Origin: Aquimarina sp. MAR_2010_214
GTDB taxonomy: Bacteria; Bacteroidota; Bacteroidia; Flavobacteriales; Flavobacteriaceae
Assembly (NCBI RefSeq): GCF_002846555.1
Contig: NZ_PJMS01000001.1
Coordinates: 3,782,001 to 3,846,000 of the forward strand
Length of the DNA: 64,000 nucleotides
Direction of reading: 5' to 3'
Shown: one piece after another, positions 1-64,000 of the stretch
Numbering within the stretch: position 1 is the first letter of the stretch
Layout: the number at the start of each line of letters is the position of its first letter
The notes under the pieces: model-generated
What the model saw: the letters and a program-made list of their open reading frames with translations, nothing else
Databases searched by the model: none
Told to the model about the DNA's origin: nothing
Position numbers and translations under genes: made by a program

Positions 1-1661
1 TATTGGGAGGTTACTTTATTTTCGGAAGTAATAATTCTACTCAACACAATCAAAACAATCATCAGGAAGAAGCTACAACAAATCAAATGTGGACTTGCTC
101 AATGCACCCACAAATTATGCAAACAGAACCTGGCGATTGTCCAATATGTGGTATGGATCTAATTCCGACAGAAACCAAAACTGATGGTCTTTCTGCTGAT
201 CAATTTAAAATGACCGAAAATGCAATGGCATTAGCAAACATCCAAACTACTAGAGTCGGAAATCTAACAGGAGTTGATAAAGACAGGATTATATTATCTG
301 GAAAAATAATGGAAAATGAAGAGGCAAACGCAGTACAAGCTAGTTATTTTGATGGTAGAATCGAACGGTTGAATGTTAATTACAAAGGACAAGAGGTTAG
401 AAAAGGGCAAAGATTGGCAACTATTTATGCACCAAACCTAGTCGCTGCGCAACAAGAACTTATTACTGCAGTATCACTTAAAGAATCTCAACCAATACTT
501 TATAAAGCTGTTCGTAATAAATTAAAGTTATGGAAACTTTCAGACAACCAAATCAATGCAATAGAATCTTCGGGTAAAGTTCAGGAAAACTTTCCGGTTT
601 ATGCAACCGTTTCTGGTACCGTTTCAGAAGTAATGAGTGCAGAAGGTGACTATGTAAAACAAGGGCAGCCTATTTTAAAAGTAAGTAACCTTAGTACGGT
701 CTGGGCAGAATTTGATGTATATGAAAATCAAATTGCACAATTTAAAAAAGGGCAGCAAATCAATATTACCACTACTGCATATCCAGATAAAAAATTTGAT
801 GGCACAATATCTTTTATAAACCCAGTTTTAAATGCTAAAACAAGAACCATTACAATAAGAACTAACCTTAGCAATCGAGATCATCTTTTTAAGCCAGGGA
901 TGTTTGTAACTGGTAGTGTTGCAAGTAAAAATGAGACTACAGAACAACTTGTTGTTCCGGCAAGTGCTGTGTTATGGACAGGTGAACGCTCTGTAGTCTA
1001 TATAAAAACAAATGCTACCGAACCCATTTTTGAAATGAGAGAAGTATTGCTGGGAAATGCTACAGGGAATACATATACAATTCTAAATGGACTCAATAAT
1101 GGTGATGAGATAGTTACAAATGGAACATTTACCGTTGATGCTGCAGCCCAATTACAGGGAAAAAAATCAATGATGAACAAAGAAGGAGGAAAGACCATGA
1201 TGGGTCAAGATAAAAATATGGAAGTATCAAAGTCTTTTCAGAAAGATTTTTTACCAGCCTTTATACCATACTTACAAATGAAAGATGCATTTGTAGAATC
1301 AGATGCTTCTCAGGCCTCTATTTTCGCGAAAGAAACAAATGAAATCTTAAAAGCAATTAAGACTTCAGATTTGAAAGAGGTAGAAAAAACTCATCTATCA
1401 AATAGTATCAAAATATTAGATAATATTGCGAACAACAAAGAATTAGAAAAACAAAGAACCTATTTTGTAGCATTAAATGAGACTATAGTAGCTCTAGTAT
1501 CTAACTTTACCGAATTAAGTACAGCAATATATGTGCAAAAATGCCCTATGGCGAATACCAATAAAGGAGCTATTTGGATAAGTGGAGAAAAAGAAATTCG
1601 TAACCCATATTTTGGTGATGCAATGCTAACTTGTGGTAGCGTTATTAATACAATTAAATAG
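1..1661 (+). CDS. CusB-like efflux RND periplasmic adaptor with heavy-metal-binding domain (5' partial)
   Basis: The gene enters from the left edge; the reading frame is open through base 1, so the true start lies outside. A hydrophobic N-terminal stretch is followed by a heavy-metal-binding module with the pattern WTCSMHP...CPICGMDL, then a membrane-fusion core (barrel-sandwich and beta-barrel with YPDKKFDG) and a long C-terminal extension of about 150 residues that resembles DUF3347 (KAFVESDASQAS). In the family, such adaptors link an inner-membrane RND pump to an outer-membrane channel and export Cu(I)/Ag(I) or related ions. The pump gene is probably upstream. Only a weak 5-bp hairpin (1666-1686) follows the stop. 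The family call is firm; the metal is inferred. Confidence 0.9.
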   Translation, partial: LGGYFIFGSNNSTQHNQNNHQEEATTNQMWTCSMHPQIMQTEPGDCPICGMDLIPTETKTDGLSADQFKMTENAMALANIQTTRVGNLTGVDKDRIILSGKIMENEEANAVQASYFDGRIERLNVNYKGQEVRKGQRLATIYAPNLVAAQQELITAVSLKESQPILYKAVRNKLKLWKLSDNQINAIESSGKVQENFPVYATVSGTVSEVMSAEGDYVKQGQPILKVSNLSTVWAEFDVYENQIAQFKKGQQINITTTAYPDKKFDGTISFINPVLNAKTRTITIRTNLSNRDHLFKPGMFVTGSVASKNETTEQLVVPASAVLWTGERSVVYIKTNATEPIFEMREVLLGNATGNTYTILNGLNNGDEIVTNGTFTVDAAAQLQGKKSMMNKEGGKTMMGQDKNMEVSKSFQKDFLPAFIPYLQMKDAFVESDASQASIFAKETNEILKAIKTSDLKEVEKTHLSNSIKILDNIANNKELEKQRTYFVALNETIVALVSNFTELSTAIYVQKCPMANTNKGAIWISGEKEIRNPYFGDAMLTCGSVINTIK

Positions 1662-1705
1662 GAGTAAGACAGAAGAAAAAAGTCTTTTTAATAATATAAC
1701 TCACG

Positions 1706-2434
1706 TTATTTTTTAATAGCATGGGTTAGGTTATGTTTATAAACACTACCGATAGGAATATCAACTCCAGCTACTTTTAATCGATTCCCTTCAATAGTTT
1801 GTATTTTTTTAAGCGCTATTATATAAGAACGATGTATTCTTAAAAATTGATTTTTTGGTAAAGTATTTTCAAAATTGGTCAGCCTGTCTAATGAAGTAAT
1901 GGTTTCGTTTTCCAGATGTATTTTGACATAACTTCCTAAACTTTCTAGATATAAAATACTATCTAATTGAATTTGATGCACTTTTTTGTCTCCTTTCACA
2001 AAAATGCTATCGTTTTGATTTACAGTGTTTTTTGGGTTTTCGAAAACTTGATTTTCTGTTCCATTCTGCAAACTCTCTATCATTTTCTTTTGACTTTGGG
2101 CTTTATTTATAGCTTTTAAAAACCGCTCAAAACTAAAAGGTTTTAAGAGGTAATCCAGAATGTTTAGTTCATAACCTTCAATAGCATATTCCTGATAAGC
2201 TGTAGTTACAATAATTAGAGGGGGATTACTTAAAGTACGTAAAAAATCCAATCCTTTAAGCTTGGGCATATTAATATCTAAAAAAATTAAATCCACATGA
2301 TTTTCATTTAAATAATTCATAGCTTCAAATGCAGAATGGCATTCTTTCACAACATTTAAAAATGAAAGATTAGCGCAATAGTTTTTTATCACTTTATGGG
2401 CCAAAGGTTCGTCATCAATTGTAATGCAGTTCAT
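1706..2434 (-). CDS. LytTR-family response regulator
   Basis: This 242-residue protein has an N-terminal receiver domain (acidic pair in ITIDDEP, phospho-acceptor Asp53 in FLDINMP, Lys in YLLKPF) and a C-terminal LytTR DNA-binding domain (about 140-240; LYLESLGSYVKIHL, RIHRSYI). Its start overlaps the stop of the kinase gene by one base (TAATG), so the two are translationally coupled. The pair is divergent from an ABC ATPase and permease/peptidase operon, which suggests that the regulator controls that operon. It is clearly paralogous to the regulator at 21726-22427. The family is certain; the signal and targets are unknown. Confidence 0.95.
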   Translation of the reverse strand: MNCITIDDEPLAHKVIKNYCANLSFLNVVKECHSAFEAMNYLNENHVDLIFLDINMPKLKGLDFLRTLSNPPLIIVTTAYQEYAIEGYELNILDYLLKPFSFERFLKAINKAQSQKKMIESLQNGTENQVFENPKNTVNQNDSIFVKGDKKVHQIQLDSILYLESLGSYVKIHLENETITSLDRLTNFENTLPKNQFLRIHRSYIIALKKIQTIEGNRLKVAGVDIPIGSVYKHNLTHAIKK

Positions 2435-3471
2435 TATAAATTTAATTTTAAATCAATAGTAAAAACAGTGTCCATTTTATCAATCTTAAGTTCATGTGCA
2501 TTGGGATAAATTAAAGATAATCTTCTTTTTACATTTTCAAGACCAATACCACCATCATTTTCATTTTCGGTATCACTAAAATTGTTTTCAATATGTAGGT
2601 GCAATATCTTTTCTGTAGTCTGTAGTTTAAAGTTTATAAACGCATTTTTTTCCATGTGATCAAAACCGTGTTTAAATGCGTTTTCTAAAAATACAATTAA
2701 GATCATAGGTGCAATTTGCTTTGATGCATCATCAATTTTTTTTTCGAAAGTGATAATTCCACGGTTATGATGTCTCATTTTTTGCAGTTCAATAAAATTT
2801 TCTAGATATGTTACTTCTCCACCAATAGATACTCTGGGTTCTTTGCAATCATAGATCGTATAACGCATTATTTCAGACAATTTCAAAATCAAGGATGGTG
2901 TTTTGTCAGATTTTTCTAGTGAAAGTGCATATAAGTTATTTAATGTATTAAAGAAGAAGTGTGGATTGATTTGATTTTTCAGTAATGATAATTCTAAATG
3001 AAGACGATCATTTTCGATCTGATTTATTTTTGAGAGTTGAATAAACCATCTATAGGATAGGTTTAATAGCGTAGAAACCAGTATAATAACAATCATTCCA
3101 GTGATACCGCTTTCTGGTGCCATTTCCTGGTCAGGTTGATTAAACCAATATTGATCCATTAAGGGTTCACTATATCCTATGATATATCCCCAACCAATAA
3201 TCGTTATAAGGAGTAATACAATATAAATGAAGTATCGTTTTTTTACTAAATACCTGGGGATAATCCAATATATATTGAAATAAACAGGAGGGGCTATTAA
3301 CAAAAGAAAGCTTGTAGTAACTTGAAGAAAATAAGTAGTTAGAGATGATAACGTAAACGGATTTTTATCAGAAATAACAAAACTAAATACAACTATCAAA
3401 ATTATAGTAAACAATACTAAAACATGTATTAGAATATTTTTTTTTCGGGTATCTAATGTTTGGATTTTCAT
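2434..3471 (-). CDS. LytS/YehU-type sensor histidine kinase
   Basis: The 345-residue protein has four hydrophobic segments in the first 155 residues and no evident periplasmic sensor domain. A His_kinase core with phospho-acceptor His171 (NQINPHFFFNTLNNL) and an HATPase region (FLENAFKHG, GGIGLENVKRRL) follow. Kinases with few external loops that sit next to ABC pumps often sense through or with the transporter, as BceS does; applying that here is inference. It forms an operon with the LytTR regulator. A paralogue is at 22424-23623. Confidence 0.93.
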   Translation of the reverse strand: MKIQTLDTRKKNILIHVLVLFTIILIVVFSFVISDKNPFTLSSLTTYFLQVTTSFLLLIAPPVYFNIYWIIPRYLVKKRYFIYIVLLLITIIGWGYIIGYSEPLMDQYWFNQPDQEMAPESGITGMIVIILVSTLLNLSYRWFIQLSKINQIENDRLHLELSLLKNQINPHFFFNTLNNLYALSLEKSDKTPSLILKLSEIMRYTIYDCKEPRVSIGGEVTYLENFIELQKMRHHNRGIITFEKKIDDASKQIAPMILIVFLENAFKHGFDHMEKNAFINFKLQTTEKILHLHIENNFSDTENENDGGIGLENVKRRLSLIYPNAHELKIDKMDTVFTIDLKLNL

Positions 3472-3540
3472 AGTAATCTATTCTTGGAAATAAAAATATT
3501 AAAACTATCGGAGTTTGACTATTCTAATTAATGAATACAC

Positions 3541-3598
3541 TATTATCATCAATGAAATTATGTTTTTTATCAACGAACAGCATTCATTAATGATAATA
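3541..3598. repeat. 16-bp inverted repeat in divergent promoter region
   Basis: TATTATCATCAATGAA (3541-3556) pairs with TTCATTAATGATAATA (3583-3598) at 15 of 16 positions across 26 bases. It lies between the kinase start (3471) and the ABC ATPase start (3695), so it could be an operator or a transcript hairpin. It is AT-rich, and chance cannot be excluded. Confidence 0.4.
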
Positions 3599-3694
3599 CA
3601 CTTTTTAGCTATTCATATATAGGAGTTGGTTAAAAAAAATTGATTTCTTCTCTCTCTTAACTTCTTTTTGTTGCTGACTTTAAATCAGTAGCTT

Positions 3695-4576
3695 ATGGAA
3701 TTAGTAATTAAAAATTTATGTAAAACATATTCAAATGGAGTAAAAGCATTAGATAATCTCTCTCTCGAAATTTCTAATGGGATGTTTGGTTTATTGGGGC
3801 CAAATGGCGCTGGTAAATCTTCATTAATGAGAACTTTGGCCACATTGCAGGAAGCAGATAAAGGGACAATACATTTGGACACCATTAATATTCTTGAAAA
3901 CCCAATTGAGTTACGAAAAGTATTAGGGTATTTACCACAAGAATTTGGAGTATACCCAAAGATTACAGCAAAGCAATTATTGGATCATTTAGCAATATTA
4001 AAAGGCATCACAAACCGAAAGGAAAGAACAGAACTAGTAAACTTTTTATTGCAAAAAGTAAACCTGTATGAAAAAAGAAACAAAAGTGTTAAAGGCTTCT
4101 CGGGAGGGATGAAACAAAGAATAGGTATTGCTCAAGCACTGATTGGCAATCCAAAACTAATCATTGTAGATGAACCAACTGCTGGGTTAGACCCCGGAGA
4201 AAGAAATAGATTTCATAACCTTTTGGCAAACGTTGCAGAAGATGTCATCATTATTTTATCTACTCATATTGTAGAAGACGTAAGAGAATTATGTCAAAAT
4301 ATGGCGATTATGAATCAAGGAAAACTCATCTGTAAAGGTAAACCACAACATGTAATTGATGAATTAAATGAGAAAGTATGGCAAAAATTAATTGAACGAA
4401 ATGAACTTGAAGGTTATAGCAATGAACATGTGGTTATCTCTAATAAAATGGTTGATGGTAAACCATTGATTCATGTTTTAAGCGACATAAAACCTGGAGC
4501 AGGATTTACTCTTGTTTCACCAACCTTAGAAGATGTGTTCTTTTCCAAAATTGATAGCATCAGAGAAATAGTATAA
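3695..4576 (+). CDS. ABC transporter ATP-binding protein
   Basis: This 293-residue nucleotide-binding subunit has all expected motifs: Walker A GPNGAGKS (35-42), Q-loop (YLPQEFGVYP), signature GFSGGMKQR, Walker B LIIVDEPTAGLDP and the H-loop histidine in LSTHIVED. A C-terminal extension of about 80 residues follows. It is 31 bp upstream of the permease/aminopeptidase fusion and surely forms the transporter with it. The start MELVIKNL is shared with the paralogue at 23804. Substrate unknown; bacteriocin or peptide export, or self-protection, is a guess from the LytTR pair and the peptidase partner. Confidence 0.95.
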   Translation: MELVIKNLCKTYSNGVKALDNLSLEISNGMFGLLGPNGAGKSSLMRTLATLQEADKGTIHLDTINILENPIELRKVLGYLPQEFGVYPKITAKQLLDHLAILKGITNRKERTELVNFLLQKVNLYEKRNKSVKGFSGGMKQRIGIAQALIGNPKLIIVDEPTAGLDPGERNRFHNLLANVAEDVIIILSTHIVEDVRELCQNMAIMNQGKLICKGKPQHVIDELNEKVWQKLIERNELEGYSNEHVVISNKMVDGKPLIHVLSDIKPGAGFTLVSPTLEDVFFSKIDSIREIV

Positions 4577-4607
4577 ACCTGGATTAATCAACTAAAAACG
4601 TAACATC

Positions 4608-7600
4608 ATGTTTAAAACATTTTTTTTCAAAGAGATATCAATGGGCTTAAAAAGGTCAATGGTCTATATTTTCTTTTTCATATTTGCTGCCATTGCAGCT
4701 ATTGGGGTCGTTAGTGACGGTATTACTTTTGGAGGCGCAACTGGTAATATTTTAAAAAATGCACCACATGTTATAACGCTTTATGTTGCTAACTTGTCCA
4801 TTATTGCATTGCTAATAGCTACTGCATACTTTAACAATGCAGCCTTACGGGATTATCAAAATAATTTTGATGGTATTATTTTTAGTACCGCTCTTAACAA
4901 AGCTAGTTATTTCTTTGGACGTTTTTTTGGGGCTCTATTTCTATCTACAATTCCTCTTTTAGGCGTTTTTTTTGGTTTTTTTATTGGCACTGATATTAGT
5001 GTTGAAATGGGAATGGCAAGTGCAGATAGAATGGGAATTCTTAATTCTGAAGCTTTTATAAATAACTATCTTATCTTTATTTTACCCAATATGTTTGTAG
5101 CTGGAGCAATTATTTTTGCGGTAGCTAATAAGTGGAAGAGTACAATGGTTTCATTTATTGCAACTATAATAATTATTGTTGCATATTTACTATCAGGGAC
5201 ATTTTTAAAGGATATTAGTACTGAAAGTTTCGCTGCATTGACAGATATTATGGGTTTAAAAGCTTATACCATAGACTCAAAATACTTTACTTCTATTGAA
5301 AAGAATACAGAAATTGTGTCTTTTACTGGTTGGCTTTTTGTGAATAGATTACTTTGGCTTAGTGTTGGGATTGTTACTATAATAGCATCATATTTATCAT
5401 TCTCTTTTGTTCAGAAACATAAAAAAGTTAAAACGAAAAAGGAAACTAAAAAAAGTGATGTTTCCGTGCAGGTATTCAATCTTCCAAACACAACTAATAG
5501 TTTTAGTTTTATTACATCATGGAACCAATTCATTAGTTTTTTCAAGATTAATTTCTATACCATTTTAAAGAGCAACACATTTAAAATTCTACTTGCGTTT
5601 GGTGTACTAATTCTTATAAATAAATTGCTTAATGGTTTTGAATTTTATGGACTGCAATCATACCATGTAACATCAAAAATGCTTGCTTTTAATAGACCAA
5701 TAAGTATGATTATTGGTATTATCATCTTAATATTTTTTAGTGGAGAGTTAGTTTGGAGAGAACGATCAAATAATATTAACGGTGTAATTGATGGTACACC
5801 ACACAATTCACTTACACTAATTTTAGCTAAAATAGCTGCGCTAATAGTAATTAATCTACTGTTCGATTTGTTTTTAATTGTAGTATCAATTTTATATCAA
5901 TTACTTAACGGATATACAAATCCTGAAATCGGAGTGTATGTGTTAGATTTTCTCTATTCAGGCGTCACTATGTACGTTATTTGGTCTTGTATTTTAGTAT
6001 TCATACAAGTCATTCTAAACAATAAATACATCGCTTATTTTGTTTCAATTTTACTTATTTTCATGTTTGAATTTTTAATTGTAGACGCGCTTGGTATTAA
6101 ATCATATATGCTAAATCTTGGTTTTACGCCATCTTACTTGTATTCTGATATGAATGGTTTTAGTTCAGAATTAATTGCAATAAATTGGTTTAATCTATAT
6201 TGGATGCTGTTTGGTTTTGTTCTCATTACCCTGGCAAGTTTATTTTGGGTAAGAGGTACTGTCAAAGGAGTAAAGAGTAGATTTAAATCCGCTAAAAATC
6301 ATTTCACTAAAAAATATGTTTTATGCCTATCTGTTATTGTGGTTCTATTTACTCTAACATCAAGTTTTGTGTATTACAATACTCAAATTTTAAACCCTTA
6401 TGGTTCTGCTTCTGAGATTAAAATGATGCAGAAATCTTATGAAAATATGTATAAGAAGTATGAACATATAATACAGCCAAAAATTGTAGAAATCAAATAT
6501 AAAGTTGATATATATCCAAATGACAGAAATGTAATTTCTAAATCGTTTATTACTATTGAAAACAAAGGAGAATATGCAATTGATTCTTTACATTATTCAT
6601 TAATTCACTTTATTGATAGTGGTGTAGATGGCATAGAATTAAAAGAATCTGAATGGAAAAAATCGTTAACTATCCCTAATTCTAAATTGGTTTATAATGA
6701 TAGTGATTTAGGATATCAAATATATAAATTAGAGAAACCTTTATTACCAGGAGCTCAAATGAAATTCACTCTTGAAACTGAATATTTAAGCAAAGGATTT
6801 GAAAATACAATGTCTAATATACGCGTTGTTAAAAACGGAACTTTTTTCGATTCAAATTACCTTTTACCTACTTTTGGTTATGAGGCATATAATGAAATAA
6901 TGGACGCTAGTGATAGAAAAGAACGTGGGTTGAAACCTAGGAAACTAATAAATAAATTAGAGGAAAAAGATAAAACATACCTTAAAGAGAATTATATCAC
7001 CGGAAAAATATCAGATTGGGTAAATGTAGAAACCACAATTTCTACATCTAATGACCAGACAGCAATTGCTCCAGGGACATTAGTTAAGCAATGGTCTGCA
7101 AATGGCAGAAATTATTTTAATTATAAAAATGACCATACATCTTTGAATTTCACCAATTTTATGTCAGCTAAATATGAAGTCGCACGAAAAAAGTGGAACG
7201 GTGTTGATATAGAAGTTTACTACCATAAAGCACACGATTATAACATTGATATCATGTTAAGCGGAATAGAGAAATCTTTAATGTATTATACCGAAAACTT
7301 TGGTCCATATTTTCATAAACAGGCAAGAATTATTGAAATCCCAAGATATTATAATTTTGCACAGTCATTCCCTGGAACAATGCCATATACAGAAGGTGGA
7401 GGGTTTGTTTCTAATCTCACAAATGAAAATGATACTAATGTTGTTTATTCAATAATAGCTCATGAGATGGCGCATCAATATTGGGGACATCAAGTTGTTG
7501 GTGCCAATGTACAAGGTGCAACAATGTTATCAGAAAGTTTTTCTGAATATGCAGCATTAATGGTTATGAAACATGAATTGAATGACGATATTAAAATGAA

Positions 7601-8228
7601 GCGATTTTTAGCATATGATTTTGAAAAATATTTGAAAGGAAGAAGTAATGAAACTCAAAAAGAATTGCCTTTATATCAAGTCGGAAATCAAGGATATATT
7701 CATTATGGCAAGGGAAGTTTAGTTTTGTATGCGCTACAGGATTATATTGGGGAAGAAAGAGTAAATACTGCTTTAAAAGCGTTTTTGAACGGCTATAAAT
7801 ACAAAGAAACGCCATTCCCTACAACGCTAGATTTTTTAACTTATTTAGAGCCTTTAATCCCTGAAAAATACAAATACTTAATTACTGATTGGTTCAAAGA
7901 AATAACGTTGTATGATTATCGATTAAAAGATGCTACTTATAAAAGAAAAGGAAACGGAAAATATAAAGTTTCAATGGATATCGAAGCATCTAAAATTAAA
8001 GTTGATGGTCTGGGTACCGAAACTAAGGTAAAACAACGCGATTGGGTAGATATAGGTGTATATGCAGATACAGAAGAAAAACACCTTATCTTTTCAAAAA
8101 GAGTGCTGTTTACCGATGAAAAAATGAATTTTTCTTTTGAGATTGATACTATTCCTGCAAAAGCTGCAATAGATCCAAAACGATTATTAATAGAACGGGT
8201 AATCGATGATAATGTTAAAGAGTTTTAA
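4608..8228 (+). CDS. ABC-2 permease fused to M1-family aminopeptidase
   Basis: The 1206-residue protein begins with two ABC-2-like membrane halves (roughly a dozen hydrophobic segments over residues 10-600, split by a charged linker near 275-300). A large M1-type metallopeptidase domain then lies on the far side of the membrane. Zinc ligands are visible as HEMAH (His952, Glu953, His956) with a downstream SES glutamate. The glutamate comes after 19 intervening residues, where 18 is classical. The likely catalytic Tyr is in IHYGKG. The GAMEN substrate motif is not recognisable; the equivalent stretch reads MPYTEGGGF. It would couple peptide movement to cleavage outside the membrane. The substrate is not known. 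Confidence 0.92.
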   Translation: MFKTFFFKEISMGLKRSMVYIFFFIFAAIAAIGVVSDGITFGGATGNILKNAPHVITLYVANLSIIALLIATAYFNNAALRDYQNNFDGIIFSTALNKASYFFGRFFGALFLSTIPLLGVFFGFFIGTDISVEMGMASADRMGILNSEAFINNYLIFILPNMFVAGAIIFAVANKWKSTMVSFIATIIIIVAYLLSGTFLKDISTESFAALTDIMGLKAYTIDSKYFTSIEKNTEIVSFTGWLFVNRLLWLSVGIVTIIASYLSFSFVQKHKKVKTKKETKKSDVSVQVFNLPNTTNSFSFITSWNQFISFFKINFYTILKSNTFKILLAFGVLILINKLLNGFEFYGLQSYHVTSKMLAFNRPISMIIGIIILIFFSGELVWRERSNNINGVIDGTPHNSLTLILAKIAALIVINLLFDLFLIVVSILYQLLNGYTNPEIGVYVLDFLYSGVTMYVIWSCILVFIQVILNNKYIAYFVSILLIFMFEFLIVDALGIKSYMLNLGFTPSYLYSDMNGFSSELIAINWFNLYWMLFGFVLITLASLFWVRGTVKGVKSRFKSAKNHFTKKYVLCLSVIVVLFTLTSSFVYYNTQILNPYGSASEIKMMQKSYENMYKKYEHIIQPKIVEIKYKVDIYPNDRNVISKSFITIENKGEYAIDSLHYSLIHFIDSGVDGIELKESEWKKSLTIPNSKLVYNDSDLGYQIYKLEKPLLPGAQMKFTLETEYLSKGFENTMSNIRVVKNGTFFDSNYLLPTFGYEAYNEIMDASDRKERGLKPRKLINKLEEKDKTYLKENYITGKISDWVNVETTISTSNDQTAIAPGTLVKQWSANGRNYFNYKNDHTSLNFTNFMSAKYEVARKKWNGVDIEVYYHKAHDYNIDIMLSGIEKSLMYYTENFGPYFHKQARIIEIPRYYNFAQSFPGTMPYTEGGGFVSNLTNENDTNVVYSIIAHEMAHQYWGHQVVGANVQGATMLSESFSEYAALMVMKHELNDDIKMKRFLAYDFEKYLKGRSNETQKELPLYQVGNQGYIHYGKGSLVLYALQDYIGEERVNTALKAFLNGYKYKETPFPTTLDFLTYLEPLIPEKYKYLITDWFKEITLYDYRLKDATYKRKGNGKYKVSMDIEASKIKVDGLGTETKVKQRDWVDIGVYADTEEKHLIFSKRVLFTDEKMNFSFEIDTIPAKAAIDPKRLLIERVIDDNVKEF

Positions 8229-8264
8229 GAAAGACCAAATCTTTAATACATATTCAGCAAAAGA

Positions 8265-8330
8265 GCATAAGAGTAGGGTAAAGTATAAAAAGTGGTTAAT
8301 ACTTTTAATTTTAGTTTCTTACTCTTATGC
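8265..8330. repeat. Nested inverted repeat in intergenic region 8229-8481
   Basis: GCATAAGAGTA (8265-8275) is perfectly repeated in inverse as TACTCTTATGC (8320-8330). A second pair, AAAGTAT (8280-8286) and ATACTTT (8300-8306), sits inside it. It could fold as an extended hairpin after the permease/peptidase gene. It has no U-run directly after the outer stem, so it is not a classical terminator. Nothing else except the promoter at 8460 is seen in this gap. Confidence 0.45.
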
Positions 8331-8459
8331 AGTAGCTGATGACAAAATAACATAGATCAAATAACCGTAGAACAAAAATCTTGATGAAAATGATCACTAT
8401 ATAAAGTCATTTATTCATTAGCTTTTTTAAAACTGTACAGAATACTCTATTTATACTTC

Positions 8460-8467
8460 TATCTTTG
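8460..8467 (+). promoter_or_regulatory. Bacteroidetes -7 box for the DEAD-box helicase gene
   Basis: TATCTTTG matches the Bacteroidetes sigma-ABfr -7 consensus TAnnTTTG exactly, and it is followed by C as is common. It ends 14 bases before the ATG at 8482, so the leader would be very short. I see no good TTTG at the -33 position. Confidence 0.5.
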
Positions 8468-8481
8468 CCAAAAATTATTTT

Positions 8482-9822
8482 ATGTCAAGACAGTTTTCTG
8501 ATTTAGGAGTTTTAGTTCCATTACAAAAAAGTTTAGTAGACCTAAATTTTTCTACACCAACCGATATTCAGGAAAAATCAATTCCTATTTTATTACAGAA
8601 GAAGGATGATTTTGTTGGTTTAGCCAAAACCGGAACAGGAAAAACGGCTGCATTTGGATTGCCATTGTTGCAAATGATTGATGCCAGTAATCCAAGTATT
8701 CAGGCCGTAATATTGGCCCCGACCAGAGAATTAGGACATCAGATTCATAGCGATTTAACATCTTTTATTAAGTATTTACCAGATATTTCTATTGCATCAG
8801 TGTGCGGAGGAATTCCTATCAAACCTCAAATTGAGCGTTTAACAAATCCTACCCATATAGTTATTGCAACTCCTGGACGTTTAATTGATTTGATGAACCG
8901 TGATGCTATTGATATTAAAAATTCTAACTATCTGGTTCTAGATGAAGCAGATGAGATGGTAAATTCATTAAAAGAAGATTTAGATAAAATAGTTGCAGTG
9001 CTACCAAAAAACAGAAGAACCATTCTGTTTACCGCTACGATGCCAGGAACCATAAAACAGATGGTGCAAAATTATATGTCTAAGCACATTATTCAAGTAA
9101 GTGCAGATATGGAAACTGTTGGACATCAAGGTATAGATCACCGATATGTTGTTGTAAAACCTATAGAAAAATTAGAAGTTTTAATGCATTTTCTTAGCTC
9201 AAAAGAAGGAGAGCGAGGTATTATTTTTTGTAAAACAAAAGCGGCAGTAAATAAGCTTGCAAAGAATCTTGCTATTAATAAATTTTCTTCTGGAGCACTA
9301 CACGGTAGCTTATCACAGCCAATTCGTGATAGAATTATGGGGCAATTTAGAGAAGGACATATAGATATTCTTGTTGCTACAGATTTGGCTGCTAGAGGAA
9401 TTGATATCAAAGAAATATCATATGTAGTCAATTATCATTTACCAGATGTTTACGATACCTATGTACATCGAAGTGGAAGAACCGCAAGAGCAGGAGCAAA
9501 GGGGTTATCTTTAACAGTATTACAACAAGAAGAAGCGCATGAAATATCTGATTTTGAAAATGAATTAGGTATCTCTTTTCAGGAGTATAAAAAAGCAGAT
9601 GCCCAAAGTATCGAAGAAAATAATGGCCTTTTGTGGGCAAAGAAAATATTTAAAACCAAACCCAATCATACCGTTTCTACTGAGTTCAAAGATAAGATTA
9701 AAACAGTTTTTCATCACCTTACCAAAGAGGAATTGATAGAGAAACTGTTAGCAAATTACCTTGCGCAACATACAAATTCTACTCATACAAAAACAGAAAT
9801 ACCTAAGAAGAAAAAGAAATAA
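8482..9822 (+). CDS. DEAD-box ATP-dependent RNA helicase
   Basis: The 446-residue protein carries the full DEAD-box set: motif I AKTGTGKT (48-55), Ia PTRELG, motif II DEAD (154-157), motif III FTATM, motif VI HRSGRTARAG. A basic tail ends in KKKKK. In the family these enzymes unwind RNA during ribosome assembly, RNA decay and cold growth. It is 5 bp upstream of a second DEAD-box-like gene and close to a cold-shock gene, which supports a cold or RNA-folding role. RhlE/DeaD-like; the exact subfamily is not decided. Confidence 0.95.
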   Translation: MSRQFSDLGVLVPLQKSLVDLNFSTPTDIQEKSIPILLQKKDDFVGLAKTGTGKTAAFGLPLLQMIDASNPSIQAVILAPTRELGHQIHSDLTSFIKYLPDISIASVCGGIPIKPQIERLTNPTHIVIATPGRLIDLMNRDAIDIKNSNYLVLDEADEMVNSLKEDLDKIVAVLPKNRRTILFTATMPGTIKQMVQNYMSKHIIQVSADMETVGHQGIDHRYVVVKPIEKLEVLMHFLSSKEGERGIIFCKTKAAVNKLAKNLAINKFSSGALHGSLSQPIRDRIMGQFREGHIDILVATDLAARGIDIKEISYVVNYHLPDVYDTYVHRSGRTARAGAKGLSLTVLQQEEAHEISDFENELGISFQEYKKADAQSIEENNGLLWAKKIFKTKPNHTVSTEFKDKIKTVFHHLTKEELIEKLLANYLAQHTNSTHTKTEIPKKKKK

Positions 9823-9827
9823 AACGT

Positions 9828-11138
9828 ATGGCAAATATCATTAAAAAGCAACAACATATTCTCGAAAAGATGAATATTCAAAGCTTGAATCCTATGCAGG
9901 AAGACGCGCTTGTAGCCATTAAAGAAACTACCAATACAATTATACTTTCTCCTACCGGAACAGGAAAAACGCTGGCATTTTTATTACCTATTATTGCTAA
10001 TTTAGATCCTGAAAGTACAGAGATACAAGCTTTAGTTTTAGTACCATCAAGAGAATTAGCTATTCAAATAGAACAAGTGGTTAGAGAAATGGGGTCAGGA
10101 TATAAAGTAAATGCTGTATATGGTGGTCGCTCTATTTCTAAAGATAAAATAGAACTGAAGCATACTCCGGCAATTCTTATTGGTACACCAGGTAGAATAG
10201 TAGATCATTTCAGTAGAGAACGTTTTTCTAAAGAAAGCATAAAAACATTGGTGCTGGATGAATTTGACAAATCATTAGAAGTTGGTTTTGAATATGAAAT
10301 GAGAGGCATTATAAATGAACTGCCAGGAATAAATAGAAGAATATTAACCTCTGCAACACAAGAAATAGACATTCCTGATTTTGTCAAATTAGAAAACCCA
10401 ACTATTATTGATTACTTGGGAGATGGTGTTTCTAATTTAACAATAAAAACGATAGTATCTCCTTCAAAAAACAAGCTAGATACTCTTGTTTCACTATTAC
10501 ACCAATTAGGTAATCAACCCGGAATTATATTTTGTAATCTAAAAGATACTATAAGCAAAGTGAGTGACTTCCTGGATAAAAATAATATTAGTCATGGTTG
10601 TTTTTATGGAGGAATGGAGCAGAAAGATAGAGAACGTTCTTTAATCAAATTTAGAAACGGAACTCATCAGATTATTATTGCCACCGATTTGGCAGCCAGA
10701 GGAATCGATATCCCAGAGATAAAATACATTGTTCATTATCAACTTCCATTAAAAGTAGAAGAATTTACACATCGAAATGGTAGAACAGCCAGAGTAAATG
10801 CTAAAGGAACCGCTTATGTATTGAAATGGGAAAAGGAAAACTTACCAGATTTTATTGAAAATGCCGAAATAGAAACGATTAGTAAACACTCTATACGAGA
10901 ACCTCAATATTGGCAAACTTTATTTATTTCTGGAGGTAGAAAGGATAAAATCTCTAAGGGAGATATTGCCGGATTATTTTTTAAACAAGGTAAAATTAAT
11001 AAGGATCAATTAGGAGTTATAGAGTTAAAACAAGATTGCACGTTTGTTGCTGTACCTGTTTCTATAGCAGATGAACTAGTTGCAACACTAAATAATAGTA
11101 GATTAAAGAAGAAAAAAATAAGAGTAACTAGTATCTAG
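9828..11138 (+). CDS. DEAD-box-like RNA helicase with DEFD motif II
   Basis: This 436-residue SF2 helicase has motif I SPTGTGKT (41-48), VPSREL, motif III SATQ, motif V ATDLAARGID and motif VI HRNGRTARV. Motif II reads DEFD (144-147), which keeps the two catalytic acids but replaces Ala. The last 75 residues resemble a small DbpA-type RNA-binding domain (GDIAGLFFKQGKI, VAVPVS). If so, it may bind 23S rRNA as DbpA does; this is inference. Probably co-transcribed with the helicase 5 bp upstream. Confidence 0.92.
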   Translation: MANIIKKQQHILEKMNIQSLNPMQEDALVAIKETTNTIILSPTGTGKTLAFLLPIIANLDPESTEIQALVLVPSRELAIQIEQVVREMGSGYKVNAVYGGRSISKDKIELKHTPAILIGTPGRIVDHFSRERFSKESIKTLVLDEFDKSLEVGFEYEMRGIINELPGINRRILTSATQEIDIPDFVKLENPTIIDYLGDGVSNLTIKTIVSPSKNKLDTLVSLLHQLGNQPGIIFCNLKDTISKVSDFLDKNNISHGCFYGGMEQKDRERSLIKFRNGTHQIIIATDLAARGIDIPEIKYIVHYQLPLKVEEFTHRNGRTARVNAKGTAYVLKWEKENLPDFIENAEIETISKHSIREPQYWQTLFISGGRKDKISKGDIAGLFFKQGKINKDQLGVIELKQDCTFVAVPVSIADELVATLNNSRLKKKKIRVTSI

Positions 11139-11162
11139 AAAGAAATACAGTTTCATTGCTTG

Positions 11163-11170
11163 TATATTTG
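11163..11170 (+). promoter_or_regulatory. Candidate -7 box upstream of the cold-shock gene
   Basis: TATATTTG fits TAnnTTTG and lies 53 bases upstream of the cold-shock ATG. That would give a leader of about 45 bases. No convincing -33 element is seen. Confidence 0.4.
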
Positions 11171-11223
11171 TGGCATCATATTTGAAGTGCATAAAGTAAT
11201 TATTAAAATTAAATTATATTACA

Positions 11224-11415
11224 ATGAGTACAGGAACAGTAAAATTCTTCAACGATGCCAAAGGTTTCGGATTTATTAAAGAAGATAGTTCAGACAAAGA
11301 GCATTTTGTTCACATTTCAGGATTAATCGATGAAATTCGTGAGGGTGATGAAGTTGAATTTGACCTTAAAGAAGGTAACAAAGGATTGAATGCAGTAAAC
11401 GTAAAAGTTATCTAA
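11224..11415 (+). CDS. Cold-shock domain protein (CspA family)
   Basis: The 63-residue protein is a single cold-shock OB domain. It carries the RNP1-type motif KGFGFI (14-19) and RNP2-type FVHIS (28-32). It begins MSTGTVKFFND, typical for Bacteroidetes Csp. These proteins bind single-stranded RNA or DNA and melt RNA structure. It follows two DEAD-box helicases, fitting an RNA-chaperone locus. A strong terminator follows at 11441. Confidence 0.97.
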   Translation: MSTGTVKFFNDAKGFGFIKEDSSDKEHFVHISGLIDEIREGDEVEFDLKEGNKGLNAVNVKVI

Positions 11416-11440
11416 ACATATACGCTTAAATTTTGTATCA

Positions 11441-11473
11441 AGAGGCCCATCATTATTGATGGGCCTCTTTCTT
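11441..11473 (+). terminator. Rho-independent terminator after the cold-shock gene
   Basis: An 11-bp perfect stem, AGAGGCCCATC / GATGGGCCTCT, with a 6-base loop is followed by a T-rich run (TTTCTTT). It sits 25 bases after the cold-shock stop codon. Confidence 0.93.
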
Positions 11474-11583
11474 TATAATACGCTGAAAGAACATTTCTTA
11501 CAAAGTTTATTATTTTTTAAGACAAAATCCTTTCAAAACTCCTGAAAGGCATTAATTTTACAGGCCTAAAAAAATGGAAAGTT

Positions 11584-13137
11584 ATGTCTGAGATGACTAC
11601 AGAGTCAGAAGAAAGAAAAACCGGTAAAGAATTATACAGTTACCAAAAAGGAGCAATCAATAAGATTTTTAAAAGTTTTGAAGACGCTCCCGAAGATTAT
11701 CATCTGTTATATCAACTACCAACGGGTGGTGGTAAGACCGTGATTTTTTCTGAAATAGTAAGACAATACCTTAAACATCATAACAAAAAAGTGTTAGTGA
11801 TGACACATCGTATAGAACTATGTAAGCAAACATCTAAAATGCTTACCGGGTTTGGGGTAGTTAATAAAGTAGTTGATAGCAAAGCAAATCTTGATGACCA
11901 AGAGGAGTATAGTTGTTTTGTGGCTATGGTAGAAACTTTAAATAATAGATTAAATGAAGATAAGCTTGATATCTCAGACATTGGTTTAGTCATTATTGAT
12001 GAAGCACATTATAATTCTTTTACCAAATTATTTAAGTTTTTTGAAAAATCGTTTATTTTAGGAGTTACGGCTACACCATTGAGTTCGAATATGAAATTGC
12101 CGATGAAGGATAACTATAATGAATTGATTGTTGGCGAAACGATAGAATCCTTAATCGAAAATGAATTTCTTGCCCGAGCAGAAGTCTTTGCTTATAATAT
12201 GGGATTGACATCTTTGGAAGTTGGATCCAACGGTGATTATACAGTAAAATCATCAGAAGACCTGTATACAAATCAAGATATGCTGGGTAAATTACTAGAT
12301 GCATATAAAAAACATTCTTTGGGTAAGAAAACGCTAATTTTTAATAATGGAATTAATACTTCATTACATGTTTTTGATACATTTAGAGCTGCAGGGTTTC
12401 CTATTGCACACTTAGATAATACGGCCACAAAAAAACAGAGAAGTCAAATCCTAAAATGGTTTAAAGAAACACCTAATGCTATTTTAACATCGGTAAGTAT
12501 CTTGACTACAGGATTTGATGAACCTACAGTAGATACTATAATCCTAAATAGAGCTACCAAATCTTTGACTTTATATTATCAAATGATTGGTCGTGGTTCT
12601 CGTATTCTTAAAAACAAATCTAAGTTTTCTGTAATTGATTTAGGAAATAACCTCTATCGTTTTGGACCCTGGGGAGCAGATTTGGATTGGCAAAAAATAT
12701 TTAATTCACCAAATTATTATATGGATAAACTCCTTAATGATGAGGAGATTGAAGGTAAGTTCAGACATGAGATGCCAGCAGAATTAAGAGCAGAGTTTGC
12801 TAATTCTGAAGAAGTATATTTTGATATCAAAGAAACGTATATACAATCTGTAAAGAATGGCCAATCATCTAAGGTTGTATTAGAACAATCTATAGCGCAG
12901 CATGCCAAAATATGTATTGAAAATAGTGAAGATATTTATGATGCATTAGCATTAGCCAAAATGCTGGGAGAGGATACTAATTATAGAATTCAAGCCTATG
13001 CTAAATGTATAAGCAAGAGTACTCATAATTTTTTAACCTGGTTGAAAGATGATTATCGAAAGAAATTAAATACGTATCTACGTGATAATTTTGATACTTT
13101 GTTTGAAGAAATTCATGGTAGACCACCAGAAGATTAG
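11584..13137 (+). CDS. DEAD/DEAH-box SF2 helicase (ResIII/SSL2-like)
   Basis: The 517-residue protein has a ResIII-type ATPase: motif I LPTGGGKT (45-52), DEAH in LVIIDEAHYN, GVTATP, and a helicase C domain with motif VI QMIGRGSRI. A C-terminal region of about 150 residues has no motif that I recognise. The family acts on DNA or RNA; stand-alone forms are common in Bacteroidetes with no assigned role. It stands alone after the cold-shock terminator and runs convergent with rlmF, with only three bases between stops. Confidence 0.9.
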   Translation: MSEMTTESEERKTGKELYSYQKGAINKIFKSFEDAPEDYHLLYQLPTGGGKTVIFSEIVRQYLKHHNKKVLVMTHRIELCKQTSKMLTGFGVVNKVVDSKANLDDQEEYSCFVAMVETLNNRLNEDKLDISDIGLVIIDEAHYNSFTKLFKFFEKSFILGVTATPLSSNMKLPMKDNYNELIVGETIESLIENEFLARAEVFAYNMGLTSLEVGSNGDYTVKSSEDLYTNQDMLGKLLDAYKKHSLGKKTLIFNNGINTSLHVFDTFRAAGFPIAHLDNTATKKQRSQILKWFKETPNAILTSVSILTTGFDEPTVDTIILNRATKSLTLYYQMIGRGSRILKNKSKFSVIDLGNNLYRFGPWGADLDWQKIFNSPNYYMDKLLNDEEIEGKFRHEMPAELRAEFANSEEVYFDIKETYIQSVKNGQSSKVVLEQSIAQHAKICIENSEDIYDALALAKMLGEDTNYRIQAYAKCISKSTHNFLTWLKDDYRKKLNTYLRDNFDTLFEEIHGRPPED

Positions 13138-13140
13138 TGT

Positions 13141-13995
13141 CTAAAATTTCCAAGTTATAAAGCGGCTTTTTTTATTACCCTGTTCCATAGTAATGGTAGT
13201 ATGCGTTGCCTTCATTTTATTTAATTGTTTCTCTAATTTTGGAAGGTTTTCTTTTTTAGAAACAAGACTTGTAAAAAAACCTACTTGTTTAGCAAAAGGA
13301 ACGCTTTGTTTTATCATTCGTTTTAGGAATAGCGCTTCACCGCCATTACACCAAAGCTCATTGGCTTGACCTCCAAAATTAAGTTCGATATGTTCTGAAA
13401 TTCCTAAATTCTTTAGCTTCTTTAGTGTTCCTTTAGAAGCTTCTTCTTGTGAGGCATGAAATGGAGGATTACACATCGTAAAATCAAAGTACTCTTCATC
13501 TTTTATAATCCCTTCGAATATATTGGCATTGTTAGTCTGATGTCTTATTTCAATGGCATCACTCAAATGTTTATTTATTTTAATATTGTTTTTTGCAGAT
13601 ACCACCGCTTTTTTTTCAATATCTGATCCAACCATACGCCAATCATATACTTGTGACCCTAAAATAGGGTAAATACAATTAGCACCCATACCAATATCTA
13701 AACCTTTTATTTTGGTAGTAACTCCTTCTTTTAATAACACATCAGCCAAATGATGTATATAATCTACTCTCCCGGGGATAGGAGGACAGAGATAGCCTTC
13801 AGGTATATTCCAATCCTTTAATCCATAATGATGCTTTAAAATAGCTTTATTCAACTCCAAAACTGCTTTTTGGTTAGAGAAATCTATTGTACTCTTTCCA
13901 TATGCATTGATAAAGACAAAAGTTTCTAATACTTCATGTGTATTTATTAATGCCGTAAAATCATATGGTCTATTATGAATATTATTGAGATGCAC
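13141..13995 (-). CDS. rlmF: 23S rRNA (adenine(1618)-N6)-methyltransferase
   Basis: This 284-residue Rossmann methyltransferase has motif I as GLDIGMGANCIYP (98-110) and the N6-adenine catalytic motif NPPF (176-179) within MCNPPFHAS. The N-terminus (HNRPYDFTAL) and the position of the motifs match RlmF, which methylates A1618 of 23S rRNA with SAM as donor. It is 18 bp downstream of the Crp/Fnr regulator on the same strand, so the two may share a transcript. Length is normal for the family. Confidence 0.93.
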   Translation of the reverse strand: MHLNNIHNRPYDFTALINTHEVLETFVFINAYGKSTIDFSNQKAVLELNKAILKHHYGLKDWNIPEGYLCPPIPGRVDYIHHLADVLLKEGVTTKIKGLDIGMGANCIYPILGSQVYDWRMVGSDIEKKAVVSAKNNIKINKHLSDAIEIRHQTNNANIFEGIIKDEEYFDFTMCNPPFHASQEEASKGTLKKLKNLGISEHIELNFGGQANELWCNGGEALFLKRMIKQSVPFAKQVGFFTSLVSKKENLPKLEKQLNKMKATHTTITMEQGNKKSRFITWKF

Positions 13996-14013
13996 GCTTA
14001 CTTAATTTATGTG

Positions 14014-14580
14014 TTATTTTTTATCATTTAATTTCATCAATACCCTGTTTAAACTTCTTAACGTAATTCCCATATAATTAGCGATGTCTTTTTTTGAAAT
14101 TACCTCGGTAAACTCAGGAAAATCCTTTTTAAGCTTTAAAATATTATCTTCTATGGTATATGATTGTTGGTAAGAATGTCTTGGAGCTTTATAAGCTATT
14201 TTAACTGCCATGGATTTCATTACCAATCTATTAAATCTTTTGTCTTGCTCTAACAAGTAATTGAAATTAGCATATGAAATTTTATAAACCTCTAGTCTTG
14301 TAATAGCTTCAATACTACAAAAGCTTAATTTACCAGTAAAGACTTCTAATTCTCCGAATTTCATTCCTTTGCCCAAGAACTCCTGAATAAAATCTTTTCC
14401 ATTTTCATCAGACAAATAACACTTTGTGATGCCTTCTTTAATAATAAAAACAGAAGTGTATCTTTTGTCTTGTTCTATTATTTTTTGTTGCGGTAGAAAT
14501 CTTTCTTCAATAAAATAGTTAATATCCAACCGACAAAGAATATCAATATAATCTAATAATTCCTGATCGGTTCTTACCAT
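14014..14580 (-). CDS. Crp/Fnr-family transcriptional regulator
   Basis: The 188-residue protein has an N-terminal cyclic-nucleotide-binding-like beta-roll (about 20-110; VFIIKEGITKCYL, GELEVFTG). A short helix-turn-helix follows near the C-terminus (SKKDIANYMGITLRSLNRVL). The effector-binding Arg of Crp is not evident, as in many Bacteroidetes members. It is divergent from an HD hydrolase and MFS operon, with a palindrome (14594-14605) next to its own start, so self- and neighbour control is likely. Confidence 0.92.
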   Translation of the reverse strand: MVRTDQELLDYIDILCRLDINYFIEERFLPQQKIIEQDKRYTSVFIIKEGITKCYLSDENGKDFIQEFLGKGMKFGELEVFTGKLSFCSIEAITRLEVYKISYANFNYLLEQDKRFNRLVMKSMAVKIAYKAPRHSYQQSYTIEDNILKLKKDFPEFTEVISKKDIANYMGITLRSLNRVLMKLNDKK

Positions 14581-14593
14581 TTTTCTTGTGTTC

Positions 14594-14605
14594 GGACATT
14601 TGTCC
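14594..14605. promoter_or_regulatory. Candidate operator palindrome GGACA-TT-TGTCC
   Basis: The 12-bp element GGACATTTGTCC has perfect 5-bp arms around TT. It lies 14 bases before the regulator's start codon, in the gap shared with the divergent HD/MFS operon. Crp/Fnr proteins bind symmetric sites of this form, so it is a reasonable operator; binding is inferred. Confidence 0.45.
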
Positions 14606-14673
14606 TTTTTATTTAATTCTACAAACTATTTCTTTGAACTCAGTAAAATTATAGAATAAAAAGGGATTAAATA

Positions 14674-15261
14674 TTGCAAATGGAAAGATTATTAAAGCAG
14701 GTAGAGTTTATTAAAGAAATCGATAAAATTAAATACATACGGCGTCAAACTAAATTATTTAATAGCAATAGACGAGAAAATGATGCAGAGCATAGTTGGC
14801 ATTTGGCTATGATGGCACTTGTTTTGGCAGAACATTCTAATGCATCTATTGATATTCTTAAAGTTTTAAAAATGGTATTGATTCATGATATTGTTGAAAT
14901 AGATACAGGAGATATTTTTATTTATGATACTGTAAAAAACCATGTAAATACCGAAGAAGAGCTAAAATCAGCTAAGCGAATATTTGGAATACTCCCAAAG
15001 GAACAATCAAACGAACTAATAGAAATTTGGTTAGAGTTTGAAGAAGGAAAAACTAATGAGGCAAAATTTGCCAAAGCATTGGATAGATTTGAGCCCACTC
15101 TTCAAAATCACTCTAATAATGGAGGGACATGGCATGATTTTGATGTTGAATATCAAAAAGTACACGAAAAAACAAAGACTATAAATAAAGGATCTAATAG
15201 CTTGTGGCAGTATTCTGAAACATTAATTAACACATATTACAAAGTAGTATTAAATGATTAA
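14674..15261 (+). CDS. HD-domain hydrolase (YfbR/HD_3-like)
   Basis: The 195-residue protein is one HD domain. The metal ligands are visible as His in DAEHSWHLA, the HD pair in LIHDIVEIDTGD, and a later Asp in ALDRFEP. The pattern fits 5'-deoxynucleotidase-like HD_3 proteins, which dephosphorylate nucleoside monophosphates; the substrate here is unproven. It overlaps the MFS gene by 8 bp, so they are co-translated. Confidence 0.9.
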   Translation: MQMERLLKQVEFIKEIDKIKYIRRQTKLFNSNRRENDAEHSWHLAMMALVLAEHSNASIDILKVLKMVLIHDIVEIDTGDIFIYDTVKNHVNTEEELKSAKRIFGILPKEQSNELIEIWLEFEEGKTNEAKFAKALDRFEPTLQNHSNNGGTWHDFDVEYQKVHEKTKTINKGSNSLWQYSETLINTYYKVVLND

Positions 15262-16420
15262 TCAGAAGCATTCTATCTATACAATTAATTTTGCATTGAT
15301 TTGTTTGAGTTCTCTATTCTTTTCAGCAAGTTATAATATGTTAATCCCAGAATTACCTGCATATTTAAGTAATCTTGGCGGGGCAGAATATAAGGGGTTA
15401 ATTATTTCTTTATTCACCCTTACAGCGGGTTTCTCAAGGCCTTTTAGCGGTAAAATTACAGATACAGTAGGGCGCAAGCCAGTAATGATTATTGGTATAA
15501 TTGTATGTATAGTATGTGGTTTATTATACCCTGTGTTAACTACTATTTCTGGTTTTCTCTTTTTAAGACTATTACATGGTTTCTCTACAGGTTTCAGTCC
15601 GACAGCAATTTCTGCATATATTGCAGATATTGTGCCCAAAGAACGTTGGGGAGAAGCATTTGGTATACAAGGTTTATGTTTTGGTACTGGTTTGGCCCTA
15701 GGGCCTGCTCTAGGTAGTTTTATCAAAATGTATTATTCTTTTGATGTACTATTCTATAGTTCTTCATTAATTGCTTTTATATCTGTAGCCTTACTTATTA
15801 ATACAAAAGAAACTCTTAAAAACCCTCAGCACTTTAATCAATCTATTCTTAAGATTTCTAAAAATGATATCATTGCCATAGAGGTTTTACCATCAGCAAT
15901 TGTAACTTTTTTGTGCTATATCGCTTTTGGAGTTATTTTAACCTTAATTCCAGATTGGAGTGATCATTTGGGAATCATTAATAAAGGAACATTTTTTATA
16001 GTTTTTACGATTGCTTCTTTATGTATTCGATTTATGACTAGAAGATTATCAGATAATTACGGTCGGAAAATTATTATTATTATAAGCCTTATCATTTTGT
16101 TTTTGGCACTCATCCTCATCGGTTTCCTGGATACGGCTAATGGATTGTTTATTGCAGCTGTTTTCTATGGTTTAGCAATGGGAGTACTATCTCCTACATT
16201 AAACGCCTGGACTGTAGATATGAGCGATCCAAATCAAAGAGGGAAAGCAATGGCTACTATGTACATTGCACTAGAAGCTGGCATTGGTTTGGGAGCTTTC
16301 TTTTCTGGGTGGTATTATCAAGATGTAATTTCTAAAATCCCATTGATTATGTATACGTGTGCATTTATGGTTTTTATAGCATTTATGTATATGATATATA
16401 AACTTAGAGAGAAATCGTAA
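15254..16420 (+). CDS. MFS transporter
   Basis: This 388-residue protein has twelve hydrophobic segments and the MFS loop motif GKITDTVGRKP between helices 2 and 3, with a second copy (RRLSDNYGRK) in the C-half. It resembles drug/metabolite efflux members. It is coupled to the HD hydrolase by an 8-bp overlap and lies opposite a Crp/Fnr regulator, which suggests regulated export. It runs convergent with the LytTR gene at 16425, 4 bp away, with no terminator between. Confidence 0.9.
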   Translation: MINQKHSIYTINFALICLSSLFFSASYNMLIPELPAYLSNLGGAEYKGLIISLFTLTAGFSRPFSGKITDTVGRKPVMIIGIIVCIVCGLLYPVLTTISGFLFLRLLHGFSTGFSPTAISAYIADIVPKERWGEAFGIQGLCFGTGLALGPALGSFIKMYYSFDVLFYSSSLIAFISVALLINTKETLKNPQHFNQSILKISKNDIIAIEVLPSAIVTFLCYIAFGVILTLIPDWSDHLGIINKGTFFIVFTIASLCIRFMTRRLSDNYGRKIIIIISLIILFLALILIGFLDTANGLFIAAVFYGLAMGVLSPTLNAWTVDMSDPNQRGKAMATMYIALEAGIGLGAFFSGWYYQDVISKIPLIMYTCAFMVFIAFMYMIYKLREKS

Positions 16421-16424
16421 AGTA

Positions 16425-17123
16425 CTAAAGCCATTTTGCTTTTATATCTTTATATTTCGTTCTTCCGATGGGAATAAGCTCTCCATTCTTTAATTCTGCA
16501 ATATACTTACTACCTGATTTCACAATAATTTCTTTTATCTCAGATATTTTTACCAGATATGATTTATGAATACGTTCAAAAGTTTCTGGTAGTAATTGTT
16601 CTAGTTTTTCGAGAGATTTATCATGTAATTCTTTTTTTTCATTAGTAAGAAATAGTTCTGTATAAGCGCCTGCACCTTTTATAAAAAGTATATCCTCAAT
16701 CGAGATCAGTTGTATTCTACCTTTTTTCTTAACGGCTAATAGTTTGATCTTATGAGTTTCTGTTTTTTCTTTAGACAACACTCTGTTAAAGGCTTGCTCT
16801 AATCTATCCTTACTAAAAGGCTTAGGGACAAAGTCTAACACTCCGTACTCAAAAGCGGATATTGCTTGTTCGCTATTTGCAGAAATGATGACAGTATGAA
16901 ATGATTCTGAGACCGCTGTACCGAGGATATCGAAACCACTTTCCCCATTAAGATTTAGATCTAGAAGTACGATATCCAATGAATTATTTTTAATAAATTC
17001 TAGTGCTTCCGGTAATGCCTCTACGCGATGTAATGAATGTAATGTATTTGTAAAGAATTCTCTGGTCATTCTTTCAATTCTCTTAGCAATTCTGGCTTCA
17101 TCTTCAACTATTAAGATATTCAT
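16425..17123 (-). CDS. LytTR-family response regulator
   Basis: The 232-residue protein has a receiver domain with phospho-acceptor Asp55 (LLDLNLNG) and Lys in FVPKPFSKDRL, then a LytTR domain (about 130-232; FIKGAGAYTELFL, RIHKSYLVKI, PIGRTKYK). It is 4 bp downstream of the 7TM histidine kinase gene. It differs from the other three LytTR regulators in this window in having the EDEAR rather than DDE start. It may control the divergent TonB-type receptor at 19046. Confidence 0.94.
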   Translation of the reverse strand: MNILIVEDEARIAKRIERMTREFFTNTLHSLHRVEALPEALEFIKNNSLDIVLLDLNLNGESGFDILGTAVSESFHTVIISANSEQAISAFEYGVLDFVPKPFSKDRLEQAFNRVLSKEKTETHKIKLLAVKKKGRIQLISIEDILFIKGAGAYTELFLTNEKKELHDKSLEKLEQLLPETFERIHKSYLVKISEIKEIIVKSGSKYIAELKNGELIPIGRTKYKDIKAKWL

Positions 17124-17127
17124 AAGG

Positions 17128-18807
17128 CTAGTTATCTATTTTTATACTGTTTTTCCAACCATTTGGAGTAGCTTCTGAAGAAAAATTCCATTTAGAAGCA
17201 TAGCTTTCAGTTAGTCTTGCCTTTATATATTTAATTCCTGTGCCTTCTATTATCTTTTTTTCTAGATCTCTCACTTTGGCAATTGTTAAAAATGTATAGG
17301 TTTTATAAGTATCACCGGTTTCAAAAATTAATTTGAATGTTATGCTATTGTTGTCATTAGGAAGACCATGGGTTATTCCATTTTCTAATAAGGTATGCAG
17401 TATTGCCGGAGGGATTTTTTGATTAGGATCTATATTTTCTTCTTCCCAATGATATTTTATTTCTTTTCGATATTCCATAATATTAAGATGCGTACGGCAT
17501 AATTCTATTTCCTGACCAATAGGAATTAAGGTGTGATTATCTATTTGGTTAAAAAGTTTAAATTCTTGAGCCAGTGCTTCTATAAAAGCAACGCCTTTTT
17601 GTGGAGACTCTTCGACCCAATCTATCAATGAAGTTAGGGTATTCATCAAAAAATGAGGTTGAATATTCTTTTTAAGTAATTCTAGTCGAAGACGGGTAGA
17701 CTGTACCAAAGATTCTTCATAAGCAAGTCGTTGCTCTTTTGTTCTCACAGAGAGGATATAAAACATGCCTAGAAGGATAATACCAAAACCTGCAAAAAGG
17801 CTGATGTCGTAATAAGTTATAGCATTTATAAGAGCACAGGATAATAATGCTAATAGTACTATAATAGCTCCTTTGGTTTTTTTATAAACCCCAAAAAGAA
17901 TAATCCCAAAAGAAAAAATCCACATGGTTATTGCCATATTATAGGCAGTAAAATCATAACTATAATGATTGATTAAAAAAACAAATACTAATACTCCTAT
18001 ATATGTTATTAGTATAGCTTTCCTTTTAGGAAAAGGAAATTGCAATGAAAAATATAAAGGAACCAAAATGGCGATACAAAATGTTAACCCTCCTATAATC
18101 TCTAGTCTAATATGATGCTGGCTATAATGAATAGGGACATAAAATTTAACGTACTCCATCATAATCAGAGCAAAAAACAAAAAACAACTAGTACTAAAGA
18201 TTAAGATAGGATATCCTTTTTTTTCACTTAGAAAAAGGAAAAAGAAGTAAAGAGAAGCAATCAGGAAAGCACCAGCAAAAATATGCATAAATGCTGTGTT
18301 AATAAGTTGTGATCGTACCAAATGATCATAATCATCAACATGTATATAAAGTTTTCTCCAGTGATTGGGAAAATAATATAAGCTAGTTTTTAATGCTAAT
18401 ACATGTGATCCTTTTGTTGCTAGAGTATCGGGGATATTAAAAGTGGCCCACAATTCACCAGACGGTTCATGAGTAGCTTCTTGCCCTGGATTTCCATTTT
18501 CACCAATGAGTACGCCATCCCAGAAGACATCATATTCTCCAAAAGTATTTATAAAAACTCCATACCGTTGAAATAATTCGGGGGCTTTTGTGATTTCAAC
18601 TTCGGTTCTTGACCAAAAGACTTCTCCTCCTGTTACGTTTACCTGATTTTTCCAATGTTGATGATCCCAATCTTTAGTTGCCCATTGTGATTGATCACCG
18701 TGCATATATACAGAATCATGTGTCTTGTAATACCTAGACCTGGAACAAGAACTCACTAGTATAACAGTGATTAAAATAAGAAAGCGATATAATAATCTAA
18801 AATTCAT
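17128..18807 (-). CDS. 7TM sensor histidine kinase with extracellular jelly-roll domain
   Basis: The 559-residue protein starts with a hydrophobic segment ending in VSSCSR, which looks like a lipobox but may just be the first membrane helix. An extracytoplasmic domain of about 130 residues (jelly-roll, 7TMR-DISM-like; FGEYDVFWDGVLIGENG) is followed by seven hydrophobic segments (about 165-360), a coiled linker, and a His_kinase core with His385 (NIQPHFLMNTL). The HATPase N-box reads LLENGITHG. Such kinases sense extracellular ligands, often sugars. The operon partner is the LytTR regulator downstream. Confidence 0.9.
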   Translation of the reverse strand: MNFRLLYRFLILITVILVSSCSRSRYYKTHDSVYMHGDQSQWATKDWDHQHWKNQVNVTGGEVFWSRTEVEITKAPELFQRYGVFINTFGEYDVFWDGVLIGENGNPGQEATHEPSGELWATFNIPDTLATKGSHVLALKTSLYYFPNHWRKLYIHVDDYDHLVRSQLINTAFMHIFAGAFLIASLYFFFLFLSEKKGYPILIFSTSCFLFFALIMMEYVKFYVPIHYSQHHIRLEIIGGLTFCIAILVPLYFSLQFPFPKRKAILITYIGVLVFVFLINHYSYDFTAYNMAITMWIFSFGIILFGVYKKTKGAIIVLLALLSCALINAITYYDISLFAGFGIILLGMFYILSVRTKEQRLAYEESLVQSTRLRLELLKKNIQPHFLMNTLTSLIDWVEESPQKGVAFIEALAQEFKLFNQIDNHTLIPIGQEIELCRTHLNIMEYRKEIKYHWEEENIDPNQKIPPAILHTLLENGITHGLPNDNNSITFKLIFETGDTYKTYTFLTIAKVRDLEKKIIEGTGIKYIKARLTESYASKWNFSSEATPNGWKNSIKIDN

Positions 18808-19045
18808 GCATCATTAAATAGTATGAAGTAAAATTAACTTAAAAACAGGACTTCTTAGAGTCGTTCACTCATATATAGAGCAGTTGGTGAAAAATACCTT
18901 GAAAAGATACTGACTAAAACCGAGTTTTACTCTCATCAATTAAAAATCGACAGTATGTGATATGCCATAATCTATTAGATTATAATGAAAATCTAAATGA
19001 AAAATGGCAATTCCATCTGATAACTAAAAACAAGTAAATATACAG

Positions 19046-21445
19046 ATGAAACAAAATTTAAAAGCCTTAATAGTAGTGTGGTTTTCAATAACCTGTACTA
19101 TAGCACAACAATCAAAAACCGGAAATGCAGAAGTTACCGGAAAAGTAATAGAGAATATTACAAACGAAGCTTTACCATTTGCATCAGTAGTTTTAAAAGA
19201 TGCAACACAGCAATTAGTTGAAGGAGTAATTACTAATGAGGAAGGAGTGTATATTATTATGGATATTCCTGTCGGAAAGTATAACTTAGAAGTAACATAT
19301 ACTGGGTTTCAGGCACACTCAGAACCATTAGAGGTCAACGAGTCTCGTCAAAAAATAAATCTAAAACCTATCCTGTTATTAGAAGAAACTGTTTCACTTG
19401 ATGAAGTAAAGATTACTACCGAGGTATCACAAGTTTCTTTACGTTTAGACAAAAAGGTATTTAAAGTAGGTAAAGATATATTATCACAAAGCGGTTCGGT
19501 TACAGATGTATTAGGTAATGTACCATCGGTTGCAGTAGATCCATCAGGAACGGTACAATTAAGAGGTAATGCCAATGTTACTATTTTAATTAATGGTAGA
19601 CGTTCTGGCTTAACATCTGCCCAGGCATTAGAACAAATTCCATCTGATAATGTAGATCGGGTAGAGGTAATCACTACTCCTTCTGCAAGATATGACGCTT
19701 CAGGATCTGCAGGGATCATTAATATTATTCTTAAGAAGAATACCAAAGGAGGACTAACAGGGCAATTAAGAGGAGTTGTAGGAACTCCGGATGATTATAG
19801 ATTATACGGGAGTTTTAGTTATAAGGCAGAAAAATTCAACTTTTTTGCTAATGCAGGAATACGATATACAGATTATGAAGGAGAATATACTAAACAACAA
19901 ATGTCTACCAGAAATAATACCACTGTACATTTAGACCAACGTGAAGATCAGGACAGACATGATGATGGGAAACTAATTTATGTTGGTGCAGACTATTATC
20001 TTAATAAAAATAATGCTATCACAGCAGCGTTTTATAGAAACCAGACAGAAGATACTGATGAAACAATGCTTTCTTATGGATATACTTCTACTACTACGGC
20101 TATTGATAGCATATTAACAACTTTAGGAAATTCTAAAGAAAAAAGGTCTTATAACCAGCTTGAAATGAATTATACCAAAACTTTTGCAAAAGAAGGGCGT
20201 AAATTGACTTTCGATTTGCAATATGATTTTTGGGATAGTACAAAAAAGTGGGGTGTACGCACTCAAAAAATAACGCCTACAATTACTCCAATATCAAATT
20301 TAAGAACAAAATCTACAAACAAGAATAATGATATTGTTTTACAATCTGATTTTGTGACTCCTTTTGGAGAAAATACAAAACTGGAAATCGGAGCTAAGTT
20401 TGAAAATAGGCATGTAACCGATGGGTTTATTGCCGAAGAGTTTGTAAATGATAACTATCAACTGTTAGATAACCTGGATAATGAGATTAAATATGACGAA
20501 CGAATTATTGGAGGATATGTTCAATACGGAAGTAAGATAGGTAAGTTTAGTTATTTACTTGGGTTACGAATTGAAGATACTAATATCAACATCAAAGATG
20601 AGGAAGGTACTTTTAATAACACTAATACCTTTACGAATCTATTTCCTACGTTAAACTTAGGGTATGCTATTGGTGAAAAAACAAATTTTCAAGTAAGTTA
20701 TAGCAAAAGAATAAACAGACCTTCATTATGGCAATTAAATCCATTTTCTGAACTTGAAGATTTTAACTCCCGGTTTTTTGGTAATCCAACATTGAAATCT
20801 GCATTTACCGATGTTGTAGAGGTATCACTTTTACAAAAAGGAACAAAATTCACAATAAATCCAAGTATATATTATTCCTATACTACAGATGATACCCAGT
20901 GGTATACTACTCAGAATGATGATGGTGTTTTTGTAAGTACAATTATCAATTTAGATTTAGAAGAACGATATGGTTTTGAACTTTCAGCTTCTTATAATCC
21001 ACTAAAATGGCTTAGTTTTAATGGAGATTTTAACGCCTATCGTTTTGACCAGGAAGGTACCGCCGGGACACAAGAACTAGATTTCTCTGATGAAACATGG
21101 CAAACTTCTTTAAGTACTAGATTAAAGCTTAAACATGGTATTTCAATTCAAAGTAGGTTTAATTACCAGGGAGAAAGAGGTAATGCTCAATACAAAAGAA
21201 AATCAATTTCATATTTGAACTTAGGAGCCAGTAAAAAGTTATTTAAAAATAAGGCGAATCTGATATTTAATGTTAGTAATGTTTTTGATAGTCGTAAAAC
21301 TCGAGAAGAGATAACGGGTACAGATTTTTTTGTAAACCAAGTAAGAAGTCGTAATGGTGCAAGATGGTCATTGAGTTTTGTATACAAATTTAATGGGAAA
21401 TCAGACCACAAAACCAGACGAGTACAACGAAGTAATAGAAACTAG
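19046..21445 (+). CDS. TonB-dependent-receptor-like outer membrane beta-barrel protein (OMP_b-brl_3 type)
   Basis: The 799-residue protein has a signal peptide (to about 20), a carboxypeptidase-regulatory-like Ig domain (25-105; VTGKVIENITNEALPFAS), a plug-like domain (120-230; GSVTDVLGNVPSVAVD, INGRRSG, VEVITTPSARYDA), and a long barrel ending in VYKFNGKSD. Length and order match the OMP_b-brl_3 receptors of Bacteroidetes. No SusD partner follows; a broken PD40 gene does. The divergent kinase and regulator are likely controllers. The substrate is unknown. Confidence 0.93.
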   Translation: MKQNLKALIVVWFSITCTIAQQSKTGNAEVTGKVIENITNEALPFASVVLKDATQQLVEGVITNEEGVYIIMDIPVGKYNLEVTYTGFQAHSEPLEVNESRQKINLKPILLLEETVSLDEVKITTEVSQVSLRLDKKVFKVGKDILSQSGSVTDVLGNVPSVAVDPSGTVQLRGNANVTILINGRRSGLTSAQALEQIPSDNVDRVEVITTPSARYDASGSAGIINIILKKNTKGGLTGQLRGVVGTPDDYRLYGSFSYKAEKFNFFANAGIRYTDYEGEYTKQQMSTRNNTTVHLDQREDQDRHDDGKLIYVGADYYLNKNNAITAAFYRNQTEDTDETMLSYGYTSTTTAIDSILTTLGNSKEKRSYNQLEMNYTKTFAKEGRKLTFDLQYDFWDSTKKWGVRTQKITPTITPISNLRTKSTNKNNDIVLQSDFVTPFGENTKLEIGAKFENRHVTDGFIAEEFVNDNYQLLDNLDNEIKYDERIIGGYVQYGSKIGKFSYLLGLRIEDTNINIKDEEGTFNNTNTFTNLFPTLNLGYAIGEKTNFQVSYSKRINRPSLWQLNPFSELEDFNSRFFGNPTLKSAFTDVVEVSLLQKGTKFTINPSIYYSYTTDDTQWYTTQNDDGVFVSTIINLDLEERYGFELSASYNPLKWLSFNGDFNAYRFDQEGTAGTQELDFSDETWQTSLSTRLKLKHGISIQSRFNYQGERGNAQYKRKSISYLNLGASKKLFKNKANLIFNVSNVFDSRKTREEITGTDFFVNQVRSRNGARWSLSFVYKFNGKSDHKTRRVQRSNRN

Positions 21446-21477
21446 TCGAGTGTAGATAAAAATAATGAATACTGACA

Positions 21478-21686
21478 AATGAAGGGAAGAAGAAAGATGG
21501 AACATGGTCAAAACCAATTGGCCATGGAAATACAGTAAATTCTGACTTTGATGAAAAAAGCCCGAGTATCACTCTGGATAATAAATTTTTATTTTTTATC
21601 AGATATAACGAAGAAGGTGGACTCTATCAAATGTGTATTGGGTAAGTACAGAAGTTATTCATAAAGTAAGACCAGTAGATTTTTAA
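21478..21686 (+). pseudogene. Remnant of a PD40/TolB-like beta-propeller protein (C-terminal fragment, frameshifted)
   Basis: Translating from 21478 gives a piece typical of PD40 repeats (KDGTWSKPIG, FDEKSPSITLDNKFLFFIRYN) that runs into a stop at 21643. Shifting frame near 21625 restores the usual C-terminus (SNVYWVSTEVIHKVRPVDF) up to TAA at 21684. Both halves look like the end of one WD40-like Bacteroidetes protein. There is no start and no N-terminal part, so the gene is dead. It lies directly after the TonB-type receptor. Confidence 0.8.
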
Positions 21687-21725
21687 GAAGTAATAGAAAT
21701 TAATTTATTTCCTAAAACGCGAATA

Positions 21726-22427
21726 TTACTTCAATAACTGGATAATATTTGTTTTATAGATTTTCCCGATAGGGATAATATGATCTCCGATACCTATTCT
21801 GTTTCCTTCAATACTTTTAATATGTTTTGTCGCCACTGCAAATGATTTATGAACCTGTAAAAAGTAATCTTTTGGAAGTAATTCTAAGAGGTCAGATATT
21901 TTCTCCCTAACCGTTATGGTTTCTGTTGTTGTAATTACTTTAGCATAATTTCCTGCCGCTTCGATATATTGGATAGTATCGATAACTACTTGGATATATT
22001 TTTTGTTACTGTGAAGAAAAATAGTTTTTGCCGTAGTGCTATCTCCAACTACTTTAGTTGGGAGCTGCACTGCAGGTGATGAACTTACTGCCTTGTTTAT
22101 TGCTTTTAGAAAACGTTCGAACCCAAAAGGCTTTAAGAGATAATCAGCAATATTAAGTTCATAACCTTCTAGAGCATGTTCTTTATAAGCTGTAGTTACA
22201 ATAACTATAGGAGGAGAAGGTAACGTTTTTAAGAACTCAAAACCTTTTAATTTTGGCATATTGAGATCCAGAAAAATTAAATCTACCTTGTGTTTATTTA
22301 AATATTCAAATGCTTCTAATGCATCATAGCAATTCTTCATCAATTTCATATTGGGTAATAAATCGCAATACCCTTTAATAATATCATGAGCTATATGTTC
22401 ATCATCAATAATTAAGTATTTGATCAT
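21726..22427 (-). CDS. LytTR-family response regulator (paralogue of 1706-2434)
   Basis: The 233-residue protein has a receiver domain with Asp54 (FLDLNMPKLKG) and Lys in YLLKPFGFERF, and a LytTR domain with QVHKSFAVATKHIK. Its receiver closely resembles that of the regulator at 1706-2434. It overlaps the kinase gene by 4 bp. The gene order relative to the ABC operon at 23804 is the same as in the first block. Confidence 0.95.
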   Translation of the reverse strand: MIKYLIIDDEHIAHDIIKGYCDLLPNMKLMKNCYDALEAFEYLNKHKVDLIFLDLNMPKLKGFEFLKTLPSPPIVIVTTAYKEHALEGYELNIADYLLKPFGFERFLKAINKAVSSSPAVQLPTKVVGDSTTAKTIFLHSNKKYIQVVIDTIQYIEAAGNYAKVITTTETITVREKISDLLELLPKDYFLQVHKSFAVATKHIKSIEGNRIGIGDHIIPIGKIYKTNIIQLLK

Positions 22428-23623
22428 AATTGATTTAATATTAGTTGCGCTTTATAAACATCTTCAGTAATGGTATAAGATAACGAATGCTTATTAGGAT
22501 ACACCAGTTCAAGTCTTCGCTCCAGATTATTTAAACCAATTCCAGGCTGTTCTGTGTTTTCTGAAGGATCAAAATTATTTTCAACTTCAAAATGTATTTC
22601 ATTTTCTCTGGCAATCATATCAACATGAACATAAGCATTCTCTCTTAAATTTTCTACACCGTGCTTGAAAGCATTCTCTAAAAGTATAATAAAAAGCAAA
22701 GGCATTACCTTATATCCTTCATTTTCAATTTGAAGATTAAAATTTATGGATATAGCTTTATGATAGCGCATCTTATGCAGCTCAATATAATTTTTTAGGT
22801 AGGCCACCTCTTCCTCTAGTGTAACTACATCTTTCTGTCCATCATATATACTATATCGCATCATATCAGAAAGCTTAAGAATCAACTCTTTTGCTTTCTT
22901 TGAATCTTTATCTACCCAACCGTATAAATTATTAAGCATATTAAAAAAGAAATGAGGATTTACCTGGCTTTTTAAATGCAATAATTCGGTTTTTGCTTTT
23001 TCATTTTTTAAAGTTAAAATTGATTTTATTTGTTTGAAAATCCAATGAACTATTAAAAAAAAAATCAACGGAAAATAAATAAAAACGATAATAATCAATG
23101 CGTCATTATTCTCATATTCTTCTAATAGTATCAAAGTCCTTCCTCCGCCTATTACAAAAGACCAAAAGATTAGTTTTTGTATCACTGATTTGGAAATAGT
23201 GGGGACTCCTTTTTTCTTGAGGTAGTAATTCCAGATAAGCACAGCACTAAAGATTAAAATATAAATAAACAATAAGACAAAAACAGAAGTAAACTCAGGA
23301 TGATTTGGATAAGATTCTAATATTCCGATAAAACATAGTAACCCCGTTAAAGTCGTGGTTATTCTAATTTCCTTTTTTGACCATAGTCGAGAGGAATTTC
23401 TTTGTTTTTTTCTGTTGAAGAACCAGAAAAATAGTAAATATCCAATACTACTAACTGCCAAAAAAACAAATAAGGTACCTGTAAATTCGATACCCGAAGC
23501 CATACAAATCACCCCACCAAACCATAAAAAAATGGATATCATCAGAGAGATTATCACTCGCTTATATTTTTCAAATAGTAACATCATATACCCAAAACTA
23601 GGGTAATAAAATGGTACAGCCAA
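22424..23623 (-). CDS. LytS/YehU-type sensor histidine kinase
   Basis: The 399-residue membrane kinase has about six hydrophobic segments in the first 200 residues, then a coiled segment and a His_kinase core with His224 (SQVNPHFFFNMLNNL). The ATPase region has LLENAFKHG and PGIGLNNLERRL. Translation could also begin at one of the two Met codons 13 residues in (MMLLFEKYKR), which would remove an unusual N-terminus. It is coupled to the LytTR gene and paralogous to the kinase at 2434-3471. Confidence 0.92.
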   Translation of the reverse strand: MAVPFYYPSFGYMMLLFEKYKRVIISLMISIFLWFGGVICMASGIEFTGTLFVFLAVSSIGYLLFFWFFNRKKQRNSSRLWSKKEIRITTTLTGLLCFIGILESYPNHPEFTSVFVLLFIYILIFSAVLIWNYYLKKKGVPTISKSVIQKLIFWSFVIGGGRTLILLEEYENNDALIIIVFIYFPLIFFLIVHWIFKQIKSILTLKNEKAKTELLHLKSQVNPHFFFNMLNNLYGWVDKDSKKAKELILKLSDMMRYSIYDGQKDVVTLEEEVAYLKNYIELHKMRYHKAISINFNLQIENEGYKVMPLLFIILLENAFKHGVENLRENAYVHVDMIARENEIHFEVENNFDPSENTEQPGIGLNNLERRLELVYPNKHSLSYTITEDVYKAQLILNQL

Positions 23624-23763
23624 AGAAGTTGATAAACATACGCTATACAGGTCTTAACTTCTAGAAAAGTGTGATGAAGTTACTTGATACTCACCAAAAG
23701 CCTTTGTATACCTTACTACACCAAACTTGTCACATTTATCATAATATCATCCGGCTTGACTAT

Positions 23764-23771
23764 TATGTTTG
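23764..23771 (+). promoter_or_regulatory. Candidate -7 box of the second ABC operon
   Basis: TATGTTTG fits TAnnTTTG and lies 32 bases before the ATG at 23804. It also argues that the in-frame codons upstream of 23804 are not translated. No clear -33 element is seen. Confidence 0.4.
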
Positions 23772-23803
23772 ATCAAAATAATTCAATCAAAAAACGAACA
23801 ATT

Positions 23804-24697
23804 ATGGAATTAGTCATTAAAAACTTAACAAAGACATATAAAAACGGAGTGAAGGCCATTAACAATCTAAGTCTTGAAATTGGAACAGGAATGTTTGGAT
23901 TATTAGGGCCTAATGGTGCCGGAAAATCTACATTGATGCGGACTATTGCTACGCTACAAGAAGCGGATGAAGGTACAATCACTTTTGGAGATCTGGATGT
24001 ATTAACTCAAAAAAATGAAGTAAGAAAAATTTTGGGATACTTACCACAAGAATTTGGTGTATACCCTAAAGTATCTGCAGAAGTATTACTGAATCATTTG
24101 GCTGTACTTAAAGGATTGACACATACAAAAGAAAGAAAAGAAGTTGTTAAGGCACTTTTACATAAAACAAATTTATATGAACATAGAAAGAAGAATATGG
24201 GAGGGTATTCTGGCGGAATGAAGCAACGTTTTGGTATAGCACAAGCATTACTTTCTAATCCAAAACTCATTATCGTAGATGAACCTACTGCAGGTCTCGA
24301 TCCTGCAGAAAGAAACCGGTTTTATAATCTACTAAGCGAACTGGGTGAAAATACCGTAGTCATTCTCTCTACTCATATTGTTGATGATGTTAAAGAGTTA
24401 TGTACTAATATGGCCATTGTTAATCGGGGAGAAGTACTTCTGAAAGGAAATCCGGTTAAAGCTATCGAGCAATTGAAGGATAAGGTGTATAAAAAGACAA
24501 TTGATAAAAATGAATTAGATAACTACAAACAACATCATGTCGTAATTGCCGAGAAATTTCTACTGGGTAAACCTGTTATTCATATTCTTAGTGAAAACAA
24601 TCCGGGAGATGGATTTATACCGATTCAGGCAGATTTAGAAGATGTGTATTTCTCACAAATTTTTGGTAGAGATCAACATCAGAATGCATTGTCATAA
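23804..24697 (+). CDS. ABC transporter ATP-binding protein (paralogue of 3695-4576)
   Basis: The 297-residue ATPase has Walker A GPNGAGKS (35-42), Q-loop YLPQEFGVYP, signature GYSGGMKQR, Walker B LIIVDEPTAGLDP and H-loop LSTHIVDD. The frame is open further upstream to 23684, but I chose the ATG at 23804. MELVIKNLTKTY then aligns with the start of the paralogue, and a -7 box sits between. It is 50 bp upstream of its permease/peptidase partner. Confidence 0.95.
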   Translation: MELVIKNLTKTYKNGVKAINNLSLEIGTGMFGLLGPNGAGKSTLMRTIATLQEADEGTITFGDLDVLTQKNEVRKILGYLPQEFGVYPKVSAEVLLNHLAVLKGLTHTKERKEVVKALLHKTNLYEHRKKNMGGYSGGMKQRFGIAQALLSNPKLIIVDEPTAGLDPAERNRFYNLLSELGENTVVILSTHIVDDVKELCTNMAIVNRGEVLLKGNPVKAIEQLKDKVYKKTIDKNELDNYKQHHVVIAEKFLLGKPVIHILSENNPGDGFIPIQADLEDVYFSQIFGRDQHQNALS

Positions 24698-24747
24698 ATA
24701 TAGACAGATCTAATATTTTCATTTCAATTTAATCTCAACTTAATCTT

Positions 24748-27700
24748 ATGTGGTACGAAATACTAAAATTCGAAATTAAGTACAGAGCCAAACGCCCTGA
24801 TACCTATATATACTTTGCAATTGTATTTTTATTTTCTATAGTAGCGGCAGATATTCTCATGGATAGAAACTCTGGTGCCTTGGGAACAAATTCTCCTCAG
24901 GATATAGCAAGAATAATGGCAATTGTCTCTTCTTTCTTTACTATGATTACTTCTATGATCATGGGAGTAGCTGCTTTAAGAGATTTTGATCATAATATGG
25001 AATCTCTAATGTTTATAAATCCCATCAAAAAAAGGGATTATTTAATTGGACGTTTTATAGGATCATTCATCATATTACTTTTTATTTTCTGTGGCCTGCT
25101 TTTTGGACTTATGCTAGGTGAATTTATGCCGTGGCGTGATGCAGACGTCATGTTACCTTTCAATTTCTGGCATTATCTACAACCTTTCCTGTATCTGGTT
25201 ATACCCAATATATTTTTTTGTGGGGCAGTTTTCTATGTAGGAGGTGCTTTAAGCCGAAAATTAATGGTTGTATACATTCAAGGTGTGTTTTTACTAATGG
25301 CATATATAGTAACTCTTACATTATTAAAGAACCAGGATAATCGTTTTTTTGCTGCTCTTTTAGACCCATTTTCTTTTCAAACTATTAGCGTATTAACTCA
25401 ATTCTGGACCAAAGCAGAACGAGGTATATTAATGCTTCCTATAGAAGGAGTGCTACTATACAACAGGTTGTTGTGGATAGGAACAGGGATAATTACGTTG
25501 ATGATAGGGTATTATAAGTTTAATTTCAATTTGATTAGAGGTAAAGCCTCAAAAAAGAAACTAATAGCTGTTTCTGAAGAAGAAAACAAATCTACTGTAC
25601 ACCATTTGGATAATCAAGTTCCAAAGGCTAATTTATACTTTGACATTAAAGCTACTATTTTTCAATTCTGGAAGCACGTCTTATTTAATTTCAAATCAAT
25701 TCTTAAAGAAACTTCATTCTGGGCCATTGTTCTTTGTGGGATGAGTATCATATTTATCAACTCTATTAGTTTAGATACCTCTTATGGTGTTAATAGTTAT
25801 CCTGCTACATATATAATAGTAGAAGAGCTTCAGGAAATGTCTATATATTTCTTCTTAATGATTCTTTTGTTTTATTCTGGCGAACTTGTGTGGAAAGAAA
25901 GAGATACAAAATTGAATGGTATCTATGATGCCATACCCATGTCTGATTTCATCAATTTGGCAGGTAAGTTTATTGGACTTATGTTTATATATATAGTATT
26001 AATGTTAGCTTTAATATTGGCAGGAGTGATTTTCCAAACATTAAGTGGGTATTACCACTATGAATTGGATGTATATTTCTATGGTTTTTTTATTGAAATC
26101 TTTCCATTTCTTATCCTTTTAACATTTATCTCCTTTTTTTTCCAGGTTATGACTAATCATAAGTTCTTAGGACACATTATGGTTGTAATCTTTTTCTTTG
26201 TGGCGTTTATTTTGCTGGAAGTATTAGAGTTAGATCATGGATTATACACTTTTGGTGGTGGGGATTTAGGAACATATTCAGATATGAATGGTTATGGGCA
26301 TTTTTTATGGCCATACATAAGTTTCAAAATATATTGGATTTTGTTTTCTATTATTCTATTTATTATTACCACCATATTTTCTGTAAGAGGTACAGAAACA
26401 CATATAAAAAAGCGTTGGAAACTAAGTAAACAACGATTGACCAAGCCTTTGATAAAACTAGGTGCTGTTACTATCTTAATCTTTATAGTATTAGGGAGTT
26501 ATATTTTTTACAATACCAACATTCTTAATGAATATTCATTTCCGAAGGAAGAGAGTATGTATAGAGTAAATTATGAGAAAAAACTCAAAAACTTTGAGTA
26601 TTTGCCACAACCAAAAATTGTAGATGTAAATCTAAAAGTTGATCTTTTTCCATATGATAGAGATTATTCGGTTGAAGGATATTATATGCTAAGGAATACG
26701 CATAACACTACTATTAATGAAGTTCATATTCAAAAATTACCAAATTCTCAGGTAGCAATTGAATACATCAAATTTGAAAAAGGAGCTACGATAAATAATG
26801 ATAATGAAGAGTATAGTTACTACATCTATAGACTAAATAAATCTCTGAAACCAGGAGATTCTATTAAAATGAAGTTTAAGCAAACATTTACTACAAAAGG
26901 TTTTGTCGAAAAATCAAATACTAAGATTGTTTATAATGGAACATTTATCGATAATTTCCATTTTCCGACAATAGGATATAATAGAAATCACGAATTACGG
27001 GATGATAAAGATCGTGAAGAGTATGGTCTGAAACCTAGAAATAGAAGACCCAAAATTGATGATCCACAAGCTATCAAAGAAGGTAGATCTAAAGGAGATG
27101 GAGAAGAAATCAATTTTGAAATGATTATTGGAACTGATGAAAGTCAAATCGCTATTGCTCCAGGTTATTTACAAAAGAAGTGGAAAGAAGAAGGTCGTAA
27201 CTATTTTCATTATAAGATGGATAAACCCATGTCTAATTTCTACTCTATTGTTTCGGCAAAGTATGAAGTATTAAAAGATCAATGGATACCTACATGTGAT
27301 AGCTTGGGTAATCCTGTTGATTTAGAAATTTACTACCACAAAGGACATGATTATAATCTTGACAGAATGATGAAAGGAATGAAAATGTCTTTTGATTATT
27401 TTAGTACCCATTTTGGGCCTTATCAATACAAGCAAATGCGAATATTAGAATTTCCTCGCTACCAGACTTTTGCTCAATCTTTTCCAAATACAGTACCTTT
27501 TTCTGAAGGTATAGGGTTTTTGATGGATATTGATGATGAACATGATGTAGATATGGCTTTTTATGTAACGGCTCACGAGCTGGCACACCAATGGTGGGGG
27601 CACCAGGTAAATCCTGCCTCTGTACAGGGAAGAGGAATGATTTCTGAAGCTTTGGCTCAGTATTCTGCTATTATGGTGCTGAAAGAAGCTTATCCAGAAG

Positions 27701-28377
27701 AAAAAGTAAGGCAATTTATTCAAACAGAAATGAATCGCTATCTAACAGGAAGAGCAGGAGAACAGACAGAAGAAATGCCATTGTCATTAGTAGAATCCGG
27801 GCAAAAATATATACATTATGGCAAAGGACTAGTGAACCTTTATGCCTTACAGGACTATATAGGAGAAAGGATGGTTAACCTTGCTTTAAAACGATTTATC
27901 AGAGACTGGAATAGTTATGATGGCCTGTTAAAGACAAAGACAGATAGATATCCAACTACAATAGATTTATTGAGTTATTTTAGGGAAGTTACACCAGATC
28001 ACTTACAGTATATTATTGCTGATTTATTCGAAACTGTGATATTATATGAAAACAAGACAACCGAAGCTGTATATGAAAAACTTTCAGAAAATACATTTAA
28101 GGTAAATCTAACATTAGATGTTACAAAATACCGTATTGATAGTGCAGGAGTAGAAAAATCAGTACCTGTACAGGATTGGATTGATATTGGCGTATATGGA
28201 GAAGGACCTGATGGAGGAGAAGAGTTAATTTATTTAGAGAAACACAAAATTACCGATCAGGTAATGCAATTAGAAATTATTGTGGATCAAAAACCGATCA
28301 AAGCAGGTATTGACCCGCTGAATAAACTAATCGATAGAAAAATTGAAAATAATCAGCAAACACTTCTCATAAAATAA
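24748..28377 (+). CDS. ABC-2 permease fused to M1-family aminopeptidase (paralogue of 4608-8228)
   Basis: The 1209-residue protein has the same design as the first copy: two multi-span ABC-2 halves (about 15-600) and an extracytoplasmic M1 domain. The zinc site is HELAH (His943, Glu944, His947) with a later SEA glutamate after 19 residues, and a Tyr in IHYGKG. The GAMEN position reads VPFSEGIGF. The membrane parts have diverged more than the peptidase part, as expected if the two pumps handle different substrates. A terminator follows at 28426. Confidence 0.92.
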   Translation: MWYEILKFEIKYRAKRPDTYIYFAIVFLFSIVAADILMDRNSGALGTNSPQDIARIMAIVSSFFTMITSMIMGVAALRDFDHNMESLMFINPIKKRDYLIGRFIGSFIILLFIFCGLLFGLMLGEFMPWRDADVMLPFNFWHYLQPFLYLVIPNIFFCGAVFYVGGALSRKLMVVYIQGVFLLMAYIVTLTLLKNQDNRFFAALLDPFSFQTISVLTQFWTKAERGILMLPIEGVLLYNRLLWIGTGIITLMIGYYKFNFNLIRGKASKKKLIAVSEEENKSTVHHLDNQVPKANLYFDIKATIFQFWKHVLFNFKSILKETSFWAIVLCGMSIIFINSISLDTSYGVNSYPATYIIVEELQEMSIYFFLMILLFYSGELVWKERDTKLNGIYDAIPMSDFINLAGKFIGLMFIYIVLMLALILAGVIFQTLSGYYHYELDVYFYGFFIEIFPFLILLTFISFFFQVMTNHKFLGHIMVVIFFFVAFILLEVLELDHGLYTFGGGDLGTYSDMNGYGHFLWPYISFKIYWILFSIILFIITTIFSVRGTETHIKKRWKLSKQRLTKPLIKLGAVTILIFIVLGSYIFYNTNILNEYSFPKEESMYRVNYEKKLKNFEYLPQPKIVDVNLKVDLFPYDRDYSVEGYYMLRNTHNTTINEVHIQKLPNSQVAIEYIKFEKGATINNDNEEYSYYIYRLNKSLKPGDSIKMKFKQTFTTKGFVEKSNTKIVYNGTFIDNFHFPTIGYNRNHELRDDKDREEYGLKPRNRRPKIDDPQAIKEGRSKGDGEEINFEMIIGTDESQIAIAPGYLQKKWKEEGRNYFHYKMDKPMSNFYSIVSAKYEVLKDQWIPTCDSLGNPVDLEIYYHKGHDYNLDRMMKGMKMSFDYFSTHFGPYQYKQMRILEFPRYQTFAQSFPNTVPFSEGIGFLMDIDDEHDVDMAFYVTAHELAHQWWGHQVNPASVQGRGMISEALAQYSAIMVLKEAYPEEKVRQFIQTEMNRYLTGRAGEQTEEMPLSLVESGQKYIHYGKGLVNLYALQDYIGERMVNLALKRFIRDWNSYDGLLKTKTDRYPTTIDLLSYFREVTPDHLQYIIADLFETVILYENKTTEAVYEKLSENTFKVNLTLDVTKYRIDSAGVEKSVPVQDWIDIGVYGEGPDGGEELIYLEKHKITDQVMQLEIIVDQKPIKAGIDPLNKLIDRKIENNQQTLLIK

Positions 28378-28758
28378 TAGGAGTTATATTTCTGTTAAAG
28401 TAAAATTAAATATGGGATATCGTTTACAATCCTCACAATCAATAGATGTGGGGATTGTTTTTTTAATGCCACTTCAATGCATAGCGTCATGACGTGAGCC
28501 CATAAATACCCGTCAATAGGTATTTTAGTATGGTTTTAGATACATACTTTTATACATCTAAAATTAGGGGGATTCACCTCTTTTTTTGAATGTATATTTT
28601 TACTAATTTTAAATACTTCAATCGTCTCACAAATATTACCCCGATTTTTATTAATAGTAATTATGCATTTATATCCGTTTAATCATAAACCTGTTTATGT
28701 ATTAACCAGATACGTGGATTCCTATTATAGTTAATGGTACTAAAAAGTAATTTCTAAA
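28378..28758. other. Intergenic region with terminator and two short palindromes
   Basis: No gene is supported here. Besides the terminator at 28426 it holds a perfect 10-bp palindrome CGTCATGACG (28485-28494) and a 7-bp inverted repeat AAATACC / GGTATTT (28504-28510 and 28519-28525). These are possible binding sites upstream of the patatin operon. The rest is AT-rich without features that I can read. Confidence 0.5.
28426..28465 (+). terminator. Rho-independent terminator after the second ABC operon
   Basis: ACAATCCTCACA (28426-28437) pairs with TGTGGGGATTGT (28447-28458), twelve pairs with one G-T wobble. A T-run follows. Confidence 0.88.
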
Positions 28759-30339
28759 ATGAATATTCAAGAACGAATTATTAAGGGCTTTTCTACTACA
28801 TCTAGATTGTCTATATATAGTGAAGAAAATATAAAAAGAACAACTCGCTTTTTTACTACAGCAAATGAAATTTTAGAGAAATCAATAAATGACCCACAAG
28901 GTAAATTAAAAGACAAGTTTACTACTAACGGTCTTATAAAAAAGGAACTTATATCTGAAGCAACAATTAATGAAGTTTATGCAGGAGAATCTATAGAAAG
29001 ACCAGTTGTTGATTTGGTTCAGCAAGGTGGGGGAATGTACGGAATTGCATTGTTAGGGTATACATATATTATGGAAAAGGTAGGTATTCGGTTTTATAGT
29101 CATGGAGGAACAAGTGCTGGAGCAATCAATGCGCTATTTCTGGCATCTATCCCTAACAGTATATATACTGAGGATTCAAAATTTCAGTATGGAAATAAAT
29201 CACATCAAGCTACTAAATCTGAGATACTTACTCATATCATCGCAAATACAGATTTTAGCAAGTTCATGGAGAAAAATGGAATAATTGGGTGGTTACAGCA
29301 AAAATTACTTAGAAATTATAAATCAATCATTTTAAAACTTTTTCTAAGTGTTTTTTGTATAGGATTTCTTGTTGGCATATATGGGCTTTTTAGTATTATT
29401 TTTAATATTACTAATGGAGTTTCAGGAACAGAGCTTCGATTATTTGATTTTATAATAGGAACATTAAACGTAGTAGCACTTTTAATATTCATTTATATTC
29501 TTTTGGTAAAAATATTGGATACAGATTTTGGGATCAATACAGGAGAAAAATTTTATAGCTGGGCAGAAAATTTGCTGTCGTCTATACAAATAGAAACCAA
29601 TAATGATCTTACAAAAAAGATGAATCAAGTAGAATTGACAAAAACCAAAAGTGAAAACACATCAAGATTAAGACCAATTGGTGACAAACCAAGACTAGTA
29701 TTGATTACGTCTAATTTAACTCATAATCGTATTGTGAAATTTCCCGAGAGAGCAGATGATTATTGGACTACGCCAGGAAATATAAAACCAGCAGCATTTT
29801 TAAGAGCAACTATGTCGATTCCTTTTATTTACAAAAATTTCACCCCTGGTACAAAACATTATAAAAATGAAAAGAATACAGGGAATTCAGTAAAACTTAA
29901 TGCAAGGTTTGTTGATGGTGGAATGCTCTCTAATTTTCCTATCCGCGAATTTCACAGAAAAGATAATATTGTGCCAAGATTTCCAACGTTTGGTGTTCTC
30001 CTCAGTGAAAGGGTAGTAGGTAATCAAAAAGAAAATAAAGACTCTTCGTGGAAAACAAAAAAACTAGAAAATATCACATTGATTGGATATATCACATCGT
30101 TCATAAGTACATTCAGAAATTTTTATGATAATGATTTCCTGTTTAATAATAAAGAAATTGAGAAAAGAGTAGTAACAGTAGATACAAAAGATCATAATTG
30201 GTTAGACTTTTGGATGGATGATACAGAAAAAGCTAAACTTTTTAATAAAGGTGTTGATGCTGCAATTCGACAAATTGAACAATTTGATTGGATAACTTAT
30301 AAAGATATACGCGAAGAAAAAATTAAAAATTTGAATTAA
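28759..30339 (+). CDS. Patatin-like phospholipase with membrane insertion
   Basis: The 526-residue protein has a patatin fold: oxyanion region QQGGGMYG (89-96), nucleophile Ser119 in GTSAG, and catalytic Asp386 in VDGGMLSN. Between them, at about 190-260, sit two strong hydrophobic helices, so the lipase is anchored in the inner membrane. Patatins hydrolyse acyl esters of phospholipids. The next gene starts inside its stop (TAATG) and encodes a small membrane protein, pointing to a complex. Role unknown: lipid turnover, or a stress or defence function. Confidence 0.88.
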   Translation: MNIQERIIKGFSTTSRLSIYSEENIKRTTRFFTTANEILEKSINDPQGKLKDKFTTNGLIKKELISEATINEVYAGESIERPVVDLVQQGGGMYGIALLGYTYIMEKVGIRFYSHGGTSAGAINALFLASIPNSIYTEDSKFQYGNKSHQATKSEILTHIIANTDFSKFMEKNGIIGWLQQKLLRNYKSIILKLFLSVFCIGFLVGIYGLFSIIFNITNGVSGTELRLFDFIIGTLNVVALLIFIYILLVKILDTDFGINTGEKFYSWAENLLSSIQIETNNDLTKKMNQVELTKTKSENTSRLRPIGDKPRLVLITSNLTHNRIVKFPERADDYWTTPGNIKPAAFLRATMSIPFIYKNFTPGTKHYKNEKNTGNSVKLNARFVDGGMLSNFPIREFHRKDNIVPRFPTFGVLLSERVVGNQKENKDSSWKTKKLENITLIGYITSFISTFRNFYDNDFLFNNKEIEKRVVTVDTKDHNWLDFWMDDTEKAKLFNKGVDAAIRQIEQFDWITYKDIREEKIKNLN

Positions 30340-30878
30340 TGAGTAGATTAAAGTTTTATAGTAATCTTTGGAAAATTAATGTAGTACTAGTTTTTATACT
30401 GGGTATTCTGTTTGCATATATTCCATCAATACAAGTAGAGAATCTTATTAATATTGAATTCTCTAATTGTTTAGCAGAGTTTAATAATTTAATTAAAGAC
30501 CCTGTATGTTTCAAGAATAATACATATTATGATTTTGTTTTTATTATAGCATATTCATTTCTTTTTTATTATTCACTTAAGGTTTTTGAGAACACCTTAA
30601 GTTTAACTCTTAAACCCTGGTTTTTTATCATTTGTTTTATTCCAGGTTTTTTTGATGTTATAGAAAACTTATCTGGATTATATTTAGTAGATTTTATTGG
30701 TAATGATAGTAGTAAAGATGCATCCAATATGTTTTCTGTTTTTTATTGGTTTGTTAGGCTTAAATGGGTTTTTGTTATCATATTTATATTAATGACATTA
30801 ACCATTTTTCTTTATTACTTTGTTTTCGCTATTGAAAAATGGATTGAAACTCTTTTTTTTCCTAAAAAAGCAAAATGA
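30339..30878 (+). CDS. Unknown membrane protein co-translated with patatin
   Basis: I do not recognise the family. The 179-residue protein has four hydrophobic segments (about 14-30, 65-82, 92-105, 140-165). The loop between the first two has a Cys pair (SNCLAEF, DPVCFKN) that could form a disulfide on the outer face. Its ATG overlaps the patatin stop codon by one base, so the two proteins are probably made together and may interact. Confidence 0.8.
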   Translation: MSRLKFYSNLWKINVVLVFILGILFAYIPSIQVENLINIEFSNCLAEFNNLIKDPVCFKNNTYYDFVFIIAYSFLFYYSLKVFENTLSLTLKPWFFIICFIPGFFDVIENLSGLYLVDFIGNDSSKDASNMFSVFYWFVRLKWVFVIIFILMTLTIFLYYFVFAIEKWIETLFFPKKAK

Positions 30879-30938
30879 ATACATTTCGATTTACAAAAAA
30901 ACACACTGAACTACATATAAAAAGTACCTATTTATTGG

Positions 30939-30946
30939 TATTTTTG
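30939..30946 (+). promoter_or_regulatory. Candidate -7 box upstream of 31010
   Basis: TATTTTTG fits TAnnTTTG and lies 63 bases before the ATG at 31010. It would let the last two genes of this group be made separately from the patatin pair. No -33 match. Confidence 0.35.
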
Positions 30947-31009
30947 ATCTGATAAGCTGAAGATTATCTATAGGGTTAATAACCAACCGTATAACTTAAA
31001 TATATAGCC

Positions 31010-31360
31010 ATGAAAACATTTAAAATGAGTACTAATTCTGAGGTAAAACTTAATGTGAAAATTAGTACAGAAGCCTTAGTAGGTACAAACGTTAAATTAG
31101 ATAACAAAATCATGAAAAAGAGTAGTACATACAACTTTTCTACGAACTTAGGTAACAGTAATGATATTGTAAATAAAAAGCTTAACGTAGTAACAAACTG
31201 TTTTGTAACTGATGAAAATATTGATCCAATCCTAGAAAATACAGTTTTTAAGATCAATTTAAAAGATGATGTAAACGAACAAAGTTATGAAGGTAAAAAA
31301 CTGAAAATTGATGATGAATTTTTCATTGTTTTTGATGTTGTTGAATTAGTTAAAAATTAA
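31010..31360 (+). CDS. Unknown small soluble protein
   Basis: I do not recognise this 116-residue protein. It has no signal peptide or membrane segment, and it alternates polar and hydrophobic residues as beta-rich proteins do (SEVKLNVKIST, KKLNVVTNCFV, DDEFFIVFDVVELV). A start at the fifth downstream Met (MSTNSEVKL) is also possible. It is 4 bp upstream of the putative outer-membrane protein at 31365, so the two form an operon. Confidence 0.75.
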   Translation: MKTFKMSTNSEVKLNVKISTEALVGTNVKLDNKIMKKSSTYNFSTNLGNSNDIVNKKLNVVTNCFVTDENIDPILENTVFKINLKDDVNEQSYEGKKLKIDDEFFIVFDVVELVKN

Positions 31361-31364
31361 GACG

Positions 31365-32501
31365 ATGAATTACAAAACTATCTTATTTACAACCGTTCTA
31401 GTATATCTATCATATTCAGGTTGCGCACAAGAGGGGAAGACTGACCAAAATTTGAGTGATTTTACAATGAGTAATCCCAGTTCTCCTGCGTTTTTATTAG
31501 TAGGTGAGTCCCCAACAGAAATTTATACACCAACAAACTTGAAAGCATTAGCACTACATGTATTCAATAATTTTGGAGAAAGTTTTTCTATTGAAGTAGC
31601 TCCCTACTTTTTTATTAACCGTAAAAGTAATAACAGAACCTATTATAAATATATTGGTATAGAAGAAGACCAGACCACGGGAGAGATTAAACAGAAACCA
31701 TTTAGAGGGTTAAATACTACAACATTATCTTTTGCATATGTAGATAAAGAATTTGAAGGTATTGTAGGAAAAAGAAAAACATATGCTATAGGATTGCGTA
31801 CAACTTTGTTACGCTTTTATGATAAAGATAAAATACACGGAGAAGCGAAAAAAGTTGGTGATATTCTTAAAAACCTCGATAGTCCTCCTGTTGATGTATT
31901 AGCAGATGCTAGTGGAGATGATCCTGTAAAACGAGCGATAGCAGAGAAAGCTATTATCGAGCATTATAAAAAAGAAAAGGAGAAGATAAGTCCTCAATTA
32001 AAAGAGTTTAAAAAAACTATCAAACCCTATGTTAGTGTAGATGGAGCAATTGGATATAGTGCATTATTTAAAGAAGATAAGATAGATTCTGGCACAGCCA
32101 ATCGCCTTGGGACTTGGATAACTGGTCAAGGAAGCTTGATCTTAAATGAAGGATCTGATAGCGAACGAAACAACTACCTTAATGTATTGGTAACTGCCAG
32201 ATATATTGAAGATGAATTTAATATCAATAGTGATGATCAATTTTTTAAAACATTTTATCGAGATCTGGGAGCAAAAGTAGAACTTGAAATTGATCGATTT
32301 TCACTAGCATATGAGTATATTTCTCGTGATGGAAGTATCAATAGTGAGCGTTCTGTAGGGACTCTAAAATACACACTTTCAAAAGACATTACATTACTAG
32401 GCGGCTTTGGAAAAGATTTCCCGGTAGATGATAATTTGGTTACACTATTCGGAATTAATTGGGGAGTGAATTTTGGAGGTAAGGTTGCAATGAGAGAATA
32501 A
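31365..32501 (+). CDS. Putative outer-membrane beta-barrel protein
   Basis: The 378-residue protein has a signal peptide ending near SGCAQEG; the Cys could be a lipobox or a SPase I site. Amphipathic strands follow that are typical of a barrel (EVAPYFFI, TLSFAYV, YAIGLRTTLLRFY, AKVELEIDRFSLAYEYIS, FGINWGVNFGG). A charged, probably helical insertion lies at about 150-215 (PVKRAIAEKAIIEHYKKEKE). I cannot assign a function. It closes a four-gene group with patatin, a membrane protein and a small soluble protein. Confidence 0.75.
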   Translation: MNYKTILFTTVLVYLSYSGCAQEGKTDQNLSDFTMSNPSSPAFLLVGESPTEIYTPTNLKALALHVFNNFGESFSIEVAPYFFINRKSNNRTYYKYIGIEEDQTTGEIKQKPFRGLNTTTLSFAYVDKEFEGIVGKRKTYAIGLRTTLLRFYDKDKIHGEAKKVGDILKNLDSPPVDVLADASGDDPVKRAIAEKAIIEHYKKEKEKISPQLKEFKKTIKPYVSVDGAIGYSALFKEDKIDSGTANRLGTWITGQGSLILNEGSDSERNNYLNVLVTARYIEDEFNINSDDQFFKTFYRDLGAKVELEIDRFSLAYEYISRDGSINSERSVGTLKYTLSKDITLLGGFGKDFPVDDNLVTLFGINWGVNFGGKVAMRE

Positions 32502-32823
32502 TCATTAGATAATCTACTACAAACTCCAAATAATCATTGTTTTAATAAAAACCAGAAAGGAAACCTATATGATGAATACTGTAATCAAGGCTATTCAGGA
32601 CTACAAACCTAATATATAATTATAAATTTTCGTACATATTCCTTAAACATACTTACCATGCAAAATGGAACCATAATAGGCTTAGAGTATTTAACTGTCG
32701 AATAATAAAACAAGTCTAAAAACTAACAATTATATTTTTTTTATTACATTTTTTATATTTTATAATTTAAATTGTGGCAATGATTTAAAAAGAGGCTTAT
32801 TAAAAACTAATTTTAAATACTTT
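32502..32823. other. Intergenic region without recognised features
   Basis: These 322 bases contain only tiny open frames (up to about 15 codons), a long AT-rich tract before 32824, and no clear hairpin or consensus -7 box. I see no gene here. Confidence 0.5.
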
Positions 32824-34998
32824 ATGAAAACTAAATTCATCTATTCACTTCTAATTTTTACGATGTTTTTTATGGCATGTAATACAGAAAAAAAAACTGA
32901 TTTGGAACCTTATCAATCCATTGAAGCTCCTGTCGCCAAAAAAGTTACAGAAGAGTTAAAAGCACATGGAGATACACGTATCGATAATTATTTCTGGATG
33001 CGTCTAAGCGATAAGCAAAAAAACGCCGAAACACCCGATACTCAAACGCAAGATGTACTGGATTATCTTAATGCCGAAAACGATTACAAGGATGAGGCAA
33101 TGAAACATACAGAAGGTTTGCAGAAAAAATTGTACGATGAGATTGTAGGACGTATTAAAAAAGATGATTCTTCTGTTCCTTATAATGACAATGGTTATTC
33201 ATATTATACTCGTTATGAAAAGGGTATGGATTATGCTTTATATTGTCGAAAGAAATTAGATGACAATGATAAAGAAGAAATCATGCTTAACGGGCCAGAA
33301 CTTGCAAAAGATCATGCTTATTTTGCTATAGGAGGTCGATCTGTAAGTCCGGATAATAAACTTTTAGCCTATAGTGTAGATACTGTTTCCCGACGTCGTT
33401 ATATAGTTTATTTTAAAAATCTGGAGTCTGGAGAAATGCTATCAGATGAACTTAAAAATACAGGAGGAGGAGCCGTATGGGCAAATGATAACAAAACTGT
33501 TTTTTATGCATCTAAAGATCCAATGACACTTAGACAGGATAAGATATATAAGCATGTATTAGGAACAGATCAATCTAAGGATGAGTTAGTTTTTCATGAA
33601 AAAGATGAGACTTTTAGTTGTTTTGTATTTAAATCCAGATCAGATAAATACCTTATGATTGGTAGTAGTCAGACTTTATCGACAGAATATCGATATCTAG
33701 ATGCCAATACTCCTAATGATGAATGGAAAATTATTCAACCAAGAGAAAGAGATTTAGAATATGGTGTTGATCATTATGATGATCATTTTTATATAAGAAC
33801 CAATCTTGATGCTAAGAATTTTCGTTTAGTAAAAACGCCAATTACAGCTACAACAAAAGAAAACTGGGTAGATGTTATCCCACATCGCGAAGATATTCTA
33901 CTACAGAGTTTTGTACTCTTTAAAGAACACTTGGTTTTACAAGAACGTGTTAATGGGTTACGTACTATTCGTGTAATGAAATGGAATGGTGATAATGATC
34001 ATTATATAGAGTTTAATGATCCTGCATATTTATCGTATCCAACAACAAATTTGGATTTTGATACCAATATTTTAAGGTATGGGTATGCTTCTTTAACAAC
34101 TCCTAATAGTACTATTGATTATAATATGGATACCAAAGAGCAAAAGGTACTAAAAGAAGAAGAAGTAGTGGATCCCAATTTTTCTAAAGATAATTACGTA
34201 TCCGAACGTCTGTATGCAACAGCAAGAGATGGTGTGAAAATTCCTGTTTCTTTAGTATATAAAAAGGGGTTACAAAAGAATGCTAATACACCTTTGTTGC
34301 TCTACTCTTATGGTTCATATGGTAGTAGTACTGAGCCATTTTTTAGCTCAACAAGACTTAGTTTGTTAGATAGAGGATTTGTATATGCTATAGCACATAT
34401 TAGAGGAGGACAAGAAATGGGAAGGCACTGGTATGAGGATGGAAAGCTACTTAAAAAGAAAAACACATTTACCGATTTTATTGATTGTGGAGAGTTTTTG
34501 GTTAAAGAAAATTATACAAGTGCAGAGCACATGTATGCAATGGGTGGTAGTGCCGGTGGTTTATTGATGGGAGCTATTTTGAATATGAAACCTGAACTAT
34601 GGAATGGTGTTGTAGCTGCTGTACCTTTTGTTGATGTAGTTTCTACTATGATGGACGAAACTATACCACTAACTACTTTTGAGTTTGATGAATGGGGAAA
34701 TCCTAAGAATAAAGAATATTATGAGTATATGAAATCATATTCTCCTTATGATAATGTTGAAGCAAAAGCATACCCAAACATACTAATTACAACAGGATAT
34801 TGGGATAGCCAGGTACAATATTGGGAGCCGGCGAAATGGATAGCCAAATTGCGAGACCTAAAAACAGATAACAATATGCTAATCATGGATTGCGATATGG
34901 AAACAGGACATGGTGGAGCATCTGGACGTTTTCAACGTTATAAACGTACTGCTCTTTCCTATGCATTTATGATGGATCTTGAAGATATGAAAGAATAA
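32824..34998 (+). CDS. ptrB: Oligopeptidase B (S9 family), lipoprotein form
   Basis: The 724-residue protein has a lipobox (FFMACN, Cys19), so it is probably anchored in the envelope. It then has a seven-bladed propeller and a C-terminal alpha/beta-hydrolase domain. The nucleophile is Ser576 in GGSAGG, with a downstream Asp in GYWDSQV and the His in METGHGG. The N-terminal text HGDTRIDNYFWMR is typical of oligopeptidase B. The enzyme cleaves short peptides after Arg or Lys. A bidirectional terminator follows. Confidence 0.93.
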   Translation: MKTKFIYSLLIFTMFFMACNTEKKTDLEPYQSIEAPVAKKVTEELKAHGDTRIDNYFWMRLSDKQKNAETPDTQTQDVLDYLNAENDYKDEAMKHTEGLQKKLYDEIVGRIKKDDSSVPYNDNGYSYYTRYEKGMDYALYCRKKLDDNDKEEIMLNGPELAKDHAYFAIGGRSVSPDNKLLAYSVDTVSRRRYIVYFKNLESGEMLSDELKNTGGGAVWANDNKTVFYASKDPMTLRQDKIYKHVLGTDQSKDELVFHEKDETFSCFVFKSRSDKYLMIGSSQTLSTEYRYLDANTPNDEWKIIQPRERDLEYGVDHYDDHFYIRTNLDAKNFRLVKTPITATTKENWVDVIPHREDILLQSFVLFKEHLVLQERVNGLRTIRVMKWNGDNDHYIEFNDPAYLSYPTTNLDFDTNILRYGYASLTTPNSTIDYNMDTKEQKVLKEEEVVDPNFSKDNYVSERLYATARDGVKIPVSLVYKKGLQKNANTPLLLYSYGSYGSSTEPFFSSTRLSLLDRGFVYAIAHIRGGQEMGRHWYEDGKLLKKKNTFTDFIDCGEFLVKENYTSAEHMYAMGGSAGGLLMGAILNMKPELWNGVVAAVPFVDVVSTMMDETIPLTTFEFDEWGNPKNKEYYEYMKSYSPYDNVEAKAYPNILITTGYWDSQVQYWEPAKWIAKLRDLKTDNNMLIMDCDMETGHGGASGRFQRYKRTALSYAFMMDLEDMKE

Positions 34999-35015
34999 AA
35001 TTTGATTAAAAAATC

Positions 35016-35057
35016 AAAAAAACCGGTAAGAATATTTATTCTTACCGGTTTTTTTTG
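35016..35057. terminator. Strong terminator after the oligopeptidase gene
   Basis: AACCGGTAAGAAT (35021-35033) pairs perfectly with ATTCTTACCGGTT (35038-35050). It is flanked by an A-run and a T-run, so it can act in both directions. Confidence 0.93.
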
Positions 35058-35150
35058 TGCCAGATAAAAGAAATACAAATAAGCTTTTCTAAAAATTTGG
35101 ATCATAACGAATCCTATAAAAAGTAACTCAAAAAACTTAAATGATACTTC

Positions 35151-35158
35151 TATATTTG
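35151..35158 (+). promoter_or_regulatory. Candidate -7 box for the AraC-type gene
   Basis: TATATTTG fits TAnnTTTG, 61 bases before the ATG at 35220. No obvious -33 element. Confidence 0.35.
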
Positions 35159-35219
35159 TAATCAATTTTTACTGCATTATTTTTATACAAGCTTATGTAT
35201 TTGATATTTTGATCTAAAT

Positions 35220-36260
35220 ATGAACTTTTATTCTCAAATCTTATTTTTCTTTGGTGCACTAGGGGTTTTTAATAGCTTCCTGGTAAGTATATATTTTATA
35301 ATTATTAAAAAACCTAAAGATTTTTCAAACATACTATTCGGAGTCTTTCTCTTGTTTCTAAGTGAGCGTGCATTACGATCTCTTATCTATTTTTTTAGTG
35401 ATGCTACACCAAATTCGTATTCTACATTTGGCCCCATTACCTTTATTTTTATTGGTCCTTTTTTGTTTTTATATGTACTATCTATACTAAAATTAAATAC
35501 TAAAAGCATTACCTATTGGAAACATCATATAGCATTTTGGATAGTCATAGCAATAGGTATACATCTTATATATCCTTTCAGAAGTGATCCTATATTTTGG
35601 AAAAGATATATTTTGGTTTCTATAAATATTCAATGGTTATGTTATACCCTGGTTTCGGGATATTATTTGGCAAAAAGAATGAAAAATATATCTAAAAAAG
35701 GAGAGAAACTCCTTCCTGTTAATTTGTGGTTAGTATGTTTACTTTTAGCTGTATTAATCCTATGGTTAATATTTTTCTTTACGAAATACTCTTATTTTGT
35801 AATAGGATCTATTACTTTTTCAGTATTGTTTTATTCATTCTTTCTGTATTTTCTTCTTAATAAGAAACAAAAAAATCAAATTTTCAGGGATGAAAAAAAG
35901 TATGCAGATAAAAAGATTGACAATACTAAGGCAAAAGTACTGGTAGGAAAATTACATCTTCTTATGAGTGGGCAAAAGTTGTATAAAAATCCAAATTTGA
36001 AATCTTCAGACATTGCAAAAGCACTTCATATATCTACACATCAATTTTCGCAATTGCTGAATGATAATTTAGGAAAAAGCTTTCCAGCATTTGTAAATGA
36101 ATATAGAATTGAAGAAGCAAAACTAATAATTAGATCAAATACCAAATATACTTTGGATGCAATAGGCAATGAATCTGGATTTAATTCAAAATCAACATTT
36201 TACACAGTATTTAAAAAGCTTGTAGGTATGACTCCAGCAAAATATAAAGAACAATTTTAA
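35220..36260 (+). CDS. AraC-family regulator with N-terminal membrane domain
   Basis: The 346-residue protein has about seven hydrophobic segments over residues 8-220 and a C-terminal AraC helix-turn-helix pair (250-346; LKSSDIAKALHIST, ESGFNSKSTFYTVFKKLVGMTPAKYK). Membrane-bound AraC regulators of this form are common in Bacteroidetes. They would sense the membrane or an outside ligand and act while anchored. Its nearest likely target is the S41 protease gene 99 bp downstream. Confidence 0.92.
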   Translation: MNFYSQILFFFGALGVFNSFLVSIYFIIIKKPKDFSNILFGVFLLFLSERALRSLIYFFSDATPNSYSTFGPITFIFIGPFLFLYVLSILKLNTKSITYWKHHIAFWIVIAIGIHLIYPFRSDPIFWKRYILVSINIQWLCYTLVSGYYLAKRMKNISKKGEKLLPVNLWLVCLLLAVLILWLIFFFTKYSYFVIGSITFSVLFYSFFLYFLLNKKQKNQIFRDEKKYADKKIDNTKAKVLVGKLHLLMSGQKLYKNPNLKSSDIAKALHISTHQFSQLLNDNLGKSFPAFVNEYRIEEAKLIIRSNTKYTLDAIGNESGFNSKSTFYTVFKKLVGMTPAKYKEQF

Positions 36261-36359
36261 GTTCATATTTATAAATTCAAACCAAAACAGTATAGTTTCA
36301 CAACTAATAATTGTAACAAAACTCTGTTTTTTGTGAACGAATTTATCAATCAATAGAAA

Positions 36360-38093
36360 ATGAAAAAACAAATCAAAATTCTTTTTAATGTGCTTATATG
36401 CACATGCCTATTAACAAGCTGTATCTCACAAGAGAAAAGTAAAACAGATGCTATACTAAATAATGATTCTACTGCTGCAGCTAAAAAATCAATTGTAGAG
36501 ACGATTTCTGGTATTTCTACCACAAGTATTGAAGAAATTATTGATTATTATTATAAGCTTAAAAAGGAAAACCCCGAAGCTTATAATTTTGATGATGAAA
36601 ATGAGCTTAATAATTATGGTTATCAATTACTAGATAAGGGAAAAATAAAAGATGCCATTAAGATTTTTGAGCTATTGGTTGCAGAATTTCCAAATTCTTC
36701 AAATCCATATGACAGTCTAGGAGAAGCATATTATGCTGATGGAAATAAAGAGCTAGCAGTTCAAAACTATGAAAAATCCCTTAAGCTTAATCCTAAAAAT
36801 ATAAATGCCGAAGATTGGATTAATAAAATTAAATATGCAGCATATGATTCTACAAGATTTCATAAAATGTATTCAATAAAACAATATAAAAATGACTTAG
36901 ACGAATTAGGTCGCCGATTAACAGAAGTTAACCCTAATGCCTATAAATTCATAACTAAAGATGCTTTTTGGAAAGCAATAGAGGTAAAAAAGAGTCTGAT
37001 TACAGAACGTACAACTTTTAGTGAATTTATCTGGCACTGTAGTGAGGTTATAGCAAATATTAGTTGTAGCCATACATCAATGGGGTATTTTAATCAAGAA
37101 AGAAAGATGATCCCTATAGAGTTACGCTTTCCTATAGAAGTAAAATTGATTAATGATAAATTATACGTATCAGATCCATTAGTCAATAGAGAGATAGTAA
37201 CGTCTAAAAGTGAAATTACTTCAATTAATGGAGTTGAATTTGAAACTATCAAAACCGAAATCTTTAACCATATCTCATCACAAGGTAATATCGAAACGTA
37301 TAAAAAGAACTTCATTAATTCGCATTCTACATCGATTATTCCTTATGCATTAGGCTTTCCGAAGTCTTATGTAGTGACTATAAAAGGAAAATCTAAGCCT
37401 GTTAAATTGAAAACGTTGACTAGCTATCAAAATAATTTTCAAAAACTCCCAGAATATTTATGTCAGGAGCGATTATGTCTGAAATATTCAGAAAACAATA
37501 CCTCTGCAATAATGACAATACGTTCTTTTGCATATTATGGAAGTAAATTTCCAGAATTTAAAGCATTTATAGATACTAGCTTTAAAGAACTGGAACAAAA
37601 AAAGATTAAAAACTTAGTAATTGACGTAAGAGGAAATGGTGGTGGGCCATCTGATGCAGGTGTTTATTTGCTCAGATATCTTGCTCAAAAACCATTTGTA
37701 TACTTTTCGAACTCTCAGTTTAATGAAAAACTAAAGCCTGTTCAACCATTTGAAAATGGATTTAAAAACAATTTATATTTTACTATAGATGGAAATGGAG
37801 GTTCTACTACCGGGCATTTTATGTCGTTGGTAAAACACTTAAAGTTGGCGACATTGGTTGGAGAAGAATTGGGCTCAAATCAATTCTGCACAGGTGGGCA
37901 AAAAAGACTTAGATTACCATATACGGGTATTATTTATGCAGTGAGCAGAAACACCTATGTAACCACAGCAACTTCACTTCCTGTTGATCGTGGTATTATG
38001 CCAGATTATACTATTACACAATCTATTGATGATTACCTAAACAAGGTAGATACTGTAATGGAATATACTCTGAGGCTGATAGAAAAAAAGTGA
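36360..38093 (+). CDS. S41-family peptidase lipoprotein with TPR
   Basis: The 577-residue protein starts with a lipobox (LLTSCIS). It has one or two TPR units near 75-160 (PYDSLGEAYYADGNKELA) and a C-terminal S41 (tail-protease-like) domain with VIDVRGNGGGPSD. The region carrying the probable nucleophile reads NGGSTTGHFMS. The TPR and S41 mixture is frequent in Bacteroidetes envelope proteins of unknown substrate. It is convergent with the LytTR gene at 38109. Confidence 0.88.
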   Translation: MKKQIKILFNVLICTCLLTSCISQEKSKTDAILNNDSTAAAKKSIVETISGISTTSIEEIIDYYYKLKKENPEAYNFDDENELNNYGYQLLDKGKIKDAIKIFELLVAEFPNSSNPYDSLGEAYYADGNKELAVQNYEKSLKLNPKNINAEDWINKIKYAAYDSTRFHKMYSIKQYKNDLDELGRRLTEVNPNAYKFITKDAFWKAIEVKKSLITERTTFSEFIWHCSEVIANISCSHTSMGYFNQERKMIPIELRFPIEVKLINDKLYVSDPLVNREIVTSKSEITSINGVEFETIKTEIFNHISSQGNIETYKKNFINSHSTSIIPYALGFPKSYVVTIKGKSKPVKLKTLTSYQNNFQKLPEYLCQERLCLKYSENNTSAIMTIRSFAYYGSKFPEFKAFIDTSFKELEQKKIKNLVIDVRGNGGGPSDAGVYLLRYLAQKPFVYFSNSQFNEKLKPVQPFENGFKNNLYFTIDGNGGSTTGHFMSLVKHLKLATLVGEELGSNQFCTGGQKRLRLPYTGIIYAVSRNTYVTTATSLPVDRGIMPDYTITQSIDDYLNKVDTVMEYTLRLIEKK

Positions 38094-38108
38094 TAAATAC
38101 AATAATGG

Positions 38109-38807
38109 CTACAAATCAGATATATTTTTTTTATAATTTTCCCCAATGGGAATTTCAATAGCATCAATTTCAATATCTTGTTTTGTATATGCTGTAATTT
38201 TATCTCGATTTACGATATAGGAACGGTGTGTTCTTATAAACCGTTCATCCAATCTATCTTCGAATGCTGTTAAACTATATTTTATTAGCCTGGTTTTATG
38301 GGATAAATGAATCTTAATATAGTCTTTTACACTTTCTATATATAGAATATCATCATAAAAGACCTTTACTTGTTTTCGATCCTCGCGTATAAAAATAAAA
38401 TCATCCTTTTGGGTAGTGTTATTCTTCTCAACTTCGGTTGAGATTGATCGCGTATTTTGTAATGTAACGAATTTTTCGGTTGCCATAAAAAACCTACTAA
38501 AAGTTATAGGTTTTAAAAGATAATCAACAGCATTCAACTCAAACCCATCAAGAGCATAATCTCTATATGCTGTTGTAAATATTACATGAGGCTTAACAAT
38601 AAGGTTTTTAAAAAAATCTGTACCATTTAATACAGGCATTTCTATATCAAGAAAGAGTAAATCAATTGATTGTTGTTGTAAAACTTTACTAGCTTCTATA
38701 GCACTATTACAGGATGCCACTAACTCAAAATCATCTAACTGTTTCAAATGCGTTTCTATCAGCTCTCTGGCTAATTCTTCATCATCTACTATTAAACATC
38801 TATACAT
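38109..38807 (-). CDS. LytTR-family response regulator
   Basis: The 232-residue regulator has Asp54 (FLDIEMPVLNG) and Lys in YLLKPITFSRF in the receiver. Its LytTR domain has YIESVKDYIKIHLS, RTHRSYIVNRDKI and PIGENYKK. It overlaps the kinase stop codon by one base. A direct repeat of the LytTR type lies upstream of the kinase (39939-39966). Confidence 0.95.
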   Translation of the reverse strand: MYRCLIVDDEELARELIETHLKQLDDFELVASCNSAIEASKVLQQQSIDLLFLDIEMPVLNGTDFFKNLIVKPHVIFTTAYRDYALDGFELNAVDYLLKPITFSRFFMATEKFVTLQNTRSISTEVEKNNTTQKDDFIFIREDRKQVKVFYDDILYIESVKDYIKIHLSHKTRLIKYSLTAFEDRLDERFIRTHRSYIVNRDKITAYTKQDIEIDAIEIPIGENYKKNISDL

Positions 38808-39868
38808 TATTTAGCTTCCAAAATTAAACGAACACAATATTTATCACTTTCTTCCTTAATATCCAAAGAATGATCATCTCCATATAGTAAATCTAATTGT
38901 TTTTGAACATTATTTAGTCCTATGCACTGCTGATTTTTATTTCCAACGGGTATAGTTGATTTAGAATTTTCTATGTTGAAAATGATATGATTGTTATCCG
39001 AACTAATTGTGATTGAAATAAAAGCTTCCTTTAGTTCCTGAGTTACACCATGTTTAAAAGCATTTTCTATAAAAGTCAATAACAATAACGGAGCTATTTT
39101 TGAGTCCTCTGTACTACTATTTTGAAAAGAAATACGAACTCTATTTCCGTAGCGTATTTTTTCTAAAGCAATATAATTCTCAATCAACTCTATTTCTTTT
39201 TGGATAGAAACAAATTTGCTATTACAGCGATATAGCATATAATCTAAAATGTCTGATAGTTTTTCAATGACTTCAGGTGTCTGGTCTGACTTTTTTATAG
39301 CCAAAGCATATAAATTATTAAGTGTATTAAATAGAAAGTGTGGATTTAATTGATTTTTCAATGCAGTTAATTCGGCTATTTTTTTCTGTTCGTTAAGTTT
39401 TAGATAATTCTGTTGATTTTTATAAAACCGAAACATCAAGAGTAGGGCAGTAGGTGTTAAAAACTTAATGCTTTTAGAGAAAAATACTGAAAAACTAAAT
39501 AACCTTTTCAAAAACGAATATTCAGTATATTTTTTTGCTTCATCACTGTAAAATTCTATGTATTTGGATTCGAAATAATACATTTTACAAAGAATAAACA
39601 GAATGTACATGCAAATTAATAGAATCAATACCAGTAGTACAAAAGAGATTTTTTTACCCTTATTTAAAAAATGAGGAACTAAAATGTAAATGCATGTATA
39701 TGCCGTTATTATTTGTAAAACAATAAAACTAATAGAATAATCTATTAATTCTCTGTAACTAATATAGTTATCAATATTAACGGAAAGAGTGAAATATGAA
39801 AATACGCACAGCCAGAATAAGATATGACGTACTCCCGGTGTATTAAAATATGTTCTTAATGATTTCAT
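38807..39868 (-). CDS. LytS/YehU-type sensor histidine kinase
   Basis: The 353-residue protein has four hydrophobic segments in the first 150 residues, then a coiled coil and a His_kinase core with His177 (NQLNPHFLFNTLNNL) and an ATPase region (FIENAFKHG, CIGLNNVQKQL). No large external loop is present. It is coupled to the LytTR regulator downstream and divergent from the NTF2-like/DUF5916 operon, a possible target. Confidence 0.93.
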   Translation of the reverse strand: MKSLRTYFNTPGVRHILFWLCVFSYFTLSVNIDNYISYRELIDYSISFIVLQIITAYTCIYILVPHFLNKGKKISFVLLVLILLICMYILFILCKMYYFESKYIEFYSDEAKKYTEYSFLKRLFSFSVFFSKSIKFLTPTALLLMFRFYKNQQNYLKLNEQKKIAELTALKNQLNPHFLFNTLNNLYALAIKKSDQTPEVIEKLSDILDYMLYRCNSKFVSIQKEIELIENYIALEKIRYGNRVRISFQNSSTEDSKIAPLLLLTFIENAFKHGVTQELKEAFISITISSDNNHIIFNIENSKSTIPVGNKNQQCIGLNNVQKQLDLLYGDDHSLDIKEESDKYCVRLILEAK

Positions 39869-39879
39869 AAGGCTATCGA

Positions 39880-39887
39880 CAAAGATA
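39880..39887 (-). promoter_or_regulatory. -7 box for the kinase/regulator operon
   Basis: On the minus strand the bases read TATCTTTG, an exact TAnnTTTG match. The box is 11 bases from the start codon, so the leader would be very short. No strong -33. Confidence 0.5.
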
Positions 39888-39938
39888 GTCTATACGTCTT
39901 GTATAAGGGTTAATTATCTACGGAGCTAGTATTTATAA

Positions 39939-39966
39939 CTACCAATAGGTCAAAATCACCTACCAA
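39939..39966 (-). promoter_or_regulatory. Probable LytTR direct-repeat operator
   Basis: On the minus strand TTGGTAG occurs twice (39960-39966 and 39939-39945) with starts exactly 21 bp apart, two helical turns. LytTR regulators are known to bind pairs of direct repeats with this spacing. It lies between the LytTR operon and the divergent 40069 operon, so it could serve either. Confidence 0.55.
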
Positions 39967-40068
39967 AACCCAATTAAACCTTAATAGACTAAACTGCCCT
40001 TTCGGTCTACTTTATAAAAAAGGGATGTATATCAATCATAGTTTTGAATAAACTTAAAACATAAAATC

Positions 40069-40644
40069 ATGAAACATCTACTTTTTATTACACTTCTGTT
40101 TTGTTTTTTTTCTGCTTTATCACAAAACAAAAATGATAGTATAGCACATATAAAACAGCAATTGCTTATGAGGAATTATCATAATATGAATCAAAACAGA
40201 GTAATTGATTATGATAAAAGTTTTGTAAGTGATGATAAACTTTTTTATGAAAGTTTAACGAGAATTCCCGAAATAAACTATTCATTTTCTGAGAAGGAAA
40301 TGATTGAAAAAACGCTTAAAAAATATATCACAGGGAGTTCTTATAATGATTTAGAAAAACTAGAAAGCGCCTTTGCAACTGATGCGACTTTATACCTTAC
40401 AGTAAGAGGCACATTTAAAAAATTAACTCCGACAGATTATTTCAGTTTTTTTAAGAATAAGAAAAAAGGAGTCTTTAGTGGAAGGAAAGGAAACATTCTA
40501 TCGATCGATATATACCATGATATAGCCACTGCCAAAGTCGAAATTTTTATTCCTGATGGAAATTTGAAGCTAATGGATCTTTTTTTACTAAAAAAGCTGA
40601 AAGGAGATTGGAAAATAATAAGTAAAACAGCAACAAGGCTATAG
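40069..40644 (+). CDS. NTF2-like (lumazine-binding-type) secreted protein
   Basis: The 191-residue protein has a signal peptide (LLFCFFSALSQ) and an NTF2-like domain in its second half (about 75-190; KYITGSSYNDLEKLESAFATD, YHDIATAKVEIFIP, GDWKIISKTA). This fold binds small ligands or serves as a scaffold, and no catalytic residues can be assigned. It is 17 bp upstream of the DUF5916 gene, so they share an operon opposite a LytTR system. Confidence 0.85.
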   Translation: MKHLLFITLLFCFFSALSQNKNDSIAHIKQQLLMRNYHNMNQNRVIDYDKSFVSDDKLFYESLTRIPEINYSFSEKEMIEKTLKKYITGSSYNDLEKLESAFATDATLYLTVRGTFKKLTPTDYFSFFKNKKKGVFSGRKGNILSIDIYHDIATAKVEIFIPDGNLKLMDLFLLKKLKGDWKIISKTATRL

Positions 40645-40661
40645 ATTATTAATATATAGAC

Positions 40662-42824
40662 ATGATAAGAATATTTCTGATAACCCTTTGTTTTTTATCT
40701 GTTCTGGATACTCAGGCACAAACGAAAACAATTCAATTTAAGGATGCTAAAATTACCATAGACGGACAGTTACATGAAACTATTTGGAAAGAACTTCCTG
40801 AATACACTGGGTTTTATAATTATATGCCAACAGATGAAGGTTTAGCCGAAAATCAAACATCAGTACAACTATTTCATAATGGAGAATATTTATATGTGAG
40901 TTTAATTTATAATGATACCACATCAAAAACACAAGTCAGTTCTTTAAAACGGGATGTTCCTATTGGGCTAAGTGATGGATTTGCCATGGTTTTAGACACA
41001 CAAAATCAACAACAAAGCGCATATTATTTTTCGGTAAATAGCTATAGTACACAAATAGATGGTATTGTCGAACGTGTTAATGAAGGATATGATTTTAGTA
41101 CAAGTTGGAATACAATATGGAAAGCTAAAGCATTTATTAATGGTAAGCAAAAACAGTACGAAATAGCTATTCCTTTAAAAGCATTAAATTTTGATACGAA
41201 TAATGCTGTTTTTGGAGTTCAATTTTACGTTAGGGATATTAAAAAAAATTCCTGGACTATTTTTAAAAATGTAAAACGTAATTATCGTCTTTTTGACTTA
41301 CGATTTACAGAAAAAATGACCGTTGAAGCTTTACCCAACACATCAAATTCGCGTTTTACGACAACACCATCTATTACCGCCAACTATCAGAACGATGTTG
41401 TAGAGAATAATACAGAAACTACATTTAAACCAAGTCTGGATGTGCAGTATAATGTTACCTCTTCTTTACGATTAGATGCAACAATAAATCCTGATTTTTC
41501 GCAGATAGATATTGATCAACAAGTAACAAACCTAACTCGCTTCTCGGTTTTTTTTCCCGAGAGACGTAATTTTTTTCTTGAAAACTCAGATCTATTTTCA
41601 AATCTAGGAGTTGATGGCGTAAATCCTTTTTACTCAAGACGTATTGGGGCAAATTCAGATATTCAATTTGGATTAAAATTATCAGGAAATGTATCTCCAA
41701 AAACTAGAATTGGAATTTTAAACGTACAAACTGATAAGGAAAATGAAATTGCATCAGAAAACTTTGGAGCTCTTGTTACCGAACAGCAGTTATCGAAAAA
41801 CTTTACAGCAACCGGCTTTTTTATCAACCGACAACAAACAGATAAGTTTAAATTTACCAATGATTATAATAGAGTAACAGGGGTTAATGTGAATTATAAA
41901 TCAGATAATAATAAATGGCTCGGTTTGGCAAATTTTGGAAAAAGCTTTAATGATAGAATTTCTAAAGACAATAGTTTTTATAATGCGGGAATTTGGTTTA
42001 ATAAAAGAGGGCTAGAATGGAATGCTTCAATCAAAAATGTTGGTAAAAATTATATAACAGATGTTGGTTTCACACCAAGATTAAACAACTACGATGCCAT
42101 TAATGATATTATTGTAAGAGAAGGTTATACTCAAACTACTGTAGGATTAGAATACCAGAAATTTTATGAAAAATCCAAAACATTAAACTCTGTTCGTTAT
42201 TTAAATTATAGTAATGACACCTATCTAGATGAACATGGTAAGTTGAACCAGTCATCACATTTCTTAAACTCGGCTATATTTTTCAAAAACCTATCGGCTT
42301 TATATTATGTATTTAAATATGATTATGTTGATTTAAGATATGGTTTTGATCCATTAGGGAATGGTAATTCTTTACTCCCAGATGAGTATCGCTTTGGGAT
42401 TTTAAAAATAGGATACAACTCTGCAAATAATCAAAAATTAAGGTATCGATTTAATGTTCAAAAAGGAAATTATTATAGCGGAAAAAGAATAGCTGCAGGA
42501 GCATATCTAAATTATCAGCTATTACCTTTTGCTAATTTAGAAGTAAGATATGATATTAATAAAATTGATTTGAATCTATTAGGAAAAGAAACTTTTCATT
42601 TAACTCGTTTTACAGGGCAAATTTTCTTTTCAAATCGTTTAAACTGGACAACCTATGTGCAGTACAATACACAGCAAGATAATTTTAATATCAATAGCAG
42701 ACTACAATGGGAATACAAACCTTTATCATATATTTATTTGGTTGTTTCTGATAATTATAACAAAGATATTACCCGCACAAATTGGGGAGTTGCCTTTAAA
42801 ATGAATTATCGTTTTGATTTTTAA
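40662..42824 (+). CDS. DUF5916 outer-membrane protein with CBM9-like domain
   Basis: The 720-residue protein has a signal peptide (to about 19), an N-terminal carbohydrate-binding CBM9-like domain (20-215; KITIDGQLHETIWKELPEY) and a long barrel-like region. That region has the family hallmark DATINPDFSQIDID, then LTRFSVFFPERRNFFLENS, and ends WGVAFKMNYRFDF. Members are conserved in Bacteroidetes, and their role is not established. Operon with the NTF2-like gene. Confidence 0.9.
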   Translation: MIRIFLITLCFLSVLDTQAQTKTIQFKDAKITIDGQLHETIWKELPEYTGFYNYMPTDEGLAENQTSVQLFHNGEYLYVSLIYNDTTSKTQVSSLKRDVPIGLSDGFAMVLDTQNQQQSAYYFSVNSYSTQIDGIVERVNEGYDFSTSWNTIWKAKAFINGKQKQYEIAIPLKALNFDTNNAVFGVQFYVRDIKKNSWTIFKNVKRNYRLFDLRFTEKMTVEALPNTSNSRFTTTPSITANYQNDVVENNTETTFKPSLDVQYNVTSSLRLDATINPDFSQIDIDQQVTNLTRFSVFFPERRNFFLENSDLFSNLGVDGVNPFYSRRIGANSDIQFGLKLSGNVSPKTRIGILNVQTDKENEIASENFGALVTEQQLSKNFTATGFFINRQQTDKFKFTNDYNRVTGVNVNYKSDNNKWLGLANFGKSFNDRISKDNSFYNAGIWFNKRGLEWNASIKNVGKNYITDVGFTPRLNNYDAINDIIVREGYTQTTVGLEYQKFYEKSKTLNSVRYLNYSNDTYLDEHGKLNQSSHFLNSAIFFKNLSALYYVFKYDYVDLRYGFDPLGNGNSLLPDEYRFGILKIGYNSANNQKLRYRFNVQKGNYYSGKRIAAGAYLNYQLLPFANLEVRYDINKIDLNLLGKETFHLTRFTGQIFFSNRLNWTTYVQYNTQQDNFNINSRLQWEYKPLSYIYLVVSDNYNKDITRTNWGVAFKMNYRFDF

Positions 42825-42984
42825 TTTTTGACTTTTCCGAACAGAATTCTAGACAATAAATTATTACTTGTTAAAAGTATGTATATTTACCCATTCCTAT
42901 TTTTTTAAATTGATATATTTCACATAACTGATTATTAAGAGCAAGAAAATAACACTAGTAAAAATATATATTTCTCTAATTTTA

Positions 42985-43851
42985 TTGGTCTTTACCTATT
43001 CTATTAGTAAAGGACAAACCATGATTCACGATCCGGGAGGGAATCTGTCTCAACGCTGGCAAATCAATAATGATACTATAAAGCTTTTTAAAATAGTACC
43101 GTATAAGCCCGTTTATTTCTTATTTGCCAACTATACTAGCAATATAAATAATCAACCAACAAGTGATAATAAAATAAATGCTGTAGATGAACCTTCTGAT
43201 TTTTCTAATACTGAATTAAAATTTCAACTTAGTTTTAAAACCAAAGCTATAAGAAACATATTTGGTAAAAAAATCGGCGGTGATTTATGGATTGCCTATA
43301 CTCAGTCTTCGCGATGGCAACTATACAGTGCACATATCTCCAGACCTTTTAGAGAAACTAATTACGAACCAGAGTTCATGTTAATCTTTCCTACGGCCTA
43401 TAAAATTTGGGGGGTGAATGGTGTATTTGCTGGGATTGGTGTTAATCATCAAAGTAATGGCAGATCAAACCCCTTATCGAGGAGTTGGAACCGGGTTATT
43501 TTGCAATTTGGTTGGGAAACCCCTTCTTTAAGCATTGTCTTACGGCCATGGTGGAGGGTACAAGAAACCCCTATAGAAGATAATAATCCGGGAATAGAAA
43601 ATTATGTGGGAAGAGCAGAACTATTATCTGCATTTTCGAAAGGGAGACATGATGTGAGTATAATCGCTAGACATTCATTACGAGGAGGAAGTAGAAATAG
43701 AGGTAGTATTAGGTTAGATTATGCTATAAAAGTCCTCGACCTCTTACAGATTCATGCTCAGGTATTTCATGGGTATGGAGAAAGTCTTATTGATTATAAT
43801 CATAAACAAACTACTATTGGAGTTGGGTTATCTCTTTTACAATGGAGGTAA
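42985..43851 (+). CDS. pldA: Outer membrane phospholipase A (OMPLA)
   Basis: The protein has the OMPLA active site: His155 and Ser157 in NHQSNG, and Asn169 in SWNR, with the same 14-residue His-Asn spacing as the E. coli enzyme. It also has the AYTQSSRWQ strand. It hydrolyses acyl chains from phospholipids in the outer leaflet and is normally active as a calcium-dependent dimer. The start is unclear. TTG at 42985 leaves only half a signal peptide. The open frame back to 42928 encodes the missing part (KSKKITLVKIYIS...), which would need an ATT start at 42934 or 42931. Confidence 0.9.
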   Translation: MVFTYSISKGQTMIHDPGGNLSQRWQINNDTIKLFKIVPYKPVYFLFANYTSNINNQPTSDNKINAVDEPSDFSNTELKFQLSFKTKAIRNIFGKKIGGDLWIAYTQSSRWQLYSAHISRPFRETNYEPEFMLIFPTAYKIWGVNGVFAGIGVNHQSNGRSNPLSRSWNRVILQFGWETPSLSIVLRPWWRVQETPIEDNNPGIENYVGRAELLSAFSKGRHDVSIIARHSLRGGSRNRGSIRLDYAIKVLDLLQIHAQVFHGYGESLIDYNHKQTTIGVGLSLLQWR

Positions 43852-44058
43852 TGCTTTCTTGAATGATATGTATAGGTGTTTAATTAATACAATAGATGAA
43901 ATAAATTGTTATAATTATCTTTTGATAAAAACCTCTATTTCTGGAGTATACTTATATGAAAGTATAAAGTAGTTGGTGGCAGCTCTTTTACTTTAAAATA
44001 ATTTACTATCTTTTCATTCGTTTATAGATCATCTAATATAATCAACCAAGACCTCCCT

Positions 44059-45375
44059 ATGGATATTTTTTCTTCTTATAACCTGATTATTGAAGTTTCG
44101 ATAGTCCTTATTTTATCATTTATCTTTAACGGAATTGCGAAAAAGACAAATGTTCCTGCTGTTTTAATGTTAATCATTTTAGGAGTCATTATTCAATACG
44201 GAATTAAAGCTTTTGGAAATGGATCTTTTGATTTTTTTCCAATGCTAGAAGTGCTGGGTATTGTTGGATTGATTATGATTGTACTCGAAGCGGCCTTAGA
44301 GTTAGAGTTAAAAAGTGATAAACTCATGCCGATCCTTAAATCAATGGCAATTGCTTTAATTGGATTGGTAGCTTCTACGTTTATAGCAGCAGTGATTCTA
44401 AAAGCATTAGTAAAAGGGATGACAATGCAATCAGCATGGTTGTATGCCACGCCACTGTCTATATTATCCAGTGCAATTATTATACCTAGCGTGTCATCAC
44501 TACCAATAGCAAAAAAAGAATTCCATATCTATGAGAGTACATTTTCTGATATTCTGGGAATTATGTTGTTTTATTTCCTTACCGGAAGATTAAATCCCGC
44601 AGAAGATTCAGGAGTAGGTGGTTTTTTTCTTAACCTGATTCTTACGATTGTGATTTCTTTGGTGGCTAGTTATGCAATTATCCTGATATTTCAGAAGATC
44701 AAAAGCCAGGTGAAATTATTCTTACTTATCGCAGTACTCTTATTATTGTATGCTTTAGGAAAAAAAATGCATTTATCATCCTTAATAATCATTCTTATAT
44801 TTGGATTAGTTATCGCTAATATGAAATTATTTTTTCAAGGAAAACTTAGAGGATATCTTCATCTCGAAAAAGCAAAATCGATCTATCATGAGTTACATGT
44901 AATTACTGCTGAAACAGCATTTGTTGTGCGTACATTGTTTTTTGTGATTTTTGGAATTACTATTGTACTTTCTTCCTTATTAAGTCTAAAAGTAACTCTA
45001 ATTAGTCTTTTGATATTAATCTCTATTTATGCTATACGATATGGATTGCTACGTCTTTTTATGGGGAAAGACATTTCACCCCAATTGTTTATTGCACCAA
45101 GAGGATTGATCACAGTACTTTTGTTTTATGCTATTCCGACAGAAGCTGCAATTGAAGGATTCGAACCAGGTATTTTACTATTTGTGATTATAGGAACAAG
45201 TTTAATTATGACAGGAGGAATGATACGAGATAAAAAAATGAACCCTCCTCAAGAACTTACTCCAGTAGAGCCTAATGAAAATATTGAAGAAGCTGAATAT
45301 TTTATTAATAACACAACAGATTTAAGTGAAATTGATGATGCTTTACCGTCATCTGATGAACATGAAACCGAATAA
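44059..45375 (+). CDS. Cation:proton antiporter (CPA family)
   Basis: The 438-residue protein has about twelve hydrophobic segments typical of Na+/H+ exchangers, and an acidic tail. The loop and motif VLEAALELELKSDKL and the PRGLITVLLFYAI helix match bacterial CPA antiporters. It would exchange sodium or potassium for protons at the inner membrane. The stop overlaps the start of the WYL regulator by one base, so the regulator may control it. Confidence 0.9.
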   Translation: MDIFSSYNLIIEVSIVLILSFIFNGIAKKTNVPAVLMLIILGVIIQYGIKAFGNGSFDFFPMLEVLGIVGLIMIVLEAALELELKSDKLMPILKSMAIALIGLVASTFIAAVILKALVKGMTMQSAWLYATPLSILSSAIIIPSVSSLPIAKKEFHIYESTFSDILGIMLFYFLTGRLNPAEDSGVGGFFLNLILTIVISLVASYAIILIFQKIKSQVKLFLLIAVLLLLYALGKKMHLSSLIIILIFGLVIANMKLFFQGKLRGYLHLEKAKSIYHELHVITAETAFVVRTLFFVIFGITIVLSSLLSLKVTLISLLILISIYAIRYGLLRLFMGKDISPQLFIAPRGLITVLLFYAIPTEAAIEGFEPGILLFVIIGTSLIMTGGMIRDKKMNPPQELTPVEPNENIEEAEYFINNTTDLSEIDDALPSSDEHETE

Positions 45376-46091
45376 TGAAACGTTTACATCGATTAACAGC
45401 CATATTAGTAAAATTACAATCCAAAAAAATTGTTCAGGCAGCAGAATTAGCAGACAGGTTTGATGTAAGTTTACGTACCATATATCGAGATATGCAGGCT
45501 CTCACTGATGCAGGAGTTCCAATTGGTGCCGAAGCAGGTACAGGATATTATCTGGTAGATGGATATTCCTTACCACCGGTTATGTTTACCGAAAAAGAAG
45601 CTAATGCATTACTTACAGCTTCCAAAATTATAAAGACTAATAATGACCAATCCTTGATTAATGAGTATCAGGAAGCCATAGATAAAGTAATTGCAGTACT
45701 TAGAACTACACAAAAAGAAAAACTTAAAATCCTAGAAGAGCGTGTTTTTACATATAATAGAACTGCAATTCACCCAAGTACTACTTTATCAGTTATTCAA
45801 CAAGCAATTACAGATTTTAGAGTGCTCGAAATTCAATATACCAAAGCATCTGGAGAATATAGTAAAAGGTTAATTGAACCACTTGGAGCTTATTTCACTA
45901 ACAATACCTGGATTATGATTGCTCATTGTAGATTAAGAAAGGATTACCGAGAGTTTAGAACAGATCGGATTGTTAATCTTATTGAAACTCAGGAGCTTTT
46001 CTCTCCGAAATATTTTAGTCTTGAGGATTATTATAAAAAAAGAGCCGAACAATGTAATTATTCAACTTTCCCAAAAGAAAATAGCTACTGA
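45375..46091 (+). CDS. YafY-type HTH/WYL transcriptional regulator
   Basis: The 238-residue protein has an N-terminal HTH_11 domain (AAELADRFDVSLRTIYRDM) and a WYL-type ligand domain (about 140-215; VLEIQYTKASGEYSKRLIEP, WIMIAHCRLRKDYREF). Such regulators bind nucleotides or other small ligands. It is translationally coupled to the antiporter and followed by an ABM-like protein. Confidence 0.92.
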   Translation: MKRLHRLTAILVKLQSKKIVQAAELADRFDVSLRTIYRDMQALTDAGVPIGAEAGTGYYLVDGYSLPPVMFTEKEANALLTASKIIKTNNDQSLINEYQEAIDKVIAVLRTTQKEKLKILEERVFTYNRTAIHPSTTLSVIQQAITDFRVLEIQYTKASGEYSKRLIEPLGAYFTNNTWIMIAHCRLRKDYREFRTDRIVNLIETQELFSPKYFSLEDYYKKRAEQCNYSTFPKENSY

Positions 46092-46217
46092 CATAGGGTT
46101 GTCACAGGCCTGATTTAGTTTTGATGAAAATCAAGAATCATAAACAATTAATCCTAATCAATTATGATAAACCTATTGTTTAATTGTACAACAAAACCTA
46201 ATCAAAACCCTGTATTA

Positions 46218-46532
46218 ATGAAAACCCGAAGTAAAGTAGTAGAAGTCGTATTGTTTGAAGTAAATCCCGGATATTCACAGAAAGAAGCAGAAAAGGCATT
46301 AGCTTCTCTAAATGATGTTTTAAAATTATATTATGGATTTATTGAAAGAACTACAGCGAGAAATGGAGATGGAAAATATATCGATATTGTGTATTGGAGT
46401 GATATGAAATCAGCCAAAGAAGCAGCTACAGGTATCATTAAAAATGATATAGCAACTTCAGCTTTTAGCATTATTAAACCAGAATCTGTTCAAATGCATC
46501 ACTATGATACATTTAATCATTTTGAAGAATAA
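46218..46532 (+). CDS. Antibiotic-biosynthesis-monooxygenase-like (dimeric alpha-beta barrel) protein
   Basis: From MKTRSKVVEVVLFEVN the protein has 104 residues and the layout of a ferredoxin-like dimeric barrel (LKLYYGFIERTT, YIDIVYWSDMKSAKEA). A longer start at 46164 would add 18 residues with no domain meaning. Members may act on quinones, haem or aldehydes, but no catalytic residue can be named here. It follows the WYL regulator, a likely controller. Confidence 0.75.
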   Translation: MKTRSKVVEVVLFEVNPGYSQKEAEKALASLNDVLKLYYGFIERTTARNGDGKYIDIVYWSDMKSAKEAATGIIKNDIATSAFSIIKPESVQMHHYDTFNHFEE

Positions 46533-46701
46533 TTTTCATTTAAATCATTTTAAAATACCCTCTTTTATTTGAAGAAGGTTAAGTAATTTATCTTTTTATA
46601 TTCAGAATCTATATAGAGGAAATTACCTTTTATCGAACAATACAGTATTATATAGATTTTTTAAAGGAAATATTAGCTGTTCTTTTTTGAAGGTGATCTG
46701 T

Positions 46702-46709
46702 TATTTTTG
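46702..46709 (+). promoter_or_regulatory. -7 box for the M48 peptidase gene
   Basis: TATTTTTG fits TAnnTTTG, 39 bases before the ATG. A TTTG at 46686-46689 is too close to serve as -33. Confidence 0.4.
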
Positions 46710-46748
46710 TAATTTTAACAAAATGAAATTTCAAGATAATACTAATAT

Positions 46749-47570
46749 ATGAAGACACGAAAATCTATAGTCCTATTAGGAACTGTTCTATTATTTATGT
46801 CCTGTGCGACAAATCCATTTACAGGTAAGCAGACATTGGCATTAGTGCCTAATTCTCAGATATTACCAATGGCTTTTCAGCAGTACAACCAATTCTTGGG
46901 AGAGAATAAGGTCGTAAAAGGAACATCTGATGCAGTTATGGTTACTAGGGTTGGTCAAAAAATAGCAAGAGCATCAGAACGTTGGTTAAATGCAAATGGT
47001 TATCAAGGATATCTCAAAGACTATAAATGGGAATATAACCTGGTAGAGGACAAAAATGTTAATGCCTGGTGTATGCCTGGAGGAAAAATAGTAGTCTATA
47101 CCGGAATTTTACCAATAGCAAAAAGTGAAACAGGAATGGCTGCAATAATGGGACATGAAGTTGCGCATGCATTAGCAAACCATGGTCAACAGCGAATGAG
47201 TGCTGGTCAAATACAGCAAGTAGCGGGAGCAGCAACTGCAATTGCAGTTAGCGGAAAAAATCAAAAAACACAACAAATTGTTGGTACAGCGTTTGGTTTA
47301 GGAAGTCAGTTTGGAGTGATGTTACCTTTTAGTAGAAGTCATGAAACTGAAGCAGATCGTATAGGATTGCAATTAATGGCAATTGCTGGTTACAATCCTG
47401 ATGAAGCAGCAGAATTATGGAAACGTATGAAAGCTAATAGTGGAGGTCAGGCACCACCAGAGTTTATGAGTACTCACCCATCAAGTGATACACGTATTGC
47501 TAATCTTACGGCATGGGCCCCTGCTGCAAAGGCTGAAGCCAAAAAATTTGGAGTAACCTCTTTTAAATAA
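46749..47570 (+). CDS. M48-family metallopeptidase lipoprotein
   Basis: The 273-residue protein has a lipobox (LLFMSCA, Cys19) and an M48 domain with HEVAH (136-140) as the zinc motif; a later Glu in SHETEADRIG supplies the third ligand. Length and start fit the LoiP/YcaL type of periplasmic proteases, which handle outer-membrane protein quality. It is a single gene with its own -7 box and a terminator. Confidence 0.95.
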   Translation: MKTRKSIVLLGTVLLFMSCATNPFTGKQTLALVPNSQILPMAFQQYNQFLGENKVVKGTSDAVMVTRVGQKIARASERWLNANGYQGYLKDYKWEYNLVEDKNVNAWCMPGGKIVVYTGILPIAKSETGMAAIMGHEVAHALANHGQQRMSAGQIQQVAGAATAIAVSGKNQKTQQIVGTAFGLGSQFGVMLPFSRSHETEADRIGLQLMAIAGYNPDEAAELWKRMKANSGGQAPPEFMSTHPSSDTRIANLTAWAPAAKAEAKKFGVTSFK

Positions 47571-47611
47571 TTGTAAAGTTTATAATCTTAAAAAGATTAT
47601 ACTTACTTTAG

Positions 47612-47648
47612 AAGCTGTTCTGAGCTAATTCAGAACAGCTTTTTTTTA
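47612..47648 (+). terminator. Strong terminator after the M48 gene
   Basis: AAGCTGTTCTGA (47612-47623) pairs perfectly with TCAGAACAGCTT (47630-47641), with a 6-base loop and a following T-run. Confidence 0.95.
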
Positions 47649-47696
47649 TATAAACATATCCATCAAATGATGGATATATTTTAATTTTTTAAGTAA

Positions 47697-49013
47697 ATGA
47701 GTACACTACTACCAAAGGGACATAAGAGATTATTAAATGCCTGGGCTTTCTACGATTGGGCAAATTCAGTATATAATTTAACGATTTCTTCAGCCGTTTT
47801 TCCCATTTTTTGGGGAGCACTAACTATAGTAAGAAATGATCAGGGAGATATTGTTAATGATACAGTGCGTTTCTTAGGGTATGATTTTAATAACGATTCT
47901 TTGATCAGTTATGTTACTGCATTAGCCTTTTTAACGGTATCAATAATTAGCCCTTTACTTTCGGGAATAGCTGATTATGTTGGTAATAAAAAAAACTTCT
48001 TAAAATTCTTTTGTTATTTAGGTGCTTTATCCTGTATTGGACTTTATTGGTTTAATCTCGAACACCTTTGGTTTGGTCTATTATGTTATTTTCTGGCTTT
48101 AATAGGCTTCTGGGCCAGCTTGGTATTTTATAATTCATATTTACCCGATATCGCATTTCCAGAGCAGCAAGATGCTATTAGCGCCAAAGGATATTCTTTG
48201 GGGTACATTGGAAGTGTAATTCTATTGATTATTAATCTTGTTATGATTTTAAAGTACGATTGGTTTGGTTTTGAAAGTGAAGGTGTACCAACCAGATTAT
48301 CTTTTATTATGGTAGGAGTTTGGTGGATTGGGTTTAGCCAATACACATATTATTATCTTCCCAAAGGGAATAAAAAAGATGTGCTAACCAAAGCAGTAGT
48401 TTTTAATGGCTTTAAGGAGTTAAAAATGATATGGAAAGCACTTCAAAATGATATAAAACTTCGTAGATATCTAAGTGCATTTTTTGTATATAGCATGGCA
48501 GTACAGACTATTATGCTTATTGCAACTTATTTTGGTATCGAAGAATTAGACTGGGGAGAACAAAATCCTACTACCGGGTTAATCATAAGTATCCTGTTAA
48601 TTCAACTTGTTGCTGTATTAGGAGCATATCTTACTTCTAGAGCTTCTTTAAAATTCGGAAATATACAAACATTGATCGTAATTAATTTCATCTGGATTGG
48701 TATTTGTGTGTATGCTTATACAATCACTACACCATCAGAATTTTATGTTACTGCTGCAATTGTAGGCCTTGTTATGGGTGGTATACAAGCATTGTCAAGA
48801 TCTACATATTCAAAATTATTACCAGAAGATGCTGTTGATACAGCCTCATACTTTAGTTTTTATGATGTATCCGAAAAAATAGGTATCGTAATCGGGATGT
48901 TCTCATACGGGATTATCGCCCAGGTAACAGGAAGTGTGCGATATTCTATTCTTTTCCTAATCCTTTTCTTTGTCGTTGGTCTTGTCTTGTTATTCAGAGT
49001 GCCAAAAAAATAA
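47697..49013 (+). CDS. MFS transporter of the UMF1/Atg22-like family
   Basis: The 438-residue protein has about twelve hydrophobic segments and begins with the family hallmark LLNAWAFYDWANSVYN. It also has IADYVGNKKNFLK and GGIQALSRSTYSKLLPEDA, typical of Atg22-like effluxers. Substrates of bacterial members are mostly unknown, and amino-acid or small-metabolite export is a guess. Single gene. Confidence 0.92.
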   Translation: MSTLLPKGHKRLLNAWAFYDWANSVYNLTISSAVFPIFWGALTIVRNDQGDIVNDTVRFLGYDFNNDSLISYVTALAFLTVSIISPLLSGIADYVGNKKNFLKFFCYLGALSCIGLYWFNLEHLWFGLLCYFLALIGFWASLVFYNSYLPDIAFPEQQDAISAKGYSLGYIGSVILLIINLVMILKYDWFGFESEGVPTRLSFIMVGVWWIGFSQYTYYYLPKGNKKDVLTKAVVFNGFKELKMIWKALQNDIKLRRYLSAFFVYSMAVQTIMLIATYFGIEELDWGEQNPTTGLIISILLIQLVAVLGAYLTSRASLKFGNIQTLIVINFIWIGICVYAYTITTPSEFYVTAAIVGLVMGGIQALSRSTYSKLLPEDAVDTASYFSFYDVSEKIGIVIGMFSYGIIAQVTGSVRYSILFLILFFVVGLVLLFRVPKK

Positions 49014-49217
49014 TAATAGTGAAATAAAAAATTGTAAGGTTTTTATAATAGTAATGAAAAGAATAAAAGTTAGAGAGAATCTTTTATCCTTTTTTTTGTG
49101 TACTTCATCTAAGTTTTTAGGATTATTTAGCTCATAATAATTAAATATGATTTGAAATATAATAATATTGGAAACGTTATCGTTATTAGCTATTTTTATA
49201 TCATAAAATTCACAACA

Positions 49218-49697
49218 ATGAAAAAACTTATGTTAGCGCTAGTAGTTGTACTACTAGCTTCATGTAATACTACTCAACAAACCGTTATTGCAGCAAAAAA
49301 GACCCTAAAGGGGGAATGGTCTCTTGATAAAATCTCTTATGACCGTCAGGGGATATTTGAAGTAAATCTGTATAATGATGCTTCTGCAGAATGTTTTACT
49401 GGGAGTGTATGGAAATTTATCCCTAATAATAATACTGGAAAGTATGAAGTAAATCAAAGTAGTTGTGTTTCTACAGGTGCAAGAAACTTTAGATTTACAA
49501 TTCCTAAACCAGAAGGTAATGGAGAATATTACTTTATGTTTAAACCAATAAACGAAAAGAAAAAAAGCACAAATAATAATGCGGGTTACAGAATGCTTTT
49601 AGATCACCTTGATGATGCTACCATGACATGGAAAATGACTGTAAGCTTAGAAGGGAAACCTTTTGTAATCACTATGAATTTTAATAAATTACAATAA
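49218..49697 (+). CDS. Lipocalin-like lipoprotein
   Basis: The 159-residue protein starts at MKKLMLALVVVLLASC, a lipobox with Cys16. The frame is open back to 49152 but those residues precede the signal peptide and are unlikely. The body has the start of a lipocalin-like barrel (LKGEWSLDKISY) and a Cys pair (SAECFTG, QSSCVSTG). It is 13 bp upstream of the OmpA gene, a common pair in flavobacteria, so both likely serve the envelope. Confidence 0.88.
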   Translation: MKKLMLALVVVLLASCNTTQQTVIAAKKTLKGEWSLDKISYDRQGIFEVNLYNDASAECFTGSVWKFIPNNNTGKYEVNQSSCVSTGARNFRFTIPKPEGNGEYYFMFKPINEKKKSTNNNAGYRMLLDHLDDATMTWKMTVSLEGKPFVITMNFNKLQ

Positions 49698-49710
49698 CTC
49701 AAATCAATAA

Positions 49711-50406
49711 ATGATGAAGACAAATCTTAAAAAAATGGTGGTTGCTGTAATGGCTGTTACAATTTTAACAAGTTGTGAGGCCGTTAAAAACTCAAATAAG
49801 ACACAAAGAGGAGCAGTAATTGGTACTGCTGCCGGAGCTGTAATAGGAGGAATTATAGGAAATAATGTGAAAAATAAGAATTCTGCACTTGGTGCCGTAA
49901 TTGGTGGTGTTGTAGGAGGTGTTGCTGGTGGTGTTATCGGTAAACAAATGGATAAGCAAGCTCAGAAGATTGAGTCAGAAATACCAGGGGCCGAAGTAAC
50001 AAGAGTAGGAGAAGGTATTGATGTAGTGTTTGATGAGAATAGTGGAGTATACTTTGCTACTAATAAATCTGATATCAATTCAAAATCAAAAGCAAACCTT
50101 AAGAAGCTGGCAGGTATTTTTAAAGAATATCCAGATACTAATATTATTGTAGAAGGACATACAGATAGTACTGGTGATGATAGTTATAATATGGCATTAT
50201 CTCAAAGAAGAGCTAATGCTGTAACAAACTATCTAGTATCTCAAGGAATAAGCAAAAGTCGTTTAACGACCTATGCTCACGGAGAGACACTTCCAAAATA
50301 TGATAATGCAACTCCAGCAGGAAGAGCAAAAAACAGAAGAGTTGAACTTGGTATTGTTGCTAATGACAAGATGAAGCAAGATGCACAAAAGCAAGTAAAA
50401 CAATAA
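49711..50406 (+). CDS. OmpA-family lipoprotein with glycine zipper
   Basis: The 231-residue protein has a lipobox (TILTSCEA), a glycine zipper segment (GTAAGAVIGGIIG, GAVIGGVVGGVAGG) and a C-terminal OmpA domain with the peptidoglycan-binding motif VEGHTDSTG and SQRRANAV...KNRRVEL. It tethers the outer membrane to the wall. It may start at the second ATG (49714). A terminator follows. Confidence 0.94.
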   Translation: MMKTNLKKMVVAVMAVTILTSCEAVKNSNKTQRGAVIGTAAGAVIGGIIGNNVKNKNSALGAVIGGVVGGVAGGVIGKQMDKQAQKIESEIPGAEVTRVGEGIDVVFDENSGVYFATNKSDINSKSKANLKKLAGIFKEYPDTNIIVEGHTDSTGDDSYNMALSQRRANAVTNYLVSQGISKSRLTTYAHGETLPKYDNATPAGRAKNRRVELGIVANDKMKQDAQKQVKQ

Positions 50407-50426
50407 ACTTTTGTAATAAAACATTT

Positions 50427-50457
50427 AAAATCCCGACTATACAGTCGGGATTTTTTT
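50427..50457 (+). terminator. Terminator after the OmpA gene
   Basis: TCCCGACT (50431-50438) pairs with AGTCGGGA (50443-50450), flanked by an A-run and a T-run. It isolates the biosynthetic cluster that starts at 50472. Confidence 0.92.
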
Positions 50458-50471
50458 ATGCTTAATTTTTA

Positions 50472-51617
50472 ATGTATATTCAATACTTGAATAAGTCTTC
50501 ACACATAATAATCATTGGCGGAGGGCTCGCCGGACTAACTAATGCTATTCACCTGGCTAAGGCAGGTATTCCTGTTACACTTATCGAAATGAATATATAT
50601 CCAAAACATAAAGTATGTGGTGAATATATATCTAATGAAGTACTCCCATATTTTGATTTTTTGGATATCGATATCAATGTTTTACAACCTACCAGGATTT
50701 CAAAATTTAATATAACTACACAAAAAGGAAAATGTATACAAAGCACATTACCATTAGGAGGTTTTGGAGTTAGTAGATATACTCTAGACCATTGGCTTTG
50801 GAAAAAAGCAGCAATAGCAGGCGTACAATTACTAAATGATCAGGTAATTGATGTGCATTATGAGAATAATAATTTTCAGGTTAAAACGGCTGGTAATAAA
50901 ATGTTAACTACTGATTATGTTATTGGTGCATATGGAAAGCGAACTCAACTTGATAAAGCTTTACAACGAAATTTTAGTTATCGAAGATCTCCTTGGTTGG
51001 CCGTTAAAGCACATTACAGGGCAGATTTTGATTCAAATACTGTCTCTCTCCATAATTTTGAAGGAGGATACTGTGGTCTTTCTATGGTAGAGAATAACAT
51101 GGTAAATGCGTGTTATCTGGCTACTTATGATAGTTTTAAAAAACATAAAGATTTAGGTATCTTTCAAAAGGAAGTTCTGTGTAAAAATCCATATCTAAAT
51201 ACATTTTTTAAGAATGCAGAACCACTATTTGGTACCCCCATTACTATAAGTCAGATAAATTTTGATAAGAAAAGTCCAGTTGAGGATCATGTCTTTATGA
51301 CCGGAGATGCTGCTGGCTTAATTCACCCTCTTTGTGGTAATGGTATGGCAATGGCAATACAAAGTGCTCAGATACTTAGTGAGCTACTAATAAATAATTA
51401 TGATCAAGGCTTAATTACTCCAAGGAAAATAATAGAAACAAACTACACTAAGCAATGGAATAAAGCATTTTCTAAACGATTGTATGCTGGCAGAGCATTA
51501 CAAAAAATCTTATTAAATGGTAGACTACAAGAGCTCTCTTATACTATAGCCAATATAATACCAGCTATAGTGCCTAGAATTATAAAACAAACCCATGGAG
51601 AGCCTTTGATATGCTAA
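50472..51617 (+). CDS. FAD-dependent oxidoreductase of the polyketide cluster
   Basis: The 381-residue flavoprotein has the dinucleotide motif IIIIGGGLAGLTNAIHLA (12-29) and the second FAD motif FMTGDAAGLIHPLCGNGM. It resembles geranylgeranyl-reductase and hydroxylase-like enzymes. Its stop overlaps the methyltransferase by 7 bp, and a type III polyketide synthase follows. By analogy with SrsC of Streptomyces it may hydroxylate the aromatic product to a quinone or quinol. The analogy is functional, not shown by sequence. Confidence 0.88.
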   Translation: MYIQYLNKSSHIIIIGGGLAGLTNAIHLAKAGIPVTLIEMNIYPKHKVCGEYISNEVLPYFDFLDIDINVLQPTRISKFNITTQKGKCIQSTLPLGGFGVSRYTLDHWLWKKAAIAGVQLLNDQVIDVHYENNNFQVKTAGNKMLTTDYVIGAYGKRTQLDKALQRNFSYRRSPWLAVKAHYRADFDSNTVSLHNFEGGYCGLSMVENNMVNACYLATYDSFKKHKDLGIFQKEVLCKNPYLNTFFKNAEPLFGTPITISQINFDKKSPVEDHVFMTGDAAGLIHPLCGNGMAMAIQSAQILSELLINNYDQGLITPRKIIETNYTKQWNKAFSKRLYAGRALQKILLNGRLQELSYTIANIIPAIVPRIIKQTHGEPLIC

Positions 51618-52330
51618 CAAATTTACAACATAGAAGTAATGAGGTAGAACTCATGGATAATCCAGAGGTTGAAGAAAAAGCTTTACAACTGGCCTTATCT
51701 GATATTTCGAGAGCAAATAAATGGCTGGGAGGTAATGCAATTACTATTAATGCCGTGCATAGATTGGTTAGAAATCAGAATCCATTACAAGAGATTACAA
51801 TTCTTGATTTAGGCTGTGGTGATGGTGAAATGTTAAGAGCTGTTGCTGATTCATTTAGGAAAGAAAAAAAGAATACGAAGTTAGTAGGTATTGATCTGAA
51901 TAGTAAATGTTTAGATCAAGCTATTAAACTAAGTACTTCATATCCGGAAATATCATTTTTCAACAAAGATATTTTAGAAATGGAAGGGTCAGAATTTTCT
52001 TGTGACATCATTATTTGTACATTAACATTACATCATCTTAGAGACGAGGAGATCAAAAAAGTGCTAAAAAAAGCTGTTGATCTAGCGAGAACTGCAGTGG
52101 TAATTAATGATCTTCATCGTAGCACATTAGCATACTACCTCTTTAAAGTATTCAGTTTCTTTTTTATTAAAGGATATGTTGCAAAAAATGATGGATTAGT
52201 TTCTATAAAAAGAGGTTTCAAAAAACAAGAGTTGTTATATTTTGCCAAAGCACTTCATTTACAGGAGTACAAAATAGATTGGAAATGGGCTTTCCGGTAT
52301 CGATGGGTTGTGAAAACCACCAGTGAGTAA
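51611..52330 (+). CDS. SAM-dependent methyltransferase of the polyketide cluster
   Basis: The 239-residue class I methyltransferase has motif I ILDLGCGDGEML, the acidic loop VGIDLNSKCLDQA and motif IV region DIIICTLTLHHL. It overlaps the FAD gene and is 21 bp upstream of the type III synthase. In this setting it probably methylates a phenolic hydroxyl or the ring of the polyketide; which one cannot be read from sequence. Confidence 0.9.
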   Translation: MLTNLQHRSNEVELMDNPEVEEKALQLALSDISRANKWLGGNAITINAVHRLVRNQNPLQEITILDLGCGDGEMLRAVADSFRKEKKNTKLVGIDLNSKCLDQAIKLSTSYPEISFFNKDILEMEGSEFSCDIIICTLTLHHLRDEEIKKVLKKAVDLARTAVVINDLHRSTLAYYLFKVFSFFFIKGYVAKNDGLVSIKRGFKKQELLYFAKALHLQEYKIDWKWAFRYRWVVKTTSE

Positions 52331-52351
52331 AACTAAAAAAGTAAATATAAT

Positions 52352-53404
52352 TTGAGTGTAAAAATAACTACTGTAACCAAGCAACTCCCTCAGTACATGA
52401 GAGAGACAAAAGAGATATTGCCCTTTGTTTCCGAATGGCTATCGACTCAGAATGATCGTTTCAGACGTAAAGTAATTAAGATTTTTGAAAACGCTGCGGT
52501 AGATAAGCGTTATGGGATCATGAGTATTGAAGAAGTATTTTCGGCGACTTCTTTTGAAGAGAAAAACGATATCTATATTCGAGAAGTAAAAAAATTAGGA
52601 ACATCTGTTTTAAAAAAAGCATTAGAAAAAGCTGATTGGCATCCTAAATCTCTTGATTATATCATTACTGTAAGTTGCACTGGCATTATGATTCCTTCTA
52701 TTGATGCATTTATTATTAATGATCTTAATCTCAAACAAGATATTGTAAGGTTGCCTGTTACAGAAATGGGATGTGCAGCAGGTGTTTCGGGGATTATTTA
52801 TGCGAGAAACTTTTTACAGGCTAATCCAGGAAAGAGAGCCGCGGTGATTGCTATAGAATCGCCCACAGCCACATTTCAGTTAGATGATTATAGTATGACC
52901 AATATGGTAAGTGCTGCTATTTTTGGTGATGGAGCAGCGTGTACATTATTATCATCTGAAGAAGATGCTACAGGACCAAAAATCATAGGAGACGAAATGT
53001 ATCATTTTTATGATGCAACAGCAATGATGGGATTTAAGCTAACTAACGGAGGCTTGCAAATGATACTAGATCCTAAAGTGCCAGAGACCATTGCAGCCCA
53101 TTTTCCTAATGTGATTCATCCCTTCTTGGCAAAGTACAACAAGACCATAGAAGAAGTAGATCATCTTATTTTTCATCCCGGTGGAAAAAAGATAGTACAA
53201 ACCATAGAAGAACTTTTTGGACATTTAGGCAAAAATATAGAAGACACAAAGGCTGTTTTGATGGAGTATGGTAATATGAGTAGCGCTACAGTGTTGTATG
53301 TATTAGAACGATTTCTAGCACAAGACCCGGCACCAGGAGAAACTGGGCTCATGCTTAGTTTTGGACCCGGATTTTCTGCGCAAAGAATATTACTAGAGTG
53401 GTAA
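52352..53404 (+). CDS. Type III polyketide synthase (chalcone-synthase fold)
   Basis: The 350-residue enzyme has the full catalytic triad: Cys141 (EMGCAAG), His275 (IFHPGGKK) and Asn308 (EYGNMSSA). The His-Asn spacing of 33 is the same as in chalcone synthase. The start is TTG, since no in-frame ATG occurs before residue 16. Bacterial members extend an acyl starter with malonyl-CoA and cyclise to pyrones or resorcinols. Together with the flavoprotein and methyltransferase it matches the logic of the srsABC phenolic-lipid operon. A terminator-like hairpin follows at once. Confidence 0.94.
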   Translation: MSVKITTVTKQLPQYMRETKEILPFVSEWLSTQNDRFRRKVIKIFENAAVDKRYGIMSIEEVFSATSFEEKNDIYIREVKKLGTSVLKKALEKADWHPKSLDYIITVSCTGIMIPSIDAFIINDLNLKQDIVRLPVTEMGCAAGVSGIIYARNFLQANPGKRAAVIAIESPTATFQLDDYSMTNMVSAAIFGDGAACTLLSSEEDATGPKIIGDEMYHFYDATAMMGFKLTNGGLQMILDPKVPETIAAHFPNVIHPFLAKYNKTIEEVDHLIFHPGGKKIVQTIEELFGHLGKNIEDTKAVLMEYGNMSSATVLYVLERFLAQDPAPGETGLMLSFGPGFSAQRILLEW

Positions 53405-53410
53405 AAAAAG

Positions 53411-53440
53411 ACTGGCATACTCTATTGCCGTTTTTTTTTA
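53411..53440 (+). terminator. Probable weak terminator after the type III PKS gene
   Basis: A short hairpin (ACTGGCA at 53411-53417 with TGCCGT at 53426-53431, one bulge) is followed by nine T. It would separate the PKS trio from the array downstream. Confidence 0.5.
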
Positions 53441-53455
53441 AGCACAATTATTATC

Positions 53456-53475
53456 AAAAGTTCAATAAAACGATG
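53456..53475 (+). repeat. Array repeat copy 1
   Basis: AAAAGTTCAATAAAACGATG; the final ATG (53473) starts unit 1. Confidence 0.8.
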
Positions 53476-53688
53476 AAAAATATAATAGTAATTAGTGATA
53501 TCAATATTGATGAAGAGATATACGATCCTTCTTCGGATAAATACTTTATAGTTGAAAAAATTAGCTATATGGATTCAGGAAATGATTGGTGGATTTGAGT
53601 AAGAGCTTCTGATAAAAACCCTGAAGAAAAAGGTTTCAGTATAAGTTTAACAAGTTTGAAAGATGAAAACTATAAGATAAGTCACTAA
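53473..53688 (+). pseudogene. Array unit 1: small unknown protein split by an in-frame TGA
   Basis: From ATG 53473 the frame reads 41 codons to TGA at 53596-53598 (ending SGNDWWI). It then continues in the same frame for 29 sense codons (VRASDKNPEEKGFSISLTS...) to TAA at 53686, which is the first codon of repeat copy 2. The stop at the repeat boundary implies that the 71-codon frame is the original gene and the TGA a nonsense mutation. Acidic, soluble, no known domain. The 41-residue product might still be made. Confidence 0.65.
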
Positions 53689-53705
53689 AGTTCAATAAAC
53701 CGATG
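53686..53705 (+). repeat. Array repeat copy 2
   Basis: TAAAGTTCAATAAACCGATG; the leading TAA is the final stop of unit 1 and the ATG (53703) starts unit 2. Confidence 0.85.
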
Positions 53706-54041
53706 AATAGTATACAACTTGCAATGATGGGACCTTGGCAAATAATTCTTTTGATTATTATTATCCTTTTATTATTTGTTTTCCCTTTTTATCTAATTTT
53801 TTATAAGAGAAATGAAAAAGAACATGGCATACCAATTTTTGCGAAAATAATATTGATAATTCCCTCCTTGACATGGGTAGGTATAATTACAGGATTATAT
53901 ATCTTGTTTAGAAAAAAAGAATTCTCTGAAGGGAAAAATTACAAGTTTAATAAATCAACAAGGTATTATGGAACATTTCTCCTTGTTTTAAGTATTGCTT
54001 GTACGGTGTTTTATTTAATAATGAAGGAAGCAAGAGTGTAA
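53703..54041 (+). CDS. Array unit 2: small membrane protein
   Basis: The 112-residue protein has three hydrophobic segments (about 11-33, 45-68 and 88-105) with a charged loop (YKRNEKEHG) between the first two and a short basic end. I do not recognise the family. It could be an accessory or immunity-like membrane protein. Its ATG is fixed by the repeat. The next repeat begins 3 bp after the stop. Confidence 0.75.
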   Translation: MNSIQLAMMGPWQIILLIIIILLLFVFPFYLIFYKRNEKEHGIPIFAKIILIIPSLTWVGIITGLYILFRKKEFSEGKNYKFNKSTRYYGTFLLVLSIACTVFYLIMKEARV

Positions 54042-54044
54042 TAG

Positions 54045-54064
54045 TAAAGTTTAATAAATCGATG
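54045..54064 (+). repeat. Array repeat copy 3
   Basis: TAAAGTTTAATAAATCGATG; the ATG (54062) starts unit 3. Confidence 0.8.
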
Positions 54065-54295
54065 GTTGATAAAGAAAGTGAAGAAATACAAAGAGAATTT
54101 GAATTGGCAAAACGATGGTTTGATCAAAAAGGTAAATTAATTTACTTTACCATTAATAGAAATGAGAATAATTATACCAGAGTGATATTTTCTTGTAAAG
54201 ATTATACCGAAGAAGAAAGTCATGCGGATAGTAAGTTAGCAACTATTAGATTATATAATAAAGTTCAAACAAACGATGCTTCTAAAATTACTTAA
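54062..54295 (+). CDS. Array unit 3: small soluble protein
   Basis: The 77-residue acidic protein (KESEEIQREFELAKRWFDQ, then beta-rich LIYFTINRNENNYTRVIF) has no domain that I recognise. The open frame extends upstream, but the repeat and array logic place the start at 54062. Its end reads through repeat copy 4 (KVQTNDASKIT) because two base changes there remove the stop that unit 4 uses at the same point (KVQ then stop). It therefore overlaps unit 4 by 20 bases. Confidence 0.7.
   Translation: MVDKESEEIQREFELAKRWFDQKGKLIYFTINRNENNYTRVIFSCKDYTEEESHADSKLATIRLYNKVQTNDASKIT
54259..54278 (+). repeat. Array repeat copy 4
   Basis: TAAAGTTCAAACAAACGATG; it lacks the internal TAA, so unit 3 reads through it. 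The ATG (54276) starts unit 4. Confidence 0.8.
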
Positions 54296-54731
54296 AAAGC
54301 CACATTTACTTTTCTGGAGCATCATTCCTTTATTGTTGCTTCTATCTTTTTATAAGGCTGATCAAACATTAGATGTAAATGTTCACGACACCTATTTTGT
54401 TTTTTCTCAACAACAATTATTAGTTTTATTAAGTTTGTTTTTTGGACTTACGGGCTTTATATATTGGTTGTTAGAAAATTTTAATTTTAAAACTTTAACT
54501 TTATTAAATGTATTGCATCTAATTTTTACTATTGGGGTTGTTTTGACAAATAGTATCCAAGGATTTTTATTAGATTATTTTTTAGATAAAAGGTATTATA
54601 CAAATACATCCATCCCTAATTCATCTGTATGGTTCTGTATTTTGGTAGTAATTACAGGGCAATTCATTTTTATAATAAATATTATTTTGGCTATTTTGAA
54701 AGGAAGAAATTCTAAATCTAAAGTTCAATAA
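54276..54731 (+). CDS. Array unit 4: membrane protein with cytochrome-oxidase-I-like motif
   Basis: The 151-residue protein has four hydrophobic segments (about 11-25, 46-66, 75-95, 118-142). The stretch LDVNVHDTYFVFSQQQLL (32-49) closely resembles the helix X entry of cytochrome c oxidase subunit I, which reads LHDTYYVVAHFHYVL. The HD pair (His37, Asp38), magnesium ligands in oxidase, is kept. The two haem-ligand histidines are absent. So it is not an oxidase; a relic or mimic of that segment is possible. It ends KVQ with its stop inside repeat copy 5. Confidence 0.75.
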   Translation: MLLKLLKKPHLLFWSIIPLLLLLSFYKADQTLDVNVHDTYFVFSQQQLLVLLSLFFGLTGFIYWLLENFNFKTLTLLNVLHLIFTIGVVLTNSIQGFLLDYFLDKRYYTNTSIPNSSVWFCILVVITGQFIFIINIILAILKGRNSKSKVQ

Positions 54732-54738
54732 AACGATC
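54719..54738 (+). repeat. Array repeat copy 5 (terminal)
   Basis: TAAAGTTCAATAAAACGATC; its internal TAA ends unit 4. The start codon is lost (ATC) and no frame follows, which marks the end of the array. Confidence 0.8.
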
Positions 54739-54798
54739 CTTCACTATTTCAGTTTTCAAAATTTACCGCTACCTTTAATGAGCTTAAATAATTATTGA

Positions 54799-55926
54799 AT
54801 GAAAATAAAAAAAAATGTACTATTCGGGTTTATCATTTGCATCTACTCTTGTAACAATATTGTTGATCCTAATGAGCGCTTTTTTATTCCACAATGCTCT
54901 ATCAACGAAGGAATTATAAATAAATATTATGTTACCGCGTATCCTGCTAATAATAGTGACACTAAAACTAATCTAGAATATTCTTATATAAAGAAAATTA
55001 ATGATAGTCTATATGTTAAAGAAATGTACAATCCTGCATTTAAACTTGAATCTACTAGAAAATTTAGTATAAACAATAATAATGCTAAAGAAATTAGTTA
55101 TCAGCGGTTCTATCCTATGGATACACTTACTGCCGTATATCCAGAAAATACAACTGCTAACTACATCACTTTTGATAAGGATACTGCTTATTATAGCGTT
55201 AAACTAAAAAATAAAGACTCTATTTCTATCAAAATTGATAAATCTACACTAATGCTTAAAGACACCTTAGTAGAAGAAAAATCTGCCAAAATTATAGAAC
55301 AAATTACTACAAAAACTACTTTTTTTGGAGAAACGCTTAAGGATACTTTTCAATATCGTTCTCGATCCATTTATGTTCAGGATTTGGGATTGTGGAAATC
55401 TACTGTGACTACAGATACCCAAATTAAGGAAAGAATATTAGTAGCACAATTGCTTCCAGAACAGTTTGATACACTTTCTAAACATGGCATAAAAAGAGTT
55501 GGTTATATTGATTTTGATGATACTATAGATGCAGATGCTACACTAGCACTCTGCTCTTCTCATGCTCGTATAGTGGATTACTACAATGGAGGTAATGATC
55601 GTAGCGGATTTATAGGAGGTAAAGGAAATCTAAAAAAGTTTATTGATAAAAAACTTGATAATAGCAAGTTGAATGATGAATCTGGCTATCTTACCCTCAG
55701 GTTTGTTATTAATTGCAAGGGACAAGCTGGTAAATTCGTTACCAATGAGGTTGATTTTGATTATAACGAAAAACAGTTCTCTAAACAGACTGTGATGCAT
55801 TTGTATGATATCGTTTCTAGTATAGAAAGATGGAAACCTTGTGTGATTAGAAATATAAAAAGAGATTCTTATATCTATGTAACTTTTATTCTAAAAAATG
55901 GAAAAATTCAAGATATTTTACCTTAG
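54799..55926 (+). CDS. Unknown lipoprotein with TonB-C-like end
   Basis: The 375-residue protein has a lipobox (CIYSCNN, Cys19). A beta-rich middle part is followed by a C-terminal region (about 290-370; YLTLRFVINCKGQAGKF, IERWKPCVI, YIYVTFILKNG) with the pattern of the TonB C-terminal fold found in many Bacteroidetes proteins. The two Cys in that part may pair. Function unknown. The TPR gene starts inside its end, with a 29-bp overlap. Confidence 0.78.
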   Translation: MKIKKNVLFGFIICIYSCNNIVDPNERFFIPQCSINEGIINKYYVTAYPANNSDTKTNLEYSYIKKINDSLYVKEMYNPAFKLESTRKFSINNNNAKEISYQRFYPMDTLTAVYPENTTANYITFDKDTAYYSVKLKNKDSISIKIDKSTLMLKDTLVEEKSAKIIEQITTKTTFFGETLKDTFQYRSRSIYVQDLGLWKSTVTTDTQIKERILVAQLLPEQFDTLSKHGIKRVGYIDFDDTIDADATLALCSSHARIVDYYNGGNDRSGFIGGKGNLKKFIDKKLDNSKLNDESGYLTLRFVINCKGQAGKFVTNEVDFDYNEKQFSKQTVMHLYDIVSSIERWKPCVIRNIKRDSYIYVTFILKNGKIQDILP

Positions 55927-56752
55927 TATTTTTTGTGTTTGGTTACTCTTATCAGTTAGTTCTTGTAGCCAAAACTCTGTTTTATACAAAAAGGATTTTA
56001 CAGAAGCAGAGGCTAAAGTCTTTGCTAGACAATTCATACAAGGTCTTGGTCGATATTACTATCAAGGAACACCAGAAGAACATTTTTTAATACATGAAGC
56101 TGTCGCATTAGATTCGACTTTTTCTGATGCACATAGAGAAATGGGAGCTTCTAGAGTAAAAAGAGGGATCAATACTGAAGCTATGAAGAAGTATGCAAAA
56201 GCCGTCAAATATGATGCTGAAGCTTGGCAAGGTTATCGAGGGTATCTATACTTATATTTTTATAGGGATTATGATAATGCCATTAAAGATTTTGATGAAT
56301 TAGATGCGCTTACACCAAATTTTGTAGATTACCCGCAGTCTGAAAATATTGATTTTATGAGAGGTATTGCTTATTTAATGAAAAAGGAATACTCAAAATC
56401 ACAAGAATATTTCAAAAAATTCTTTACTCATGAATTGAAATCTGGTGATCTGAATTATGTTGAGAGTAGAGCTTTTATGTACTACGGAATTACGTATTTT
56501 GAAACTGGAGATTTTGAAAAAGCATTAGAAAAATTCAATTTAGGGATTAAACATAATAAAAATGCAGATCTTTTGTATTGGAAAGTAAAGACACTAATGA
56601 AACTTGAAGCTACTAATTCCTCTGAAATCATAGTACTTCTTGAAGAATCGAAGAAACTTTTAGCCCAAGGATACAATAGCAGAAGACCTTACGTTGAAGA
56701 ATTTTACCAAACCTATGTAGAAGATATTGAAGCTCTGAAAAAGTTTAAATAA
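55898..56752 (+). CDS. TPR-containing lipoprotein
   Basis: The 284-residue protein has a lipobox (SVSSCSQ) and about four TPR-like repeats (FSDAHREMGASRVKRG, DYDNAIKDFDELDALTP, GITYFETGDFEKALEKF). TPRs mediate protein contacts, so it may assist the lipoprotein encoded before it, with which it overlaps by 29 bp. Neither has a clear role in the polyketide pathway. Confidence 0.82.
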   Translation: MEKFKIFYLSIFCVWLLLSVSSCSQNSVLYKKDFTEAEAKVFARQFIQGLGRYYYQGTPEEHFLIHEAVALDSTFSDAHREMGASRVKRGINTEAMKKYAKAVKYDAEAWQGYRGYLYLYFYRDYDNAIKDFDELDALTPNFVDYPQSENIDFMRGIAYLMKKEYSKSQEYFKKFFTHELKSGDLNYVESRAFMYYGITYFETGDFEKALEKFNLGIKHNKNADLLYWKVKTLMKLEATNSSEIIVLLEESKKLLAQGYNSRRPYVEEFYQTYVEDIEALKKFK

Positions 56753-56782
56753 AACAATACGATAATTACTGAAATTTAGCGT

Positions 56783-57574
56783 GTGAATAAAGATTTTATC
56801 AATAAAAATGAGTGGACACTGATTCTAGGTGGTAGTAGTGGACTAGGTTTAGCCTCTGCCAAAAAACTAGCTTTACATGGGATGAATATCATCATTGTGC
56901 ATCGCAATCGTAAAAGTGAAATGAATCAAATTGAAGCTGAATTTGCAACAATTAGAGAAACAGGAGTTGATTTTATTTCGTTTAATATCGATCTTTTGAA
57001 ACCAGAAAAACGAATAGAAGTCATTACCGAAATAAAGAATACGATCGATGAAGGGCGCATAAAAACAGTAGTACACAGTGTTGCAAAAGGAAATCTAAAG
57101 CCTATGGTAGATACTACACACGTATTGAAGAATGATGATTTTCATTTGACAATTGATGCTATGGCAATTAGTCTTTATGATTGGGTTACATCGATTTTTA
57201 AAGCTACATTGTTTGCAGAGGATACAAGAATTATTTCTTTTACCAGTGAAGGAAATACCAAGGCTTGGAAAAATTATGCAGCTGTTTCCGCAGCTAAAGT
57301 AGCTCTCGAAGCGATTACCAGAAGTATAGCATTAGAGTTTGCTCCCTATGGCATTAAAGCGAATTGCCTGCAGCCTGGAGCAGTCGATACCCAGTCTTTA
57401 CGAATGATACCCGGTCATGAGCAGATAATAGCACATAGCCAGCAGCGTAATCCGTTTAATCGAATTACGACACCAGAAGATGTGGCTAATGTGGTATATC
57501 TGTTATGTAAAGATGAAGCTTCCTGGATCAATGGTTGTATCATACCTGTGAATGGGGGTGAACATTTAAACTAA
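56783..57574 (+). CDS. FabL-like enoyl-ACP reductase (SDR family)
   Basis: The 263-residue SDR starts at GTG. It has the cofactor motif GGSSGLGLASA and a catalytic Tyr165-x6-Lys172 (YAAVSAAK). This Y-x6-K spacing marks enoyl-ACP reductases (FabI, FabL), whereas ketoreductases have Y-x3-K. The C-terminal half (ALEAITRSIALEF, GAVDT, NGGEHL) is much like Bacillus FabL. It would reduce the enoyl bond in the chain built by the nearby ketosynthase and dehydratase. A ketoreductase role is less likely but not excluded. Confidence 0.85.
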   Translation: MNKDFINKNEWTLILGGSSGLGLASAKKLALHGMNIIIVHRNRKSEMNQIEAEFATIRETGVDFISFNIDLLKPEKRIEVITEIKNTIDEGRIKTVVHSVAKGNLKPMVDTTHVLKNDDFHLTIDAMAISLYDWVTSIFKATLFAEDTRIISFTSEGNTKAWKNYAAVSAAKVALEAITRSIALEFAPYGIKANCLQPGAVDTQSLRMIPGHEQIIAHSQQRNPFNRITTPEDVANVVYLLCKDEASWINGCIIPVNGGEHLN

Positions 57575-57587
57575 TATAGAACTGAAT

Positions 57588-58070
57588 ATGAAAAATATGT
57601 TAATTCTGTGTCTTCCAATTATGCTTTACATCCTGTCTTGTAAAGAAGATGGCAATAGTACGGGAGATATGGTTACCGGTGCAGATAATAATAAAGCAGA
57701 GATTATCAGTGTCGAAGTAACAGGAGAAGAAGGTAAGTATTCCTTCAGTGTTGGTATCAAAAGTCCGGATACGGGATGCAATCAATATGCAAATTGGTGG
57801 GAAGTTATTTCTGAAGATGGAGAATTGCTTTACAGAAGAATTTTAGGGCATAGCCATGTGAGTGAACAGCCTTTTGTGCGATCAGGTGGTCCAGTTCCTA
57901 TTAAAAAAGATCAAATAGTGTATGTACGTGCACATATGAACACAAGTAAATATGGTAATAAGGTGTTTAAAGGTAATGTGAGTGAAGGGTTTGTAGAAAA
58001 CGTCTTAGATAGTGAATTTGCTAATGATTTAGAAATAAAACAACCGCTTCCAGATGGATGCGCATTTTAA
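57588..58070 (+). CDS. Unknown lipoprotein within the biosynthetic cluster
   Basis: The 160-residue protein has a lipobox (LYILSCKE) and one compact domain with TGCNQYANWWEVISEDG and RAHMNTSKYG, rich in aromatic and Gly residues. It ends PLPDGCAF; the two Cys (in TGC and DGC) may pair. The pattern looks like a conserved flavobacterial lipoprotein, but I know no function. It is 13 bp after the reductase and 12 bp before the dehydratase, so it is part of the operon and may bind or carry the lipid product. Confidence 0.75.
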   Translation: MKNMLILCLPIMLYILSCKEDGNSTGDMVTGADNNKAEIISVEVTGEEGKYSFSVGIKSPDTGCNQYANWWEVISEDGELLYRRILGHSHVSEQPFVRSGGPVPIKKDQIVYVRAHMNTSKYGNKVFKGNVSEGFVENVLDSEFANDLEIKQPLPDGCAF

Positions 58071-58082
58071 ACTCGTTTAATT

Positions 58083-58520
58083 TTGGTTATAGAAGATATT
58101 ATACAAGAACTGCCCTATAGCAAACCCTTTTTGTTTGTAGATGAAATTATGGAGATTGATGATGATCATATCAAAGGAAACTATACGTTTCTGCAAGATG
58201 AATATTTTTACGCAGGACATTTTAAAGACAACCCTGTTACTCCAGGAGTGATCCTTACCGAATGTATGGCGCAAATCGGGATGGCATGTTTTGGGATTTA
58301 TCTTTTAAAAGGAGAATGGAATCAAGCTGATTTTGGAGTAGCAATGACTAGTAGTGATATTAATTTTTATCAACCCGTTTATCCTAAAGAGAAAGTGACC
58401 GTAATAGCTAATAAAGAATATTTTAGATTTAGTAAGTTAAAATGTAAGGTGGTGATGTATAATTCTAAAGATGTGTTGGTTGCTAAAGGTATCGTGGCAG
58501 GAGTGGCATTTAAAAAATAA
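58083..58520 (+). CDS. Hotdog-fold 3-hydroxyacyl-ACP dehydratase (FabZ/FabA-like)
   Basis: The 145-residue protein has the FabZ active-site layout: His46 in AGHFKDNPVTPGV and Glu60 in ILTECMAQ. It starts at TTG (58083); no ATG is nearby. It removes water from a beta-hydroxyacyl chain on ACP. In this cluster it would act between a ketoreductase and the FabL-like enzyme. Confidence 0.92.
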   Translation: MVIEDIIQELPYSKPFLFVDEIMEIDDDHIKGNYTFLQDEYFYAGHFKDNPVTPGVILTECMAQIGMACFGIYLLKGEWNQADFGVAMTSSDINFYQPVYPKEKVTVIANKEYFRFSKLKCKVVMYNSKDVLVAKGIVAGVAFKK

Positions 58521-58529
58521 AATAAAGAA

Positions 58530-59429
58530 ATGAGTATAGGGTATTCATTAGTGAAATTAGTTCTTAGGCTGAAAGGAGAAAAGAAATCCTGGTCTCAAAC
58601 TCCTATTGATTATCGCAAAAAAAGAAAACAAGACGTACATACTCCTAATACAAAGCTTTTGTTAGGTAGTACGTTTGAAACCAAAGAGATATGTAATAGT
58701 AGAGTAACTAGTATTGTTCCAAGAGAAGCCAATACAGATGTATTATTATTGTATTGTCATGGTGGTGCTTTTGTTTATGGTCCGACTCGTGAAAACTGGA
58801 TAGCAATCGCTAAAATCGCAAAACAAGCACATTCTAGTGCATGGATGGTAGATTATCCAAAAGCGCCGGAAAACACTATTAAAACGATAACAGAAAGCGT
58901 GTATCAGGTATATCTGGAAGCAGCGAAAGCATACGATCCTTCTAGAATTATTTTAATAGGTGATTCTGTAGGGGGAAATTTGATTATGACTCTTACACAG
59001 CGATTACTAAAAGAAGAGTATAAGCTTCCGAATAGGTTAATAGCAATTACACCAATAGTGGATGCCAGCTTAACAAACCCAAAAATTAAGGAAATTGATT
59101 TGATAGATCCGATTCTTAGTGTGAAAGGAGTGAAATCTGCAAAGAAGATGTGTGCAGGTCAATCTTCGCTAAAAGATCGGATGATTTCCCCTGTGTACGG
59201 CGGTTTTGATAATTTTCCACCAGTACACCTGTTTACTGCTACAAACGACATATGCTCTCCTGATCAAGAGATTTTAATAGATAAAATAAAAGAGGCACAA
59301 GGCTTAATAGAAGTTATTAAAGGAAAAGGAATGCCGCATATATGGCCAATATTACCGATACTATCTGAAGCTAAAATTGCTATAAATAAAATAGTATCGA
59401 TTATTAACTCAGCTATAAATAATGAATAG
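58530..59429 (+). CDS. Alpha/beta hydrolase (HSL/acetyl-esterase type)
   Basis: The 299-residue protein has the HSL-family oxyanion motif YCHGGAF (HGG at 77-79) and the nucleophile Ser146 in GDSVGGN, with a later Asp region (TATNDICSPDQE) and His in GMPHIWP. It may act as thioesterase, transferring or releasing the acyl chain, or as an esterase trimming the product; context only. It overlaps the ketosynthase gene by 8 bp. Confidence 0.9.
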   Translation: MSIGYSLVKLVLRLKGEKKSWSQTPIDYRKKRKQDVHTPNTKLLLGSTFETKEICNSRVTSIVPREANTDVLLLYCHGGAFVYGPTRENWIAIAKIAKQAHSSAWMVDYPKAPENTIKTITESVYQVYLEAAKAYDPSRIILIGDSVGGNLIMTLTQRLLKEEYKLPNRLIAITPIVDASLTNPKIKEIDLIDPILSVKGVKSAKKMCAGQSSLKDRMISPVYGGFDNFPPVHLFTATNDICSPDQEILIDKIKEAQGLIEVIKGKGMPHIWPILPILSEAKIAINKIVSIINSAINNE

Positions 59430-60696
59430 AAGGCGTGTAGTTATAACAGGTTTAGGTGTAGTTGCTCCAAACGGAACGAGCGTTTCAGAATTTAAAAAAC
59501 ATGTTCGTGATGGAGTAAGCGGTATACACTATATAGATAATTTAAATCATCTTAAGTTTTCATGTCAAATAGCTGGTTTACCGATATATAACAATGATTA
59601 CTTAAATAATTACTTTAATTCAATTCAATTACATGGATTGAATGCTTCTGGTATGGAATACGGAGTTATTGCTGGCATGGATGCTTGGAAAGATTCCAAG
59701 TTACCTATCAATGATTCTGAAACACCTCTTTGGGATGTCGGGGTTATTTTTGGAACGGGAATATTAGGCGTAGATAAATTTCGAGAAGCCATTTATAAAG
59801 TAGATGAAGGTAAAGTAAGAAGATTGGGTAGCACTACAGTTACTCAAACTATGGCCAGTGGTATTAGTGCTTTTTTAGGAGGTATGTTAGGATGCGGAAA
59901 TGTGGTTACCACTAATTCTTCGGCTTGTAGTACAGGAACTGAAGCTATTTTGATGGCTTATGACCGAATATGCGATGGTAAAGCAGAAATTATTCTGGCT
60001 GGTAGTACAAATGATAGTGGTCCTTATGTATGGGGAGGCTTTGATGCTATGCGTATTTTGCCGTATAAGTATAATGATAACCCAACTGAAGCTTCACGGC
60101 CTATGAGTGCTACAGCTAGCGGTTTTGTTCCAGGGAGTGGAGCAGGGGCTTTGGTTATCGAAAGTCTGGATAGTGCCCAAAAAAGAGGAGCTACAATCTA
60201 TGCAGAAATTTTGGGTGGACATGTAAATAGCGGCGGGCAACGTAAAGGAGGAAGTATGACAGCTCCAAATAGCGAAGCAGTACAACATTGTATTCGTAAA
60301 GCAGTAACCAATGCAGAAATTGATCCGGGAGAAATCGATGCCATCAATGGTCACTTAACCGCCACAACAATGGATAGCATCGAAATACAAAATTGGAGTA
60401 TTGCCTTAGGGCGAAAAGGGCAGGATTTCCCGTACATCAATTCACTTAAAAGTATGGTGGGACATTGCCTTGCGGCTTCTGGTAGTATAGAAAGCGTAGC
60501 AACTGTATTACAATTGAAAGAAGATTTCATCTTTGGGAATATAAATTGTGAAGATTTACACCCCGAAATTGAAAATATGGTATCCAGAGATCGAATTCCT
60601 ACCAAAACCTTTGACTATTCTCCTAAAATTATAGCAAAAGCTAGTTTTGGGTTTGGAGATGTAAACGCTTGCGTTATCTTTAAGAAATACTCATAA
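59422..60696 (+). CDS. Beta-ketoacyl-ACP synthase (KAS II type)
   Basis: The 424-residue condensing enzyme has the triad Cys169 (SSACSTGTEA), His311 (INGHLTATT) and His348 (MVGHCLAASG), and begins RRVVITGLGVVAPNG. It carries out decarboxylative condensation on malonyl-ACP. All three catalytic residues are present, so it is not a chain-length factor. Clustered with its own ACP and PPTase, it is a dedicated enzyme rather than the housekeeping FabF. Confidence 0.94.
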   Translation: MNRRRVVITGLGVVAPNGTSVSEFKKHVRDGVSGIHYIDNLNHLKFSCQIAGLPIYNNDYLNNYFNSIQLHGLNASGMEYGVIAGMDAWKDSKLPINDSETPLWDVGVIFGTGILGVDKFREAIYKVDEGKVRRLGSTTVTQTMASGISAFLGGMLGCGNVVTTNSSACSTGTEAILMAYDRICDGKAEIILAGSTNDSGPYVWGGFDAMRILPYKYNDNPTEASRPMSATASGFVPGSGAGALVIESLDSAQKRGATIYAEILGGHVNSGGQRKGGSMTAPNSEAVQHCIRKAVTNAEIDPGEIDAINGHLTATTMDSIEIQNWSIALGRKGQDFPYINSLKSMVGHCLAASGSIESVATVLQLKEDFIFGNINCEDLHPEIENMVSRDRIPTKTFDYSPKIIAKASFGFGDVNACVIFKKYS

Positions 60697-60733
60697 AATA
60701 GTACTAAATATAAGTATCAACTCAAATTATATT

Positions 60734-60988
60734 ATGACAAAAGAAGAATTACTTTCTAAATTAAAAACAATTATTACTCCGTATGTGCAAAATGAAAAAG
60801 GACTTAATACCCTTACCGAAAACACTGATTTTATAAAAGATCTGGAAATTAATTCTGCCAACCTGGTAGATGTAGTACTTGATGTAGAAGACGAATTTGA
60901 TATTGAGATTGATAATGATTCGATGGAGAAGATGTTAACCATTAAGGCTTCAATAGCTGTGATAGAAGATAAATTAGCTTCCAAATGA
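60734..60988 (+). CDS. Dedicated acyl carrier protein
   Basis: The 84-residue acidic four-helix protein carries the probable phosphopantetheine Ser41 in LEINSANLVDVV. The usual DSL motif is replaced by NSA, as in many specialised ACPs. The rest (VEDEFDIEIDND) is typical. It follows the ketosynthase and overlaps the PPTase by 4 bp, so it is most likely its substrate. Confidence 0.92.
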   Translation: MTKEELLSKLKTIITPYVQNEKGLNTLTENTDFIKDLEINSANLVDVVLDVEDEFDIEIDNDSMEKMLTIKASIAVIEDKLASK

Positions 60989-61530
60989 TTGGTAATGATA
61001 TTGTAGACCTTCAATTGGCCAATCATCAGAGTAATTGGCAGAGGAGAGGTTGGTTGCAAAAAATATTTACCAAAACAGAACTACAATATATTTATACTTC
61101 AGAAAATATAGAATTACAAATCTGGAAGTTTTGGAGTATGAAAGAGGCGGCATATAAAGCTCATCAGAGGCGATTTAACTTTTTTCCGAAGTACAATCCC
61201 AAAAGTTATCAATGTACGCTAAATGGCGCTGTAAATGTAGATAACGATGTCTACAAAACGATTACACTTAGCCAAGATGAATATGTGTATAGTATTGCAA
61301 GGATATCATCTGATAAAGGATATTACTCTTCAGTATATGATAAAAAAGTAGATGTACATTCTAAACTAAAAGAAATCATCACTAAAAAACTTAATATATC
61401 TTCACCATTGATTTACTTTAGAAAGAATAGTAGGGGAGTCCCGATAATAAATATTGATGAACATTCCTTAGAATTACCTATATCCATTACTCATCATGGT
61501 CAATATTCAGCATGTGTAGTCACTTTTTAA
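60985..61530 (+). CDS. 4'-phosphopantetheinyl transferase
   Basis: The 181-residue enzyme has the two PPTase motifs GNDIVDL (3-9) and WSMKEAAYK (50-58, with catalytic Glu54 and Lys58). Length and layout fit the AcpS-like single-domain class with an extended C-terminus. It would activate the ACP with which it shares a 4-bp overlap. It closes the biosynthetic cluster. Confidence 0.93.
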   Translation: MIGNDIVDLQLANHQSNWQRRGWLQKIFTKTELQYIYTSENIELQIWKFWSMKEAAYKAHQRRFNFFPKYNPKSYQCTLNGAVNVDNDVYKTITLSQDEYVYSIARISSDKGYYSSVYDKKVDVHSKLKEIITKKLNISSPLIYFRKNSRGVPIINIDEHSLELPISITHHGQYSACVVTF

Positions 61531-61595
61531 TAATTTGCCGCTTAGTTCATTAGAGTTTTATAAACATTTTAAGAAATTCTTAGGTACTGTTTCCC

Positions 61596-61603
61596 TATTT
61601 TTG
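61596..61603 (+). promoter_or_regulatory. -7 box for the M16 peptidase gene
   Basis: TATTTTTG fits TAnnTTTG, 42 bases before the ATG, within the small inverted repeat TTCCC...GGGAA. Confidence 0.45.
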
Positions 61604-61645
61604 GGAATCAACTAAGCAATTCATTAATCAAAATATCCTTTCACA

Positions 61646-64000
61646 ATGTCATTTTGTACAAAAGCACTAACTTTAATTGCCGTATTTGGAATGTTATATT
61701 CTTGTTCTAATTCAGAACAAAAAGTTACTAAAGAAGAAATATCTGATACTTCTCCAGAATTTAAAATCGATTATGAAAAATTCACATTAGATAATGGTCT
61801 AGAAGTCATTCTACATAAAGATGATAGTGATCCTATTGTGGCAGTAGCAACTATGATGCACGTAGGATCTAATAGAGAAAAACCGGGTAAAACAGGTTTT
61901 GCACATTTCTTTGAACATATGTCTTTTAATGATTCAGAAAACACCCCTGTTGGCGCTAACCGAAAATTAATACCAGAATGGGGAGGAACAAGAAATGGTG
62001 GTACCTGGAATGATGGAACCGTATATTATGAAGTTGTACCAAAGGATGCTTTCGAAAAAATCCTGTGGATAGATTCTGATCGCTTTGGATATATGATCAA
62101 TACGGTTACTGAAGCAGCTCTAGAAAGAGAGAAACAAGTCGTTAAAAATGAAAAAAGACAACGAGTTGATAATGCTCCTTATGGATATACCGATGAAATT
62201 ATTCGTAAAAACCTATATCCAGAAGGACATCCTTATAGTTGGACAGTCATTGGATCACTTCCAGATCTGCAATCAGCAACTCTAGATGACGTAAAAGAAT
62301 TTTATAATCAATTCTATGGGGCTAGTAATGGTTCATTAGTAATAGCAGGAGATATTGATATTGATAAGACCAAAGAATTGGTTAAAAAATGGTTTGGAGA
62401 AATTAGAAAAGGATCAGATGTTAAACCTTTAGAACCAATGCCTGTTACTCTAGAAAGTAGTAAATCTTTATATTTTGAAGATAACTTTGCAAAGCTTCCA
62501 GAACTTAGAATGATATATCCTACAGTAGAAGAGTATCATAAAGATACATATGCTTTGGGTATTTTGGGTAAATTATTAAGCGGAAGTAAAAAATCACCTT
62601 TATATAAGATTCTTGTTGAAGAAAAGAAACTGGCACCTAATCCTCGAAGTTTTCAGAGATCTAGCGAGATTGCCGGTGAGTTTTCATTCATAGTACGAGC
62701 AAACGCTGAGACAGATTTAGATAGTGTTAAAACAGCTATAAACAATGGATTGCGACGTTTTGAAAAAGAAGGATTTACTGATAATGAACTCAAAAGGATC
62801 AAAGCCGAGCTCGAAACTCAATTATATAAAGGATTTAGCACCGTACTTAATAAAGCATTTCAATTGGTTCAGGATAATGAATTTAAAGGAGATCCTGGTT
62901 ATATTTCAGAAACTGCCAAATTAACGAATGCGGTTACTCGTGATGATATCATGCGAGTCTATACCAAATATATCAAAGATAAAAACTATGTTATGACCAG
63001 CGTAGTACCAAAAAATCAATTAAACCTTGCTGTCACAGATGCTCAAGAAGCTAAAGTATGGGTAGAGGAAGTGAAACAAGATGTTGCCAGTGAAGAAGTA
63101 GAACAAGGAGAAGAAGCAGTATATGAAAAAACACCGTCTTTACATGATAGAAGTGAGCCTGATTTTGGAGAATTACCATTGTTTAAATCTCCAGAAGTAT
63201 GGACAGGAGAATTATCAAACGGAATGAAGCTGTACGGTATAGAAAATAACGAGTTGCCACTAGTTAGTTTCGATATTATAATTCCGGGTGGACATTTATT
63301 AGACCCAATAGAGAAATCAGGAATGTCTAGTTTTATGACTAGTATGATGATGGAAGGTACAGCTACAAAAACTTCGGCAGAGTTAGAAGAAGCTATTGGA
63401 TTATTAGGGGCATCAATCAATATTACTAGCGGAACAGAAGAAATACGTTTGAAGGCCTCTTGTTTAGCTAAAAACTTTGAAGAGACTATAGGGTTGATCG
63501 AAGAGATATTATTACAACCACGGTGGGATGAGAAAGAGTATACTCGTTTAAAACAAGCCTTACAGACTAATTTAAAAGGTAGAGAAGCTAGTCCGCAAGC
63601 TATTGCTTCGATTAATTTTAATAAATTATTATATGGAAGTCAGAATATTTTAGGACTCCCAAATTCTGGAACATTAGAAACCACAGAGAATATTTCTTTG
63701 GATGATATTAAAACTCATTACAAAAATCTATCGCCTCAAAATGCAACTTTTCATATTGCAGGAAATATAAATAAGAGTAGAGTAAAAGAAACATTATCAT
63801 CGCTTGCTTCTAGCTGGAATACTGAAAGTGTAGTAATTCCCAAAATAGAAATCTCAGAAAAAGATCAAGCCGGTCATTTGTACTTTATAGATGTACCAGA
63901 ATCTAAACAATCAGTTATATTTATTGGCAAATTAGCATTATCAGCAACAAACCCTGAGTTTAATAATCTAGATTATGCCAACGAAATTTTAGGAGGTGGG
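61646..64000 (+). CDS. M16-family zinc metallopeptidase lipoprotein (3' partial)
   Basis: The frame runs open for 785 codons from ATG 61646 to the window edge. It has a lipobox (MLYSCSN, Cys20) and a first M16 domain with the inverted zinc motif HFFEH (His87, Glu90, His91) and the later Glu in EREKQVVKNEK. A second M16-like domain follows after a Glu-rich linker near 475-495. Such two-domain pitrilysin-like enzymes degrade peptides in the periplasm, where the second half is usually inactive. Its C-terminus lies outside. Confidence 0.93.
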   Translation, partial: MSFCTKALTLIAVFGMLYSCSNSEQKVTKEEISDTSPEFKIDYEKFTLDNGLEVILHKDDSDPIVAVATMMHVGSNREKPGKTGFAHFFEHMSFNDSENTPVGANRKLIPEWGGTRNGGTWNDGTVYYEVVPKDAFEKILWIDSDRFGYMINTVTEAALEREKQVVKNEKRQRVDNAPYGYTDEIIRKNLYPEGHPYSWTVIGSLPDLQSATLDDVKEFYNQFYGASNGSLVIAGDIDIDKTKELVKKWFGEIRKGSDVKPLEPMPVTLESSKSLYFEDNFAKLPELRMIYPTVEEYHKDTYALGILGKLLSGSKKSPLYKILVEEKKLAPNPRSFQRSSEIAGEFSFIVRANAETDLDSVKTAINNGLRRFEKEGFTDNELKRIKAELETQLYKGFSTVLNKAFQLVQDNEFKGDPGYISETAKLTNAVTRDDIMRVYTKYIKDKNYVMTSVVPKNQLNLAVTDAQEAKVWVEEVKQDVASEEVEQGEEAVYEKTPSLHDRSEPDFGELPLFKSPEVWTGELSNGMKLYGIENNELPLVSFDIIIPGGHLLDPIEKSGMSSFMTSMMMEGTATKTSAELEEAIGLLGASINITSGTEEIRLKASCLAKNFEETIGLIEEILLQPRWDEKEYTRLKQALQTNLKGREASPQAIASINFNKLLYGSQNILGLPNSGTLETTENISLDDIKTHYKNLSPQNATFHIAGNINKSRVKETLSSLASSWNTESVVIPKIEISEKDQAGHLYFIDVPESKQSVIFIGKLALSATNPEFNNLDYANEILGGG

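Follow-up and report, generated by a model that had tools for sequence, protein, structure and literature searches.

A short repeat as the putative site of single-cassette recombination in gene arrays of Aquimarina and other marine Flavobacteriaceae

A stretch of 64,000 nucleotides from the genome of Aquimarina sp. MAR_2010_214, analysed here as a whole and called hereafter the window, contains four small genes bounded by five copies of a short repeat. We consider it probable, at roughly 0.7, that this repeat is a site of conservative site-specific recombination that moves single cassettes between co-oriented arrays, with a serine recombinase as the most likely catalyst. Judged by sequence comparison, the window array is a small member of a cassette system found in Aquimarina and in other marine Flavobacteriaceae.

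In the proposed mechanism, a cassette, roughly MCGAT-gene-AAAGTTYAAWWAA, would be excised as a circle and inserted by a crossover at another repeat, probably at an invariant AA. The catalyst would be a resolvase-type serine recombinase, encoded upstream of many arrays and co-directional with them, and its 5' region usually bears an almost identical site in inverted orientation. Recombination would often complete the ATG of the gene (GAT + G), and because the repeat also supplies a stop codon, the cassette would readily become a properly delimited gene within an operon-like row. The array of the window is an orphan, placed in a biosynthetic operon along with two neighbouring genes.

The window array and its insertion site

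Five repeats of 20 bp bounding four units were found in the window, versus 0.04 expected (100 shuffles), which confirms the structure on which the original prediction was built. All five lie on the + strand. Copies 1 (53456-53475, the 5' end of the array), 2 (53686-53705) and 5 (54719-54738, the 3' end) differ from the consensus first proposed by one mismatch, copies 3 (54045-54064) and 4 (54259-54278) by two. It had been claimed that each unit takes its ATG from a repeat. The last three bases of copies 1 to 4 are indeed the ATG of units 1 to 4, respectively, and each opens an ORF, but the first of these is broken: the gene of unit 1 (53473-53688, +) is disrupted by an in-frame TGA (53596-53598), with 41 aa up to this TGA and 29 further codons up to the TAA at 53686-53688, inside copy 2. 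Unit 2 (53703-54041, +) encodes a membrane protein of 112 aa. The ORF of unit 3 (54062-54295, +, 77 aa) passes through copy 4 and ends at 54295, overlapping unit 4. Unit 4 (54276-54731, +) encodes a membrane protein of 151 aa with its stop codon (TAA, 54729-54731) in copy 5; the two stop codons expected within copies 2 and 5 are thus both present. Copy 5 itself terminates in ATC and opens no gene.

Relatives of three of the units were found next to repeats elsewhere. For unit 2 (52-54% identity, loci L123 and L146) the match begins 3-11 bp past a repeat, and the relative of unit 3 (50% identity, L196) is flanked by two repeats, as are four relatives of unit 4 (58-76% identity; L057, L036, L087 and L347). 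More relatives of unit 4 occur in L024, L242, L064, L070 and L080, without two recognised flanking repeats in the DNA examined. Unit 1 had no relative among the fetched loci.

No second array was seen in the window genome, which is one contig of 5.98 Mb. With at most one mismatch, one extra single copy was detected, at 5248864; with up to three mismatches, repeat matches were not above the reversed control (42 vs 41). A search of this genome for the serine recombinase gave no match, and the array is therefore regarded as an orphan.

The array and the gene pair 54799-55926 / 55898-56752 together form a lineage-specific insertion (53405-56782). This follows from the loci of relatives (L202-L207, type III polyketide synthase (PKS) 94-96% identical) in which the short-chain dehydrogenase gene, starting at 56783 in the window, comes directly after the PKS gene, the gene pair being located elsewhere. 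Close orthologues of the 54799 gene (at least 56% identity) were found in 10 genomes, and in nine of them they lie elsewhere, behind an unrelated transporter-like gene. In the tenth (G019, locus L152), a degenerate repeat with three mismatches precedes the orthologue, at a distance matching that of copy 5. The insertion splits a locus (50472-61530) of type III PKS, short-chain dehydrogenase, dehydratase-like, ketosynthase-like, acyl-carrier and phosphopantetheinyl-transferase-like genes, named by eye. A terminator-like hairpin with a T-run (53413-53430, +), a consensus match only (1 found vs 0.5 expected), separates the type III PKS gene from the array.

The 18-bp site and the mobility of single units

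Comparison of 308 sites from 50 loci reduced the conserved part of the repeat to 18 bp, about AAAGTTYAAWWAAMCGAT, with nothing conserved outside it. The base following these 18 bp is G, giving ATG, in 50% of the sites; the start codon thus often accompanies the site but does not define it. One frame has a stop codon in the repeat, and a T just before the repeat adds one in a second frame. The stretch preceding the ATG is A-rich.

Exact AAAGTTYAAWWAAMCGAT was found in 34 of 52 genomes of the genus, 22 of which have at least three copies, with a genus total, summed from the table, of 193 matches versus 1 for the reversed control. The largest array has 21 copies (at most two mismatches) within 20 kb. 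Across the family sample, AAAGTYYAAWWAAMCGAT was matched in 45 of 349 genomes, and at least three times in 11. A pattern scan of species genomes gave at least 113 stretches; among the 80 listed, all loci with two or more copies belonged to Aquimarina, and single matches were scattered also across unrelated bacteria, as expected by chance. Phage-borne arrays were considered and rejected, 18 viral contigs having a single match each. At three places (G018:C6:16055-16088, L102 and L391:18012-18045) pairs of repeats that meet head to head make up a near-perfect palindrome, AAAGTTCAAATAAACGATCGTTTTATTGAACTTT (letters from L102).

The cassettes between these sites are short, with a median length of 472.5 bp, and co-oriented: in 390 cassettes, the longest ORF was on the strand of the repeat in 365 and on the opposite strand in nine, and was absent from 16. 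In the sequences compared, each unit is bounded by the 18-bp site, and units recur one by one between unlike neighbours. Homologous cassettes in different arrays made up 81 pairs, of which 79 could be judged (38 independent families). Both neighbours differed in 68 of the 79, one in 10 and neither in one. Therefore, units appear to move singly, with breaks at the repeat. Cassettes at least 90% identical were found between unlike neighbours; for instance, L087 and L141 have a 702-bp unit in common, 98% identical, in different surroundings.

Arrays at two syntenic loci also differ in content between species, the flank from the last repeat onward being 92-93% identical. L183 (17 sites, genome G028) and L196 (10 sites, G018) share 6.7 kb at 92% identity, starting within the last site, and upstream of that site a single common piece of 229 bp (77%). 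The first 640 bp of this flank recur as a repeat-bounded unit in contig 65 of G029, so the two arrays may have their last cassette in common. In L198 and L330, with flanks 95% and 93% identical, one stretch is 96% identical, exactly from repeat to repeat, and the remainder mostly differs. At the tRNA-Leu/prs locus, a site (at most one mismatch) lies upstream in five of 28 located genomes, the last one 0.2-1.5 kb from tRNA-Leu(caa)/prs, and is absent in 23, one of which has only 240 bp of upstream sequence; two loci without a match and one that is not this locus were dropped from the count. In Aquimarina, this locus seems to act as a hotspot for islands (L414, L415, L418, L425 and L122).

These results support the original suggestion of a recombination junction that swaps whole reading frames. 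The further arrays with other small genes that it foresaw are numerous, and the foreseen gain or loss of whole units at repeat boundaries is seen at the syntenic loci, between species and not between strains of one species. The repeat is neither found only in the window, nor fixed with the same four genes, nor a motif of one gene family.

The cargo is diverse. The 519 cassette ORFs fell into 440 clusters, and 130 representatives drawn at random matched 60 Pfam families, none of them in more than two members; with 66 family-member matches in total, at least 64 of the 130 proteins had no Pfam match. Immunity-type domains were few (SUKH-1, SUKH_6 and SUKH_5 twice each and Imm7 once, members possibly overlapping). 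PADLOC detected seven families, with one protein each, among the 130. Although two of six long cassette proteins matched defence models, these results do not support the view that the cassettes consist mainly of known defence systems.

Crossover position and candidate enzymes

The position of the exchange was mapped with variable bases of the site. At bases 6, 7, 10 and 11, 22 independent cassette families (at least 85% identity) gave 11 differences in the left repeat only and none in the right only (p = 0.001), so the first part of the site appears to travel with the preceding cassette. By these markers, exchange points lie within the repeat, 3' of base 11. Bases 14-16 lean the opposite way, downstream, in independent families (2 vs 6, p = 0.29); the lean is clearer when all pairs of at least 90% identity are taken, but those pairs are not independent. 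Since it is not significant, the crossover cannot be placed firmly at AA rather than nearer the end of the repeat. Two invariant bases are left between the flanking markers, with the left side significant and the right side not. The crossover is probably at the invariant AA (bases 12-13), with a 2-bp overlap and a 3' limit that is not proved. An early guess, the AT at bases 17-18, was replaced after marker mapping, the 3' side being unsettled in independent families.

Which enzyme acts at the site? The array-linked candidate is a resolvase-type serine recombinase of 226 aa, upstream of arrays and co-directional with them (PF00239, E = 6e-40). Its YARxST motif aligns to gamma-delta resolvase, the N-terminal catalytic motif is kept, and R7 and S9 are nearly invariant in 25 aligned homologues. 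Solved relatives are gamma-delta resolvase, Tn3 resolvase and a DNA-invertase. Most of the 25 have a C-terminal Cys/His tail, CxxC...CxxH, absent in two; in the recombinase at L190:14456-15133 this tail looks like a zinc-binding extension. Matches were found in 20 of the 52 genus genomes (E 1e-20) and in 18 of the 349 genomes of the family sample (E 1e-35). The protein database held 266 homologues, and the best 120 of these, where named, were nearly all recombinase family protein, resolvase or DNA invertase.

Repeats are placed consistently relative to this gene. Counted up to 12 kb away from 29 genes (identity of 46% or more, start included, at least 6 kb of locus), 127 repeats were downstream on the same strand, one downstream on the opposite strand, one upstream on the same strand and 16 upstream on the opposite strand, some genus loci having been fetched because they bear arrays. 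With the same reservation, at least two same-strand repeats lay within 12 kb downstream at 22 of the 29 loci. In other genera, 20 regions (of 24 matches) were chosen for the recombinase alone. Where its identity was at least 47%, 12 of 15 had one or more downstream repeats and 11 had two or more; below 47%, none of five had any. The gene and the arrays also co-occur: defining array-bearing genomes by at least three sites, the recombinase was present in 6 of 11 versus 12 of 338 others in the family sample (p = 3e-6), and, at 50% identity or more, in 12 of 22 versus 4 of 30 others in the genus (p = 0.002). The other five of the 11 gave no recombinase match, and many arrays, that of the window among them, are without the serine recombinase. 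The original remark that no integrase is seen nearby stands for the window, but recombinases do accompany arrays in relatives. From their placement and co-occurrence, we infer that the upstream serine recombinase most likely catalyses the exchange.

In a set made anew, 20 of 29 recombinase genes (at least 47% identity) have an inverted site 86-92 nt before the gene, and nine have none at that distance; 15 of the 16 upstream, opposite repeats counted above are an inverted copy 87-93 nt before the gene. It ends in GAC, CAC or GGT-like sequence and not in GAT, and so it may serve another purpose. Array-adjoining recombinase copies are broken or fragmentary in L189, L330, L194 and L333. At L087:3946-4300 a repeat joins precisely onto a serine recombinase gene that is truncated (it starts at FSGIAELERD), as though cut by a cassette junction.

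In a tree of 39 recombinases, rooted for drawing only, 15 members lack a downstream repeat, and nine of these group together as a single clade at the end of a long branch (1.15); only 1.5 kb of flank was seen for six of the nine. Distant serine recombinases (44-47% identity; L294-L297 and L386-L389) were seen without arrays, and in some of them the gene is immediately preceded by an inverted site, AAAGTCTCATAAAACGAC, or by a full dyad. Arrays of divergent serine recombinases had been predicted to carry a second type of site, AAAGTCTCATAAAACGAT, and this prediction failed. By eye, a defence-like gene lies directly after the recombinase, with no intervening repeat, in L354, L367, L351, L368, L045 and L359. 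Genes directly after some recombinases were named, also by eye, as restriction-like, OLD-like, DUF1016-like and antitoxin-like.

The main rival as catalyst, weaker than the serine recombinase and in our estimate unlikely, is a tyrosine integrase (domains Arm-DNA-bind_5, SAM_5 and Phage_integrase) found at the 3' end of some arrays. It would move the cassettes, the serine recombinase being a passenger or a co-integrate resolver. At 3 of 30 integrase loci (two in G044, one in G040) a repeat begins exactly at its stop codon, and L189, L190, L194, L332, L278 and L197/L333 all show the same succession of recombinase (entire or fragmentary), array and convergent integrase; in L198 the integrase is exceptionally co-directional, also at the 3' end. 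However, 3 of 20 integrase-centred regions, including L280, which was already known to hold repeats when chosen, had at least two of them within 12 kb, versus 11 of 15 for recombinase-centred regions in other genera. The integrase turned up in one of the 20 other-genus regions (L380, 32% identity). Six integrase genes (G007, G017, G024, G025, G028 and G044) start 140-250 bp past a match to a tRNA-Leu segment, as fits an island's own integrase. The usual overlap of tyrosine integrases is 6-8 bp, for which the two or so invariant bases at most between the flanking markers are short. We take this enzyme to be the integrase of the array-carrying island.

It is improbable that no dedicated enzyme is involved and that ordinary homologous or illegitimate recombination acts between the short repeats. 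Such a process would account for the many arrays without a recombinase of either family sought. Against it stand the exchange points, which keep to one side of a set position within the repeat, and the one enzyme family at a fixed position and strand relative to the arrays; moreover, 18 bp is very short for homologous exchange.

More improbable still is a canonical integron array deprived of its former integrase and with degenerate attC sites. Its look would be the same, with mostly co-oriented and very diverse small genes. In contrast, the integron integrase model TIGR02249 was over cut-off in none of the 52 genus genomes, and the array-linked tyrosine integrase scored 41.6 bits against it, for a cut-off of 265. 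The best match of the reversed repeat in the preceding 150 nt was 10.5/18, the level of shuffled sequences (n = 596), and the predicted absence of attC-like pairing is thereby confirmed. The conserved stretch is exactly 18 bp, and the reverse complement of the core was absent among the most enriched words. The canonical integron was rejected on the integrase and pairing results.

The least credible reading is a regulatory or translation-start motif that unrelated genes have in common and that selection, rather than recombination, has spread. It would explain the ATG completed at about half of the sites, the stop often supplied and the A-rich stretch before the ATG, but the other half make no ATG, so that the original idea of a translation-start element was only half right, and the cassettes at least 90% identical between unlike neighbours also count against it. 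As the whole explanation it is refuted by the differing neighbours of homologous cassettes and by syntenic arrays that differ by whole units.

Comparison with known systems

The textbook means by which genes are stockpiled and shuffled is the integron, and its odd biochemistry, with folded single-stranded sites and a tyrosine integrase, is easily taken as necessary to any such device. Like integrons and CALINs, the arrays described here consist of co-oriented unrelated small genes with a common recombination site, their units appear to move singly, and they occur both with and without a nearby recombinase. They differ from integrons by an 18-bp site without attC pairing, and by the lack of an IntI over cut-off in the 52 genus genomes. 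The enzyme most consistently associated with them is a serine recombinase encoded in the same direction as the array, whereas intI is usually divergent from its cassette array. In integrons, cassettes enter at an attI site beside the integrase; here an inverted site precedes the recombinase in 20 of 29 genes, but the arrays are on the other side of the gene.

With Tn3 and gamma-delta resolvases and DNA invertases, the candidate enzyme shares PF00239 and, in most cases, an inverted copy of the site upstream of its gene. In contrast to these small serine recombinases, it is linked to single-gene cassette arrays, and most homologues have the extra C-terminal CxxC...CxxH tail. Resolvase sites are usually dyads; the 18-bp site has no visible dyad around AA.

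With somewhat less assurance than for the site itself, we favour the view that the arrays are an independently evolved integron analogue. Across marine Flavobacteriaceae, a small serine recombinase would capture, shuffle and lose cassettes of one gene each at a double-stranded site of 18 bp, with no folded single strand involved, by a crossover that often completes a start codon. Among the literature matches listed (PMC12247911 and PMC9345347 included), no paper on serine-recombinase cassette arrays was seen in the portions available; relative to these, if this view is true, a general cassette-array platform would here for the first time be seen to run on serine and not tyrosine recombination. 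If integrons have such a counterpart, alike in logic but with a different class of enzyme and a plain short site, the design must have arisen more than once in evolution. The system could also provide a simple new tool to insert entire reading frames, and it brings to light a reservoir of cassette genes (519 ORFs, 440 clusters) in a genus that yielded no canonical integron integrase.

Among described systems, the one nearest in layout, as far as the available part of its description goes, is rAID of gut Bacteroidales, which combines a predicted tyrosine recombinase with orphan immunity genes (PMC12247911). Co-oriented short genes with conserved intergenic motifs are common to both, and a few cassettes here carry immunity domains (SUKH-1 in 2 of 130, Imm7 in 1 of 130). 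The differences are that the upstream enzyme here is a PF00239 serine recombinase and not a tyrosine recombinase, that the hosts are marine Flavobacteriaceae, and that immunity domains are few. By a tested defining feature of each, the array system is therefore neither an integron nor rAID, yet it works like both.
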